Below are positions 1 through 45,153 of a stretch of DNA of 45,153 bases, one piece after another (position 1 is the stretch's first letter; the number at the start of each line of letters is the position of its first letter). The translations under genes and the position numbers were made by a program. The stretch spans positions 1-45,153 of the forward strand of contig JACPHA010000007.1 in NCBI GenBank assembly GCA_016188825.1, read 5' to 3'. This DNA comes from Candidatus Pacearchaeota archaeon (GTDB taxonomy: Archaea > Nanobdellota > Nanobdellia > Pacearchaeales > GW2011-AR1). The notes beneath the pieces are model-generated. The model was not told where the DNA came from. It saw only the letters and a program-made list of their open reading frames with translations, and did not search any database.

Positions 1-131
1 TTGTCTTTTCCAGTTAGGTAATTAATGTAATTCTCAAAATCAAATTTGGTGTCTGTGAACCTTTTATTTATAGAAGTCAAACCCCCATAAAAATTAGCTC
101 CGTCAATATATACAGAAATCCTTTTCGCCAT
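1..131 (-). CDS. NYN-domain (LabA/DUF88-like) protein, N-terminal part
   Basis: Only the first 43 codons lie in the window; the gene runs off the left edge. The start is the ATG complementary to 129-131. The peptide opens MAKRISVYIDGANFYGGL, the beta-strand plus D-G-x-N signature that starts NYN domains (PIN-like Mg-dependent RNases). It closely parallels the complete protein at 1980-2555 (MKRVAVFIDGNNFYFGL), including the later F-D-F-E and G-K-D residues. The two are therefore paralogues on either side of the MscS gene. The family is known for RNA cleavage or RNA binding; the substrate here cannot be told. Without the rest of the gene, the other acidic residues cannot be checked. Confidence 0.75.
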   Translation of the reverse strand, partial: MAKRISVYIDGANFYGGLTSINKRFTDTKFDFENYINYLTGKD

Positions 132-500
132 AATAAAATTCCCAGTGTTCAACACAGCTGGGATACATTGCGGGATGTCCGAAGACTTAAGGCCTTCCCT
201 GATGCCTTGATATATTCAAAATATACGATTATTTAAACTTTTCGCAAGTCTGATTTTCCAATGGAAAATTTCTTCTTTTTTAGAAAAAAGAAGCAAAAAT
301 ATCGCGACAACTTCTCAGATTGATTTTCCCACCCAGAAAAGTGATTTTAACTCAAAAATTCTACGAATTTTGCCACGTTGCACTTTCAAACCCTTTAGGT
401 TTTCAGGAGACATAACAGACATTAGGCGTAATTGCTCGGGTCGGCTAAATGAAGTACGAAAATAAAAAGATTTTTATAAGATAGCCGTTTATATAATCAT
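132..500. repeat. Gene-free hairpin-rich spacer, copy 0
   Basis: No coding signal is visible in these 369 bases. They hold a near-perfect hairpin (CTTCTTTTTT-AG-AAAAAAGAAG around 271-292), several smaller stems, and blocks shared with the spacers at 2556-3016 and 4974-5349. Examples are CCCAGA followed by TTTAACTC-AAAATT, TTTTGCC and CGTTGCACT, then a TAACAG block. The last 30 bases carry a TATA box, TTTTTATAAG at 471-480, placed to drive the MscS gene from 501. I infer that this is one member of a dispersed, diverged intergenic element. Confidence 0.55.
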
Positions 501-1538
501 ATGGTCTCATTTGAAACTCTGTTCCAAAATGAATATTTTCAATTTTCCCTAATATTGATAGGTAGCATTATATTTGCCCAAATCTTCAATTTTACACTTA
601 AAAAATATGTTAAAAGAATCACCCAAAAAACAAAAAGCGATATTGACGACATTATTTTATCGATTATCACAAAACCCCTCTATATTTTAATCATATTTAT
701 AGGTCTATATCTTGCCTTGAAATCTTTGTCTGCACTTGCCCCTTACAGTTTATGGATAGAAAGGACATTTTTTGTAATCACTGTATTAATAGTATCCTTA
801 TTGGTTTCGAAAGTAGTCTCCATACTAACAAGTCGTTGGCTTAAAGTTCAAAAAAGATTTGAAAAAACACCTAAATTGATTAACAAAATAATAACGGTCG
901 TAATTTATCTAATAGCTTTTTTAATGATTTTAAGTTATTTTAAAATCGAGATAACCCCCCTAGTCGCTACTCTGGGTATAGGAGGTTTAGCTGTAGGTCT
1001 TGCTCTGCAAAACACACTTTCTAACTTTTTTGCTGGTTTATATATGATCGCAGATAAACCAATCAATGTTGGAGATTTTGTAGAGCTACCTGATGCGAAT
1101 ATCTCTGGATATGTGGAAGATATTGGTTGGCGGTCAACAAGAATTAAAACTTTACCAAACACAATTGTGATCGTTCCAAATTCAAAACTTGCAGAGAATA
1201 TAATTGTTAATAACTCTTTACCAGAACAGGAAATGGCGGCTTTAGTGCAGTGCGGTGTTGCTTATAGTTCTGATTTGAAGAAAGTTGAGGAAGCAACAAT
1301 TGATGTGGCAAGAAAAATCCAAAAAACAATTCAAGGAGCAGTCAAAACTTTTGAACCATTTATAAGATACCACACTTTCGGCGATTCTAATATCAATTTT
1401 ACCATTATTTTAAGAGTGGAAAAATTTGTAGATAAATATCTTGTTATCCATGAATTCATAAAAGCGCTTAAAGAAAGATACGACAAAGAGGGCATAGAAA
1501 TCTCTTGGCCGGTGAGAAAAATTTATCGTGGAAAATAA
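501..1538 (+). CDS. Small-conductance mechanosensitive channel (MscS family)
   Basis: The 345-residue membrane protein has about four N-terminal hydrophobic segments. These are followed by the MscS pore signature, with Gly/Ala-rich GLAVGLALQNTLSNF near residues 161-177. The beta domain comes next, with DKPINVGDFVEL and the V-E-D-I-G-W-R-S-T-R-I motif that joins it to the C-terminal cytoplasmic cage. MscS channels open under membrane tension and release solutes on hypo-osmotic shock. Its length is slightly above E. coli MscS (286 aa), because of extra N-terminal helices. ATG 501 lies 21-30 nt after TTTTTATAAG (471-480), so the transcript is probably leaderless. It stands alone between two NYN genes and their long spacers. 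Confidence 0.9.
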   Translation: MVSFETLFQNEYFQFSLILIGSIIFAQIFNFTLKKYVKRITQKTKSDIDDIILSIITKPLYILIIFIGLYLALKSLSALAPYSLWIERTFFVITVLIVSLLVSKVVSILTSRWLKVQKRFEKTPKLINKIITVVIYLIAFLMILSYFKIEITPLVATLGIGGLAVGLALQNTLSNFFAGLYMIADKPINVGDFVELPDANISGYVEDIGWRSTRIKTLPNTIVIVPNSKLAENIIVNNSLPEQEMAALVQCGVAYSSDLKKVEEATIDVARKIQKTIQGAVKTFEPFIRYHTFGDSNINFTIILRVEKFVDKYLVIHEFIKALKERYDKEGIEISWPVRKIYRGK

Positions 1539-1979
1539 ACGCCGACCCGAGCAACTCTTCGGAATTTTTTCACTTCGTGAAAAATTGTTGCACTATCCCT
1601 TGGTTTCGGCTACGCCTCGACGCAACTAAGAGGAATTTAACGGTTACGAAACCTTGCAGGTTTCTCCGTCCAAATTGTCCGCCATCTCTGAAAAAATTCT
1701 CAGCTCTGTTTCGGTTTTGTGGGTTGCCTCAACAAAATCAGCTCTGAAAAATCAACTTCGGTAAATCGCTACGTTCTACTAACTTTTTCTACTTCAAGCA
1801 CTTCTATAATTTCTTTTAAACTAACCATAAAAATGGTTAGATGGTGTCCTTTAAAAAGATTTGTTTATTGTTACTTTATAATTACAATAAATAATCACCA
1901 AAACACTTAAAAACTTGAGTTTTCTATTATATTCATATACGCTCATCCTTGCTTCGGCAAGGGATGGGCACTTTTTCAA
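1539..1979. repeat. Gene-free hairpin-rich spacer, copy 1
   Basis: Short open frames here lack any family resemblance or plausible start, so I call this stretch noncoding. It is dense in small perfect hairpins: TTTTTCAC-TTC-GTGAAAAA near 1567-1585, AAACCT-TGC-AGGTTT near 1650, and a long UUCG-capped stem at 1941-1969. It contains the GTTGCACT block found in the spacers at 132-500 and 4974-5349. It is probably another diverged member of the island's spacer family, though the resemblance is weaker than among the other three copies. Confidence 0.45.
1941..1969 (+). promoter_or_regulatory. UUCG-capped hairpin just before the NYN gene
   Basis: CATCCTTGC-TTCG-GCAAGGGATG forms a roughly 12-bp stem with one bulged G and a UUCG tetraloop. 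It ends 10 nt before the ATG at 1980. In RNA it would be very stable. It could be a leader element acting on the NYN gene, a terminator for upstream transcription, or a folded-strand recombination site. The sequence alone does not decide between these. Confidence 0.5.
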
Positions 1980-2555
1980 ATGAAACGAGTTGCTGTTTTT
2001 ATTGATGGTAATAATTTCTATTTTGGTTTAAGGAAATTGTTTGGTAGGAATAGAAGTCTGAAAAACTTTGATTTCGAGGGATTTGCTCAATTTTTAGCTG
2101 GAAAGGATAAAGTTGTTGCGATTTATTATTATAATGCACTGCTTGATAAAAAGAACGACCCAAGGAAATACGAAAGCCAAAAAGAGTTCTTTGAAAAACT
2201 AAAGCAAATTCCTAACTTTCATCTCGTCTTATGTAAATTACTCAAAAGAAACATAACAGGCACAGACAAATTTTACTACATAATAAAAGAAGATGATATA
2301 AATATGGCTGTTGACATGGTTGAAAACGCTTGCGACAATAAGTTTGATGTAGCCGCTTTAGTTTCAGGTGATGGCGACTTTGTTCCTGCTGTTCGTTCTG
2401 TAAAGAAAAAAGGCAAAATTGTGAAAAATATTTTTTTCAAAAATAGCTCTTCAAGAAACCTGAAAAATTTTTGTGATGAATCTTTAGAGCTAACAAAAGA
2501 GACTTTGAATGATTTCTTTGAAATATCCCAACCAAAGAAAGATAATAAAAAATAA
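1980..2555 (+). CDS. NYN-domain (LabA/DUF88-like) putative ribonuclease
   Basis: This 191-residue protein starts with MKRVAVFIDGNNFYFGL, giving the first acidic residue (D9) and N11/N12 of the NYN fold. It has a central D-I-N-M-A-V-D motif near residue 105 and SGDGDF near 126, which together supply the usual acidic metal-binding cluster. The C-terminus is Lys-rich. NYN proteins of this type are PIN-like RNases, often found in accessory regions near toxin or defence genes. It is a paralogue of the partial gene at the left edge. No ribosome-binding site is clear, and a stable hairpin sits right before the start. The target RNA is unknown. Confidence 0.85.
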   Translation: MKRVAVFIDGNNFYFGLRKLFGRNRSLKNFDFEGFAQFLAGKDKVVAIYYYNALLDKKNDPRKYESQKEFFEKLKQIPNFHLVLCKLLKRNITGTDKFYYIIKEDDINMAVDMVENACDNKFDVAALVSGDGDFVPAVRSVKKKGKIVKNIFFKNSSSRNLKNFCDESLELTKETLNDFFEISQPKKDNKK

Positions 2556-3016
2556 CTTCTTTTTAGAAAAAAGAAACAAAGAGCGGGTGGGCAACCTCTC
2601 ACGATAAATATGGAAAGCTATCGCTTTCCCGCCACCAAGGTTTTTGGCTACTTCTCCGATTTTTAATAAAAATCTCGACTCTTCTAAGTATTCAGAGAGA
2701 CTTAACAAGGGTTAAAAGATTCCAGTTTCGCTCTGCCGCTCACTCCCATCCAAATTTTTCGGAAATTTATAATTTTAAGATAGTCCGAAAAACATCGCTT
2801 AATCGCATACGTTCAACTCAATTACTGGGAAGCCTTAAACCCCCGACCACCCGCCCCTAAATAGCAGATTGTCGTCTCAAAATAAAGGAAAAACTTCTCT
2901 TAACCGACCAACGAAAACGGAAACCAAATTTTCTGCGGAAAATTCTGTCTAACATAGGATAAACGATTACGCTTCGCTTCATCCAAATTTTTTCCAAAAC
3001 GAAAAGTTGGGGGCTG
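2556..3016. repeat. Gene-free hairpin-rich spacer, copy A
   Basis: No gene is visible in these 461 bases. The region begins with the same hairpin as copy 0 (CTTCTTTTTAG-AAAAAAGAA at 2557-2577). It shares several blocks in the same order with 4974-5349: TTCCCGCCAYC, AAGTATTC followed by TAACA, and a 54-base ungapped segment (2799-2852 against 5240-5293) in which I count 43 identical bases. That segment ends in AAACCCCCGACCACCC. GCGGGTGG (2584-2591) and CCACCCGC (2847-2854) form an inverted pair that could delimit the element. AATTTTC-TGC-GGAAAATT near 2928 is another perfect hairpin. Confidence 0.6.
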
Positions 3017-3020
3017 TTAT
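3002..3020 (+). repeat. 19-bp inverted repeat, left arm
   Basis: AAAAGTTGGGGGCTGTTAT is the exact reverse complement of 4987-5005. The two arms enclose the whole HxlR/CcdA/small Cys/MerT-like cassette, about 2 kb. The left arm overlaps the stop codon of the HxlR gene. A perfect 19-bp match is unlikely by chance in a window of this size. It may be the ends of a mobile cassette, or paired transcription terminators. Confidence 0.8.
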
Positions 3021-3376
3021 TTTTCTTTTTCTGACCAATTTAATAGAGGAAGAAGAGCTTTTGTTAAATTCTTCCCTTTTTTTGTCAGAGAATATTCTAC
3101 TCTTGGAGGAAGCTCGTTGAATGATTTTCTTATTATAATGTTTTCTTCTTCTAATTCCTTTAGTCTTTGAGAGATTATTTTTGCAGTTGACCCTTCTATT
3201 CTTCCCAACAAATCATTGAATCTTAAGTTTCCAAAATTACCAATCGTCATTATTATAGACATTGTCCATTTTTTACTTATGTAATCTGTAACAGATTCCA
3301 ATGGTCTTGGACAATATCCTTCAGCAGATTTCATTCTGCAACAATCCCTATCGTCTGTTTTCATAATGCTTACCAT
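3017..3376 (-). CDS. HxlR-family winged-helix regulator
   Basis: The protein is 119 residues long, with a possible later start at the ATG of 3364. It carries the HxlR signature: C-P-R-P-L-E near the N-terminus, KKWTMSIIMTIGN, RFNDLLGRIEGST-x-K-I-I-S-Q-R-L-K-E-L, then wing residues P-P-R-V-E-Y-S-L-T-K-K-G. HxlR proteins are small dimeric regulators, and several sense electrophiles or redox state through N-terminal cysteines. Here there is an unusual Cys cluster, D-C-C-R-M-K-S-A-E-G-Y-C, before the helix. It is divergent from the CcdA gene across a 75-bp promoter region, so it probably controls that cassette and itself. The sensor role is inferred from the Cys cluster. Confidence 0.88.
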   Translation of the reverse strand: MVSIMKTDDRDCCRMKSAEGYCPRPLESVTDYISKKWTMSIIMTIGNFGNLRFNDLLGRIEGSTAKIISQRLKELEEENIIIRKSFNELPPRVEYSLTKKGKNLTKALLPLLNWSEKEK

Positions 3377-3451
3377 TTGTAAACTACCTAATTTATATAA
3401 TTCGTAATACTATATAAAATATACTATTAATAAATAAAAATCTTGCTGAAA
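3377..3451. promoter_or_regulatory. Divergent promoter between HxlR and CcdA genes
   Basis: This AT-rich 75-bp spacer contains TATA-like stretches toward both sides (AATTTATATAAT near 3391 and CTATATAAAATATA near 3411). It also has two direct copies of ATACTAT about 11 bp apart (near 3409 and 3421). The repeated ATACTAT is a reasonable candidate for the HxlR operator, because the regulator is divergently transcribed from this spacer. This is inference; no consensus was available to compare. Confidence 0.5.
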
Positions 3452-4324
3452 ATGGTAAAAGAAAATAAAAAGAAGTCGGTGCTGATATTTCTCATTGCAT
3501 TCCTCATCTTGGTGTTCCTTGGTTGGGTTGGCTATCAGCAAGGATTTCTTGGCTTTATCTATAATGTTATGATGCCCGAGCGCTTGGGCGCATTTCCTTT
3601 AATTGTTCTAAGCATGATCTTTGGTATCGCTGCTTTCTTTAGTCCATGTGCCCTTACTGTGCTGCCAGGCTATGTTGCTCACTTCTTAACAGGAGGAAAA
3701 CTAAAGAAAATTTCTAGAAAAAAAGTTTTTTGGAAGTCTCTTTATCTAGGAGGAATCGGTGCTCTTGGAATTTTTATTGTCAATATGATTCTTGGTTTAA
3801 TTATTGCATTACTTGGCTCTGCAACTCCTTTTGCAAAAGATCCAAGGCAAGACATTGCTATTATACTTGGGATTAGGATAGTTGCAGGATTTCTAATAGC
3901 GGGCCTGGGAGTTATTATTTTGCTTGGAAAAACACTTCCTGTAACTTGGGTTCATAGATTATTTGCACAGCGAGCTTTTACCAAAAGTATTTTCTTTTAT
4001 GGGGTAATCTATAATGGCGCGGCTATAGGTTGTACGGGTCCAATAATGTTAGGACTTCTGCTTTATGCTTTCGCAGCTACAAGCTTCACAGGCGCTATTA
4101 CGACTTTCTTAGTATTTTCTTTGACAATGAGCGCATTAATGATAATCCTAACGCTTATAGCGGGCTTATTTAAAGATTCCTTAATTCCTTATCTTTTAAC
4201 AGCTTCTGAAACAATAAAGAAGATGGCAGCGATCATAATGATTATTATGGGATTAGCTATTGCTTTGCTAACTTTACAAGGCAATCAGTTATTTGTGAGA
4301 TTATTTTTCCCTCATCTATCTTAA
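3452..4324 (+). CDS. ccdA: CcdA/DsbD-like thiol-electron transporter
   Basis: This is a polytopic membrane protein of about 290 residues. It has one N-terminal signal-anchor helix followed by the CcdA six-helix core. The two conserved cysteines are visible in F-S-P-C-A-L-T-V-L-P-G-Y (about residues 64-75) and A-I-G-C-T-G-P-I-M (about 190). CcdA/DsbD cores carry reducing equivalents from cytoplasmic thioredoxin-like proteins across the membrane to extracytoplasmic partners. I prefer ATG 3452 to the in-frame TTG at 3443. It is the first gene of a rightward cassette and is probably controlled by the divergent HxlR gene. It is one of three CcdA cores in the window. Confidence 0.88.
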   Translation: MVKENKKKSVLIFLIAFLILVFLGWVGYQQGFLGFIYNVMMPERLGAFPLIVLSMIFGIAAFFSPCALTVLPGYVAHFLTGGKLKKISRKKVFWKSLYLGGIGALGIFIVNMILGLIIALLGSATPFAKDPRQDIAIILGIRIVAGFLIAGLGVIILLGKTLPVTWVHRLFAQRAFTKSIFFYGVIYNGAAIGCTGPIMLGLLLYAFAATSFTGAITTFLVFSLTMSALMIILTLIAGLFKDSLIPYLLTASETIKKMAAIIMIIMGLAIALLTLQGNQLFVRLFFPHLS

Positions 4325-4345
4325 ATATAATGGAGGTAAGAAAAA

Positions 4346-4459
4346 ATGACTAAAAAAACTGGAAGAAAAGAACCGTGCTGTATTTGTATCTGCACGAAAG
4401 AGCTAAAAAAGATACTCTCTACAGAAGCACGAGAGCTTTTAATAAAAGAGCTATCTTAA
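4346..4459 (+). CDS. Small Cys-rich protein (37 aa)
   Basis: This gene is too short for usual gene finders. It has a strong ribosome-binding site, GGAGGT at 4332-4337, nine bases before ATG 4346, and it fits tightly between its neighbours. The peptide begins MTKKTGRKEPCCICICTKEL and is otherwise basic and helical. The C-C-x-C-x-C cluster suggests metal or thiol chemistry. It lies 21 bp after the CcdA gene and 7 bp before the MerT-like gene, so the three are probably one transcript. I do not recognise a family. A small metal-binding or thiol-relay peptide serving its membrane neighbours is a reasonable guess. Confidence 0.7.
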   Translation: MTKKTGRKEPCCICICTKELKKILSTEARELLIKELS

Positions 4460-4466
4460 AAGCAAC

Positions 4467-4973
4467 ATGGTGAAATCAGTGTTAAGCCCATTTTTTTTGG
4501 TTTTTAGTTCCAGAAAACACGTTTTAATAGCCATTGCTCTTGCAATAGTAATGGCTTTTATTTCTATATTGATTCCATCATTATTAACTCCGGGAAATAC
4601 ATTAAAAACGCAGTTGTTAATTTTACAAATAAGTGATATTGGTTTGATAGTTTTGTTTTCCTCTTTGTTTGGCATTGCAATAGCGATGCAAAGTTATGCT
4701 ACACACAAAGAAAAAATGCAAAACACGGGCTTAGCCGTGAAAGGCACTGGAACAGGTCTTGTTGCATTTACAGGAACATTATTTTCAGCTAAACTATGCC
4801 CGATTTGTTTGGGTGCGATATTGGGTTTTGTTGGAATAGGTGGTTCAGCAACACTTTTCTTATTTTCTTACAAAAATGAGATAATGATAGCGAGTATCTT
4901 AATTCTATTATTTATGGTTTATTTAACAGGAAAAAGAATAACAAAAATAAAAATCTGTGAGAATTGCAAATAA
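4467..4973 (+). CDS. Small membrane protein with CxxC, MerT/MerF-like helical hairpin
   Basis: The 168-residue protein has about four hydrophobic helices. The second half carries KLCPICLGAILGFVGIGGSA, then a further helix and a short basic tail ending K-I-C-E-N-C-K. A helix with paired cysteines followed by a Gly-rich stretch and another helix resembles mercuric-ion transport hairpins (MerT/MerF). The resemblance is only by eye, and the Cys spacing is CxxC instead of CC. The first half is homologous to the decayed gene at 5350-5657, and the second half resembles 22813-23388. It ends the HxlR-CcdA cassette. Metal uptake or membrane disulfide exchange are both possible. Confidence 0.6.
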   Translation: MVKSVLSPFFLVFSSRKHVLIAIALAIVMAFISILIPSLLTPGNTLKTQLLILQISDIGLIVLFSSLFGIAIAMQSYATHKEKMQNTGLAVKGTGTGLVAFTGTLFSAKLCPICLGAILGFVGIGGSATLFLFSYKNEIMIASILILLFMVYLTGKRITKIKICENCK

Positions 4974-5349
4974 TATATTGTCTGTGATAACAGCCCCCAA
5001 CTTTTTAGTCCTTCGGACATTTTGTCTGCTTCGCAGTAATTCTATTAATCGGCGACAATCTGAAATATTATAAAAACTTCTGGCGTTCCCGCCATCCCAG
5101 AGTTCGCTTTAACTCTAAAATTTTGCCTTCAGCATCGTTGCACTAAATTTTAGTCCCTGCAAGTATTCGGGATGCCTAACAGCGATTAACAGGGAAATTC
5201 CTGCGAAATTTCCCCAAATTCGCCTACGGCGAACTTCTGTTAATCGCATAAGTTCAAGGAAATCACGGATGAGTCTAAAACCCCCGACCACCCACGCGTG
5301 TTTTGTTCACTTTCTCATCTGAAATATCCTTATATCCTTTCTTCATCTT
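4974..5349. repeat. Gene-free hairpin-rich spacer, copy B, with cruciform-like fold
   Basis: No gene is visible here. The stretch contains hairpins GTCC-TTC-GGAC and CTGC-TTC-GCAG near 5010-5038. It also holds a remarkable nested structure. GCGATTAACAG (5182-5192) pairs perfectly with CTGTTAATCGC (5237-5247). Between them lie two more perfect hairpins, GGGAAATT/AATTTCCC (5192-5199 with 5207-5214, sharing one base with the outer arm) and TTCGCC/GGCGAA (5219-5224 with 5228-5233). This gives a three-way junction. Blocks are shared in order with 2556-3016 and 132-500. The base sequence GCCTAAC at 5174-5180, just outside the fold, fits the RYYYAAC core of integron attC sites, but no matching partner core is present. 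Confidence 0.6.
4987..5005 (-). repeat. 19-bp inverted repeat, right arm
   Basis: This arm is the exact reverse complement of 3002-3020. It lies 13 bp after the stop of the MerT-like gene, so the two arms bracket the HxlR-to-MerT-like cassette precisely. Being C-rich on this strand and followed by a T run (CTTTTT), it could also act as a transcription stop. Confidence 0.8.
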
Positions 5350-5657
5350 TCATTCTTTCTTAAAACCTCCAAGGAGATAAATAGAAAATGTCATTATTGC
5401 TATTGCTATTAACATAAAAACCCAACCATAACAATAAGTAAAGAAATTAAGACTGATAGAATGGTAAGAAGTACGTAATCTTTAATCGTGAATACTGTTA
5501 ATTGAAATAAAAGTGAATTCGCAGGTATAAGAAAGACAGGTATTGTGATAAAAACAGCTAAAATTATGAAAATTAAAGCTATGAAAGCTATAAGATAATT
5601 TCTTCTGCTTAATACTTATTTACTTGCAGTTATGATATAATTTGGATTTATTTTCAT
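5350..5657 (-). pseudogene. Decayed paralogue of the MerT-like membrane protein
   Basis: An ATG at 5657 overlaps the stop of the upstream fusion gene (ATGA). It opens a frame for 13 codons to an in-frame TAA at 5616-5618. The same frame then continues as a clear membrane protein (R-R-N-Y-L-I-A-F, then I-P-A-N-S-L-L-F-Q-L-T-V). That stretch aligns with S-R-K-H-V-L-I-A and T-P-G-N-T-L-K-T-Q-L in the gene at 4467. The frame stops again about 60 codons later, and a final hydrophobic helix ending Y-L-L-G-G-F-K-K-E appears in another frame with a stop at 5350. The CxxC middle of the family is missing. I read this as a broken operon partner of the CcdA fusion, with a nonsense codon, a frameshift and an internal loss. 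Confidence 0.65.
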
Positions 5658-8182
5658 TTTATCCATCCTAATAACTTATCCTCAATGTCAAAAATCCATT
5701 GCTGGAATGAGCTTGATACAACATACTGGTTAAATGAATATAAAATTCCTGAGAAAATTAAATATCCAAGAATAATAAATAAGATTCCTGATATCAAAGA
5801 ATTGGTATGGACAGAAAATTCTTTCTCTCCAATTTTTATTCTTAACAATTTGCCTTTAATTATTTTCCACAATCTTCCTTCTTTGTTTATTTTGCTTAGA
5901 TAAGTTGAAAACAAAACAAGAGGCAAAGCCAAACCAACTGCATATGCGAATAACAAAAGTCCTCCTGTAAAGACAGAGCTTGTTGTACTTGCCAAAAGTA
6001 AAATAGCAACCAATATTGGTCCAACACAAGGCGTCCAAGAAATACCCAAGATTGCTCCAAATGCGAAGGAACCAAGATAAGAAACAGGTCTTTTCTGCTG
6101 AATCTTCAAACCGCTAAAACCCTTTCCTAAAAGAATATAAACTCCAAAGAAGATAATTGCAATTCCTGCAATCTGTGAAAATACCGTCAGGTTTGACTTT
6201 AAGAAATTACCAATAAATGTTGCGGTCATTCCCAACAAAACAAAAATAAGACTTAAACCTAAAAAGAAACTTATTGTCATGCCTTTTATATTCTTTTTTG
6301 ATGATTCAAAGGTATAAGCGACATAAGCAGGAAGTATCGGCAGAGTACAAGGACTTGCAAACGAGATAAACCCAGAAATTAAAGCAATAATCAGCAAAAG
6401 AAGTATTGGGCCTTCAAGCTTATCAAGTCCTTTTTCAGATAAAACAAACTGACCATTAGATGATTCAGAATTGCTCTTTACTAACTCATTTACCCAGAAG
6501 TCTGCTTGTTTTAGTTCTTCAATACTTCTAATTTCTTCTTGCTGTTTTTCAAAGTCTGTCAAAAGATTACTTCCTATTATGTATTGAGCAGATTTCACAT
6601 AGTAATATCCATTATCCAACCCGCCTGTTTCGCTTATTTTATTTCCGAGTGTTTTAATTCCGGCATTTAGATAATTGGGGTTGTTGGTTTGTTTGTAGAG
6701 TTTTAACAATGCATAACTAATGATTCCATTTTCTTCTTGCGGTTTTGATAAATCAATATTTTCTCCTGGAGCGTACAATTCTAAATCTTTACTATTTCTT
6801 TCAAAAAATCCTCCGCTATTCCAATCATAAAGATTATCCAAACTATAATCTGCAATTTTTTGAGCAGTTTGCAGATATTTTTCATTTCCCAAAACTTCAT
6901 AACCTTCAACAAAAGCAAGTAGCATGTAAGAATTATCTAAGATGCTTCCCCTTACCCCTTTAGTTCCATCTTCTTTCATAAAATGATAAACGCCTTCATC
7001 TGTAACCATTTCTTTTGAAAAGAAATTAAGCGACTTTTCAGCCATTTCCTTATATTTTTTATCCCCCGTAATTTCCCAAAGATATAGATATGTCAAAATT
7101 GCGTCAGAATTCCAATCAGTGTATTTTGTTTTTTCAACTCTTGGTTTATCCGCAGGTCTTGGGTTTTCCCCATAATATTCATCTTCTCCATGAACGTCTG
7201 TATTTCCATAAAAACCGCCATTTTGAGAATCATACCATTGTACCTCAATATAGTTTTGCGTTTTATCTACAACTTCTTTTGCTATTGAGTCATCTGGAGA
7301 AATCTGCAAAAGATGAGAATAAGCTTTTAACAGCTTAACATTATCATATAACATTTTTTCATAATGTGGGGGCGTCCAATCTCTTTGCGTTCCGTATCTA
7401 TGGAATCCACCTTCAACAGGATCAAATAAATTATAGTTTGTTTTTATCTCGTCTACCTTTGTGTATTGATTTTGCAAGGTGTTTTGTACGAGTTTTAGAA
7501 ATTCTTGATTGCCTCTTTGCTCATAAGTTTCCAAAGCGAAATCTAAAGTTCTTCCTTGTGGGAATTTCTGTCCTGTTCCGAAACCGCCATAAATTGGGTC
7601 GTAAACTTGATTTGTGTAATCTTGATAATAACTCACGATATTATTTAGTTGAGAAGTTGTAGGGATAATCTGTTGAGCCTTCTTGTAATCATAAGATACT
7701 TGATTTGAAAATCCGTTAGAATTAACATATTGAACTGCATTGTTGAGATTGGCAAGCATGTTTTGTATTGGTCTTGGCCCGGAATATCCAAACAATCTCT
7801 CTCCATTGGGAGTCATGATTGTTGTCGAAGGCCAACCGCCTTCAAGATATTTTCTTGTTAAATCCTGTCTTTTGTCTGCATCAACATAAATGGGAATGAA
7901 TTTTTCGTTGAGTTCTTTTACTACTTCAGGAGCGAATAGATAATCTTCGCTTTCATAAACTTGACACCAGTAACACCATGAAGGGGCCGTTAGTAAAAGA
8001 AAGATTGGTTTATTTTGTGCTATCGCTTCATTAAATGCGTCAGGGCCATAGTCTCTCCATTCTATCAATGACTTAAGCTCTTCAGAATGTTCAAAAGTGT
8101 AATGATTAGATGCTAGAACGGTTGGTAAAATAAAAGGAATTAAAAGTAAGACTGATATTATGAGAATTATTTTTCTTATCAT
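5654..8182 (-). CDS. DUF255 thioredoxin / glycosidase-like / CcdA fusion protein
   Basis: The 842-residue protein carries a signal sequence and then three parts. Residues about 35-150 form a DUF255 (YyaL/DsbH-type) thioredoxin fold with active site C70-Y-W-C73. Residues about 180-560 form an alpha-helical six-hairpin glycosidase-like region, with R-Y-G-T-Q-R-D-W, P-P-H-Y-E-K-M-L-Y-D-N and repeated N-G-G-F-Y-G-N type turns. Residues about 605-842 form a CcdA core with A-S-P-C-T-L-P-I-L-P-A-Y and S-W-T-P-C-V-G-P-I-L. Fusion of a CcdA transporter with its likely extracytoplasmic acceptor in one chain resembles DsbD in logic. It probably reduces disulfides outside the membrane. Its operon partner at 5350-5657 is broken. 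Confidence 0.85.
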   Translation of the reverse strand: MIRKIILIISVLLLIPFILPTVLASNHYTFEHSEELKSLIEWRDYGPDAFNEAIAQNKPIFLLLTAPSWCYWCQVYESEDYLFAPEVVKELNEKFIPIYVDADKRQDLTRKYLEGGWPSTTIMTPNGERLFGYSGPRPIQNMLANLNNAVQYVNSNGFSNQVSYDYKKAQQIIPTTSQLNNIVSYYQDYTNQVYDPIYGGFGTGQKFPQGRTLDFALETYEQRGNQEFLKLVQNTLQNQYTKVDEIKTNYNLFDPVEGGFHRYGTQRDWTPPHYEKMLYDNVKLLKAYSHLLQISPDDSIAKEVVDKTQNYIEVQWYDSQNGGFYGNTDVHGEDEYYGENPRPADKPRVEKTKYTDWNSDAILTYLYLWEITGDKKYKEMAEKSLNFFSKEMVTDEGVYHFMKEDGTKGVRGSILDNSYMLLAFVEGYEVLGNEKYLQTAQKIADYSLDNLYDWNSGGFFERNSKDLELYAPGENIDLSKPQEENGIISYALLKLYKQTNNPNYLNAGIKTLGNKISETGGLDNGYYYVKSAQYIIGSNLLTDFEKQQEEIRSIEELKQADFWVNELVKSNSESSNGQFVLSEKGLDKLEGPILLLLIIALISGFISFASPCTLPILPAYVAYTFESSKKNIKGMTISFFLGLSLIFVLLGMTATFIGNFLKSNLTVFSQIAGIAIIFFGVYILLGKGFSGLKIQQKRPVSYLGSFAFGAILGISWTPCVGPILVAILLLASTTSSVFTGGLLLFAYAVGLALPLVLFSTYLSKINKEGRLWKIIKGKLLRIKIGEKEFSVHTNSLISGILFIILGYLIFSGILYSFNQYVVSSSFQQWIFDIEDKLLGWIK

Positions 8183-8271
8183 GTTTAATCTTTATTGATT
8201 TTTTCTTTATTTCCCATAGGTTTTTGCCAGTCATTTTTTATCAATTAACAACCAATCTTCTTTCTAATAAT

Positions 8272-8655
8272 TTAACCTTTATCATCAGTATTTTCTCCTC
8301 CTCGATAAGTTACCCAATGATTTGGGGTTTCATACACTTTAATTTCTACAAGCCCTTGCAATTTATCTTTGAGTTTACCCCATGTCCAGAGCGCAATATT
8401 TTCTGCAGAAGGTATATTTAAGTGATTGTTAAGATTACTATGATCAAGAACATCTATTACTTCGGTCTGCACTACCTTCTTTAATTCATTTAAGTTTGCG
8501 GCCATTCCATTTTTCACCAAACTTTCTATAGTTATATCAATTCTATACCTGTGCCCGTGGAGTTGTGTCTCTTTCTCTCCAAAACTCTCTGTTAAGGCAT
8601 GAGCTGCATCAAACTCAAATTTTCTTGTGAATTGCATTTTATCTTTGTAAATCAT
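8272..8655 (-). CDS. 6-pyruvoyltetrahydropterin synthase family, Glu-type (PTPS-III-like)
   Basis: The 127-residue protein of the QueD/PTPS fold has Zn ligands H19 (F-D-A-A-H) and H33/H35 (L-H-G-H-R-Y). It also has the catalytic D-H pair in V-L-D-H-S-N-L-N and the pterin-binding Glu in V-Y-E-T-P. The nucleophilic Cys normally four residues before the first HGH histidine is replaced by E29 (E-T-Q-L-H-G-H). Glu at this place is the mark of PTPS-III enzymes, which cleave dihydroneopterin triphosphate to 6-hydroxymethyl-dihydropterin and bypass FolB. The start overlaps the SDR stop by ATGA, placing it last in a folE-SDR-PTPS operon. Conventional QueD or BH4-type activity is less likely without the Cys. 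Confidence 0.85.
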   Translation of the reverse strand: MIYKDKMQFTRKFEFDAAHALTESFGEKETQLHGHRYRIDITIESLVKNGMAANLNELKKVVQTEVIDVLDHSNLNNHLNIPSAENIALWTWGKLKDKLQGLVEIKVYETPNHWVTYRGGENTDDKG

Positions 8656-9476
8656 TTTAATAGATCTTGTGGTGTGAAGTTAGAATCTACAACTTCTTCA
8701 GTTGTTTCTGCCGGGTGATAGAAATCACCAGGGTTTGATGGAAGATATGTTCTTACAATCCCTCTACCAGGATAATATCCAACTCGCACATCCCTTGTAG
8801 GTGTTTTGTCTAAGAGCAAATCAATAGCAGCATCCACAACTGCTTCCAACTTTACAGGGTCTTGGACTTGATTAGCTCTAATTGCATTCATCATTTTTTC
8901 TGTAGCAACAGTGTTCGGATATAATCTATAAAGCCTAACATTTTTAACGCCTTCTCTTTGTAGTTCTTCCTCGAGATGGAATAGTCCTGCAACAAGTCCC
9001 ATCTTAGCAGGTCCATAGCCAAGACCAGATTCCATAACTTTAAGTGCGGCTTGGGAAGCAACTGTCAATATTCTTAATGTGTTTTCTTTTTCACTTCTAA
9101 ATCTATTAACTAAATAATGCGTTAATTCGTAAGGTACCCTCATATCAAATTCAATCAGTTTCCAAATATCTGCAAAGGGCGTATCAAGAGATTGTCCCTT
9201 CCATGCGCCTGCATTATTAATAAATATATCAAGACGACCATTATCCTTGTAAACACCTTCAACAATCTTTTTCACTGCTTCGATATCTGTAATATCTACA
9301 GGTTTAATGTCTACTTTTCCGCCTTGTTGTATTATTTTTTCTTTTGCTTTTTCTAGTTTTTCTTTCGTTCTAGCAATCAAATAAACGAGAATTCCTTTAG
9401 AAGCCAAAGCAGATGCTATTCCGAATCCAATGCCTTCGCTTCCGCCAGTGACTATCGCAATTTTATTTTCCAGCAT
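8652..9476 (-). CDS. Short-chain dehydrogenase/reductase, probable pterin reductase
   Basis: This is a classical SDR of 274 residues. It has the Rossmann motif T-G-G-S-E-G-I-G (residues 10-17), N-N-A-G (87-90), S141 and the catalytic Y154-x-x-x-K158 (Y-G-P-A-K). It sits between folE, one base upstream, and PTPS, which overlaps it by 4 bp. In that setting a role as a dihydropterin or dihydrofolate reductase (FolM/PTR1/sepiapterin-reductase-like) is the natural guess. The family alone does not fix the substrate. The C-terminal tail of about 60 residues after the core is longer than in minimal SDRs. NADPH from the neighbouring pentose phosphate genes would be the likely cofactor. Confidence 0.85.
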   Translation of the reverse strand: MLENKIAIVTGGSEGIGFGIASALASKGILVYLIARTKEKLEKAKEKIIQQGGKVDIKPVDITDIEAVKKIVEGVYKDNGRLDIFINNAGAWKGQSLDTPFADIWKLIEFDMRVPYELTHYLVNRFRSEKENTLRILTVASQAALKVMESGLGYGPAKMGLVAGLFHLEEELQREGVKNVRLYRLYPNTVATEKMMNAIRANQVQDPVKLEAVVDAAIDLLLDKTPTRDVRVGYYPGRGIVRTYLPSNPGDFYHPAETTEEVVDSNFTPQDLLK

Positions 9477-9477
9477 G

Positions 9478-10071
9478 TTAACTATTCCTCATTGATTCAT
9501 AAAACTTCAATTCCATTTCCGGTTTATTGAGAAAGACTCCATTAGCCGCGCTTGTCGTCGTTGAAACGTCTTTTTGTTTGATTCCCCTCATTTGCATGCA
9601 ATAATGCTCTCCTCTAACCATGCATATTGCTCCTTTAGTGTGCATATATTTCTCCATTAACTCAACAATTTCTTGTGTAAATGTTTCCTGCAATGCTGGT
9701 CTTTTTGCCAATAACTCAATTATCCTCACGAGCTTACTTAAACCAACTCCGCAACCATCCGGTATGTAACCTACAGAAACATCGTATCTAACAGGAAGAA
9801 AATGATGGGGGCACATAGAAAATACAACTATATTCTTTTCAAACACCATTCCTTTATACTCTGTGGGAAAACATGTTTTGAATATTTTTTCTACATCTTC
9901 TTTTGTATGACCTAAACCTGAGAAAATTTCTTTGTAGGCCCTAGCAACTCTAGAGGGCGTTTCTTTAAAATTTTGGTCATTGAGATCTAAATTCAAACCT
10001 TTATCTAAGATTTCCCTAAAGTTTTCTTCAATTACTTTTTCATTGATTTCATTGTTTTTTTTCGTTTCCAT
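9478..10071 (-). CDS. folE: GTP cyclohydrolase I
   Basis: The 197-residue protein is the usual length for the family. Zn ligands C87 and H90 (S-M-C-P-H-H-F-L-P) and C158 (G-E-H-Y-C-M-Q-M-R-G) are intact. So are the G-x-G-V-G-L-S-K-L-V-R-I segment and the C-terminal S-T-T-T-S-A-A-N-G-V-F. It converts GTP to 7,8-dihydroneopterin triphosphate. Many archaea use the unrelated MptA (GTP cyclohydrolase IB), so this bacterial/eukaryotic-type enzyme is notable. It begins 2 bp after the flavoprotein gene and is followed by the SDR and PTPS, one tightly packed pterin operon under the operators at 11507-11538. Confidence 0.95.
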   Translation of the reverse strand: METKKNNEINEKVIEENFREILDKGLNLDLNDQNFKETPSRVARAYKEIFSGLGHTKEDVEKIFKTCFPTEYKGMVFEKNIVVFSMCPHHFLPVRYDVSVGYIPDGCGVGLSKLVRIIELLAKRPALQETFTQEIVELMEKYMHTKGAICMVRGEHYCMQMRGIKQKDVSTTTSAANGVFLNKPEMELKFYESMRNS

Positions 10072-10073
10072 TT

Positions 10074-11422
10074 TTATACCATATATTTAATATCAGAACC
10101 TGCAGTAGGATATACGAAGATAATATTTTTTAGTTCATCTGCAGTGATTTTTATTTTCATTGCCATAGCAAATATATTAATCACTTCATCCGCATTATTT
10201 CCAAGTAAGTGGGCTCCAAGAATTTGGTTGGTTTTTTTATCGATTATAACCTTAAAACCAGAATATTTCAATCCTATTCTTTTAGATGTATACCACAATG
10301 AAGTATCCTCATAATTTATTTTATAATTCAATTTTTGCTTTTCAGCATCTTCTTCCAGAATACCAACCGAAGCTAAAGGTGGGACACTAAAAGCAACACT
10401 AGGTATGGCACTATAATCTGGCTTTGTTTTATTACCTTCTAAAATATTTTGTGCAACAATTTTTCCTTCCATTCCGGCAACAGGAGTTAGAGGTATTCCT
10501 CCAGCGTTTGCATCCCCAGCAACATACACAGCAGGATTAGAAACGCTTTGCAAATATTCATTAACAAGAATACCCTTTTTATCAAAGTCTATTCCAGCTT
10601 TATTTAAATTCAAATCATATATATTAGAAATCCTTCCTGCTCCATGAACAACCATGTCAGTTTCAAAACTATTTTCATTATTTTTTCCTGCATGAACTAT
10701 TAATATTTCCCCCTTTTTCTCAATTGAATTGACTGGCATATTGAGGCGAACATCAATTCCTGACTCTTTATATGACTTAACTAGCATATCAACTAGATCT
10801 GTGTCAAAACCCTTCAATGGTCTTGCACTTCTATGCAGTATTCTCACTTTTGCCCCAGATTTAGCAGCCACATGAGCCAATTCAAAAGAAATGTAACCTC
10901 CGCCAATAAATGTGATGCTCTCAGGCATATTATTCATATCTAAAAAATCATCGCTGATAGAAATATATTCCTCTCCTTGAACATTTAATTTCATTGGTGT
11001 AGCTCCTGTAGCTATCAAAATATATTTCCCTTCAAGAAAATTATTTCCAATTTGTATGATATTTTTGTTCGAAAAGCTGGCTTTTCCATGATAAGTATCT
11101 ATCCCTACATTTTGAAAACCTTGTTCACTTTGTTTTGGGCGCGGTTCAATAAAACTCTTCTTGAATTCCATCAAATCACTCCATTTTATCTCGGGTTCTT
11201 TAGCAATACCCTTGCCTTTCATATCAATACTTCTATCTATTATTTCTGCAGCGCCCACAAATATTTTTTTCGGGTCACACCCTCGTAAAGCGCAGGTTCC
11301 TCCAAAAAACAATGAATCTATAATGGCAATACTCCAACAGCTCCCCTACATTTTCGAGCAACAGTGACGCCAGCTGAACCAGTGCCTATTACTATTAAAT
11401 CATATTTTTTTTCTTTTTCCAT
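10074..11422 (-). pseudogene. Frameshifted glutathione-reductase-like flavoprotein
   Basis: The main open frame, ending at 10074, lacks the FAD-binding start. That start lies just upstream in another frame: ATG at 11422, then K-Y-D-L-I-V-I-G-T-G-S-A-G-V. Restoring one G near 11345-11355 would give G-A-G-W-S-I-A-I-I-D, joining the frames smoothly. The redox pair is intact in G-G-T-C-A-L-R-G-C-D-P-K-K. NAD(P)-binding I-G-G-G-Y-I-S-F-E and a Y-P-T-A-G-S-D-I end follow. The full length would be about 449 aa, normal for the family. It is related to glutathione/mycothione-type reductases, probably reducing a low-molecular-weight thiol or glutaredoxin with NADPH. It is either a true single-base deletion or an assembly error. 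Confidence 0.75.
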
Positions 11423-11506
11423 TTTGTTTCAATCTATTTTGCATCCTTTCATTTTTATTGCATTTCTTACAATCTTGTTTGAATCTCCCAACTATTTATA
11501 TATTTA

Positions 11507-11538
11507 GTAAACCGAGTAGACTGGTTAACTTAGTTCAC
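11507..11538 (+). promoter_or_regulatory. Two tandem operators of the 15-bp redox motif
   Basis: GTAAACCGAGTAGAC (11507-11521) and GTTAACTTAGTTCAC (11524-11538) are spaced 17 bp centre to centre. Both match the palindrome GTAAACTAAGTTTAC seen upstream of zwf. The spacer separates the flavoprotein/pterin operon (leftward) from glutaredoxin (rightward), with ATTTATATATTT at 11493-11504 as a TATA candidate for the leftward side. Confidence 0.75.
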
Positions 11539-11573
11539 TTAAAATTTAAAAAGAATAATTATTTTAGTATTGT

Positions 11574-11810
11574 ATGAAAATAATTATCTACGGCACAGAT
11601 TCATGTCCATGGTGTCATAAAGCAAGAGAATTTATGAAAGAACATAAAATAAAGTTTACTGATAAGAATGTTGGCGAAGATCAGAAAGCAGCTGCAGAAA
11701 TGATAAAAAAATCAGGTCAGCAGGGCGTGCCTGTCATAGATGTAGACGGAGAGATAATAGTTGGATTTGATGAAGAAAGGATAAGAAGTCTTTTAAAAAT
11801 AAAAAACTAA
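11574..11810 (+). CDS. Glutaredoxin
   Basis: The 78-residue single-domain protein has redox site C11-P-W-C14 (D-S-C-P-W-C-H-K). It has the cis-proline segment Q-G-V-P-V-I-D and a G-F-D-E-E-R end typical of small glutaredoxins/NrdH-like redoxins. It reduces disulfides, probably fed by the flavoprotein encoded divergently at 10074-11422. Two copies of the shared operator lie 36-67 bp before the start. Its last bases overlap, tail to tail, with the phosphatase gene on the other strand (11807-11810). Confidence 0.92.
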   Translation: MKIIIYGTDSCPWCHKAREFMKEHKIKFTDKNVGEDQKAAAEMIKKSGQQGVPVIDVDGEIIVGFDEERIRSLLKIKN

Positions 11811-12265
11811 TGATTTATTTTATTCTCAAAAGATTTTAACGCTGCTTTTTGATGTTTATTAGGATGTATAGACTTTCTTCTTTTTTTTATTAAAGAAAGA
11901 GCTTCTTCTGTAGTCATTCCTTTTATAATAAAATATGCTGCAACGAGAGTCGGAGCTCTCCCATGTCCATTTTGGCAGTGCACATAAACTTTAATACCAT
12001 TCTTCACTAACTGATCAATAAAATTTGTTCCTATCAAGAGTTGTTTAGGCGTCGGGGCACGGTGATCTTTAGTAGGCAACCATAAAAAATAATCGACTCC
12101 GAAAGAATTGTCTATTTTGTTTTCCTCCAGACTTAAATCTGCTTTTACACCTTTTTTGACTAGCATTTTATTAAAGTGAATCCTACAGCATTGATTAGTG
12201 CCCATGAATATGTGTTTTGTTATTTTGCTATACTCAAAAATAGGTATATCTCGATGTGTTATCAT
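11807..12265 (-). CDS. Dual-specificity/tyrosine phosphatase-like protein
   Basis: The 152-residue protein has the cysteine-phosphatase P-loop H96-C97-Q-N-G-H-G-R103-A-P (HCx5R). A likely general acid, D67 in T-K-D-H-R-A-P, is also present, so the minimal catalytic set is there. Dual-specificity phosphatases act on phosphoproteins, nucleotides, sugars or inositol phosphates. Its start overlaps the end of gnd by 4 bp, making it the third gene of a zwf-gnd-phosphatase operon. That suggests a sugar-phosphate substrate or control of this pathway, which is inference. The plant laforin/SEX4-type glucan phosphatases are a distant precedent for carbohydrate work by this fold. Confidence 0.82.
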   Translation of the reverse strand: MITHRDIPIFEYSKITKHIFMGTNQCCRIHFNKMLVKKGVKADLSLEENKIDNSFGVDYFLWLPTKDHRAPTPKQLLIGTNFIDQLVKNGIKVYVHCQNGHGRAPTLVAAYFIIKGMTTEEALSLIKKRRKSIHPNKHQKAALKSFENKINH

Positions 12266-13158
12266 TTTTTCCTTACCTCGTGTCTGCCAAATTCTCTCCT
12301 TATCGCCGCAATTGTCTTTTTTCCCAAAAGAAACTTTTTATCTTCTTTATTCATTGAACTTTTTCTTATCTTTGTTGCGACATCAAACGCTGGAGCGTAT
12401 CCCTTTACAGATTTTTTTGTGTTATTCAGCTCTTTGATTGTAACGCTTGATATGTTTGGACTTATTTCGTTGAAATCATTTCTTTTCACAGCCACTTCAG
12501 CTAAATCTATTAACCAAGAACTTACAACGCTCGCAGGACCCCAGACTTCAAGTGCTTTTTTTATGTCAATATTTTTTTTATCAAGAAGCTCTACGCCCTC
12601 TGCAATGCCTTGTAAATAAACATATTCTATAATATTATGAACGCTTTTGACAAAGTGTCCGCTTCCTGCCTCACCAAAATACCCATAGCCTTTTTCAGGA
12701 GCAAGACTCTTGCAAAACGGTTCAATCTTATTAAACATTTCCTTCTCGCCTCCGACCATTAAAGTATATCCATTATCAAGTCCATGAACTCCTCCGCTTA
12801 CGCCTATGTCAAAAAAGTGAACTCCTTTTTTACTGCACATTTTATCATGTCTCTCTGTATTTTTGTAGAAATCATTAGCACCATCAATTAAAATATCCTC
12901 CTTCTTTAATTTCTTCAATAGAATTTTTATCATATCGTTTGTTGCTTCTCCCGCAGGAAGCATGAGCCAAACAATTTTTTGCTCACCTAATTTAGACAAA
13001 AACTCATCCAAATCATATGAAGGAATCGCGCCTTTTTTGGCAATTTCGTTTGTTTTATCCGAAGAACGATTCCAGACAACAACTTCGTGCTTATGTTTCA
13101 AGAGCCGTTCGACCATGTTGAAACCCATTCTGCCTAAACCTATAAATCCTATTTTCAT
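12262..13158 (-). CDS. gnd: 6-phosphogluconate dehydrogenase, short (YqeC/GndA-like) type
   Basis: The protein is about 298 residues, with NAD(P)-binding G-F-I-G-L-G-R-M-G-F-N at the N-terminus. It has the family motifs D-I-G-V-S-G-G-V-H-G (substrate loop) and G-S-G-H-F-V-K-S-V-H-N-I-I-E-Y (catalytic Lys). The length matches the short bacterial class; the classic 470-aa enzymes have an extra helical domain. I choose ATG 13158, which overlaps the zwf stop as ATGA; a GTG at 13167 would add three residues. It decarboxylates 6-phosphogluconate to ribulose 5-phosphate. Its gene lies directly after zwf, giving two of the three oxidative pentose phosphate steps in one operon. Confidence 0.92.
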   Translation of the reverse strand: MKIGFIGLGRMGFNMVERLLKHKHEVVVWNRSSDKTNEIAKKGAIPSYDLDEFLSKLGEQKIVWLMLPAGEATNDMIKILLKKLKKEDILIDGANDFYKNTERHDKMCSKKGVHFFDIGVSGGVHGLDNGYTLMVGGEKEMFNKIEPFCKSLAPEKGYGYFGEAGSGHFVKSVHNIIEYVYLQGIAEGVELLDKKNIDIKKALEVWGPASVVSSWLIDLAEVAVKRNDFNEISPNISSVTIKELNNTKKSVKGYAPAFDVATKIRKSSMNKEDKKFLLGKKTIAAIRREFGRHEVRKK

Positions 13159-14537
13159 GAACGCCACCCCACTTTATTCTTCTCGTTCCATTTATTTAAT
13201 TCCTTCGGTCCTGAGCTGCCTTTTTTATAATCGTAAATTGGTAATTTCTTTTTTAGCCAAGGTTCAAGAGCTTTCCAGCAGTACTCAATAGAATCATTCC
13301 TGACAAAAGAATATTGGTTTTCAGAGATAACGTCTTCAATTAATGATTCATATGCTTCTGGAGTGTTTGGCCCGTATTTGTTTTTAATTCTAAAGTCCAG
13401 TTTAACTGGCTCAACTTCAATTCTTCCTGGAATTTTGGTGTTTATTTCAAGTGCGATTCCTTCATTAGTCTTTAAATTAATTATTAAATAATTTGTGTCG
13501 GCTGGGCACGTCTTCGATAACAAACAATCAACTTCCCTAAATTTTATGTATATTACTGCTTTAGTTTCATTCAATGCCTTGCCAGTTTTTAGAAAGAACG
13601 GGGTGTTTTTCCAGCGCGGTGTGTCAACTGAGATCTTCAGGGCGGCAAATGTTGGTGTTGTTGAATCCGAACTTACGCCTTTTTCTGAATTGTATGTTTC
13701 ATACTGCCCAAGCAAAACATCTTTAATTTCAAGATTTTTGAAAATTTCAAGTTTTTTATCCCTAACAAACTCTCCTTCAAGTTTTTCTGGAGATTCCATT
13801 GCAATTAAAGATAGCAACTGAAACATGTGGCTTTGTACCATATCTCTAAGAACTCCGTATTCATCATAAAATTCTCCTCTTGAACCAATAGTTAAATCTT
13901 CATTAAGAATTATCTGAACATTTTCAATATGGCCTTTGCACCACAATGGTTCAAAAATTCTGTTTGTAAATCTGAGCAAAGAGATATTCGCCACTAATTC
14001 TTTCCCCAGATAGTGGTCGATGCGATAAACTTGTTTTTCCTTAAACATAGAAAGAATCGTTTTGTTTAGCTTCTGAGCGGAAGACAAATCATGCCCGAAT
14101 GGTTTTTCAAAAACCAACTTCGGCCAATCTCCTTGATGTTTATTCACTTCAACTTTTTTTAAATTTCGCACAATCGCAGAAAAATGCTCTGGAAGAGTTG
14201 CTAAATAAAATATCCTTTTTCCTGACAATTTGAAAGATTTTTCGATTTCTAAACAACTCTTCCCAAATATTTTGTAACCTTCAGGGTTGTCAAAATCAAG
14301 CCAGATATATTTGGACCTTCTCTCAATTTCATCCCAGATATTCTGATTTTGTTCTCTTACAAACCCTTTAGCTTCTCCAATAATAGAACTCATTGAATTT
14401 TCAGAGCGAGAAACACCGATAACTGCAAAATTATCAAGTTTTTTCTTTTCAACTAAATTGTAAATCGCAGGCAAAAGTTTTCTCTTTGCCAAATCACCGG
14501 TCACGCCCATTATTATTAATGTTACATCCTCTTTCAT
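13155..14537 (-). CDS. zwf: Glucose-6-phosphate 1-dehydrogenase
   Basis: This is a bacterial-type enzyme of 460 residues. The coenzyme motif is G-V-T-G-D-L-A-K-R-K-L-L-P-A (residues 11-24). F-E-K-P-F-G-H-D is near 143, and the active site R-I-D-H-Y-L-G-K-E is near 171-179. It oxidises glucose 6-phosphate to the 6-phosphogluconolactone and makes NADPH. It heads the zwf-gnd-phosphatase operon, downstream of a perfect 15-bp palindrome at 14574-14588. Zwf of this class is uncommon in archaea, most of which make pentoses through the ribulose monophosphate route, and halophiles use an unrelated dehydrogenase. Acquisition from bacteria is likely. Confidence 0.95.
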   Translation of the reverse strand: MKEDVTLIIMGVTGDLAKRKLLPAIYNLVEKKKLDNFAVIGVSRSENSMSSIIGEAKGFVREQNQNIWDEIERRSKYIWLDFDNPEGYKIFGKSCLEIEKSFKLSGKRIFYLATLPEHFSAIVRNLKKVEVNKHQGDWPKLVFEKPFGHDLSSAQKLNKTILSMFKEKQVYRIDHYLGKELVANISLLRFTNRIFEPLWCKGHIENVQIILNEDLTIGSRGEFYDEYGVLRDMVQSHMFQLLSLIAMESPEKLEGEFVRDKKLEIFKNLEIKDVLLGQYETYNSEKGVSSDSTTPTFAALKISVDTPRWKNTPFFLKTGKALNETKAVIYIKFREVDCLLSKTCPADTNYLIINLKTNEGIALEINTKIPGRIEVEPVKLDFRIKNKYGPNTPEAYESLIEDVISENQYSFVRNDSIEYCWKALEPWLKKKLPIYDYKKGSSGPKELNKWNEKNKVGWRS

Positions 14538-14573
14538 GAGTTAATATAACAACAATTGCTTATAAAACTTAAC

Positions 14574-14588
14574 GTAAACTAAGTTTAC
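14574..14588 (+). promoter_or_regulatory. Perfect 15-bp palindromic operator (redox motif)
   Basis: GTAAACTAAGTTTAC is fully symmetric around one central base and is framed by AACG (14571-14574) and CGTT (14593-14596). It lies 37 bp before the zwf start and 36 bp before the small Cys protein on the other strand. This is the best copy of the motif shared with 11507-11538, 19850-19864 and 21564-21604. Confidence 0.8.
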
Positions 14589-14623
14589 TAAACGTTAATA
14601 AAGATTTATTCCATTTATCTTTC

Positions 14624-14773
14624 ATGGAAAGAAGTTGTATAGTTTGCGGCAGGGAATGCAAGGAAAGGATTTGTGTTGGCACAAAGAATGGAATGCAGGC
14701 AATCTTTTGCGATGAACATTCTGAATATTGTGACAACTGTGAAACTATGGAATGCATAAGTTTAACAGATTGA
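14624..14773 (+). CDS. Small zinc-finger-like Cys-rich protein (49 aa)
   Basis: ATG 14624 opens a 49-codon frame beginning MERSCIVCGRECKERICVG and later holding C-D-E-H, then Y-C-D-N-C-E-T-M-E-C. Nine cysteines and one histidine in 49 residues, in C-x2-C pairs, suggest two zinc knuckles. It is divergent from zwf and shares its operator region, so it may belong to the same regulon. It could be a zinc-binding regulator or a thiol-buffering peptide. I know no family for it. Confidence 0.7.
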   Translation: MERSCIVCGRECKERICVGTKNGMQAIFCDEHSEYCDNCETMECISLTD

Positions 14774-14854
14774 ATGAAACGAGGGGCGCGCCTCTCCTTC
14801 AAACAATTTATCTTGCTAACGCAAAATATATAAACAAGGTTAGTTTTGAATATC

Positions 14855-15130
14855 GTGCCTGAAGAAATAATTTTAATTATATTTTTATTTATTGTATTTC
14901 TGCTGTGTTTTATAACTGGCATGTTTATTTTAAGGACGATATATAGGAACCATAAAAGAGGAATAATGGTTCCCTACGAGCCTTCTTTTGGAAAACAAAT
15001 GTCTTATGAGAAGAATAAAAACCCCATCCAATATTATTTCATCCTGTTTTCATATCTAATTTTAATCATGCTCATATTTTTTATTGGATTTGTTATGCTT
15101 TATTTAATTTTTAAATGGAATTTGTTATAA
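14855..15130 (+). CDS. Small membrane protein, two helices
   Basis: I choose GTG 14855 as start (a TTG at 14846 is also possible). A TATA box, AAATATATAAA near 14823-14833, sits about 25 bp upstream, which fits a leaderless transcript. The protein of about 91 residues has a hydrophobic helix at each end, joined by a basic cytoplasmic loop with Y-E-P-S-F-G-K-Q-M-S-Y. I do not recognise the family. It stands alone between the zwf region and a toxin-antitoxin pair. Confidence 0.6.
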   Translation: MPEEIILIIFLFIVFLLCFITGMFILRTIYRNHKRGIMVPYEPSFGKQMSYEKNKNPIQYYFILFSYLILIMLIFFIGFVMLYLIFKWNLL

Positions 15131-15159
15131 TGATAGTGACGCTTATGCAATTCTTTTTA

Positions 15160-15534
15160 TCAATGTTTATATCCAAAAACTTTATCATAATCTTTGTGAT
15201 TGAAAATATCCATTACGAAATTTATGACTTCTAATTTGTTTCCTGTTATTGTGTAAATCAACCTCCAACGATTTGCCAATTCAATTCTCCAAACATTTTC
15301 TGCGTCATATTTCTTATAATATTTATTTGGTAATTGTCTTCTTGGAACTTGATCTCCCGCAAATGGATTCTTTTTTAGCAGCTCAATAACTCTTTCAATT
15401 GACCTCAAAAGAGTTTGATGAAAAGAACTTTCAATTCCCTTCATCTTTTCCTCATCAACAATCCTTTTCAATTCTTGGAAAACTTCATCTGCTTCTTCAG
15501 AGAGAATAACTCTTATTTCCTTGTTCTCAAACAT
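15160..15534 (-). CDS. RelE/ParE-superfamily toxin-like protein
   Basis: This 124-residue basic protein contains an N-terminal helical hairpin. A beta-sheet core follows, with the RelE-like run W-R-I-E-L-A-N-R-W-R-L-I-Y-T-I and ending V-M-D-I-F-N-H-K-D-Y-D-K-V-F-G. This Arg-rich strand pattern plus D-x-x-x-H-K-x-Y ending is the archaeal form of RelE/YafQ-type ribosome-dependent mRNA interferases. Its start overlaps the end of the upstream gene by one base, giving a two-gene antitoxin-toxin operon. Toxicity is inferred only from fold and arrangement. Confidence 0.72.
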   Translation of the reverse strand: MFENKEIRVILSEEADEVFQELKRIVDEEKMKGIESSFHQTLLRSIERVIELLKKNPFAGDQVPRRQLPNKYYKKYDAENVWRIELANRWRLIYTITGNKLEVINFVMDIFNHKDYDKVFGYKH

Positions 15535-15791
15535 TACACTTCTCTCCCTTTTTCAATCGCTCTTCTTAGCTTTGGACTTGGATTGTAAATCCAAAGTATT
15601 CCTTTATGACCATCTATTATTAATCCTCTGTTTTCCATATACTCGAGAATAAGATTAAGTGTCTGGTGCATTATTTTATTTGGTAACCTTCTTTTTAACT
15701 CTTCACGATTGAGCATAGTATCCGCCGCTCTCAAAATTCTTTCTACCATCAACATAGTCTTCAAACTTGGGTAGTGTATTATTTGTTCCAT
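15534..15791 (-). CDS. Winged-helix antitoxin partner
   Basis: This 85-residue protein is mostly helical, ending in a wing-like segment (G-L-I-I-D-G-H-K-G-I-L-W-I-Y-N-P-S). The pattern L-N-R-E-E-L-K-R-R-L-P then I-M-H-Q-T-L-N-L-I-L-E-Y-M-E resembles a winged helix-turn-helix. It precedes the RelE-like gene and touches it, the usual order for an antitoxin that also represses its own operon. A strongly AT-rich promoter (TATATAC and TATATAATTTTATATATAAA, 15795-15836) lies just before it. Confidence 0.68.
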   Translation of the reverse strand: MEQIIHYPSLKTMLMVERILRAADTMLNREELKRRLPNKIMHQTLNLILEYMENRGLIIDGHKGILWIYNPSPKLRRAIEKGREV

Positions 15792-15998
15792 TTTATATAC
15801 TTTTATAATATACTCTATATAATTTTATATATAAATCTTTCGTTTTTCAAGAATTCTTCTTTTTCAGAAAAAGAGAAAAATTATAATACCATTAGATTAA
15901 TGCTTCCGAAGCTGAAAAATCCAAAGTTGTCGTGTCTATTTTGAAAATTGTGGGCGGCCACCGATAACTTTTTAATACCTACTATAAAATTACTTACT

Positions 15999-16646
15999 AT
16001 GAGAAAGTATGATGAGGCAAAAGTTAGAAATTTCCTATTGAAAGAGAATTTTATATGGAACAATCCTGTTGTAGCTTGGGCCATGTTGGCACCTGTTTCA
16101 ATGCCTGGTTTCTTGTATAATGCCTACCAAATTGGAAAAAATCGTTATCAAACTTCTGGGAAAGATAAAGCAAGAGTTCTTGTTTTTGACGAACCTTTGA
16201 CAGAATGGCAAAATTTAATGCTCGGCGTAAAAGGAGCGATTGCGCGATTTTTTACAGAAAGAGACATTAGAGTTGACTACAAACACAATGCAAGAAGTGA
16301 AGAGTTAAAGGGGCTTCTTGCAAACGAAGATTATCAAAATATTGTAGTCATGGGACATGGAGGAAAAAACCAATGGTGTGCGAGAGATGGAACAGTTCAT
16401 ACAGAAGATGTGGATGAGTGGATGAGTGGTTTGCCTAAGAAAAAAGGATACTTCATTCAGTTCACTTGCGGAGGCGAAGAAGGCAGACCCTTAGGACATA
16501 GTGTTGTTGAAGATAAGAGTAAAATCTTAGGTTATACAAAACCTGTCCATCTTGGAGATAGATTTGATAGTTTGTGGGGAGAATCTTTAAAAGGCATTGA
16601 AGGATTGGTAAACATCAACAAAGAGGCACTCGCCAACCAAAAATAA
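15999..16646 (+). CDS. Caspase-like (clan CD-type) cysteine protease candidate
   Basis: I use ATG 15999, giving 215 residues; an upstream in-frame ATG at 15948 would cross the promoter-like AT stretch. The protein has a hydrophobic strand ending in H120-G121 (I-V-V-M-G-H-G-G). Another ends in C157-G158 (Y-F-I-Q-F-T-C-G-G-E). Hydrophobic-block-His-Gly plus hydrophobic-block-Cys-Gly is the clan CD layout of caspases, gingipains and CHAT domains. A short hydrophobic stretch near residues 24-42 may be membrane-associated. It stands alone, next to a toxin-antitoxin pair. I rely only on motif spacing, so a non-peptidase member of the fold is possible. Confidence 0.55.
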   Translation: MRKYDEAKVRNFLLKENFIWNNPVVAWAMLAPVSMPGFLYNAYQIGKNRYQTSGKDKARVLVFDEPLTEWQNLMLGVKGAIARFFTERDIRVDYKHNARSEELKGLLANEDYQNIVVMGHGGKNQWCARDGTVHTEDVDEWMSGLPKKKGYFIQFTCGGEEGRPLGHSVVEDKSKILGYTKPVHLGDRFDSLWGESLKGIEGLVNINKEALANQK

Positions 16647-16687
16647 TTCTACACGACGATTGAGTTGAACTCTGACAAACTAAAATC

Positions 16688-17047
16688 TCAGTTAGGATTA
16701 TAGAAAAATCTTTCTCTAACTATTTTTCCATCTTTCCATCCCTGAACAGCAACTTGCGCGCTCTTTCTTCTTTTGCCGTCTTTGAAAGTCACGTCCATTT
16801 CCCAGTAGTTCATTGCTATAGTTTCGTCATCTGAAAAAGCACTCTTTACTAATTTAGCGCTATGAAATTCCTGAACATTAGATAAAAATTGTTTTTAAAA
16901 TTTCCTATTGATTTCCTTTCCAATTCTTGGCTCTTCTGAATTCTCCTGCATCACGACATTCTCATCGTAAAACTTTTCAAATGCCTCCATTATTTTTCCC
17001 TGAAGAATCATATTGTTCAGTTCTTCTACATCCTCTTTTATTCCCAT
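16688..17047 (-). pseudogene. SnoaL/NTF2-like protein interrupted by an in-frame stop
   Basis: ATG at 17047 opens a 120-codon frame ending at TGA 16688. The frame is continuous except for TAA at 16895-16897 (codon 51). Before it: M-G-I-K-E-D-V-E-E-L-N-N-M-I, and F-Y-D-E-N-V-V-M-Q-E-N. After it: M-N-Y-W-E-M-D-V-T-F-K-D-G, then W-K-D-G-K-I-V-R-E-R-F-F-Y. This is a complete SnoaL-like (NTF2 fold) domain. One base change, such as G to T in a GAA codon, would explain the stop. I call it a nonsense-broken gene or sequencing error. The family covers isomerases and unknown small-molecule binders. Confidence 0.75.
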
Positions 17048-17139
17048 CTTACTTTTCAAGCACGAGATTATATAAATATTTGTGTCTTCGCATCAACAGT
17101 TAACACAACATTTTAATACAATTTTAAACAAATGGTAAA

Positions 17140-17826
17140 ATGATAATAAAAGGAAAGAGGAAGGAACTAGAAAAGAAAGCTGCAAGTTTAATAGCAAGTT
17201 CGTTAACAAAAACAATCAGAAAAAAAGGCTTTGCTGTTTTAGCGATTCCTGGAGGAAGAAGTGTTGTAGGCATATTTAGATTGCTTGCAAAAAAATGGAT
17301 TCCTTGGCAGAATGTGCATATTTTTATGACAGATGAACGACTTGTTCCAATAAATAATAAAAACAATAACTATAAATTAGCATATGATTCATTTATAAAA
17401 AAATTAATTAAAGAAAGAAAATTGTTGAAAGAGAATATCCACCCATTAATTTTTACTAGAAAAATAAAGAAAGATATCGAAAACTATGAGAACGAGTTGA
17501 AATCTGTCTCTAGTTATTTTGACATAGTTTTGTTGAGTGCGGGCGAAGAAGGCCATGTTGCTTCCCTTTTTCCAAATCATGAAACTATAAAGTCCAAAAA
17601 AGAGTTTTTTGTGTCCACCAATAATTCCCCAAAACTACCGAAGAATCGGATGAGTGCTTCAAAAAAGCTTTTATCAAAATCTAAAATTTCTGTTTTGCTT
17701 TTCTTTGGTGAGGGAAAGAGGCAAGCATTTGAGAACTTTAACAATCCAAGATTATCTATTTATGATTGCCCTGCAAAAATTGTGAATCAAATCAGAGAGC
17801 ATTATATTTTGACAGATTTAACCTAG
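17140..17826 (+). CDS. pgl: 6-phosphogluconolactonase
   Basis: This 228-residue protein is of the DevB/SOL family, near the family's usual length. It has A-I-P-G-G-R-S-V-V-G-I-F in the phosphate-binding region and F-M-T-D-E-R-L-V-P. The L-L-S-A-G-E-E-G-H-V-A-S-L-F-P-N segment near residue 137 carries the catalytic His; most members read G-x-G-x-D-G-H there, and here it is A-G-E-E-G-H. It hydrolyses 6-phosphogluconolactone to 6-phosphogluconate, the step between zwf and gnd. TATAAATATT at 17071-17080 is a promoter candidate. A GTTAAC at 17099 hints at a half operator, but the rest of the motif is absent. Confidence 0.9.
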   Translation: MIIKGKRKELEKKAASLIASSLTKTIRKKGFAVLAIPGGRSVVGIFRLLAKKWIPWQNVHIFMTDERLVPINNKNNNYKLAYDSFIKKLIKERKLLKENIHPLIFTRKIKKDIENYENELKSVSSYFDIVLLSAGEEGHVASLFPNHETIKSKKEFFVSTNNSPKLPKNRMSASKKLLSKSKISVLLFFGEGKRQAFENFNNPRLSIYDCPAKIVNQIREHYILTDLT

Positions 17827-18048
17827 AAAATAATCTGCTAAATGAAACGCAAAACCAAGGACAAGCAAAATGAGAGAAACAGAACCAATAACCTTTTCCA
17901 GTCTCATTTCTTTCAGAACTTTTTTGTCTATTTTCCCTTCTTTTCTCACGCGATTGTGAACTAAAATTACTAACAACGCAAGTAAGAACTTCCCAATAAA
18001 GTCAAATACAACTGCAGTGAGATAAATATATGAATCCATTTTATTCAA
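17818..18048 (-). CDS. Small two-helix membrane protein in the transaldolase operon
   Basis: The 76-residue protein has two hydrophobic helices (residues about 6-28 and 52-74) around a charged loop, R-V-R-K-E-G-K-I-D-K-K-V-L-K-E-M-R-L-E-K. I recognise no family. Its start lies inside the last codons of the SIS gene (8-bp overlap), making it the third gene of the transaldolase-SIS operon. It converges on pgl with a 9-bp tail overlap. Confidence 0.6.
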   Translation of the reverse strand: MNKMDSYIYLTAVVFDFIGKFLLALLVILVHNRVRKEGKIDKKVLKEMRLEKVIGSVSLILLVLGFAFHLADYFLG

Positions 18049-18970
18049 CTATCGGTTTGATTTCCTGCCCGAATATTTTTGACACGCTTTTTGTATACTT
18101 AGAAATGTTTTTCTTAAAGTATGGTGTGTGAGATTTTTGTATTTTCCCAATTAAGTAATAGCTTATAGCCATCATTGTTCCGTAATCTGCGTTTTTTGGC
18201 AAAGGAATATACAATCTATTTTTCTTACCTCCCCAAGTTTTGTTTTCCTCTCCGAATGAAATGAAAAGTTCATTAGAAGGCACAACAGTCGTTGCATGTT
18301 TTACATACTCCGAAGTTTCAACATCTCTTGCAATCCTTCTTCCAAACAATTCAATGAATTTAACGTTCAGCATTCTTATGATTCCTGAAAACTTTGGAGG
18401 GACAATCAAATAATATTTATCATACTTCTTAAAATCCGATAATTTTATCTTGTCTATTCTTGATTTTATGAAATCATAAATTTCATCCGGGCTTTCGTGC
18501 GTTTTACCTAAAATCATTCCCATATATGTTGAAGTATTGTAAGTATACGGCTCTCTTTGCCTCGGAAAAAGAAAGACTTTGTCAGAATGCTCTTTGGCTA
18601 ACGCATCAGGGTTATTTGTTATCAAAGTAACTTTCTTTCTGAATTCTCTTGAGGTTTTAGCAATGATAGGTGCATGTTTTCCTCCAGATGCAGAAATTAG
18701 AACAGCGCCGTCTATTGAATCAATGTTTTTTAATTTTTCTTCAAAATTGCTTTCAGAAGCGAAAACAGCATCCCTTTCTTCAAATAAAATTCTTCCGGTC
18801 GCTTCCGCATTCCCCGAACCGACAATAAGAGGTTTTTTATAAGGCACCTCAATTTTTGGAATCTTTGCTGAAGAGAATAATTCTAAGGCTCCAAGAACGC
18901 AGATATCTAAATCTGGAATGTTCTTCAGACCAAAACTCTGCATTGTCTCATAATCTCTTTTTGATTTCAT
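18041..18970 (-). CDS. SIS-domain sugar isomerase-like protein, possible phosphoglucose isomerase
   Basis: The 309-residue protein has a SIS fold: V-G-S-G-N-A-E-A-T-G-R near residue 50, L-I-S-A-S-G-G-K-H-A-P near 92, and V-T-L-I-T-N-N-P-D-A-L-A near 115. The last of these is the phosphosugar-binding strand-loop pattern. Length and context fit the archaeal phosphoglucose/phosphomannose isomerase group, which are also about 300-aa SIS proteins. No other glucose-6-phosphate isomerase is in view. It overlaps the transaldolase stop (ATGA) and is co-transcribed with it. Isomerase activity is an inference; it could be a different SIS enzyme or a sugar-phosphate sensor. Confidence 0.72.
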   Translation of the reverse strand: MKSKRDYETMQSFGLKNIPDLDICVLGALELFSSAKIPKIEVPYKKPLIVGSGNAEATGRILFEERDAVFASESNFEEKLKNIDSIDGAVLISASGGKHAPIIAKTSREFRKKVTLITNNPDALAKEHSDKVFLFPRQREPYTYNTSTYMGMILGKTHESPDEIYDFIKSRIDKIKLSDFKKYDKYYLIVPPKFSGIIRMLNVKFIELFGRRIARDVETSEYVKHATTVVPSNELFISFGEENKTWGGKKNRLYIPLPKNADYGTMMAISYYLIGKIQKSHTPYFKKNISKYTKSVSKIFGQEIKPIVE

Positions 18971-19803
18971 TTTTTTATTTCTGTCCCGAAAAGTTTTGCA
19001 TATTCCGGAACAATGTCTTTGGTGAATTTTTGCATGCCTTCTGCCGTTTTTATGTGGCTCGCAATTTTGCTGAACACATTAAATGGAATAGTTGCAATAT
19101 CCGCTCCAGCTATGGCTACCTCTCTAATCTGACGGGTATTTCTGATACTCGCAGCAAGAATTTCTGATTGAATTTTTTGTTTTCTAAATATTTCAGATAT
19201 CTCCCTGATTAGCTCAACTCCAGACACTATGCCTCTATCATTCAGAATTTTCTTCCCATCTTTCCATCCTTCTTCTGGAAAATAATCACTTTTGTTAAAT
19301 TTTATATGTGCAGTTTCTCTTAAATAATCGTCAACTCTCCCGACAAACGGGCTAACAAATTTTGCTCCGGCCTTCGCAGCCAGCAATGCTTGCTCGGGCG
19401 TAAAAATCAAAGTACAGTTGACAGGAATTTTTTCATCCGAAAGTTTTTTTATTGCTCTTATGCCTTCCATGTCATTTGAACATTCCAATTCTAAACATGG
19501 ATTAATAGGAATTTTCACGTAAACATTCTTAGCAATTTTATTAAATTTTTTGTAAAGCATTTTTCCCTCCCGAAGCATATTTTCGTAGTCGCTACTGACA
19601 ACCTCCAAGCTAACAGGTTTGCCATTGCATAATTTCAGAATATTATTAATATAAGAGTCAAGGTCTATCTTTTTTCCTCTGGATTTTTCTCTTTCAACAG
19701 CCTCTTTTATTAAACTCGGGTTTGTCGTGACTCCGTCTAAAATCCCAAAACTAAGAGCATCTTTTATTTCATTTATATCAGCGCTATCTAAAAAAAATTT
19801 CAT
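18967..19803 (-). CDS. tal: Transaldolase
   Basis: This is a TIM-barrel enzyme of 278 residues. It starts M-K-F-F-L-D-S-A-D-I-N-E-I and has G-V-T-T-N-P-S-L-I-K-E. The Schiff-base lysine is in Y-V-K-I-P-I-N-P, followed by N-C-T-L-I-F-T-P-E-Q-A and S-P-F-V-G-R-V-D-D-Y. These are the diagnostic transaldolase/TalC motifs. The length is between the small TalC (about 215 aa) and the large class (about 320 aa). It joins the pentose phosphate pool to fructose 6-phosphate. It heads the tal-SIS-membrane protein operon, with the shared operator 47 bp upstream and the TlpA-CcdA operon on the other side. Confidence 0.93.
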   Translation of the reverse strand: MKFFLDSADINEIKDALSFGILDGVTTNPSLIKEAVEREKSRGKKIDLDSYINNILKLCNGKPVSLEVVSSDYENMLREGKMLYKKFNKIAKNVYVKIPINPCLELECSNDMEGIRAIKKLSDEKIPVNCTLIFTPEQALLAAKAGAKFVSPFVGRVDDYLRETAHIKFNKSDYFPEEGWKDGKKILNDRGIVSGVELIREISEIFRKQKIQSEILAASIRNTRQIREVAIAGADIATIPFNVFSKIASHIKTAEGMQKFTKDIVPEYAKLFGTEIKK

Positions 19804-19849
19804 TTTTCCTCTTTACATATTATCTATTTACAAGATATATAAAAGTTTA

Positions 19850-19864
19850 GTTAACTCAGTTCTC
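19850..19864 (+). promoter_or_regulatory. Operator of the 15-bp redox motif
   Basis: GTTAACTCAGTTCTC matches the other copies except near its right end; the sub-palindrome AGTTAACT (19849-19856) is perfect. It lies between transaldolase (leftward) and TlpA (rightward). It is framed by AGATATATAAAA (19833-19844) for the leftward promoter and TTTTATAAAAG (19870-19880) for the rightward one. Confidence 0.65.
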
Positions 19865-19899
19865 TCAAGTTTTATAAAAGATAATTTCTTTATTTTGAC

Positions 19900-20457
19900 A
19901 TGAATATTAAAAGGAATCTGTGGCTCTGGGTTGTAATTGGTGTGATTGTGCTTATTGGAATAATTATCCTTTCAAACAATCCAAAACAGCAAGAAAATTT
20001 GACAAACCAAAACCAAGGAAATGCAGCCTGGGTGAACGTTGAATTAAAAGATGTAAGAACAGGTGAAATTTTTAAGATAAGTGATTTTGAAGGAAATAAA
20101 GTTTTAATTGAGAGCTTTGCCGTCTGGTGTCCGACCTGCACTAAACAGCAGAAAGAAATTAAGAAATTGCATGATGAAGTTGGGGATTCTATAGTTTCAA
20201 TTTCGTTGGACACAGACCCAAATGAAGATGAATCGAAAATACTGGCTCATGTTAATGAAAACGGATTTGAATGGCGATATGCTGTTTCACCAATTGAAAT
20301 GACGCAGTCTCTGTTAAGTGAATTTGGAAATAGTATAATAAACGCTCCGAGTGCCCCGATTGTTCTTATTTGCGAGGATGGAAATTATAGGAAACTCAGA
20401 GGTTCTGGCTCTAAAAGTGTTGAAGAGTTAAAAGAAGAACTGAAAAGAGGATGCTAA
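19900..20457 (+). CDS. TlpA/ResA-like extracytoplasmic thioredoxin
   Basis: The 185-residue protein has one N-terminal membrane anchor (residues 8-25) and then a thioredoxin fold. The active site is C77-P-T-C80 in S-F-A-V-W-C-P-T-C-T-K. A D-F-E-G-N-K-V-L-I strand precedes it, and a cis-Pro region follows in A-P-S-A-P-I-V. It would face the outside and reduce protein disulfides. The CcdA gene begins one base after its stop, an obvious electron donor. The pair shares a divergent promoter and operator with the transaldolase operon. Confidence 0.9.
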   Translation: MNIKRNLWLWVVIGVIVLIGIIILSNNPKQQENLTNQNQGNAAWVNVELKDVRTGEIFKISDFEGNKVLIESFAVWCPTCTKQQKEIKKLHDEVGDSIVSISLDTDPNEDESKILAHVNENGFEWRYAVSPIEMTQSLLSEFGNSIINAPSAPIVLICEDGNYRKLRGSGSKSVEELKEELKRGC

Positions 20458-20458
20458 A

Positions 20459-21136
20459 ATGTCCTTGCTTGTTGATGTCTTAAGCTCCTTTATTCTTGGT
20501 TTATTGACTCCTTTGACAGCCGTCTGCGTTCTTCCTCTCTACCCCGGATTTCTCGCATTTTTATCAAATAGATTTTCTGGGAAGGAAGACAGAAAAACAT
20601 TTATTTTGTTTGGTTTAACTATTTTATCAGGAATAATTATATTTATGATTCTATTGGGATTAATTTTTACAACAATTCTGCAAAAATCTCTCACGAATGT
20701 TATAGAGATAGTTTCTCCGATTGCCTTCGGCATTTTAGGGATTGTGAGTTTAGCATTGATATTTGACTTTGATTTTTCAAGGTTCATCCCTAAAGCGAAT
20801 GTTCAGACAGCAAACAAAAGCCCACTGAAAAGCGCATTCATTTTCGGCTTCTTTTTCGGAGCAATTATCATTCCATGTAATCCTGCATTCATAGTAGCAT
20901 TTTTCGCAAGAGCCCTTTTGTTCGGAGATTTCTTCTCCAGCATGTTTAACTTTCTTTCTTTTGGAGTCGGACTCGGATTTCCGTTATTGGTGTTAAGCAT
21001 AATTTCAGGACAGTGGAGCAAAAAAATTATTGGCTTCCTAACTGAAAACAAAAGAGCAATAAACTTAATCTCCGGATTGATAATGCTCGGGATTTCAATT
21101 TATTATTTGTTTTTTGTTTTCAGGGTTTTTGGTTAA
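20459..21136 (+). CDS. ccdA: CcdA-type thiol-electron transporter
   Basis: The 225-residue protein has six hydrophobic helices. The conserved cysteines are C22 in T-A-V-C-V-L-P-L-Y-P-G and the one in I-I-I-P-C-N-P-A-F, the normal six-helix CcdA core with no fused domains. It passes electrons from the cytoplasm to the membrane-anchored TlpA-like protein encoded just before it. Of the three CcdA cores in this window, this is the only one paired with a separate thioredoxin gene. Confidence 0.9.
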   Translation: MSLLVDVLSSFILGLLTPLTAVCVLPLYPGFLAFLSNRFSGKEDRKTFILFGLTILSGIIIFMILLGLIFTTILQKSLTNVIEIVSPIAFGILGIVSLALIFDFDFSRFIPKANVQTANKSPLKSAFIFGFFFGAIIIPCNPAFIVAFFARALLFGDFFSSMFNFLSFGVGLGFPLLVLSIISGQWSKKIIGFLTENKRAINLISGLIMLGISIYYLFFVFRVFG

Positions 21137-21157
21137 AAAATAAAATAATAAAGCAAA

Positions 21158-21508
21158 TTATTTTATTTGGTTTTTCATGAATTGAGCTAATCTCATTGGC
21201 ATCATAATTAGAGCAATCAGAATTCCAAACAAAAGAATGTAAATTCCTGTGAGGATTTTACCGACTCCAACTAATTTCAGCCTTAATAATTCTGATGGGA
21301 AATTCTGTATCTCAACAAGTTTTTGGTTTAACTCAGAACCGCTTGGGACTGCCTCTCTTTCTGCTTTAGACAACGTCCAGTACTCTGCATTTAATCTGTG
21401 GAACTCTGCTTCTTGACTGCTGACTTGCGCGTGCATCTGAATTCCCCAAACAGCAAAGACTAATGATGCTAACATTATCAGCATCATAACGAGCATTATC
21501 GGTTTCAC
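21158..21508 (-). CDS. Small two-helix membrane protein
   Basis: The start is GTG 21508 with a strong AGGAGGTG nine bases upstream, which decides the start. The 116-residue protein has a signal-like first helix and an extracytoplasmic loop rich in Glu/Ala (Q-E-A-E-F-H-R-L-N-A-E-Y-W). A second helix and a basic tail follow. There are no cysteines and no family I recognise. It is divergent from the small Cys-rich gene and shares the two operators at 21564-21604, so it probably belongs to the same regulon. Confidence 0.65.
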   Translation of the reverse strand: MKPIMLVMMLIMLASLVFAVWGIQMHAQVSSQEAEFHRLNAEYWTLSKAEREAVPSGSELNQKLVEIQNFPSELLRLKLVGVGKILTGIYILLFGILIALIMMPMRLAQFMKNQIK

Positions 21509-21563
21509 TTTTTTTCACCTCCTTTTATAATGTAAATAATCAGAGAATGTTTTTAAACTTTGA

Positions 21564-21604
21564 GTTAACTTAGTTTGAATTATTAAAAAGATAACTCGGT
21601 TTAC
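21564..21604 (+). promoter_or_regulatory. Two operators of the 15-bp redox motif
   Basis: GTTAACTTAGTTTGA (21564-21578) and GATAACTCGGTTTAC (21590-21604) both match the palindrome. The second, read on the other strand, begins GTAAACCGAGT, identical over 11 bases to the copy at 11507. They lie between the gene starting at 21508 (leftward) and the one at 21654 (rightward), with TATATATT (21613-21620) downstream as a TATA candidate. Confidence 0.72.
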
Positions 21605-21653
21605 GGACAACTTATATATTGAAAAAACAATATAAATTCGGAGGTGTTATAAA

Positions 21654-21755
21654 ATGGAACACAAATGTGAATCTTGTGGCAGCACTTCGGACAAAGCTGG
21701 AATGTGCTGCGGACAGAAAATGAAACCTATAAAAGCCAAGAAAAAGAAGAAGTAA
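21654..21755 (+). CDS. Small Cys-rich metal-binding-like peptide (33 aa)
   Basis: ATG 21654 has GGAGGTG at 21640-21646, a clear ribosome-binding site. The peptide starts MEHKCESCGSTSDKAGMCCG, continues Q-K-M-K-P-I and ends in a poly-Lys tail. C-x2-C plus C-C spacing suggests metal binding. It is the first gene after the operators and probably leads the DUF3179-CxxC-DsbA operon. It is too short for standard gene finders, but the ribosome site and composition make it credible. Confidence 0.7.
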   Translation: MEHKCESCGSTSDKAGMCCGQKMKPIKAKKKKK

Positions 21756-21778
21756 TTTAGTAAATCCGTTCAATAAAA

Positions 21779-22816
21779 ATGAAAAAGTCAAATTACAAAC
21801 ATACTTGGTTATTTGCAATATTCATTTTATTAGTGCTAACTGTTTTGACATTGTTATTTTTCACTCAAAACAATAAAATAAAAGAAAAAGTAAATTACGA
21901 AAGCAATAATTCAGAGATAAAAACCTTATCTGATGGAACAAAGTATCTCGTTGATCCATCTAAAATTGGCTCAGGCGGACCTCCAAAAGGAGGCATTGGG
22001 GTTGATAGAGGGATACCTGCTCTAGCTGAAAAAAATATTAAATTTGTTTCTGTTGAAGAAGCAGATGAATGGATTGAAGACAATGAATTAGTTCTTGCCT
22101 TGAATTACAAGGGAGTTGAGAGAGTTTATCCATTGCAAATACTTGTCTGGCATGAAATAGCAAACGACAATGTTGCGGGAGATCCAATTTTAATAACTTA
22201 TTGCCCCTTGTGTGGGAGTGGAATCGCTTATGAAAGAAAAATAGAAATTAATGGAGAGAAAATTGAAACAAGATTTGGCACTTCTGGAAAACTTTACAAT
22301 TCAAACCTTGTTATGTATGATGAAGAAACGGATACTTATTGGCAGCAAATTGATGGAAAGGCAATTATCGGAGAACTAACAGGACAGGAATTAAAGGAAA
22401 TCTCTATAGATACGGTTGTTTGGAGAGACTGGAAATCATCCCATAAAAATTCGGAAGTTCTAAGCCAAGAGACAGGATTCTCAAGACAATATGGAAGAGA
22501 TCCTTACGGAAATTATTATGAAGATAGCTTTTTAATTTTTGATGTTGAAAATCGGGATGATAGAATCCATCCAAAAACAGTAGTACTTGGCATTGAGATA
22601 GAAGGTAATTACAAAGCTTATAGGGAAGATGATTTGATAAAAGAGAAGGTAATTGAAGATGAGATTGATGGAGTCAGAATAAGAATTGAACGAGGAAATG
22701 ATGGGATTGTTAAAATAGAGAATATTGAGACAGAGGAGGAAATAGTGAAAGAAAGAGATTTTTGGTTTGCATGGTATGCATTTCACCCTGAGACAGAATT
22801 ATATGGATTTGAATGA
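21779..22816 (+). CDS. DUF3179-domain membrane-anchored protein
   Basis: The 345-residue protein has one N-terminal helix (residues 9-29). The DUF3179 domain follows: D-R-G-I-P-A-L near residue 76, then V-Y-P-L-Q-I-L-V-W-H-E-I-A-N-D, then the diagnostic Y-C-P-L-C-G-S-G near 141-148 and F-G-T-S-G-K-L-Y-N-S-N-L near 162. The biochemical role of the domain is not established as far as I know. The conserved C-x-x-C and His suggest metal or thiol chemistry outside the cell. Its stop overlaps the next start by ATGA. It lies in the operon of Cys-containing proteins that ends with DsbA. Confidence 0.85.
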   Translation: MKKSNYKHTWLFAIFILLVLTVLTLLFFTQNNKIKEKVNYESNNSEIKTLSDGTKYLVDPSKIGSGGPPKGGIGVDRGIPALAEKNIKFVSVEEADEWIEDNELVLALNYKGVERVYPLQILVWHEIANDNVAGDPILITYCPLCGSGIAYERKIEINGEKIETRFGTSGKLYNSNLVMYDEETDTYWQQIDGKAIIGELTGQELKEISIDTVVWRDWKSSHKNSEVLSQETGFSRQYGRDPYGNYYEDSFLIFDVENRDDRIHPKTVVLGIEIEGNYKAYREDDLIKEKVIEDEIDGVRIRIERGNDGIVKIENIETEEEIVKERDFWFAWYAFHPETELYGFE

Positions 22817-23388
22817 GTAAAATGAAATTTAAAGAAAAAATTAAAACTTTGAAAAAAGTATTTGGTAAAGTAAAATATTTGTTACTGGCCATATTAGTCG
22901 CCTTAATTTTTTATTCGTCAAATGTCCTCATTACGAATTGGAAAACTATTCTATCTGTATACTCACTTAAAGGTTTTTATGAAGGCTCCAGAATGTTTGT
23001 TAATCTATCTTTTGGTTTTGTAAAAACGATTGCATGGCATTCGTATACAAGCTTGGTTTTGATAAGTATTCTTCTTGGAATGTTTTTTAGTTTAGTTGTT
23101 TATAGGACAAAAATGTCTGTAAAATCTATGGATAAAAAAAGCGTGAGAATCTTCGCAACACTTGGGGTTTTTCTTGGAGTCCTTGCTCCTGGTTGTGCTG
23201 CATGTGGGATGGGTATTTTGTCAGCTCTCGGTTTTGGTGTAATAGCTGTAAATTTCCTGCCTTTCAAAGGATTAGAAATTTCTCTTATTTCAATTACAAT
23301 CTTAGGATTCTCCATTGTCAAAATAACAGATAAAATCAGTAATGGAAATTCATGTTCAATAGAATTAAAAGGAGGTAAAAATGAGTGA
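22813..23388 (+). CDS. Membrane protein with GCAACG motif, MerT-like hairpin
   Basis: The 191-residue protein has about four helices. The third carries L-A-P-G-C-A-A-C-G-M-G-I-L-S-A-L-G-F-G, followed by a short loop and the last helix. A Cys pair at the start of a Gly-rich helix is the same feature seen in the protein at 4467-4973, and resembles mercuric transport hairpins by eye. It overlaps its neighbours on both sides (4 bp with DUF3179, 8 bp with DsbA). A role in membrane disulfide exchange with DsbA, or in metal transfer, is plausible. The family is unknown to me. Confidence 0.65.
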   Translation: MSKMKFKEKIKTLKKVFGKVKYLLLAILVALIFYSSNVLITNWKTILSVYSLKGFYEGSRMFVNLSFGFVKTIAWHSYTSLVLISILLGMFFSLVVYRTKMSVKSMDKKSVRIFATLGVFLGVLAPGCAACGMGILSALGFGVIAVNFLPFKGLEISLISITILGFSIVKITDKISNGNSCSIELKGGKNE

Positions 23389-24112
23389 AGAAAATCCAAA
23401 TAGCGGGACAATAACAATCAGGAAAGACTCTTTATGGAAGTATTTCACGTTCTTGCTTTTAGCAATTGTTATTATCGGAGGGTTTGTCGCTTTTAGAGGT
23501 GGAGGCGGAAGTCCGACTGGAAATGTAATTGCTCCTACCGTGCCTACGCAACCAACAGCGCCAACTCAACCATCTCAGGTTAGAGTCAGCATTGGCGATG
23601 CACCGGTTTTGGGAAATCCTGATGCGCCTGTAACAATTGTAGAGTTTTCAGACTTTCAGTGTCCGTTCTGTGGGAGGTTTTATTCTGATGCTTTAGCATC
23701 AATAAAAACACAGTATATAGAAACTGGTAAAGTTAAGTTTGTTTACAAAGATTTTCCATTGGTAAGTATACATCCAATGGCTCAACCAACAGCTGAAGCT
23801 GCAAGATGTGCGAGGGCGCAAGGTGGAGATGATGCTTTTTGGAAATATCATGATAAAATCTTTGAAAACCAAGCGGCTTTAAGCACGACAACTCTAAAGC
23901 AGTGGGCAAAAGACTTGGGTTACAATATCGACAGCTGTCTTGATTCTGGAGAAATGAGAAGTGTTGTTCAACAAGATTTAGCAGAAGCAACAGCAGCCGG
24001 AGGACAGGGAACGCCTTACATTGTTGTTATAAGCGGGGATGGTTCAACAATTCCAATATCAGGAGCACAACCTTTCAGCGTTTTCCAACAGGCAATAGAA
24101 GCAAGTTTGTAA
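23381..24112 (+). CDS. DsbA-family thiol-disulfide oxidoreductase
   Basis: The 243-residue protein has a membrane anchor (residues 21-38), a Pro/Thr-rich linker (about 50-66) and a DsbA-like domain. The active site is C94-P-F-C97 in F-S-D-F-Q-C-P-F-C-G-R-F-Y. The insert contains P-T-A-E-A-A-R-C-A, and cis-Pro lies in G-T-P-Y-I-V-V. It is of the BdbD/DsbA type that forms or rearranges disulfides outside the membrane. GGAGGT sits nine bases before the ATG. It ends the operon 21654-24112, whose other members also carry paired cysteines. No VKOR or DsbB partner is visible here, so the CxxC membrane protein just upstream is a candidate re-oxidant. Confidence 0.9.
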   Translation: MSEENPNSGTITIRKDSLWKYFTFLLLAIVIIGGFVAFRGGGGSPTGNVIAPTVPTQPTAPTQPSQVRVSIGDAPVLGNPDAPVTIVEFSDFQCPFCGRFYSDALASIKTQYIETGKVKFVYKDFPLVSIHPMAQPTAEAARCARAQGGDDAFWKYHDKIFENQAALSTTTLKQWAKDLGYNIDSCLDSGEMRSVVQQDLAEATAAGGQGTPYIVVISGDGSTIPISGAQPFSVFQQAIEASL

Positions 24113-24197
24113 ATAAACTTATTTTTTATTTTTACTTTTTATTTAATCTTTCTACCTGATTCATAAGGTTTATAAGTTATCCCCCAATTATAATTTA

Positions 24198-24575
24198 ATG
24201 CATACATTACCACAAGAAATAGAAGTCTGGTATATTATTCCAGCAATAAGGAGAGAGATGTCTATGTGCTTTTCTAAGGAGCATAAAATTAGTTATGACA
24301 ATATTGCCTTGATGATGGGCTTAACCAAAGCGGCAATCTCTCAGTACATAGCAGGAAAGAGGGTTGAAAAAATAAGGATGCATCCAAAGGCAATTGAGGA
24401 AGTAAAAAATTCTTGTAACAGAGTTGTAAAAAATAAAGGTAATGTAACAAAAGAAATATTAAAAGTATTAGAAATTATAAAAAAGAAAAAATTGCATTGT
24501 GAGATGTGTGGAGAAATGATTGACGGAGTTTTGCATGATTGCAAAGAGGTTAAGATTCCTGAAGTGGTGATTTGA
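24198..24575 (+). CDS. Archaeal helix-turn-helix regulator with zinc-binding tail
   Basis: The 125-residue protein starts L-P-Q-E-I-E-V-W-Y-I-I-P-A-I-R-R-E and has an XRE-like helix-turn-helix, Y-D-N-I-A-L-M-M-G-L-T-K-A-A-I-S-Q-Y (about residues 33-50). The tail holds C-E-M-C-G and H-D-C. This is the layout of an archaeal predicted regulator family (COG2522-like, by memory). TATAAGTTAT (24172-24181) lies 17-26 bp before the start, so it is probably leaderless. It stands between the DsbA operon and the merA operon and could control either. Confidence 0.82.
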   Translation: MHTLPQEIEVWYIIPAIRREMSMCFSKEHKISYDNIALMMGLTKAAISQYIAGKRVEKIRMHPKAIEEVKNSCNRVVKNKGNVTKEILKVLEIIKKKKLHCEMCGEMIDGVLHDCKEVKIPEVVI

Positions 24576-24653
24576 ATTGTTTTCTTTATTGACAGTTTTC
24601 ACATTTTCTCTCTATCCTCTTCATCAATCCCATTGTTTTTCTTTTTCCATTGT

Positions 24654-24809
24654 CTATATTCCTATTTCTTTATTTAAGTTTGATATCTGGGAATTATATT
24701 TCTTACAAGAAGCTTCATGCTCCTCTGCCAATTTTTTTTCTTTATATAAAATCCTACAAAATTTACACCTAAAATATTTCTTTCCTTTCTGTTTAAATCC
24801 TATTACCAT
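24654..24809 (-). CDS. Small C2HC zinc-finger protein (51 aa)
   Basis: I choose ATG 24809, four bases after the stop of the merA-like gene; an upstream in-frame ATG at 24839 would overlap that gene by 26 bp. The peptide reads Y-F-R-C-K-F-C-R-I-L-Y, then L-A-E-E-H-E-A-S-C-K-K-Y, which is C-x2-C-x12-H-x3-C, a classic single zinc finger. It is the third gene of the ArsR-merA operon. It may bind DNA or act as a small metal ligand; this is not resolved. Confidence 0.7.
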   Translation of the reverse strand: MVIGFKQKGKKYFRCKFCRILYKEKKLAEEHEASCKKYNSQISNLNKEIGI

Positions 24810-24813
24810 TTTC

Positions 24814-26223
24814 TCACTCCACACAACACGCCATTTCATTTAAATTCTGATCAAAACTTTGTGCTACTTTCTTAATCATTTCACTTAATGTTGGGAAAAC
24901 ATGAACTGTATCTCTTATATCATAGATAGTCATTTTGTTCTTAATTGCATAAGTGGCTGTTGTTATTATATCGGCAGCCATTGGTCCAATAATATGAACA
25001 CCTATAACGACTTTTGTTTTAGGATCAAGAACCATTCTGATTAAGCCCCTTGTATCTTTAATTGCCAATGCCTTTTCCACATGGTCAAGTGTTATTGTTC
25101 TACACAAGCAAATGTTGTATTTTTTCATGTATTCTTCTTCGGTTATGCCGACTGCTGCAACCTCCGGAGAAGTAAAAACTGCATGAGGCACTTCATTGTA
25201 ATTTATTTTTTTGTTTGCGTTTTCAAACATATTAAGAACTGCAAAATTGCCTTGTTTTGCCGCTGTTGTTTCAAGAGGCATTAATCCTGTTACATCGCCA
25301 GCAGCGTAAATGTGTTTCTGGGAAGTTTGCATAAATTCATTAACTTTAACAAAACCTTTCTCATCCAAGTTAGCGCCGGCTTTTTCTGTTTCAAGAAGTT
25401 TTGTATTTGCCTGTAATCCCGTTGCCAGCATCAGCTTTTCAGCAGTTAAAACTTTTCGTTTACCGTCTATTTCAACAGTTAATTCGATTCCATTTTTTGT
25501 TTTCTTTACTTCTTTTGAATCTACTTTTGTATAGATAGTAATTCCCTCACCTTCCAGATGTTTTTGCAATTCCTCGCCAAGCATTGAATCAAATTTTGGA
25601 ATGACTCTTTCTGAACGTTGAAGAACTGTAACTTTAACTCCGAAGTGATGGAAAATTTGAGAAAATTCCATACCAAGCGGACCGCCACCTATAATTATCA
25701 CGGATTTTGGGGTTTTCCTAAGATTGAAGATATTTACGTTTGTTATGAAATCAATTTTATCAATTCCTCTAATTGGCAGAACAAATGTTGATGCGCCAGT
25801 TGCTATGAGAAAATGTTTTCCTTTGAATGTTTCATTGCCTACTTTTACAGTATGTGAATCTACAAAAGAGGCTAACCCTTCTTTAAAGTCAACATATTCT
25901 TGTTTTTCAATAACTTTCTCGTAATTTTTACTTCTAAACTTTTTAACCATTTCGTGCGTTTCCTTTAATGCCTCTATAAAATCAGCTTTACCTTCTAATT
26001 TTATTGCTCTAAACTTGCTTCTTACCGCACTATAATATTCTTCTCCCTGATGAAGCATTATTTTTGATGGCACACAACCAACATTTACACATGTCCCGCC
26101 AAGAGGTAGGATTTTTTCATAGTTTATAAGAAGAGTCTTCTTTTTCAGTTTGTTTGATGTGTTGGCTGCTGCAAAAGCTCCAGCTCCGCCGCCGATTATG
26201 ATTAAGTCGTAGTCTTTACTCAT
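24814..26223 (-). CDS. merA: Mercuric-reductase-like flavoprotein disulfide reductase
   Basis: The 469-residue protein has FAD motif I-I-I-G-G-G-A-G-A-F (residues 8-17) and redox pair C45-V-N-V-G-C50-V-P-S-K. It has the NAD(P) motif I-I-G-G-G-P-L-G-M-E-F, A-A-G-D-V-T-G, and a dimer-interface segment V-F-P-T-L-S-E-M-I-K-K-V-A-Q-S-F. Its last residues are C-C-V-E. A vicinal Cys pair at the extreme C-terminus is the feature that separates MerA from lipoamide and glutathione reductases. The N-terminal NmerA domain is absent, as in archaeal MerA. An ArsR-type regulator overlaps its start by 8 bp. Hg(II) reduction is likely; another metal or organomercurial link is not seen. Confidence 0.85.
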   Translation of the reverse strand: MSKDYDLIIIGGGAGAFAAANTSNKLKKKTLLINYEKILPLGGTCVNVGCVPSKIMLHQGEEYYSAVRSKFRAIKLEGKADFIEALKETHEMVKKFRSKNYEKVIEKQEYVDFKEGLASFVDSHTVKVGNETFKGKHFLIATGASTFVLPIRGIDKIDFITNVNIFNLRKTPKSVIIIGGGPLGMEFSQIFHHFGVKVTVLQRSERVIPKFDSMLGEELQKHLEGEGITIYTKVDSKEVKKTKNGIELTVEIDGKRKVLTAEKLMLATGLQANTKLLETEKAGANLDEKGFVKVNEFMQTSQKHIYAAGDVTGLMPLETTAAKQGNFAVLNMFENANKKINYNEVPHAVFTSPEVAAVGITEEEYMKKYNICLCRTITLDHVEKALAIKDTRGLIRMVLDPKTKVVIGVHIIGPMAADIITTATYAIKNKMTIYDIRDTVHVFPTLSEMIKKVAQSFDQNLNEMACCVE

Positions 26224-26554
26224 CTTGGATTACCCCGCAGTTTTGCAATCTTTCTTTGTATTTCCGAATGTGTTTTTCAAACAAATCAGCAATAGGAACT
26301 ATGGTTTCATCATCAAGTGCATATTTCCTAAAATTGCCATTTGGCGTAACTTTTACAAAACCACAGTGTTCCAGACATCTAAGATTATGCGACACCCTGC
26401 TTTGCTCAAAGCCAGTTTTATCGCATATTTCAGTAACCTTAAGAGGCTTCCTTCTTAACAGTTGAATAATCTCTAATCTTGTTTGATTAGAGAATGCTTT
26501 GAAGAATAACCTATGAAGATTATCCATCTGATGAATTTGTTGTAGTTTAGGCAT
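26216..26554 (-). CDS. ArsR-family winged-helix repressor
   Basis: This 112-residue protein has N-L-H-R-L-F-F-K-A-F-S-N-Q-T-R-L-E-I-I-Q-L-L. The recognition segment is T-E-I-C-D-K-T-G-F-E-Q-S-R-V-S-H-N-L-R-C-L-E. An R-K-Y-A-L-D-D wing follows. The family's metal-site cysteines would lie around T-E-I-C-D and L-R-C-L-E-H-C, which fits a thiol-seeking metal such as Hg. It overlaps the merA-like gene. Its start codon sits inside a perfect 20-bp palindrome (26553-26572), so it probably represses its own operon until metal binds. Archaeal mer operons of Sulfolobus use the same regulator class. Confidence 0.9.
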   Translation of the reverse strand: MPKLQQIHQMDNLHRLFFKAFSNQTRLEIIQLLRRKPLKVTEICDKTGFEQSRVSHNLRCLEHCGFVKVTPNGNFRKYALDDETIVPIADLFEKHIRKYKERLQNCGVIQDE

Positions 26555-26572
26555 ATGATAAAGTTATCATAT
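26553..26572. promoter_or_regulatory. Perfect palindromic ArsR operator over the start codon
   Basis: ATATGATAA-AG-TTATCATAT has two 9-bp arms with a 2-bp centre and overlaps the ArsR start codon (CAT at 26552-26554). The promoter of this operon reads leftward; TATTTAAAT at 26576-26584 is a possible TATA box. Binding here would block transcription or translation starts. The position is strong evidence for autoregulation. Confidence 0.85.
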
Positions 26573-26602
26573 AGTCTATTTAAATCTTTCGGACGCCCCC
26601 TC

Positions 26603-26755
26603 TCAGACTGCCTTCTTTATAATTTTATCTAAAGTCTTCTCAAATTCTTCTTTAAAATCATCCACGGACTTTTCATTTTCTTTTTTCCACCTATTAAATA
26701 ACCTAGAACATCCTCTTCCCCAATAATCTGCTTGGTTTCTAAACCATCTTTTCAT
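26603..26755 (-). CDS. Small basic helical protein (50 aa)
   Basis: The start overlaps the phosphoesterase stop (TAATG). The peptide M-K-R-W-F-R-N-Q-A-D-Y-W-G-R-G-C continues with a Lys/Glu-rich amphipathic helix ending K-I-I-K-K-A-V. The overlap and continuous codon use make it credible as the last gene of the operon. I recognise no family. Confidence 0.6.
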   Translation of the reverse strand: MKRWFRNQADYWGRGCSRLFNRWKKENEKSVDDFKEEFEKTLDKIIKKAV

Positions 26756-27360
26756 TATATCTCAATAACTTTCCCCTCTCTCCCAACATTTATGACTCTT
26801 GTTCCGTATATATTATCCTCAAATCCCGCCGCCTCGTGAATATGCCCGTGCAATAAAATCTCCGGCTTAAATTTTTTTATTGCCTCCCTGATTGCCCTGC
26901 TTCCCTGAAATCCAGAAAATTCTGACTTGCTCCCAGCAGGATGCATATGTGTAACCATTATCTTTTTTTCAATTCCCTTCAATCCTGCATGCGCTCTCTC
27001 AAGTGTCTCCATTAATTGCTTTTCTGTTATTACTCCTGGGCCTAAATCTCCTCCTCCAGCACCAAAAAAACCCACGTTGTCATAAGTGACAGAATACCCG
27101 TGAATATTTTTAACATCATAAATCGACGCAAGAAAATCCGCAGTCGCAAAAGAATCGTGATTTCCAGGAATTATCAAAACCTTTTTTTTCTTTTCCTTAA
27201 ACGGCCCGATAATATTCTTCGTCTCCATCCAACCAGTTATGTCCCCGCACAAAACAACCAAATCAACTTTCTCCTTCTCACTTTTCTCTGCTAATTTTTT
27301 CACAAGCCTCGCATCTCCGTGAATGTCTGCTGCGGCAAGTATCCTTAATTTTTTCGCCAT
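26755..27360 (-). CDS. Calcineurin-like metallophosphoesterase
   Basis: The 201-residue protein carries all metal-site blocks: A-D-I-H-G-D (residues 11-16), L-C-G-D-I-T-G (38-44), I-P-G-N-H-D-S (64-70), V-T-H-M-H-P-A (about 136-142) and L-H-G-H-I-H-E (about 175-181). The compact size is like the archaeal YfcE/Rv0805-like phosphodiesterases acting on cyclic or small phosphodiesters. The substrate is not predictable. It starts just after a frameshifted gene (27362-27737), with which it was probably co-transcribed, and is followed by the 50-aa gene. Confidence 0.9.
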   Translation of the reverse strand: MAKKLRILAAADIHGDARLVKKLAEKSEKEKVDLVVLCGDITGWMETKNIIGPFKEKKKKVLIIPGNHDSFATADFLASIYDVKNIHGYSVTYDNVGFFGAGGGDLGPGVITEKQLMETLERAHAGLKGIEKKIMVTHMHPAGSKSEFSGFQGSRAIREAIKKFKPEILLHGHIHEAAGFEDNIYGTRVINVGREGKVIEI

Positions 27361-27361
27361 G

Positions 27362-27737
27362 TTATATCAAGAAAGAGAGTAGTTTTAAGTTTTTTGCTAA
27401 AATACTCCGCATACTCAAAATTTGTTCAGCTCTTTTATAATCCCCTAATTTTCTCATTGAATCTGATTTTCTCATTGAAATATATTTTCCTTGCAAAAAA
27501 GCATTTACAATAGCTCGATAACCCCCGCTTAAGATAACTAATCTTTCAGTCTCCTCCGAAAAATTCCCCCTCCGGGGTATTCTTCTATTATCTCCGTCAT
27601 TAAAATTACCAAAACTTTCTTCTAATGTTTTTCTAATTTTCCAATTCCCCTCCTCTTAAAGCTTTTTCAAATCTCCCTTGCTCTCTAAAAACATTAATGC
27701 ACCCAACGTAGCTAATAGAAAAAATTGTTTGTGACAT
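27362..27737 (-). pseudogene. Frameshifted small helical protein
   Basis: ATG at 27737 opens M-S-Q-T-I-F-S-I-S-Y-V-G-C then F-R-E-Q-G-R-F-E-K-A-L-R-G-G-E-L-E-N and hits a stop near 27637. Shifting frame at that point continues W-K-I-R-K-T-L-E-E-S-F-G-N-F-N-D, then E-E-T-E-R-L-V-I-L-S-G-G-Y-R-A-I-V. It runs to a stop at 27362, one base before the phosphoesterase start. The two halves read as one helical protein of about 118 residues. The single shift is most likely in the A/T run at 27630-27645. Recent mutation or sequence error are both possible. The family is unknown. Confidence 0.6.
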
Positions 27738-27819
27738 TAATATATTTTAATATTTAATTTTATAAACATTATTGATATCAATCAGATATTTTTAAAAGCA
27801 CAATTTTCCTGTAAAAAAG

Positions 27820-28362
27820 ATGCCAGAAAAAAAAGAGGAAAAAGAGAAAACCCCTTTCAGAACTATTTTTTTAATTATCATACTCATAATAATTTTTGTT
27901 TTTGGCTATATTTATTTTTTTAACAAGCCAAAATCTTTAAACAACGCTCAACAAGTTGCTCTAAGAACAATAACAAACCCTGTTGCTAATTTAGACGATT
28001 CTCAAGCAATCGCTCTTTTCAATGAAACCTTTGTCATCTACTTGCTTTATAACATTAAAGCAAACAAACTGCACAACCCTCCTTTCAGTGAAAACACTCC
28101 AAAAATTGAAATGAAAATTGATGAAGATATTTTTAATGCAGAAGTAAAAGATGGAAGAATCTATGTCAGAAAGGGGCAGATTCAAAATGAAGACATTTTG
28201 CTCACGACCTCAAAAGCAGAAGCAGTAAAAATGTTAAGAAACAAGGATTATGTGGCAGAATCTTTTAACGACGGCAATTCAGGAATAACTTTAATATCAA
28301 GCAAGACAGAATTATTCTCCAAAGGATATTTGAGCATTTACAATGAGCTAAGCGGGGAATAA
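27820..28362 (+). CDS. Single-pass membrane protein of unknown function
   Basis: The 180-residue protein has a short charged N-terminus (K-K-E-E-K-E-K-T), one very hydrophobic helix (residues about 14-34) and an extracytoplasmic domain of about 140 residues. That domain alternates strands and helices (I-E-M-K-I-D-E-D-I-F-N-A-E-V-K-D-G-R). There are no cysteines or catalytic motifs. TTTTTAAAAG near 27789-27798 is a promoter candidate about 25 bp upstream. I recognise no family. Confidence 0.75.
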   Translation: MPEKKEEKEKTPFRTIFLIIILIIIFVFGYIYFFNKPKSLNNAQQVALRTITNPVANLDDSQAIALFNETFVIYLLYNIKANKLHNPPFSENTPKIEMKIDEDIFNAEVKDGRIYVRKGQIQNEDILLTTSKAEAVKMLRNKDYVAESFNDGNSGITLISSKTELFSKGYLSIYNELSGE

Positions 28363-28400
28363 AATTGATTTTATTTCATTTCTTCCTTCTTCAAAGAACA

Positions 28401-28608
28401 GGCGACTTACAAGATGAAATCTCGTTTTTGTTCTTTTCTTCTTCTCTAAAGGAGGGGTGACTTATTACAAGATGAAATCTCGTTTTTGTTCTTTTCTTCT
28501 TCTCTAAAGGAGGGGTGACTTATTACAAGATGAAATCTCGTTTTTGTTCTTTTCTTCTTCTCTAAAGGAGGGGTGACTTATTACAAGATGAAGGAGGGGT
28601 GACTTATT
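28401..28608 (+). repeat. 58-bp tandem repeats with a truncated last unit
   Basis: The block GGAGGGGTGACTTATTA recurs at 28451, 28509 and 28567, an exact 58-bp period. A shortened unit follows at 28593 (26 bp later), and a diverged first unit begins near 28401. Each full unit includes CTCTAAAGGAGGGGTGACTT and a pyrimidine-rich half. The copies are nearly identical, so the array is recent. No protein coding is evident, and units touch with no variable spacers, so it is not a CRISPR. Confidence 0.9.
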
Positions 28609-28633
28609 AGGGGAACCTTGGTTCCCATATAAT
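28602..28633 (+). repeat. Copy of the hairpin repeat also inside the tRNA-Lys intron
   Basis: This segment follows the tandem array and carries the hairpin GGGAACC-TT-GGTTCCC then CATATAATA. It matches 31214-31245 with one visible substitution over about 32 bases, and the similarity extends left through the G-rich GGGG-x-GACTTATT block. The second copy lies inside the tRNA-Lys intron (31185-31244). Confidence 0.85.
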
Positions 28634-28750
28634 ATAAATGTTCTTGAAAAAAAGTATCTATTGTTTGCCACTGCTTTAGATAACAAAACAGCAGAAAGAT
28701 TTAAAAAAGATATATTGGCTGTAATATACAGGTTGTAAAATATATTTCAC

Positions 28751-29032
28751 ATGACAGACGAAAAAATTCGCGACAATTTCGACATCTTCTTCAGAAGAAA
28801 GCCTGCAATGATGCTCGTGGCTTTGAAAAGAATCGCTAGAGTAAGATATGGTAGTGTTCTCGCAAAAGAAGTTGACTGCACATACAGCCACGCCGTAAAA
28901 ATCCTCCAGAGTTTGGAAAAATTAGGCTTGGTAGTGTTTGAAAAAAAAGGCAGAATTAAGTTAATCAAACTAACAAAGAAAGGACAAGAAACTGCAGAAA
29001 ACATCGAAAACATTAAGAAGATGGTTTCTTAA
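28751..29032 (+). CDS. Winged-helix (MarR-like) transcription regulator
   Basis: The 93-residue protein has M-M-L-V-A-L-K-R-I-A then helix-turn-helix V-L-A-K-E-V-D-C-T-Y-S-H-A-V-K-I-L-Q-S-L. A wing V-F-E-K-K-G-R-I-K-L-I-K-L-T and T-K-K-G-Q-E-T-A-E-N-I complete the minimal MarR/PadR-like fold of archaeal regulators. The stretch A-T-A-T-A at 28739-28743 precedes the start. It lies just after the tandem repeats and faces the Toprim gene tail to tail. Targets are unknown. Confidence 0.82.
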   Translation: MTDEKIRDNFDIFFRRKPAMMLVALKRIARVRYGSVLAKEVDCTYSHAVKILQSLEKLGLVVFEKKGRIKLIKLTKKGQETAENIENIKKMVS

Positions 29033-29053
29033 ATTAAAAATAAAGACTAAAAT

Positions 29054-29425
29054 TCACCCAACATTCTCTAGCTTGCTAAAGAAACTATAAATTCCCTCGA
29101 TATGTGAAATTCTTGCTTTTATCAAAATCCCTCTAAAACTAGAATTCAAATGCTTCCCTTGTTCTTGCAAAATCTGCTTAACAATCATGTAAAGTTTCTT
29201 TCCTTTCTTGTTCAAATCAGTAAGAATACAAACCTTGTCTTTCCTGTTTATCTGCTCTGCAATGTGCTCGACATTCTCCCTTAAAGAAACAGACGTCTTG
29301 TGTATTGCATAGACTCTTTCAAACCCGCAGGATTTCATTGACGCAACATCTTTTTTCCCCTCTACCAAAATCACATAATCCCTATATTTTTCAATATCGT
29401 GTTTTAACTGTGGATTGAATTTCAT
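29054..29425 (-). CDS. Toprim-domain protein
   Basis: The 123-residue protein consists of little more than a Toprim fold: Y-V-I-L-V-E-G-K-K-D-V-A-S-M (catalytic Glu, residue 21), then V-C-I-L-T-D-L-N-K-K-G-K (D-x-N in place of the common D-x-D). Similar stand-alone Toprim proteins in archaea are primase-like or RNase M5-like. The second acidic residue of the DxD pair is replaced by Asn, which may weaken metal binding. The start overlaps the next gene's stop by 4 bp (ATGA), so the two are co-transcribed. Confidence 0.8.
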   Translation of the reverse strand: MKFNPQLKHDIEKYRDYVILVEGKKDVASMKSCGFERVYAIHKTSVSLRENVEHIAEQINRKDKVCILTDLNKKGKKLYMIVKQILQEQGKHLNSSFRGILIKARISHIEGIYSFFSKLENVG

Positions 29426-30015
29426 TTTTTGTTTCCATTCAATAAAGAATTTATTTCATTCCAAGATTTGACTCTTGAAACATTTTTAGGAAACTTCCAA
29501 TTCCTATTCCACGGGTGGTCATATAACAAAACCTGCCTACATGTCCCAGAGCAGTCTATTGCCGTCGTCGGCAAATCCTCTATCATGACCTCAATGCCTT
29601 CTTTTCTGCATATAAATGATTTTCTTGATTTGCCGTTATAATCCCCATTTAACTCTTCTGTAAAGTAAACCTTGCCAATAGCGTTTTGGAAATTATGGAA
29701 AAGCCATTCTAGTGTTTTTTCCTTGACAATTAAAGGACGTGAAGTAATAATGCTGCTTCTACCATTCCTTTCATTCAGCTCTTGAATTATTTCTTGCGAG
29801 CCATTAATTGGCCGAATAGCCAAAGCGTCGGCGTCATTAAAATACTCTTCAATTTTCGAATTTATTTGTTCTTTATTGTCTCCAAACACCGACCATAATT
29901 CATAATTAGTAATATCGGTATAAGAATACCCTGTTCCGTGCCACACATTGTAATAAGCTAAAAATGGTGTGATGAAATCTGCCAATACGCCGTCAATATC
30001 TATTCCTATTTTCAT
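29422..30015 (-). CDS. HAD-family 5'(3')-deoxyribonucleotidase-like phosphatase
   Basis: The 197-residue protein opens M-K-I-G-I-D-I-D-G-V-L-A-D-F, with the nucleophile and acid in D-I-D-G-V. It continues with T-S-R-P (motif II, residue about 90), and a motif III/IV region V-M-I-E-D-L-P-T-T-A. The pattern and length fit the NT5C/YfbR-like nucleotidase group of HAD phosphatases. It may act on deoxynucleotides. It is followed, with overlap, by the Toprim gene. Confidence 0.8.
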   Translation of the reverse strand: MKIGIDIDGVLADFITPFLAYYNVWHGTGYSYTDITNYELWSVFGDNKEQINSKIEEYFNDADALAIRPINGSQEIIQELNERNGRSSIITSRPLIVKEKTLEWLFHNFQNAIGKVYFTEELNGDYNGKSRKSFICRKEGIEVMIEDLPTTAIDCSGTCRQVLLYDHPWNRNWKFPKNVSRVKSWNEINSLLNGNKK

Positions 30016-30061
30016 TTTTCTTGTTATTGATTTTACTTATCTTGGTATTTAATTCTGCCTA

Positions 30062-30190
30062 CTCTCAAAGGAGGCGTAACTTATCGTAGTCAACGACATT
30101 AATTTTTCTTCGTTTTGTCGTTGATTCGTCAGGATTTGCTTAGCTTCTGCAAATCTTGGGCGTACTCAAGAACCTGCGGTTCTTGACATA
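30062..30190 (+). repeat. Structured intergenic element, copy 1 (two hairpins)
   Basis: This 243-bp gene-free stretch (30016-30258) holds a CTCTCAAAGGAGGCGTAACTT block, like the tandem unit at 28.4 kb. Two hairpins follow: GATTTGC/GCAAATC (30133-30139 with 30149-30155) and TCAAGAACC/GGTTCTTGA (30166-30174 with 30178-30186). The same two hairpins in the same order and spacing occur at 35530-35580, with different bases but kept pairing, which suggests an RNA structure under selection. Confidence 0.6.
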
Positions 30191-30258
30191 TTAAAATGGC
30201 CCCGACGGACTTCGTGACAAAAAGTTTCAAAGTTAGGTAACAGGATTAGGGAACATTA

Positions 30259-30600
30259 TTATAGACCTTCAAATTCTAACAAAAAGCCAACAAAAATAAT
30301 CATTAGAAAAATAAAGATTAAAAGAAATACTGAATTAATAACAATTCCTATAATTGCCAACTTCCTTCCTTCCATTCCTTGTTTTTTAATTCTTTTAAGC
30401 GCCACGATGCCTAAAATAAGCCCAACAATCGGACCAGGACCAAGAAGAGGTATCAACCCAAAAAAAGCCATCAATCCCAAAACTTTGCCGGGGGTGTTAA
30501 TGTCAGAATTTGAAGCTAAGGCCAATAACCATATTAAAAGAAACGTCAATATTGGAAGCAAACCTAAAATAAAACTAACTATTGCTAATTTACTTCTCAT
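30259..30600 (-). CDS. DUF4190-like small membrane protein
   Basis: The 113-residue protein has three hydrophobic helices. The pattern L-A-I-V-S-F-I-L-G-L-L-P, then G-P-G-P-I-V-G-L-I-L-G-I-V-A-L-K-R-I-K-K, then R-K-L-A-I-I-G-I-V-I-N is typical of DUF4190 proteins. Their function is unknown. Its start region overlaps nothing, and the antitoxin gene departs in the other direction 50 bp away. Confidence 0.75.
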   Translation of the reverse strand: MRSKLAIVSFILGLLPILTFLLIWLLALASNSDINTPGKVLGLMAFFGLIPLLGPGPIVGLILGIVALKRIKKQGMEGRKLAIIGIVINSVFLLIFIFLMIIFVGFLLEFEGL

Positions 30601-30650
30601 ATGTTGGAATAAGGAGATATATTTTTAAACTTTGCTTATTTGAACTATTT

Positions 30651-30854
30651 ATGGAAACAGTGAGCGTTAAAGCAGAAGACATAAGGAAATTAATGAGAGA
30701 TGTACAAATTATTAAAGAAACTATTCTAGACAAAAAGGAGGGTATAGAAGAAACAGAATTAACAGATTGGGCAAAAAATGAGTTAGAAGAAGCAAGAAAA
30801 AGAAAATCAAAAATATCACATGAAAAGGCGAGAGAAATGCTCCTTGCAAAATGA
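30651..30854 (+). CDS. RelB-like antitoxin
   Basis: I choose ATG 30651, which gives 67 residues; an upstream in-frame start at 30582 would run through the TATA-like TATATTTTTAAA (30618-30629). The peptide M-E-T-V-S-V-K-A-E-D-I-R-K-L-M-R-D-V then a helical acidic/basic tail (E-L-E-E-A-R-K-R-K-S-K-I-S-H-E-K-A-R-E-M) fits an archaeal RelB-type antitoxin. It overlaps the toxin start by ATGA. Confidence 0.82.
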   Translation: METVSVKAEDIRKLMRDVQIIKETILDKKEGIEETELTDWAKNELEEARKRKSKISHEKAREMLLAK

Positions 30855-31102
30855 CTTTCTCGATTGAGTGGGATGAAAAAGTTCTTAATTTTCTGAGGAA
30901 GTTGCCAAAAAATATTTCGGAGAGGATATTTAATAAAATTGAATCAATAAAAGAGAATCCTTTTCATTTTCTGGAACATTACGAAGGGGGATATTATAAG
31001 CTAAGGATTGGAGATTATCGTGCATTAATAGATATTGATTTTGAAAATAAGATTTTGATTGTTCAGGTTTTGGATAAAATAGGTAGAATTTATAAAAGAT
31101 AA
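30851..31102 (+). CDS. RelE-family mRNA interferase toxin
   Basis: The 83-residue protein is a near-textbook archaeal RelE. It has S-I-E-W-D-E-K-V-L-N-F-L-R-K-L-P then R-I-F-N-K-I-E-S-I-K-E-N-P. Y-Y-K-L-R-I-G-D-Y-R-A-L-I-D-I and a basic end D-K-I-G-R-I-Y-K-R follow. RelE cleaves mRNA in the ribosome A site. It follows its antitoxin with a 4-bp overlap. It is the second RelE-fold toxin of the window, clearly different from the larger one at 15160. Confidence 0.92.
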   Translation: MTFSIEWDEKVLNFLRKLPKNISERIFNKIESIKENPFHFLEHYEGGYYKLRIGDYRALIDIDFENKILIVQVLDKIGRIYKR

Positions 31103-31148
31103 CTTTATTCTTCAAAAACAAGACTATCGCGAAAAACAAAAATAAATC

Positions 31149-31282
31149 TGGTCCCGACGGGATTTGAACCCGCGACACCCACGTTTCTCTTCACCCCCTC
31201 TTAAATGGGGGGGACTTATTGGGGGAACCTTGGTTCCCATATAATAAGAGCGTGGTACTCTACCGGACTGAGCTACGGGACC
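31149..31282 (-). tRNA. tRNA-Lys(CUU) with intron
   Basis: Read on this strand, exon 1 (31282-31245) begins GGTCCCGTAGCTC and ends with stem CCACG and loop CTCTTA. Exon 2 (31184-31149) begins A-CGTGG and ends with T-arm GCGGG-TTCAAAT-CCCGT and acceptor CGGGACC plus A73. Joining them gives a normal cloverleaf with anticodon CTT, Lys. The 60-nt intron (31244-31185) sits after base 37, the usual archaeal site. Its AAGAG near the 3' end can pair with CTCTT of the loop, as expected for a bulge-helix-bulge splice site. No CCA is encoded. Confidence 0.9.
31185..31244 (-). other. tRNA-Lys intron carrying a dispersed repeat
   Basis: These 60 nt interrupt tRNA-Lys between positions 37 and 38. The intron contains the hairpin GGGAACC/GGTTCCC and flanking ATATAATAA and G-rich blocks found also at 28602-28633. 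Boundaries could move by a base, because the exon-intron junction bases are A-rich. Confidence 0.8.
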
Positions 31283-31377
31283 TCAAAAACCAAAGAAAAA
31301 CCCCGTTTTAAAATTATTTGTTTTAGAAAATCATGACCAAGCATAAGTTTTTTATACTACTCTTTATTGGAATAATA

Positions 31378-32733
31378 ATGAAAAGAGAAATATTTATATT
31401 TGGATTATTTTTATTAATCTTCTTAAGCTTTCTTGCAACAGCGCAAGAATTAGAAACAACTATTGAAGAAGAGGCAGGAGTCACACCGGACAGCGCAGTA
31501 TGGGGAATTGACCGCGCCCTTGAGAGAATTGCTTTGGCCTTGACTATTGACAATACTAAAAAAGAAAATAAAAGACTACAGCATGCTCGTGAAAGACTTC
31601 TTGAAGTGAAAAAAATGCTTGAGGAAAACAAGTTAGAGCACGCAGAAAAAGCCAAAGAAGAGCACAAAAAACTGCTTGAAATCTCAAAAATTGAAATTGC
31701 TTCTATAAAGACAGGGGACAAAGACGACCTCGCCAGTATAGAGTCGCTCAAAGATTCAATTGATGCACAAGAAAGTTTAATAGATGATATTAACATTAAA
31801 ATAAAAATAAGTGGATCTCTTACGGAAGAGCAGAGAAAAAAGTTGGAAGAATTCATTGCTTCTTTAGGAGAAAACGTTGAAAAAGTAAAAATAGTCATAA
31901 AAGACAAAGAAGAAGAAACGCTGACAAAAATTGAAATAGAAACCGGAAAAACAAAGATAGAAATCATAGACGAATTAGGCAAATTAAAAGAAGAGAAAAT
32001 TGTAAGGTCTGAAGTATTTGATACGTATAGTGTTATAAAAGTAGGATATAGATTTACAACAAGAACAACCGATCGTGAGAAATTACTTGCTGAAATAATA
32101 GAAAGATTTGCTGTAAGCGAAGATGAAGTTGACAGTTTGTTGAAGATAGAAAATGCAGAAGATAACGAGAGCGACAGGGATAAACTATGGATAAAAATTG
32201 AAACAAGAGTAAAAGACGACATTGGAATTTCTCAGGTAAAAATTATATTAAGAAAAAATGTTGATGTTGTTTCCGAAGATGAATTGAAATCCGCAGTGGT
32301 AGAAGCCACACACCTAACAAAAGAACAAGTGTTAGAAGCATTAGTATTGAAGGAAAAACACGAGGGAACCAACGAGAGCGAGAGTGAAATCGAAATTCGA
32401 TCAAAAACAGAGGACGGATTAACTTTTACTAAAATTAAAATAGAATGGGGTGGAACAAAAGAAGAATTAATTCTTCATACCAATGACAGAACTGAAATAG
32501 TTGAGCATATAGCTGGCCTTTTGGGAGTTTCAGCAGAAGAAGTGGAGGCAGCAATAATTAAGTTCGAAATTAGAGAAGAAGACGAAACAAATAATGAAGA
32601 TAAAAGTAATGACGTTGATGAAAATGACGATAGCAATGATACCAATCATGAAGAAAACAATAGCGGATCAGATTCGGATAACTCAGATAATAGCGGAAGT
32701 AGTGGAGACAATTCCGGCAGCGGAAGGAATTGA
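31378..32733 (+). CDS. Secreted, coiled-coil-rich protein with DUF5667-like N-terminal region
   Basis: I use ATG 31378 rather than ATG 31333. A TATA box, TTTTTTATAC (31348-31357), lies 20-30 bp before it, so 31333 would fall upstream of transcription. The 451-residue product has a signal peptide (M-K-R-E-I-F-I-F-G-L-F then A-T-A-Q). It then has P-D-S-A-V-W-G-I-D-R-A-L-E-R and a Glu/Lys-rich helical region, the pattern of DUF5667 proteins in archaea. Three repeats of a beta/helical unit (residues about 180-400) follow. The tail is rich in Asp, Asn, Ser and Gly, probably a flexible surface segment. Function is unknown. Confidence 0.75.
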   Translation: MKREIFIFGLFLLIFLSFLATAQELETTIEEEAGVTPDSAVWGIDRALERIALALTIDNTKKENKRLQHARERLLEVKKMLEENKLEHAEKAKEEHKKLLEISKIEIASIKTGDKDDLASIESLKDSIDAQESLIDDINIKIKISGSLTEEQRKKLEEFIASLGENVEKVKIVIKDKEEETLTKIEIETGKTKIEIIDELGKLKEEKIVRSEVFDTYSVIKVGYRFTTRTTDREKLLAEIIERFAVSEDEVDSLLKIENAEDNESDRDKLWIKIETRVKDDIGISQVKIILRKNVDVVSEDELKSAVVEATHLTKEQVLEALVLKEKHEGTNESESEIEIRSKTEDGLTFTKIKIEWGGTKEELILHTNDRTEIVEHIAGLLGVSAEEVEAAIIKFEIREEDETNNEDKSNDVDENDDSNDTNHEENNSGSDSDNSDNSGSSGDNSGSGRN

Positions 32734-32760
32734 TTTTATTAGCCAATTTCTCCTTTTAAT

Positions 32761-33306
32761 ATGAAGAACAAAACAAAATTAACCAATTTATTAGGTGAAA
32801 TAAACAAAAATATAAATCAATTATACCATATTGCTACTCACGACGAAAAAACCGGCTTGTACAATCATATTTTTTTCAAAGAAGTTTTTGGCTTTGAATT
32901 AGAAAAAGCAAAAAGAGGAAAACCCTTGAGTTTAATTATTGTTGATATAGATTTCTTCAAAAAAGTAAATGATACTTACGGACATTTAACAGGAGATAAA
33001 ATACTAAAAAGAGTCGCTCAAGTCTTGGAAAACAAATTGAGAAAATACGATGTTGTTGCGCGCTTTGGCGGAGAAGAATTTTTTGTTATGCTACCAAACA
33101 CTTTGTTAAACAAGGCAAAACAAATAGCGGAAAGATTAAGAAGATCAATGCTCTCAGATAACTATCTAAAAAAATATAAAATAACAATAAGTCTTGGGGT
33201 TTCAGAATACGAGCAAAAAGATAATTTTGAGAAATTTTCTAAGCGCGCTGATTCTGCTCTCTATGATGCTAAAAAAAACGGAAGAAATAAAGCCTGCGTC
33301 AAATAA
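32761..33306 (+). CDS. GGDEF-domain diguanylate cyclase
   Basis: The 181-residue protein has a short helical N-terminus and a full GGDEF domain. It holds D-E-K-T-G-L-Y-N (residues 28-35), metal-site V-D-I-D-F-F-K-K-V-N-D (61-71), G-H-L-T-G-D and the active loop R-F-G-G-E-E-F (101-107). An R-x-x-D inhibitory site (R94-K-Y-D97) precedes it, and S-L-G-V-S-E follows. All catalytic residues for joining two GTP into c-di-GMP are present. No EAL or PilZ partner is in the window. GGDEF proteins are rare in archaea, so transfer from bacteria is likely, yet the AT-rich base use matches the neighbours. Confidence 0.92.
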   Translation: MKNKTKLTNLLGEINKNINQLYHIATHDEKTGLYNHIFFKEVFGFELEKAKRGKPLSLIIVDIDFFKKVNDTYGHLTGDKILKRVAQVLENKLRKYDVVARFGGEEFFVMLPNTLLNKAKQIAERLRRSMLSDNYLKKYKITISLGVSEYEQKDNFEKFSKRADSALYDAKKNGRNKACVK

Positions 33307-33309
33307 TAA

Positions 33310-33615
33310 TCACCTATAAACTCTCCAAGTATGTTTACACTTCGTGCATTTGTAAAACTTTGTTTCAGATTCGTCAGAAGCTCTGGTTTGCTGCGTCCAG
33401 AAATAACTCCTATTATTCTTGCATTTGGGACATTTCATTTCAACAACAGGGTAAACATTATCTTCTTCCTTAACAACAGCAACGCTTTCCTTCTGCCCTA
33501 TTTTTTCAGAAGACTTAATTTTTAACTGCCCCTTCAACCTGTGTCCGCAACTGGCGCAAACAGATTTCTCATCTTTCATAACAATTATCGCACCACACTT
33601 TTCACAAAACTCCAT
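33310..33615 (-). CDS. Transcription factor S (TFIIS/RpoM-like)
   Basis: I use ATG 33615, because the frame upstream (to 33648) has no support. The 101-residue protein has an N-terminal zinc ribbon (M-E-F-C-E-K-C-G then C-A-S-C-G). A linker follows, and the C-terminal ribbon has C-P-K-C, W-T-Q-Q-T-R-A-S-D-E-S-E-T and C-T-K-C-K-H-T-W. The D-E acidic pair in that loop is what stimulates RNA cleavage by stalled RNA polymerase. It is a core archaeal gene and marks the host as archaeal. Confidence 0.95.
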   Translation of the reverse strand: MEFCEKCGAIIVMKDEKSVCASCGHRLKGQLKIKSSEKIGQKESVAVVKEEDNVYPVVEMKCPKCKNNRSYFWTQQTRASDESETKFYKCTKCKHTWRVYR

Positions 33616-33686
33616 TGTAAACAATAATTTGGCAATAAAGTAATCCAACTATTATTTATATCTTTGTATGATAAAAGTTAAACAAA

Positions 33687-34292
33687 TTAATTACAAAACC
33701 CTCTTTCTTCCGTGGGTCTTAAAGGCTCAAAGAATACCAGCTTTATCCAACCAAGAAAAGGTATCTTAAAAACAGCCTTTCCGATTATCTTTTCTTCAGG
33801 AATATTTGTTTCATCTATCCTTTTCGCATTATTATCCAATCTTAGTTGCAAATTATTATGGTCCCCTCTTGTGGCTATCGGATTTTCTGAAACCACTCTG
33901 TGTATTATCGGATGTCTTGCTATAGATTCTTCATTCGGCTCAAAAATTATTATATCTCCTTTCTCATAATCAGAATGCCCCCAAACAAAAATTATGTCCC
34001 CTTTTATAAAACCATTTTTCAATGGAAAAGACATAAAACTTTCCTTGCCAATGTTGTTAGACTCGTACCATAAAGAATTTTTTTCCCACCAGCCATCAAA
34101 ATTAGTTTCATGATACATTGAGCATGATTCAACAACAACTAAAGGCAAAGAACTTCCTGTTGCAAGCGATAAAAATGGAAAGAAAACATACTTAATTACA
34201 ACTACCAACAGCAAAATTGAAACAATCCATGATTGCCAACTATCTTCCTGCAAAAATTTCCAAAATTTTTTTAAATTATCTAAAAGAGTCAT
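33687..34292 (-). CDS. Signal peptidase I, Sec11/SipW type
   Basis: The 201-residue protein has an N-terminal membrane helix (residues about 22-42). The catalytic Ser is in V-V-V-E-S-C-S-M-Y-H (second Ser). K-G-D-I-I-I-F then P-I-I-H-R-V-V supplies the His of the Ser-His class, and T-R-G-D-H-N is the conserved box. This is the archaeal/ER type and not the bacterial Ser-Lys class. It removes signal peptides of exported proteins such as those at 31378 and 43129. A Cys next to the active Ser (S-C-S-M) replaces the more common Gly or small residue. Confidence 0.88.
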   Translation of the reverse strand: MTLLDNLKKFWKFLQEDSWQSWIVSILLLVVVIKYVFFPFLSLATGSSLPLVVVESCSMYHETNFDGWWEKNSLWYESNNIGKESFMSFPLKNGFIKGDIIFVWGHSDYEKGDIIIFEPNEESIARHPIIHRVVSENPIATRGDHNNLQLRLDNNAKRIDETNIPEEKIIGKAVFKIPFLGWIKLVFFEPLRPTEERGFCN

Positions 34293-34368
34293 TACAAATT
34301 TAATTTTCAGTTATTTTTAAATTATTGCAATTCCAAAAATATTTAAAGTCTATTAAGTTAGAAAATAA

Positions 34369-34785
34369 ATGATAAAAAAGCTGGCTTTTTTAGCCGTGTG
34401 TGTTATTCTCGCATTTTTACTCGGCTACTTTTTCGGAATAAGGAATGTCCCTCTTGATAAAGTTTCCTATGATGAGTTAAAAAACCAACTAAGAGAAGTA
34501 AAAGAAGAAAACAATCTGCTCAACTCTCAAATAAGTGATTTAAGAAAAGAAATAGAGTCTATAAAATCTGAAAATATTACAAACCAAACACAAAGTCAAA
34601 ACAATAACCAAATTGGCTGCGGAAAGGGTTGCGCAATAGATTCGCATTGCGACGATTACGATCCTTGCACAATTGACAAATGTGTCGTTGGCACAGGATT
34701 CTGCACAGGCACCAACGTCTGTTCTAATACCCAAATCCAATGTTCTTCAGATCAGCAATGTGTTAATGGACAATGTGTGGGTTAA
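34369..34785 (+). CDS. Membrane-anchored coiled-coil protein with Cys-rich C-terminal module
   Basis: The 138-residue protein has a signal-anchor helix (residues 3-23), a coiled coil (about 30-65: L-K-N-Q-L-R-E-V-K-E-E-N-N-L-L-N) and a Gln/Asn linker. The tail of about 55 residues has ten cysteines (C-G-K-G-C-A-I-D-S-H-C-D-D-Y-D-P-C). The tail resembles small disulfide-bonded surface modules, a likely client of the DsbA system in this window. I do not know its function. Confidence 0.72.
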   Translation: MIKKLAFLAVCVILAFLLGYFFGIRNVPLDKVSYDELKNQLREVKEENNLLNSQISDLRKEIESIKSENITNQTQSQNNNQIGCGKGCAIDSHCDDYDPCTIDKCVVGTGFCTGTNVCSNTQIQCSSDQQCVNGQCVG

Positions 34786-34799
34786 TTAATATTTCCTTA

Positions 34800-35240
34800 T
34801 TAAAACTCAACCTCACTGCCAAAATCGTCATTACAAGATTTAAAAAAAGTTTTATTGTAGGACTCAACAGGAATTATAGGAACAACTAACAATTTTTTTC
34901 CTTTATCATCTGAATTTATAGAATTTAATTTTATGCTTTCTGTTTTTCCTGGATTCAGCATAAATTCAATTTTCTCCTCAACATTAACCTGCCCGTCTGC
35001 TGCAGATTTTATCGTTGCACCTCCAATCTGCACATTCCCCATGTTAACTATATCAAGATAAAATTCTCCATTTTGCTCCTCTATAATCTCTGCATTAAAA
35101 CTAATCCCATTGCAATCAACTGGCGGGCTTAAATTAGAAATAAAATTGGTCGCCCAAACTAAAAAAATCCCTCCTAAAATTAATCCCAAAGAAATTAAAA
35201 AAAGTGTTGCAATAATCAAGCTCAAACCCTTTTTATCCAT
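34800..35240 (-). CDS. Archaeal type IV pilin/archaellin-like protein
   Basis: I choose ATG 35240; the frame extends upstream through the tRNA-Gly gene and cannot be coding there. The 146-residue product begins M-D-K-K-G-L-S-L-I-I-A-T-L-F. This is a class III signal peptide (basic, Gly at the cleavage site) followed by the long hydrophobic helix typical of archaeal pilins. A beta-rich domain follows, with two cysteines (V-D-C-N-G and K-S-C-N-D) that may form a disulfide. No pilus assembly genes are nearby. Confidence 0.75.
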   Translation of the reverse strand: MDKKGLSLIIATLFLISLGLILGGIFLVWATNFISNLSPPVDCNGISFNAEIIEEQNGEFYLDIVNMGNVQIGGATIKSAADGQVNVEEKIEFMLNPGKTESIKLNSINSDDKGKKLLVVPIIPVESYNKTFFKSCNDDFGSEVEF

Positions 35241-35310
35241 CTTTTTACTAACAAAATAGATTATAAAATCATTTCGGATGCGCTGTGTGGTCCATGCAGA
35301 GCAAAGCTCC

Positions 35311-35354
35311 GCGGGAACTACAATTCTTGCGAATTGAAGTGAATAAATTCCCGC
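35311..35354. other. Nested hairpin between tRNA-Gly and pilin gene
   Basis: GCGGGAA (35311-35317) pairs with TTCCCGC (35348-35354). Inside lies CAATTC-TTGC-GAATTG (35321-35336). It is just after tRNA-Gly on that strand. It may help end or process the tRNA transcript, or lie in the leader of the pilin gene. Confidence 0.55.
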
Positions 35355-35363
35355 ACAATAAAT

Positions 35364-35434
35364 GCGCCGTGCGGGAATCGAACCCGCCCCGCGAGCTTGG
35401 GAAGCTCGAATCCTAACCACTAGACCAACGGCGC
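35364..35434 (-). tRNA. tRNA-Gly(CCC)
   Basis: The 71-nt cloverleaf has acceptor GCGCCGT/ACGGCGC, D-arm GTCTAGTGGTTAGGAT, anticodon stem CGAGC/GCTCG with loop TTCCCAA (anticodon CCC), and T-arm GGCGGG-TTCGATT-CCCGC. No intron and no encoded CCA. Confidence 0.93.
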
Positions 35435-35529
35435 CCACCATAATTAAAAAATAAGGTTAATAATACTTTTTACTTATATAGTCAAAGACAAGACATTAGT
35501 AATTTTCTGTTTTGGCTTTGACTACATCA

Positions 35530-35625
35530 AGATTTATGTGGTTTTAAATCTTGAATGTGCTCAAGAACTGTGTTCTTGACATCGAGGGAAAGACGTACAA
35601 ATTTGGTAAAAAACTTACGTCTTTC
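35530..35625 (+). repeat. Structured intergenic element, copy 2 (three hairpins)
   Basis: The stretch 35435-35679 between the divergent tRNAs has no gene. It carries AAGATTTA/TAAATCTT (35530-35537 with 35546-35553) and TCAAGAAC/GTTCTTGA (35562-35569 with 35573-35580). It also has GAAAGACGTA/TACGTCTTTC (35588-35597 with 35616-35625). The first two match the hairpins at 30133-30186 in order and spacing, with compensating base changes. Confidence 0.6.
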
Positions 35626-35679
35626 ACTATAATTTTAAAAAGACAACTTTTATAAAACAAGAATTAATAACTTTCCTGA

Positions 35680-35754
35680 GATCCTGTAGCTCAGTCTGGT
35701 TAGAGCGCTGCTCTGATAAGGCAGAGGTCCCCGGTCCAAATCCGGGCAGGATCA
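35680..35754 (+). tRNA. tRNA-Ile(GAU)
   Basis: The 75-nt cloverleaf has acceptor GATCCTG/CAGGATC plus A73 and D-arm GCTC-AGTCTGGTTA-GAGC. The anticodon stem is CTGCT/GGCAG with loop CTGATAA (anticodon GAT), and the T-stem is CCCGG/CCGGG. The T-loop reads TCCAAAT, so base 55 is C where nearly all tRNAs have U (35736). No intron and no encoded CCA. Confidence 0.92.
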
Positions 35755-35814
35755 TTTTTTATTGGTAAATTACAAGCCGCAAATTCCGAACCGTTTATAA
35801 ACGGCTATGCGAAC

Positions 35815-37155
35815 TTAATTTCTAGAAAGAGCATTAATAGTCTCAAATAAAACCCCTAATTGTAACTGAACTAATTTTTTGATGGGCAAGACTTTCCAAT
35901 TCGTTTCAGAGCTAATAGTCTTACTGCATTCTCTTATTTTATCCTCTAGTACTTTAATTTCACTTGAACCCAAACCAGATTCTAGGACGGCTCTCCTTGC
36001 TTTGCCGAATAAAAGTCCGCCACCAAAGTAGGACTCCAATAATCCGTCAAATACCTCGGCTTCGGTGGCTATTCTATCAAATTCGGGAGAGGAATTAACA
36101 TAATTTTTCATGGCCTCTGTTGTTCGAATGTCCCATCTTCTTTTTGCATCTTTCATGACATAAAACCACGCATTTGGCTCTTGAAGTACAAATAATGTCT
36201 TTGCTATTATGGGTTGCAAAAATTCAAGATTCTTTTCTGAATTTTCGAGGAAAGAAAGCCATACCTCTCTTCTTGTTTTAGATGATAAAGAATTATCTAG
36301 AATTTTATCGCTGAAAAAATAAGGAACTTCTCCTTTGATAACAACAGCTTCTGGATTTTTACTCAATAAATAAAATGTGCTGTTATCCCCATGTTTTAGA
36401 ACTTCTAACGGATTCTTTCCAATCTTTTTCATTTGTTCATAATAATCTACAAATCCAAAGTCAAAGTAAAAAGGCTTTACTATTTTCTTCATAAATTCCT
36501 CTTCTGGTTCACCTAAATGTAAGGGTATACCTAAGTCTTGAGTAAATCTCGTTAAGGAATCATAATATTCATCATCAAACTTTCTTGTAGAAAAGAAATA
36601 TGCTCCGCCAAAACCACTATTATGAATTGGATACATCAAATCAGGTTTAATTCCATTAATAATACCCATTAATACTTTTGTTTCTATTAATGGTTTTTCC
36701 CATTCAAAATCCTTATATTTAATTGGAAAGGTCCAATCAATCATTCTATTTGCGGGTGGGCGATAAAAATTGGTAAAATACCTGTCTAAAGTAAGCCTTC
36801 CTTTAAACCATTCTTTATTTAATCTAGTTCCGTCTGGGTCGGCAGTATACATAAAATGCCAAGTATAACCGGTTTTCCTCAAAGCCTCTGGACTTCTTCC
36901 AAAGTAATTTACTAGCCAATCTATCGTAAGAGAGCCTATGGGTTCATTAGGATGCGGAAATCCCCATATGAAAGCATTTTTAGACCCTCTTCCAACCTGA
37001 ATCACATATATAGGGTGATTGTTTTCAGATTTACCAACTTCTCTTATCTCAAAACCATATCTTTTTGATAACTGAAAAGCTTTTTTATCTAGTTCTTCTA
37101 ATGTAAGAAAAGAATCGTAGTCCTCTACTTTATCCAAAACATCAATAGCATTCAT
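35815..37155 (-). CDS. M14-family zinc carboxypeptidase-like protein
   Basis: The 446-residue protein holds the M14 signature G-F-P-H68-P-N-E71-P-I-G-S (Zn ligands H-x2-E). N-R-x-R-type substrate residues follow, and a third ligand is likely in Y-P-I-H-N-S-G-F-G-G-A-Y-F (about 180). There is no signal peptide, so it is cytoplasmic, unlike most digestive M14 enzymes. The C-terminal 150 residues are helical and unlike classical carboxypeptidases. It may be a peptide or amino-acid-conjugate hydrolase. It stands alone after tRNA-Ile. Confidence 0.8.
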   Translation of the reverse strand: MNAIDVLDKVEDYDSFLTLEELDKKAFQLSKRYGFEIREVGKSENNHPIYVIQVGRGSKNAFIWGFPHPNEPIGSLTIDWLVNYFGRSPEALRKTGYTWHFMYTADPDGTRLNKEWFKGRLTLDRYFTNFYRPPANRMIDWTFPIKYKDFEWEKPLIETKVLMGIINGIKPDLMYPIHNSGFGGAYFFSTRKFDDEYYDSLTRFTQDLGIPLHLGEPEEEFMKKIVKPFYFDFGFVDYYEQMKKIGKNPLEVLKHGDNSTFYLLSKNPEAVVIKGEVPYFFSDKILDNSLSSKTRREVWLSFLENSEKNLEFLQPIIAKTLFVLQEPNAWFYVMKDAKRRWDIRTTEAMKNYVNSSPEFDRIATEAEVFDGLLESYFGGGLLFGKARRAVLESGLGSSEIKVLEDKIRECSKTISSETNWKVLPIKKLVQLQLGVLFETINALSRN

Positions 37156-37264
37156 GTAATTTTAGCAAATTTGTAGTATAAAAATTCTTGTGTTTTGTAA
37201 TTATTAAATCAGTTTTTCTTTTAACAGACTTAAGTTTTTTCAAAAGTTAAACAATCCTAAATTT

Positions 37265-37933
37265 TCAATGCCCCGCAAACTCAACAAACAACTTGTCTTT
37301 TGCTATAGAATATTTTCTTATCGGAAGATTCACAGGAATTGTATTCACATAAACTTTCTTGTCTCCAATTGCTTTTATCTCATATCCTGATTCAAGCTTT
37401 GAAAAGAAAACGTCGTCAAGGGAAGAAATTCCTGCAGCATTTAATTCGTAAATAACTTTGTTGCCCAATCTTTTAACTGTTGTTTTGGCTTCTTTCCTTG
37501 GCAGAGAGCTCATTCTGTTTATCTGCTCTTGTGTAATCTGATTAGTTGCCTTTTGCTGTGTTTTCTTTTTCGGCCTTTGCTGAATAAACGGCCCAGAAAT
37601 TTTTATTTTTACTCCGTTCGGAAAATTTATTATTTCTGCTTTATCAAATTCGTTCTCGACATCTTCAATCTCCCCTCTAAATTGCTTGTCCAATGTCTTA
37701 GCCAGGCTATTAAATAAAGAATTAACCATCTTATCCATTATGCCAAAACCCTGCATAGGAAAACTGCTCTGCTCTGCATCAACAGCGTCGCTTCTGCCAA
37801 GCAAACCATAATCTTTCTGCTCTTTTTTTGAGTCAACAAAACTATTTCCGCAATTGGGACAAAAATTAAATCTGATTTCAACTCTGTCACCACAATTCTC
37901 GCATTTCTGCTGATTTCTTCTATTGAAAAACAT
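37265..37933 (-). CDS. Zinc-ribbon protein with Hsp20/CS-like C-terminal domain
   Basis: I use ATG 37933, with TTTAAAAG about 33 bp upstream as TATA box. The 222-residue protein has a zinc ribbon at the N-terminus (K-C-E-N-C-G then F-C-P-N-C-G) and a low-complexity helical middle. A C-terminal beta-rich stretch follows (V-I-Y-E-L-N-A-A-G-I, then Y-E-I-K-A-I-G-D-K-K-V-Y, then L-P-I-R-K-Y-S-I-A-K-D-K-L-F-V-E-F). That pattern of strands is like a small heat-shock/CS domain. Function is unknown; a chaperone-like role is a guess. Confidence 0.68.
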   Translation of the reverse strand: MFFNRRNQQKCENCGDRVEIRFNFCPNCGNSFVDSKKEQKDYGLLGRSDAVDAEQSSFPMQGFGIMDKMVNSLFNSLAKTLDKQFRGEIEDVENEFDKAEIINFPNGVKIKISGPFIQQRPKKKTQQKATNQITQEQINRMSSLPRKEAKTTVKRLGNKVIYELNAAGISSLDDVFFSKLESGYEIKAIGDKKVYVNTIPVNLPIRKYSIAKDKLFVEFAGH

Positions 37934-38000
37934 TAATATTATAAATAACAAAAGCTTTTAAACTTTTTGCAAACTCTTCGTAACCTCTTCTGATGCAAAT

Positions 38001-39398
38001 TTACTTAAAAATTGTCTTGAACCATGTAAATTCTGTGTGAATTGACCTTATCGGATGTCTTATACTCAGGTGCATGTGTGGTAACTTCTTAACCTTTTCT
38101 TCATCCTTGACATGCGGCAAGAAAAATAAGCCGACGGCAAATCTCAAAACCGCTGATAAAATAAAAGCAAAAAAGAACTGATTATAAGAAACAAAATGCA
38201 CGTACTTGATAAGAAAACCCCCGAGTAAAGACCCTACAAAAGTTCCAATCCCGATTAATAAACTTGTATATGCCAAACAAATTCCTCTCTTCTCTGGTTT
38301 TACAGAATCATAAGTAAATTTTGTATGTGCCGTAATAAGGGCCGCATTTGCAACTCCAACAATAAAACCTGGGACAATAATCAAAAACCATGTATCTCTA
38401 AAAAACATCCATAGCAACGGGTTCACAGCAAACAAAAAGTTTGAAATATATAATGCTTTCATGCTTCCATATTTATCAGAGATTTTTCCTATTGCAGGAG
38501 AAAACGCCAGATAAAAAATAGAGCTACTTATCGTCGCTAAAGTAAATGTTGTATAGCTGAATCTCAATTCTTCCAGCATATAAACAGAAAAGAACGGGCT
38601 TGCAATCATCAAAGCAAAATTGAAAATAGCCAAGTATACAGAAAACTTTCCATAATTGTCAAATCTCCTTAAAAAAGCAAAAAAAGAAAAATAAGAACTC
38701 TTCTTAACTTTAAATTCCGGCGAATATTCTTTTTTTAATAAATTATAAGAAACAATTCTTCCAAAAAATGCAAACGTGAATAAAATGCTGAAAGCAATTA
38801 TGGCAAGCCCTTTTGTTTTAAAAAAATCAAGAATAAAAGCTCCTATAAGAATCGCGATAATTGCGGTTATTTCCGTAGCACGATTTCTCATGCTAGTATA
38901 TCTCCCCCTATATTTTTCAGGAATTATGTCCCCCATCCAAGAAAACCAGGACGGTGCCAGAATTCCTCCGAAAATAACAACCAAAGTGTAAAGGAAAATC
39001 AGTGCATAAAGCAAATAATTTTCTAAAATTCCCTTCCAATACAAAACTCCAAGCAAAGCAACGGGAATCAGCATAAAAGCCTGCAGCAAAACAAAAGTCA
39101 AAACAATTTTTTTCCTTGATTTTTTCAGCATCATTCTGCTCCCAAAAATTTCCGACAACGGAGAGGCTAAACCAGCAACAGAGCTTAAAACCCCTATATG
39201 AAATGCATTCGCTTTCAAAGCCAGAGCAAACGGTGTTATATACGTAGCACTAATGCCGTTAGAAAAACTCGCAACAGCTCCCTCTTTTATGTTTCTCTCC
39301 AAAGTTTTCTGCTTCGCATGAATTACTCTCTCCGATTTTCCGTCAACATTATCTTCAACTTCTTCTATGTCAATAACTTTCTTCCATGGATTTTTCAT
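38001..39398 (-). CDS. Major facilitator superfamily transporter
   Basis: The 465-residue protein has about 12 hydrophobic helices in two halves. M-G-D-I-I-P-E-K-Y-R-G-R-Y-T-S-M-R-N-R occurs in the loop between helices 4 and 5, and G-K-I-S-D-K-Y-G-S-M-K in the loop between 8 and 9. These are two forms of the MFS loop motif. The long basic N-terminus has no signal. The substrate cannot be told from sequence. It is single and not linked to a regulator. Confidence 0.85.
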   Translation of the reverse strand: MKNPWKKVIDIEEVEDNVDGKSERVIHAKQKTLERNIKEGAVASFSNGISATYITPFALALKANAFHIGVLSSVAGLASPLSEIFGSRMMLKKSRKKIVLTFVLLQAFMLIPVALLGVLYWKGILENYLLYALIFLYTLVVIFGGILAPSWFSWMGDIIPEKYRGRYTSMRNRATEITAIIAILIGAFILDFFKTKGLAIIAFSILFTFAFFGRIVSYNLLKKEYSPEFKVKKSSYFSFFAFLRRFDNYGKFSVYLAIFNFALMIASPFFSVYMLEELRFSYTTFTLATISSSIFYLAFSPAIGKISDKYGSMKALYISNFLFAVNPLLWMFFRDTWFLIIVPGFIVGVANAALITAHTKFTYDSVKPEKRGICLAYTSLLIGIGTFVGSLLGGFLIKYVHFVSYNQFFFAFILSAVLRFAVGLFFLPHVKDEEKVKKLPHMHLSIRHPIRSIHTEFTWFKTIFK

Positions 39399-39517
39399 CT
39401 TGCCTCTTTTTTGTTTGCCCTCAAAATTAAATAATTCTTAGTTAATAAATCTTATTCCAAGAAATTTCAAAAAAATAAAACAATAACAATCAAAATAAAA
39501 ACTATCACCGCAACATG

Positions 39518-40027
39518 CTAAACAATTAGCCCCTCTAATTTAGATTTTTTTCTTTCATATTGTATGTGGGTTTTGTCATTTACTGGCAAAAGAAAATCCC
39601 TATATGTTCTTATTTTACCTTCTGCCCTAAGAAAGTCAACCTCTAACATAGCTAAATCAAAAGCTTCTTGTGCTTTAATTCCATAATCTCTTCTCTCTGT
39701 TTCAGAGTTGTTAGGATTATCGCACAGATGCTGATAAACAACTTTAGCAAAACTAAAAGATTCTAAAGCTTTTTCGTGATCTTCAAGAAGGCTATAAACT
39801 TCTCCTTCTTGAAACATTATGGCCGCTTGATAATCGCAACCACTAAAATCAAACTTTTTATTTATTGCCCTACTAAGAATTTTATTAATAACCCTTCTCC
39901 GTTCTTCCGAAATCTTGAATACTCCGTCAATTCTTTCTTTTAATCTGTTTTTTAAATGTTTAATATCAGACAAATCCAGTTTGTCAGCACTTTCTTTACT
40001 TAATACCTTTAATACAATATGTAGCAT
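39518..40027 (-). CDS. Helical TPR-like protein
   Basis: The 169-residue, all-helical protein has a TPR-like pair of helices: A-I-M-F-Q-E-G-E-V-Y-S-L-L-E-D-H-E-K-A-L then A-F-A-K-V-V-Y-type spacing. It may be a small scaffold. No enzymatic motifs, no signal peptide. It is divergent from the AbrB-like gene and cdc48. Confidence 0.6.
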   Translation of the reverse strand: MLHIVLKVLSKESADKLDLSDIKHLKNRLKERIDGVFKISEERRRVINKILSRAINKKFDFSGCDYQAAIMFQEGEVYSLLEDHEKALESFSFAKVVYQHLCDNPNNSETERRDYGIKAQEAFDLAMLEVDFLRAEGKIRTYRDFLLPVNDKTHIQYERKKSKLEGLIV

Positions 40028-40081
40028 TTTTTAGTTTTGGTTTTTCTAAAAATTCAAACCCCCGAAACATTTAAATATCTG

Positions 40082-40103
40082 TGTATACAGTAAAATGTAT
40101 ACA
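40082..40103. promoter_or_regulatory. Paired palindromes TGTATACA, likely operator
   Basis: TGTATACA, itself a perfect palindrome, occurs at 40082-40089 and 40096-40103, 14 bp apart centre to centre. The pair lies between the TATA-like TTTAAATAT (40070-40078) and ATG 40117, over the expected transcription start. Binding there would repress the AbrB-like gene and cdc48. The AbrB-like protein itself is the obvious candidate. Confidence 0.65.
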
Positions 40104-40116
40104 AGTTGGTTACAAA

Positions 40117-40518
40117 ATGAAAGACGTATTCGATGCAAAAATTTTATGCAAAAATTGTGAAGCAGCAATGAAACCAATAACAATAGAAAAAAAAGGATTT
40201 TTCTTAAGAGCAGTGGAATGTGTAAAATGCGGAGAAAAAATTATTCATCCTGTAGATTTAAACAATTTCAATCAATATAATGGTCTTAAAGGCAAAACCT
40301 ACAGTGTCAAATTAAGAATTGTCGGCAACAGCCACGCAATCAGCATTCCAAAAGAAATAGTAGAATTTATAAATAGTGTTAATAGTAGAATGAGCGGGCA
40401 TGTTAATGATGTTGTCAAATTGTGCTTCGAAGACTTCGGCAGATTAAGTTTAAAGTTTTTTGATTTTAATGAAAAAAAAATTGAAAATAATAGGGAGGAA
40501 ATAAGAAAAAAATGGTGA
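40117..40518 (+). CDS. Zinc-ribbon SpoVT/AbrB-like regulator
   Basis: I use ATG 40117; an upstream GTG at 40081 would lie inside the operator. The 133-residue protein has two C-x2-C pairs (I-L-C-K-N-C-E and E-C-V-K-C-G-E) forming a zinc ribbon. An AbrB-like swapped-hairpin segment, V-G-N-S-H-A-I-S-I-P-K-E-I-V-E-F, follows. Such proteins bind DNA as dimers. Its last 7 bp overlap cdc48, so it is co-transcribed with that gene and probably regulates the pair. Confidence 0.78.
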   Translation: MKDVFDAKILCKNCEAAMKPITIEKKGFFLRAVECVKCGEKIIHPVDLNNFNQYNGLKGKTYSVKLRIVGNSHAISIPKEIVEFINSVNSRMSGHVNDVVKLCFEDFGRLSLKFFDFNEKKIENNREEIRKKW

Positions 40519-42788
40519 GAAAAGACGCAAGATTAAAAGTAGTTGAATCACTGCAGGATGATGTTTACAAAGGTGTGGCAAGAATCGACCCTGAACTAAT
40601 GCGCGAGCTTGGCTTGATGCGTGGAGACATAGTGGCAATAAAAGGAGGCAAAGAAACTGTTGCAATTGTTGACAGGGCTTATCCTGCAGATGTCGGAGAA
40701 AATATAATCAGAATTGATGGTTTAATAAGAAAAAACGCAAAAGTCAGCGTCGGAGAAATGGTGCTAATAAAAAAAGCACTTGTAAAACCTGCAGTAAAAG
40801 TAACAATAGCTCCGGTTCAGCAGGGAATCACAGTCCAGGCAGATACTGAAATGCTAAGAAACGCCTTGCTTGGCAGACCCATAACAAAGGGGGATATAAT
40901 TTCTTTAGGTGGAGTGCATCGCAGGCGCGATTTGCTTTCCGACGGCTTCCCGGATTTTTTCGGCGATATAAATGACCTGTTCGGCCACTTTCCAGGTTTC
41001 AGGCAAATAAATTTTGTAGTTGTCTCAATTTCGCCAAATCAGCAATGCTTCATAAACGAAAACACAGAAGTTATTTTGAATCCGAAAGCAGTAGACATTT
41101 CAGAGACTGCAGTTCCAGGAATTACATATGAAGACATAGGCGGCATGCATGAAGAAACAAGAAAGATAAGAGAAATGGTAGAATTGCCATTGAAACATCC
41201 TGAAATTTTTGAGCGCCTGGGAATTGAGCCTCCAAAAGGAGTTTTGCTTCATGGCCCTCCCGGAACTGGAAAAACATTGCTTGCAAGAGCAGTCGCAAAC
41301 GAAGCAGACGCCCATTTCATTCTGCTCAACGGACCGGAGGTAATGAGCAAATTCTACGGAGAATCAGAAAAAAAGATTCGCGATATATTTGAAGACGCGG
41401 AAAAAAATGCTCCAAGCATAGTCTTCTTCGACGAAATAGACGCAATAGCACCAAAAAGAGAAGACGTCCAAGGAGAAGTTGAAAGACGTGTTGTCAGTCA
41501 ATTGTTAAGCATGATGGACGGCTTGAAATCTCGAGGAAAGGTAGTTGTCATCGGGGCGACAAACAGAATAAACTCGATAGACCCCGCGTTAAGACGCCCA
41601 GGAAGGTTTGACAGAGAAATAGAAATCTCTGTTCCAGGAAAAGAAGCCCGTTTAGACATACTAAAAATTCACACAAGAAACATGCCCTTGTCAAAAAATG
41701 TTACCCTTGATGTCTTGGCCGGAAAAACGCACGGTTTTGTCGGTGCCGATTTATCTGCTCTAACAAAAGAGGCTGCAATGAACGTCCTGCGTAAACTGCT
41801 TCCTGAATTAAAACTGGAAGAAGAGGAGCCAATTCCAAAAGAAGTCTTGGATAAAATAATAATAAAAGCAAATGATTTTGAAGAAGCGCTGAAAGTTGTC
41901 AGGCCTAGCGCAATGCGCGAAGTTTATGTAGAAACACCGAACATAACCTGGGACGATATCGGCGGCATGGAAAAAACAAAACAGGAATTGAAAGAGGCTG
42001 TTGAATGGCCGATTAGCCGCCCAGAATCTTTCAAGCGCCTCGGCATAAGGCCTCCTCGAGGAATTCTACTTTACGGCCCTCCTGGAACTGGAAAAACATT
42101 GCTTGCAAAAGCAGTTGCAAAAGAATCCGAAGCAAACTTCATCCATATTAAAGGCCCAAGCTTATTATCCATGTGGGTTGGAAAGAGCGAAGAAGGAGTC
42201 AGAAAAGTTTTCGAAAGAGCCAGGCAAGTCGCTCCCTGCGTTATTTTCTTCGACGAAATTGACTCTCTGGCTGCGCGGCGCGGTCTCGACCCGGGAACAA
42301 AAGCAACCGAGCGTGTTTTAAACCAGCTCTTGGCTGAAATCGACGGGTTAGAAGGACTAAAAGATGTAACAATAATCGGCGCAACAAACCGCCCAGACAT
42401 GCTCGATCCTGCCTTATTAAGGCCAGGAAGATTTGACAGAATAATTCTGGCCGATGTTCCAGACGAGGAAAGCAGAAAAAAAATCTTCGAAGTCCATGTA
42501 AAGAACACTCCCCTCGCTGAAGATGTTTACTTGAACGAATTAGTAAAACTCACAGACGGCTTTGTCGGAGCAGATATCGAGGGCTTGGTAAGAGAGGCCG
42601 CCCTAACTGCATTACGACGTGATAAAGACGCAAAATTAGTAACTTTAGAAGATTTCGAAGAATCCCTGAAAAAAGTCCGCCCGAGTGTGTCAAAGGACAC
42701 CGCTCAAAAATACAAAAAAATAGAAGAGCTCTATCTGAAGAAAGCAAAGATCGGCTTGGAAAACTCCGGGCCGATTTATACCGGATGA
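40512..42788 (+). CDS. cdc48: Cdc48/VCP-type double AAA+ ATPase
   Basis: This 758-residue protein has an N-terminal double-psi barrel and Cdc48_2 domain (residues 1-190). Two AAA+ modules follow. D1 has Walker A G-P-P-G-T-G-K-T at 248-255, Walker [10 protein letters not shown] and R-R-P-G-R-F-D-R. D2 has Walker A at 522-529, Walker [10 protein letters not shown] and R-P-G-R-F-D-R. It unfolds proteins for degradation or complex disassembly. Between residues about 134 and 168 the N-domain loop is long and Arg/Asp/Phe-rich, as in several archaeal members. The gene is less AT-rich than its neighbours, which fits a highly expressed core gene. Confidence 0.96.
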
Positions 42789-42932
42789 TTTTTCTTCTTA
42801 CTATTTTTTATAAATAGAAAAAATTATTATTTACCAACCCACCGACAGATTTTTATATTATCTCTACAAAAATTTAGAATGGCGCGCCATATCTTCGTTG
42901 ACACAACAAGAGATTAACAAAAAAGACAAGGA

Positions 42933-43052
42933 ATGAGAATTGTGGGTTGGACGATTATTGGTATTATGCTTCTCTTTGGTTTAGCCATGCTGCTAGATGG
43001 AAAAATAAAAGCTGGTCTAATTCTCATAATAACTGGAATTGTCTTGGGATAA
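42933..43052 (+). CDS. Small two-helix membrane protein (39 aa)
   Basis: ATG 42933 opens M-R-I-V-G-W-T-I-I-G-I-M-L-L-F-G then L-L-D-G-K-I-K-A-G-L-I-L-I-I-T-G, two short hydrophobic helices around a charged turn. A weak ribosome site, AAGG, lies just before. The composition is convincing for a membrane hairpin, but the size makes it uncertain. It sits in the gap 42789-43128, which otherwise shows only a short AT-rich promoter-like stretch (TTTATATTATC at 42852). Confidence 0.5.
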   Translation: MRIVGWTIIGIMLLFGLAMLLDGKIKAGLILIITGIVLG

Positions 43053-43128
43053 TAGGCAATTTGGGTGACAAAAGAAATAAAAAAATTTATGGCAGAGTCT
43101 AGATTTTTAAATTGAATTTAAAATTATT

Positions 43129-44517
43129 TCACTTCCCCTTAACTGTTTCCGACGCAAAAAAAGCCCTGTTAGACCAAACCTCTTGTGTCTTTCCGTCTTT
43201 CTCAAAAACAGCCGTCGCTACCGGAAGCTCGAACCTTCCAACAACTCTCAGCTCTGAAGAATAAATAACGTAAGAATAAACTCTCTCCTCGCCAGAAGAA
43301 AGTCTCTCAATGTTCCAAATTAATCTTCGCGTCGCATGATCAACTTTGTCAGGCATCTTGCCGAATTTTTCATAAATTTTTGTCATCGCAGGCAAAGAGT
43401 CAAAAACCTGTATTTTATCAACGTGTTTCTTGGACTTAACATGCAGATTAACTTTCAAAGCAAACTCCCCTCCGCGCGTCTTAACAAAAGAAACTGTCTT
43501 TGTCAAAGTTAAAGCAGTCTGCGAATAAATCTTCGCCATCAAGCCTACCAAAACAGCCAAAATCAAAATTATCAGCGGAACTGTGTAGCTTGTTGTTGAA
43601 GTCACACTCAAAGATTCCTTCGGAGCAATATCCTTTTCCCAAAGATAACTGACAAACAAGCCGTTTCTCTCGGAAGACACTGGCTCTGGCGAGTTGATTG
43701 TGAACAATCTAGAAATTATGTCTTTTTTAATTTCAACTTGAGCAGTCGTGGGAACATTCCCCTGGTTTGTTTTTGTAACTCTTGTTTTTCTTAATATAAA
43801 CCCGCTCTTCTCCGTCTCAATCGATGTTCCTGTTTTTTCCAAATACTGCATCACTCCCTCAATTTCTGCCTCTTTATCATTAACCTCAATTTCTGCCTTG
43901 ATTATATAAGCTCCTGCAACTATTTTTTCTGCCCTCGCTTTGTTAACTTCAACAGGAATCTTAATTTCTTGCTTTGGCCCAAATGATAATTCTTTTGTCG
44001 CGCTGAAAAATTCAGAATCAAATTTTATCGTGACATTCTCAACTCTTACACTCTCTTTATTTTTAACTATAACATTCGCGCTTGATTCAGATGGATTTAA
44101 CGGCTCTGCGCTTATTTCAAACAACTCCTCTAAAGGAACAATTTTCAGAAATATCCTGTCCCTAAAAATTCCAGAATTTCTGCCCTTAACTTCATATTCA
44201 AAACTAAAAAGTCCGGGTTTTTTCACAATATCTTCGTTTGCTTTGACATAAAGCTCTAATCTCGAAACTCCCTCAGGAAGATTGTGTATCCATTCTGGCT
44301 CAAAAGAAAGCCCAACAAGAGAATAAATTTCAAAAACATCTGCTGCTCCGGTATTATTAATTATAAATTCGTAAAGCGCCCTGTTTCCCAGCTCTGAAAC
44401 TATCACAGAACCCCTGTCAATTTTCTCTACAGTGAAATCCAAAGAGGAGACATTATTCAAAAACAACACAACAAAAATTCCAAGCAAAACAATAAACATG
44501 AAATTTACTTTTTCCAT
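43129..44517 (-). CDS. Membrane-anchored surface protein with Ig-like repeats
   Basis: The 462-residue protein has a signal peptide (residues 6-26) followed by beta-rich domains resembling archaeal S-layer-associated, CARDB/NEW3-like repeats (V-E-N-V-T-I-K-F-D, V-P-V-E-V). A membrane helix lies near residue 312-330 (T-V-P-L-I-I-L-I-L-A-V-L-V-G-L), and then a cytoplasmic or second beta domain follows (residues 340-462). There are no catalytic motifs. TTTATATAAT (44538-44547 on the other strand) lies 21-30 bp before the ATG, so it is probably leaderless. The first 13 bases of the gene are within the 36-bp direct repeat. Confidence 0.75.
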   Translation of the reverse strand: MEKVNFMFIVLLGIFVVLFLNNVSSLDFTVEKIDRGSVIVSELGNRALYEFIINNTGAADVFEIYSLVGLSFEPEWIHNLPEGVSRLELYVKANEDIVKKPGLFSFEYEVKGRNSGIFRDRIFLKIVPLEELFEISAEPLNPSESSANVIVKNKESVRVENVTIKFDSEFFSATKELSFGPKQEIKIPVEVNKARAEKIVAGAYIIKAEIEVNDKEAEIEGVMQYLEKTGTSIETEKSGFILRKTRVTKTNQGNVPTTAQVEIKKDIISRLFTINSPEPVSSERNGLFVSYLWEKDIAPKESLSVTSTTSYTVPLIILILAVLVGLMAKIYSQTALTLTKTVSFVKTRGGEFALKVNLHVKSKKHVDKIQVFDSLPAMTKIYEKFGKMPDKVDHATRRLIWNIERLSSGEERVYSYVIYSSELRVVGRFELPVATAVFEKDGKTQEVWSNRAFFASETVKGK

Positions 44518-44540
44518 ATTTTTATCACAATAAAATTATT
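44505..44540. repeat. 36-bp direct repeat, left copy
   Basis: This is identical over 36 bases to 44976-45011. It covers the start codon region of the surface protein (44517) and its promoter-side sequence. The two copies enclose 435 bp with one 103-aa gene. Confidence 0.9.
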
Positions 44541-44658
44541 ATATAAATATTTAGATAGTGAAATTTTATGAAAAAATGATAATAGTCTCTGTAATAAAAT
44601 ATATTTTTTATGATATAAAACCTTAAATAGGTAATTGAAATGATAATCTCAATTAAAA

Positions 44659-44970
44659 ATGAGAAAAGAAAATTTGGTTGTCCTAAAATTTGAATTTAAT
44701 AATTGTTGTGTTGGTGTAGTTGGTATTAATGAAGTAAAACAAGATAATTTTAGTATGGACCTTGATAGAAAGACGTGGAGTTATCAAAGCTGGAGAGATA
44801 TTCCAATCGGACAAAGGAGAAGTCTATACAACACTCATGCAGATGAAATCAGAGAAGGAATTATTGGAGTATATGACAGGACCAAGATTGGACACCTTAA
44901 TTCCATGATCGCTGCGGCAACCGAATCTACAAGCGAAAGAGTAAGCTCTGACAGATATGATTACTTATAG
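44659..44970 (+). CDS. Unknown 103-aa protein between direct repeats
   Basis: The protein begins M-R-K-E-N-L-V-V-L-K-F-E-F-N-N-C-C-V-G-V-V-G-I then has a Trp/Tyr-rich polar middle (R-K-T-W-S-Y-Q-S-W-R-D-I-P-I-G-Q) and a helical end. It has no signal peptide or known motif. TTAAATAGG (44622-44630) is a TATA candidate about 29 bp upstream. The whole gene lies between two copies of a 36-bp repeat, which suggests insertion or duplication. I do not recognise the family. Confidence 0.6.
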   Translation: MRKENLVVLKFEFNNCCVGVVGINEVKQDNFSMDLDRKTWSYQSWRDIPIGQRRSLYNTHADEIREGIIGVYDRTKIGHLNSMIAAATESTSERVSSDRYDYL

Positions 44971-44975
44971 TTCAA

Positions 44976-45011
44976 TTACTTTTTCCATATTTTTATCACA
45001 ATAAAATTATT
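44976..45011. repeat. 36-bp direct repeat, right copy
   Basis: This copy is exactly identical to 44505-44540. It contains a false start codon complement (CCAT) with the same promoter-side bases, but no surface-protein gene follows. The putative IS left end begins within one or two bases of its right side (45013). Confidence 0.9.
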
Positions 45012-45012
45012 T

Positions 45013-45153
45013 TGTCTTATCCCGAATTAATATTCATTCGACAAATAAGATAAACTCTGCTGTAAAGCAGAGTCTTATGAGGAAACTAAATAAGAAGAAA
45101 ATAAAATGGATTGTGAAAGAAATTGAAAGGAGGGAGAATGGGCTTTACACGAT
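45013..45153 (+). mobile_element. Left end of an IS481-like insertion sequence
   Basis: A TGTCTTATC start at 45013, an inverted repeat ACTCTGC/GCAGAGT (45054-45060 with 45067-45073) and a reading frame from 45077 resembling an IS481-type transposase point to the left end of an insertion sequence. The right end is outside the window. Confidence 0.6.
45077..45153 (+). CDS. Transposase N-terminus (IS481-like), cut by window edge
   Basis: Only 25 codons are visible, beginning M-R-K-L-N-K-K-K-I-K-W-I-V-K-E-I-E-R-R and then G-L-Y-T-I. From memory this matches the start of DDE transposases of the IS481 type common in DPANN genomes, where a winged helix-turn-helix follows. A strong GC hairpin lies just before the start codon. 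The catalytic domain lies outside the window, so the call rests on this short start. Confidence 0.6.
   Translation, partial: MRKLNKKKIKWIVKEIERRENGLYT

Follow-up and report, generated by a model that had tools for sequence, protein, structure and literature searches.

A block of sequence inside the 60-nt intron of an archaeal tRNA-Lys(CTT) gene is probably one copy of a small mobile DNA element, non-autonomous and found in this archaeon's order, a lineage of tiny-genome archaea, that colonises tRNA genes and can become an intron of the bulge-helix-bulge (BHB) type. The gene lies in a stretch of 45,153 nt (the whole of the DNA analysed, here called the window), which is contig C15 of a 1.0-Mb archaeal assembly (G000); the finding is larger than what was initially noted from the window alone. 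A sequence-only reading had proposed a small mobile element tolerated within the intron, or, in reverse, the release of intron sequence into the genome, and the former is supported by dispersed copies, their occurrence in both orientations, target duplications of ~14 bp, and empty orthologous sites.

The tRNA-Lys intron and its sister copies

The features of the window on which the argument rests are as follows.

31149–31282, minus strand: tRNA-Lys(CTT) gene with a canonical 37/38 intron (Rfam RF00005, 53.6 bits; fold with a BHB-like junction)
31185–31244, minus strand: 60-nt tRNA-Lys intron (exon/intron bounds by sequence; fold)
31200–31246, plus strand: element copy in the tRNA-Lys intron, antisense to the tRNA if read from GGGGGGACTTATT to the hairpin (model R1, 59.5 bits, E 3.6e-17)
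31223–31238, no strand: element hairpin GGGAACC-AA-GGTTCCC in the tRNA-Lys intron (position; compensatory changes over 114 distinct copies)
28407–28592, plus strand: tandem array, 58-nt unit × 3.2, of truncated element units (AAAGGAGGGGTGACTTA and another stem), abutting a full copy (TRF; low-scoring R1 match per unit)
28588–28634, plus strand: full intergenic element copy, upstream of a winged-helix gene at 28751–29032 (model R1, 66.9 bits)

The tRNA gene was not called at 31149–31282 by ARAGORN without intron search. Removal of the intron restores the exon loop CTCTTAA, satisfying the criterion for the canonical position (37/38), and the BHB criterion is met by a predicted fold in which the precursor forms a cloverleaf with an anticodon stem, a CUCUU/AAGAG helix and 3-nt bulges; the AAGAG that pairs with exon CTCTT lies at the 3′ end of the intron, while the 5′ part is the element, its hairpin end adjoining the 5′ splice site. 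Splicing is a prediction only, in the absence of RNA data.

Near-identity between the intron block and a second site, first placed at 28602–28633, holds over a slightly longer span (31208–31246 against 28596–28634, 37 of 39 nt identical), with a 25-nt core that is the same in both sites and for which 0 matches are expected in shuffled sequence, ruling out chance similarity. The further similarity that had been claimed to the left proved only weak, the left part of the intron being altered (CCCCC...GGGGGGG); the second block does stand beside tandem repeats, directly after the 28407–28592 array. What the two sites share is the end portion of an element family.

Exactly six full copies of the block were found in G000 by two DNA searches. 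Inspection of the flanks places them in the tRNA-Lys intron, at the array (28596), upstream of a gene read as lysyl-tRNA synthetase (contig C8), within the intron of a tRNA-Met gene (contig C3), and immediately adjoining the first nucleotide of two tRNA-Leu genes (contigs C14 and C20), so that four of the six lie in or touch tRNA genes (chance ~3e-9), with the intron copies antisense relative to the tRNA-Leu leader copies. Two observations would have undone the mobile-element interpretation: confinement of the block to tRNA introns, which fails since the block also occurs outside them, and descent of the intergenic copy from a tRNA, of which neither intergenic copy of G000 retains a remnant (neither the surroundings of 28596 nor C8:27342 match a tRNA; relatives are element-free at the orthologous intergenic site).

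Among relatives, the tRNA-Lys intron varies in presence and size, and the block is missing from those of the genus. The tRNA-Lys(CTT) gene is intronless in the genus relatives G002, G004 and G005, and carries block-free introns of 24–59 nt in G001, G003, G006 and G009. It lies near the orthologue of the winged-helix gene in G002, G004, G006 and G009, making the locus syntenic; no element is present upstream of that orthologue in G002 and G004. The window's tRNA-Lys copy is inferred to be young, arising after divergence of the genus; because tRNA-Lys introns are variable within the genus, the intron could have been created by the element or have existed before it arrived.

Elsewhere in the window, a ParE-like toxin ORF and a small upstream ORF, likely a toxin-antitoxin pair, lie beside the tRNA-Lys gene (30639–31102), and a degenerate element-like CTCAAAGGAGGCGTAACTTATCG is followed by more palindromes (GTCAACGAC..GTCGTTGA, AAGAACCTGCGGTTCTT) at 30060–30190, without a match to model R1.

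Anatomy, distribution and placement of the element family

The element measures roughly 45–115 bases and has one fixed end, a 6–7-bp hairpin (GGGAACC-nn-GGTTCCC) followed by ATAYRA or a subtype variant. A GGAGGGGT motif is conserved as well, and the distal end varies. The hairpin end comes in at least three subtypes (CCCATAYRA, CCCTTTATA and CCCCTCA), and the hairpin is under base-pairing constraint, with 125 double-change cells over 114 distinct copies against 29.8 in shuffles, none of 500 reaching the observed value. An initial DNA search of relatives recovered near-identical copies in other genera and in another family; covariance model R1, built from 16 copies, then matched 125 of 200 genomes within the order, where a single genome can hold up to ~29 copies, and only two genomes outside the order in a phylum-wide sample of 371. 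No known Rfam family scored above its gathering threshold for the element (60 loci gave only tRNAs and one RT-16 RNA; the window's intron region gave the tRNA match only). A virus link was rejected, the element core pattern being missing from IMG/VR contigs, and no report of the family was found in the literature searched, which excludes most subscription journals. By eye, the element resembles the 3′ end of 16S rRNA, an impression only.

Placement is strongly biased towards tRNA genes. Among the 148 distinct copies, tRNA introns hold 24, and another 43 are situated no more than 200 nt from a tRNA, against ~2.7% expected; the excess persists without the seed loci of the model (54 of 128). The denominators are approximate, assuming ~42 tRNA genes per 0.75 Mb. 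Related copies sit in the canonical introns of many tRNA species, the same TYGTATGGGAACC...-type start recurring in those of Lys, Met, Gly, Cys, Asp, Thr, Tyr, Phe, Ser, Pro, Arg, Leu and other ARAGORN calls (isotypes of some intron-bearing genes are unreliable; tRNA-Lys(CTT), for example, is called Ser), and in nearly all of these copies the hairpin end is at the 5′ splice site. The same polarity is seen outside introns, where the hairpin end falls within 6 nt of the tRNA edge in 15 of 42 cases and the other end in one. Among 82 copies not associated with tRNA, 11 have the hairpin end within 15 nt (mostly 1–2 nt) of a same-strand start codon and none the other end, the genes including those for ribosomal protein L11 (rplK) and Spt5 (spt5), as identified by our own reading.

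In the leader of the tRNA-Leu(TAG) gene on G000:C14 (locus L004), a fresh copy stands between two older, compensatorily changed copies and nucleotide 1 of the tRNA, an order suggesting that fresh arrivals insert beside the tRNA. The orthologous leaders in G081 and G067 carry other element subtypes; this variation between genera beside one tRNA-Leu gene suggests repeated replacement or conversion, not single insertions.

The RT-16 RNA (Rfam RF03019) shares one locus with two element copies (L098:2812–2953, in G148:C27), and a copy at G079:C11:3811–3852 stands between two separate reverse-transcriptase domain matches (3458–3805 and 3838–4119), possibly as an insertion into a reverse-transcriptase gene; similarly split matches are found in other genomes.

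Insertion, target duplication and the mode of spread

Mobility of the element is demonstrated as far as comparison of sequences allows. At a tRNA locus shared by two genomes, G163 has the empty site (CCGTGCAGCCTCAT-TACGCGAAG) and G164 the filled one (CCGTGCAGCCTCAT-[insert]-CCGTGCAGCCTCAT-TACGCGAAG); one shared T can be assigned either way, giving an insert of 57 bp with a duplication of 15, or of 58 bp with one of 14. At a tRNA-Thr gene, a 59-bp insert lies between two copies of CTCAGCACAGGCTT in G164 and is missing in G163, the upstream flanks being near-identical and the downstream flanks not alignable. Both duplications are of the tRNA 3′ end (14–15 bp). Over all copies, direct repeats of at least 12 nt from the hairpin end accompany 26, against 0.3 expected, some of these being tandem copies of the element itself; twelve cleanly bounded inserts measure 57–114 bp, with duplications of 12–17 bp (median 14) and without terminal inverted repeats (1–4 of 8 end positions match). 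Within tRNAs the targets are the first 14–15 nt or the last ~14 nt; others are a start-codon region of G153 (AGATGATTATTAAA) and further sequence. Inserts take both orientations, and insertion into a tRNA leaves one complete gene. No duplication is visible at a third 3′-end insertion (G162 compared with G055) or around the window's own copies, nor was any seen around intron copies, that of the window's tRNA-Lys included, and insertion into the anticodon loop is consequently inferred, not caught. All data are from metagenome assemblies.

Other sequences show related arrangements. A different dispersed repeat (GCGAACGNAGTGAGCAA) flanks some copies (L130, L159 and L174), perhaps as nested insertions. 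A second, unrelated hairpin sequence (GGGTTTCTTTTTTAGAAAAAAAGAAACTAC...) occurs in G055 (L239 and L242) within a tRNA-Thr intron and also following a duplicated 5′ fragment of tRNA-Thr, and other element families may live in the same way. Upstream of a tRNA-Arg gene in G015 (L066), an insert GGAGAGATTAAAAACCTCTCC...CTATAAGTCC, different in sequence and alike in architecture, lies between two copies of tRNA nucleotides 1–15 (GGGCTTATAGTTTAA) and holds a complement of its target.

Complements of the target also appear in the distal part of the bounded inserts of the element (CTCAATCGC, CAAGAAAG, TGCTGAG, GCTACCC, TGCACG, TACCCG), exceeding both shuffles and swapped targets (0 of 2000 reach the observed sum in each case). 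Over all non-intron copies the excess is moderate (at least 8 nt in 8, against 1.7), the complement being clear in some insertions (6–9 nt) and absent in others; in intron copies its geometry is that of the BHB helix. A tentative idea, at present doubtful, is that the element carries or acquires a complement of its target and that this pairing takes part in insertion and afterwards serves as the BHB helix, such that insertions into the anticodon loop are born spliceable; if true, the element would represent a novel class of target-pairing mobile element, and archaeal tRNA introns would have a direct origin in its insertion.

On the mobile-element reading, the insertions shown at tRNA genes and elsewhere, with their duplications of ~14 bp, are made by an enzyme presumed to be supplied in trans and as yet unidentified. 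Where it landed in an anticodon loop, the distal complement would supply the central helix of the BHB, an inferred step of which no intermediate has been seen; the splicing endonuclease could then remove the insert, allowing it to survive as an intron, with the second target copy putatively lost or never made. No transposase, integrase or autonomous partner of the element was found, and neither reverse transcriptase nor Y1 transposase tracks element abundance cleanly; incomplete assemblies and extrachromosomal helpers remain possible behind the missing enzyme genes. A composite transposon was considered for two inverted copies 2.3 kb apart in G189:C43 and rejected, as they enclose ordinary genes (by our own reading of the translations, ORFs that are ribosomal-protein-like and SecY-like).

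Release from the intron, the reverse reading, is the less likely of the two, given that the majority of copies lie outside introns and carry target duplications of the DNA type, although an RNA step is not excluded. Its fullest form, in which excised tRNA introns (circles or linears from BHB splicing) insert elsewhere by reverse splicing and reverse transcription, or through an integrase accepting RNA or cDNA, would account for the base-pairing constraint on the hairpin and for a distal complement resembling half a BHB, and reverse-transcriptase genes are present in 21 of 40 genomes tested, the window's own included; it is nonetheless improbable, given both orientations and the ~14-bp duplications, also at protein start codons, and the lack of a reverse transcriptase in element-rich G163, G164, G064 and G145, themselves incomplete assemblies.

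The constraint on the hairpin could also befit an immobile sequence that serves tRNA and translation genes as a functional RNA or a regulatory signal (a leader, trailer or intron signal), as could conservation over an order and a hairpin end abutting tRNA nucleotide 1 or start codons such as those of rplK and spt5. Such a signal would not be expected to take opposite orientations in introns and leaders, to be missing from orthologous genes of close relatives, with empty and filled sites paired, or to show target duplications, tandem arrays and tRNA species that differ from genome to genome, and it is retained only as a very slim prospect. Slimmer still is a miniature casposon mobilised by a Cas1-type casposase: duplications with a median of 14 bp at tRNA 3′ ends are as for casposons (PMC6977970, PMC4046053), but terminal inverted repeats are missing, entry of casposons into D-loops or introns has not been reported, and none of the 20 element-rich genomes tested has Cas1, which was present in just two genomes without the element. 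A mobile DNA element moved in trans remains the preferred reading.

Comparison with known systems

In eukaryotes, introners are mobile elements whose insertions into protein genes become spliceosomal introns; the archaeal element would likewise become an intron removed by host splicing, with the difference that its introns would be BHB introns in tRNA genes, spliced by a protein enzyme. MITEs and other non-autonomous palindromic repeats share its short, non-coding, dispersed character and its target duplications, yet the MITE criterion is not met for want of terminal inverted repeats or an identified autonomous partner, and the strong preference for tRNA boundaries and the distal target complement are further differences. 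Elements derived from IS200/IS605 make no target duplication, a criterion that duplications of 12–17 bp likewise fail to meet. The casposon criterion of a target duplication of about 14–15 bp is met, in keeping with a casposase footprint of 14 bp (PMC6977970), as is a preference for tRNA 3′ ends, whereas the element lacks Cas1, inverted repeats and genes, and uses further target positions.

A single element exists here both within introns and free of them, and its target duplications and empty sites can be seen, so intron gain becomes amenable to study as DNA insertion. The element would offer archaeal tRNA genes a tangible means of acquiring introns, a process that is still an open question, and its insertion also accounts for the fragments of tRNA genes that these genomes carry next to intact ones.

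The closest reports are the transposed introns of Thermoproteales (PMC4090602) and a recombinase-encoding element of Caldiarchaeum (PMC3293823). Thermoproteales tRNA introns that are near-identical across different tRNA genes indicate that introns have moved on a large scale, at canonical BHB positions (Fujishima et al. 2010, summarised in review PMC4090602), a transposition proposed without a mechanism. Related introns in different tRNA genes at canonical BHB positions are common to both systems; unlike in Thermoproteales, the present element has copies outside introns, ~14-bp duplications and empty orthologous sites, and belongs to an unrelated archaeal lineage. In Caldiarchaeum, tRNA-Thr is disrupted by a 1.8-kb recombinase-encoding element and an intron was brought by att-site exchange (PMC3293823), a setting that likewise joins intron gain to a duplicated fragment of a tRNA and to mobile DNA at the tRNA gene; unlike that element, the inserts described here are of 57–114 bp, non-coding, and would themselves form the intron.
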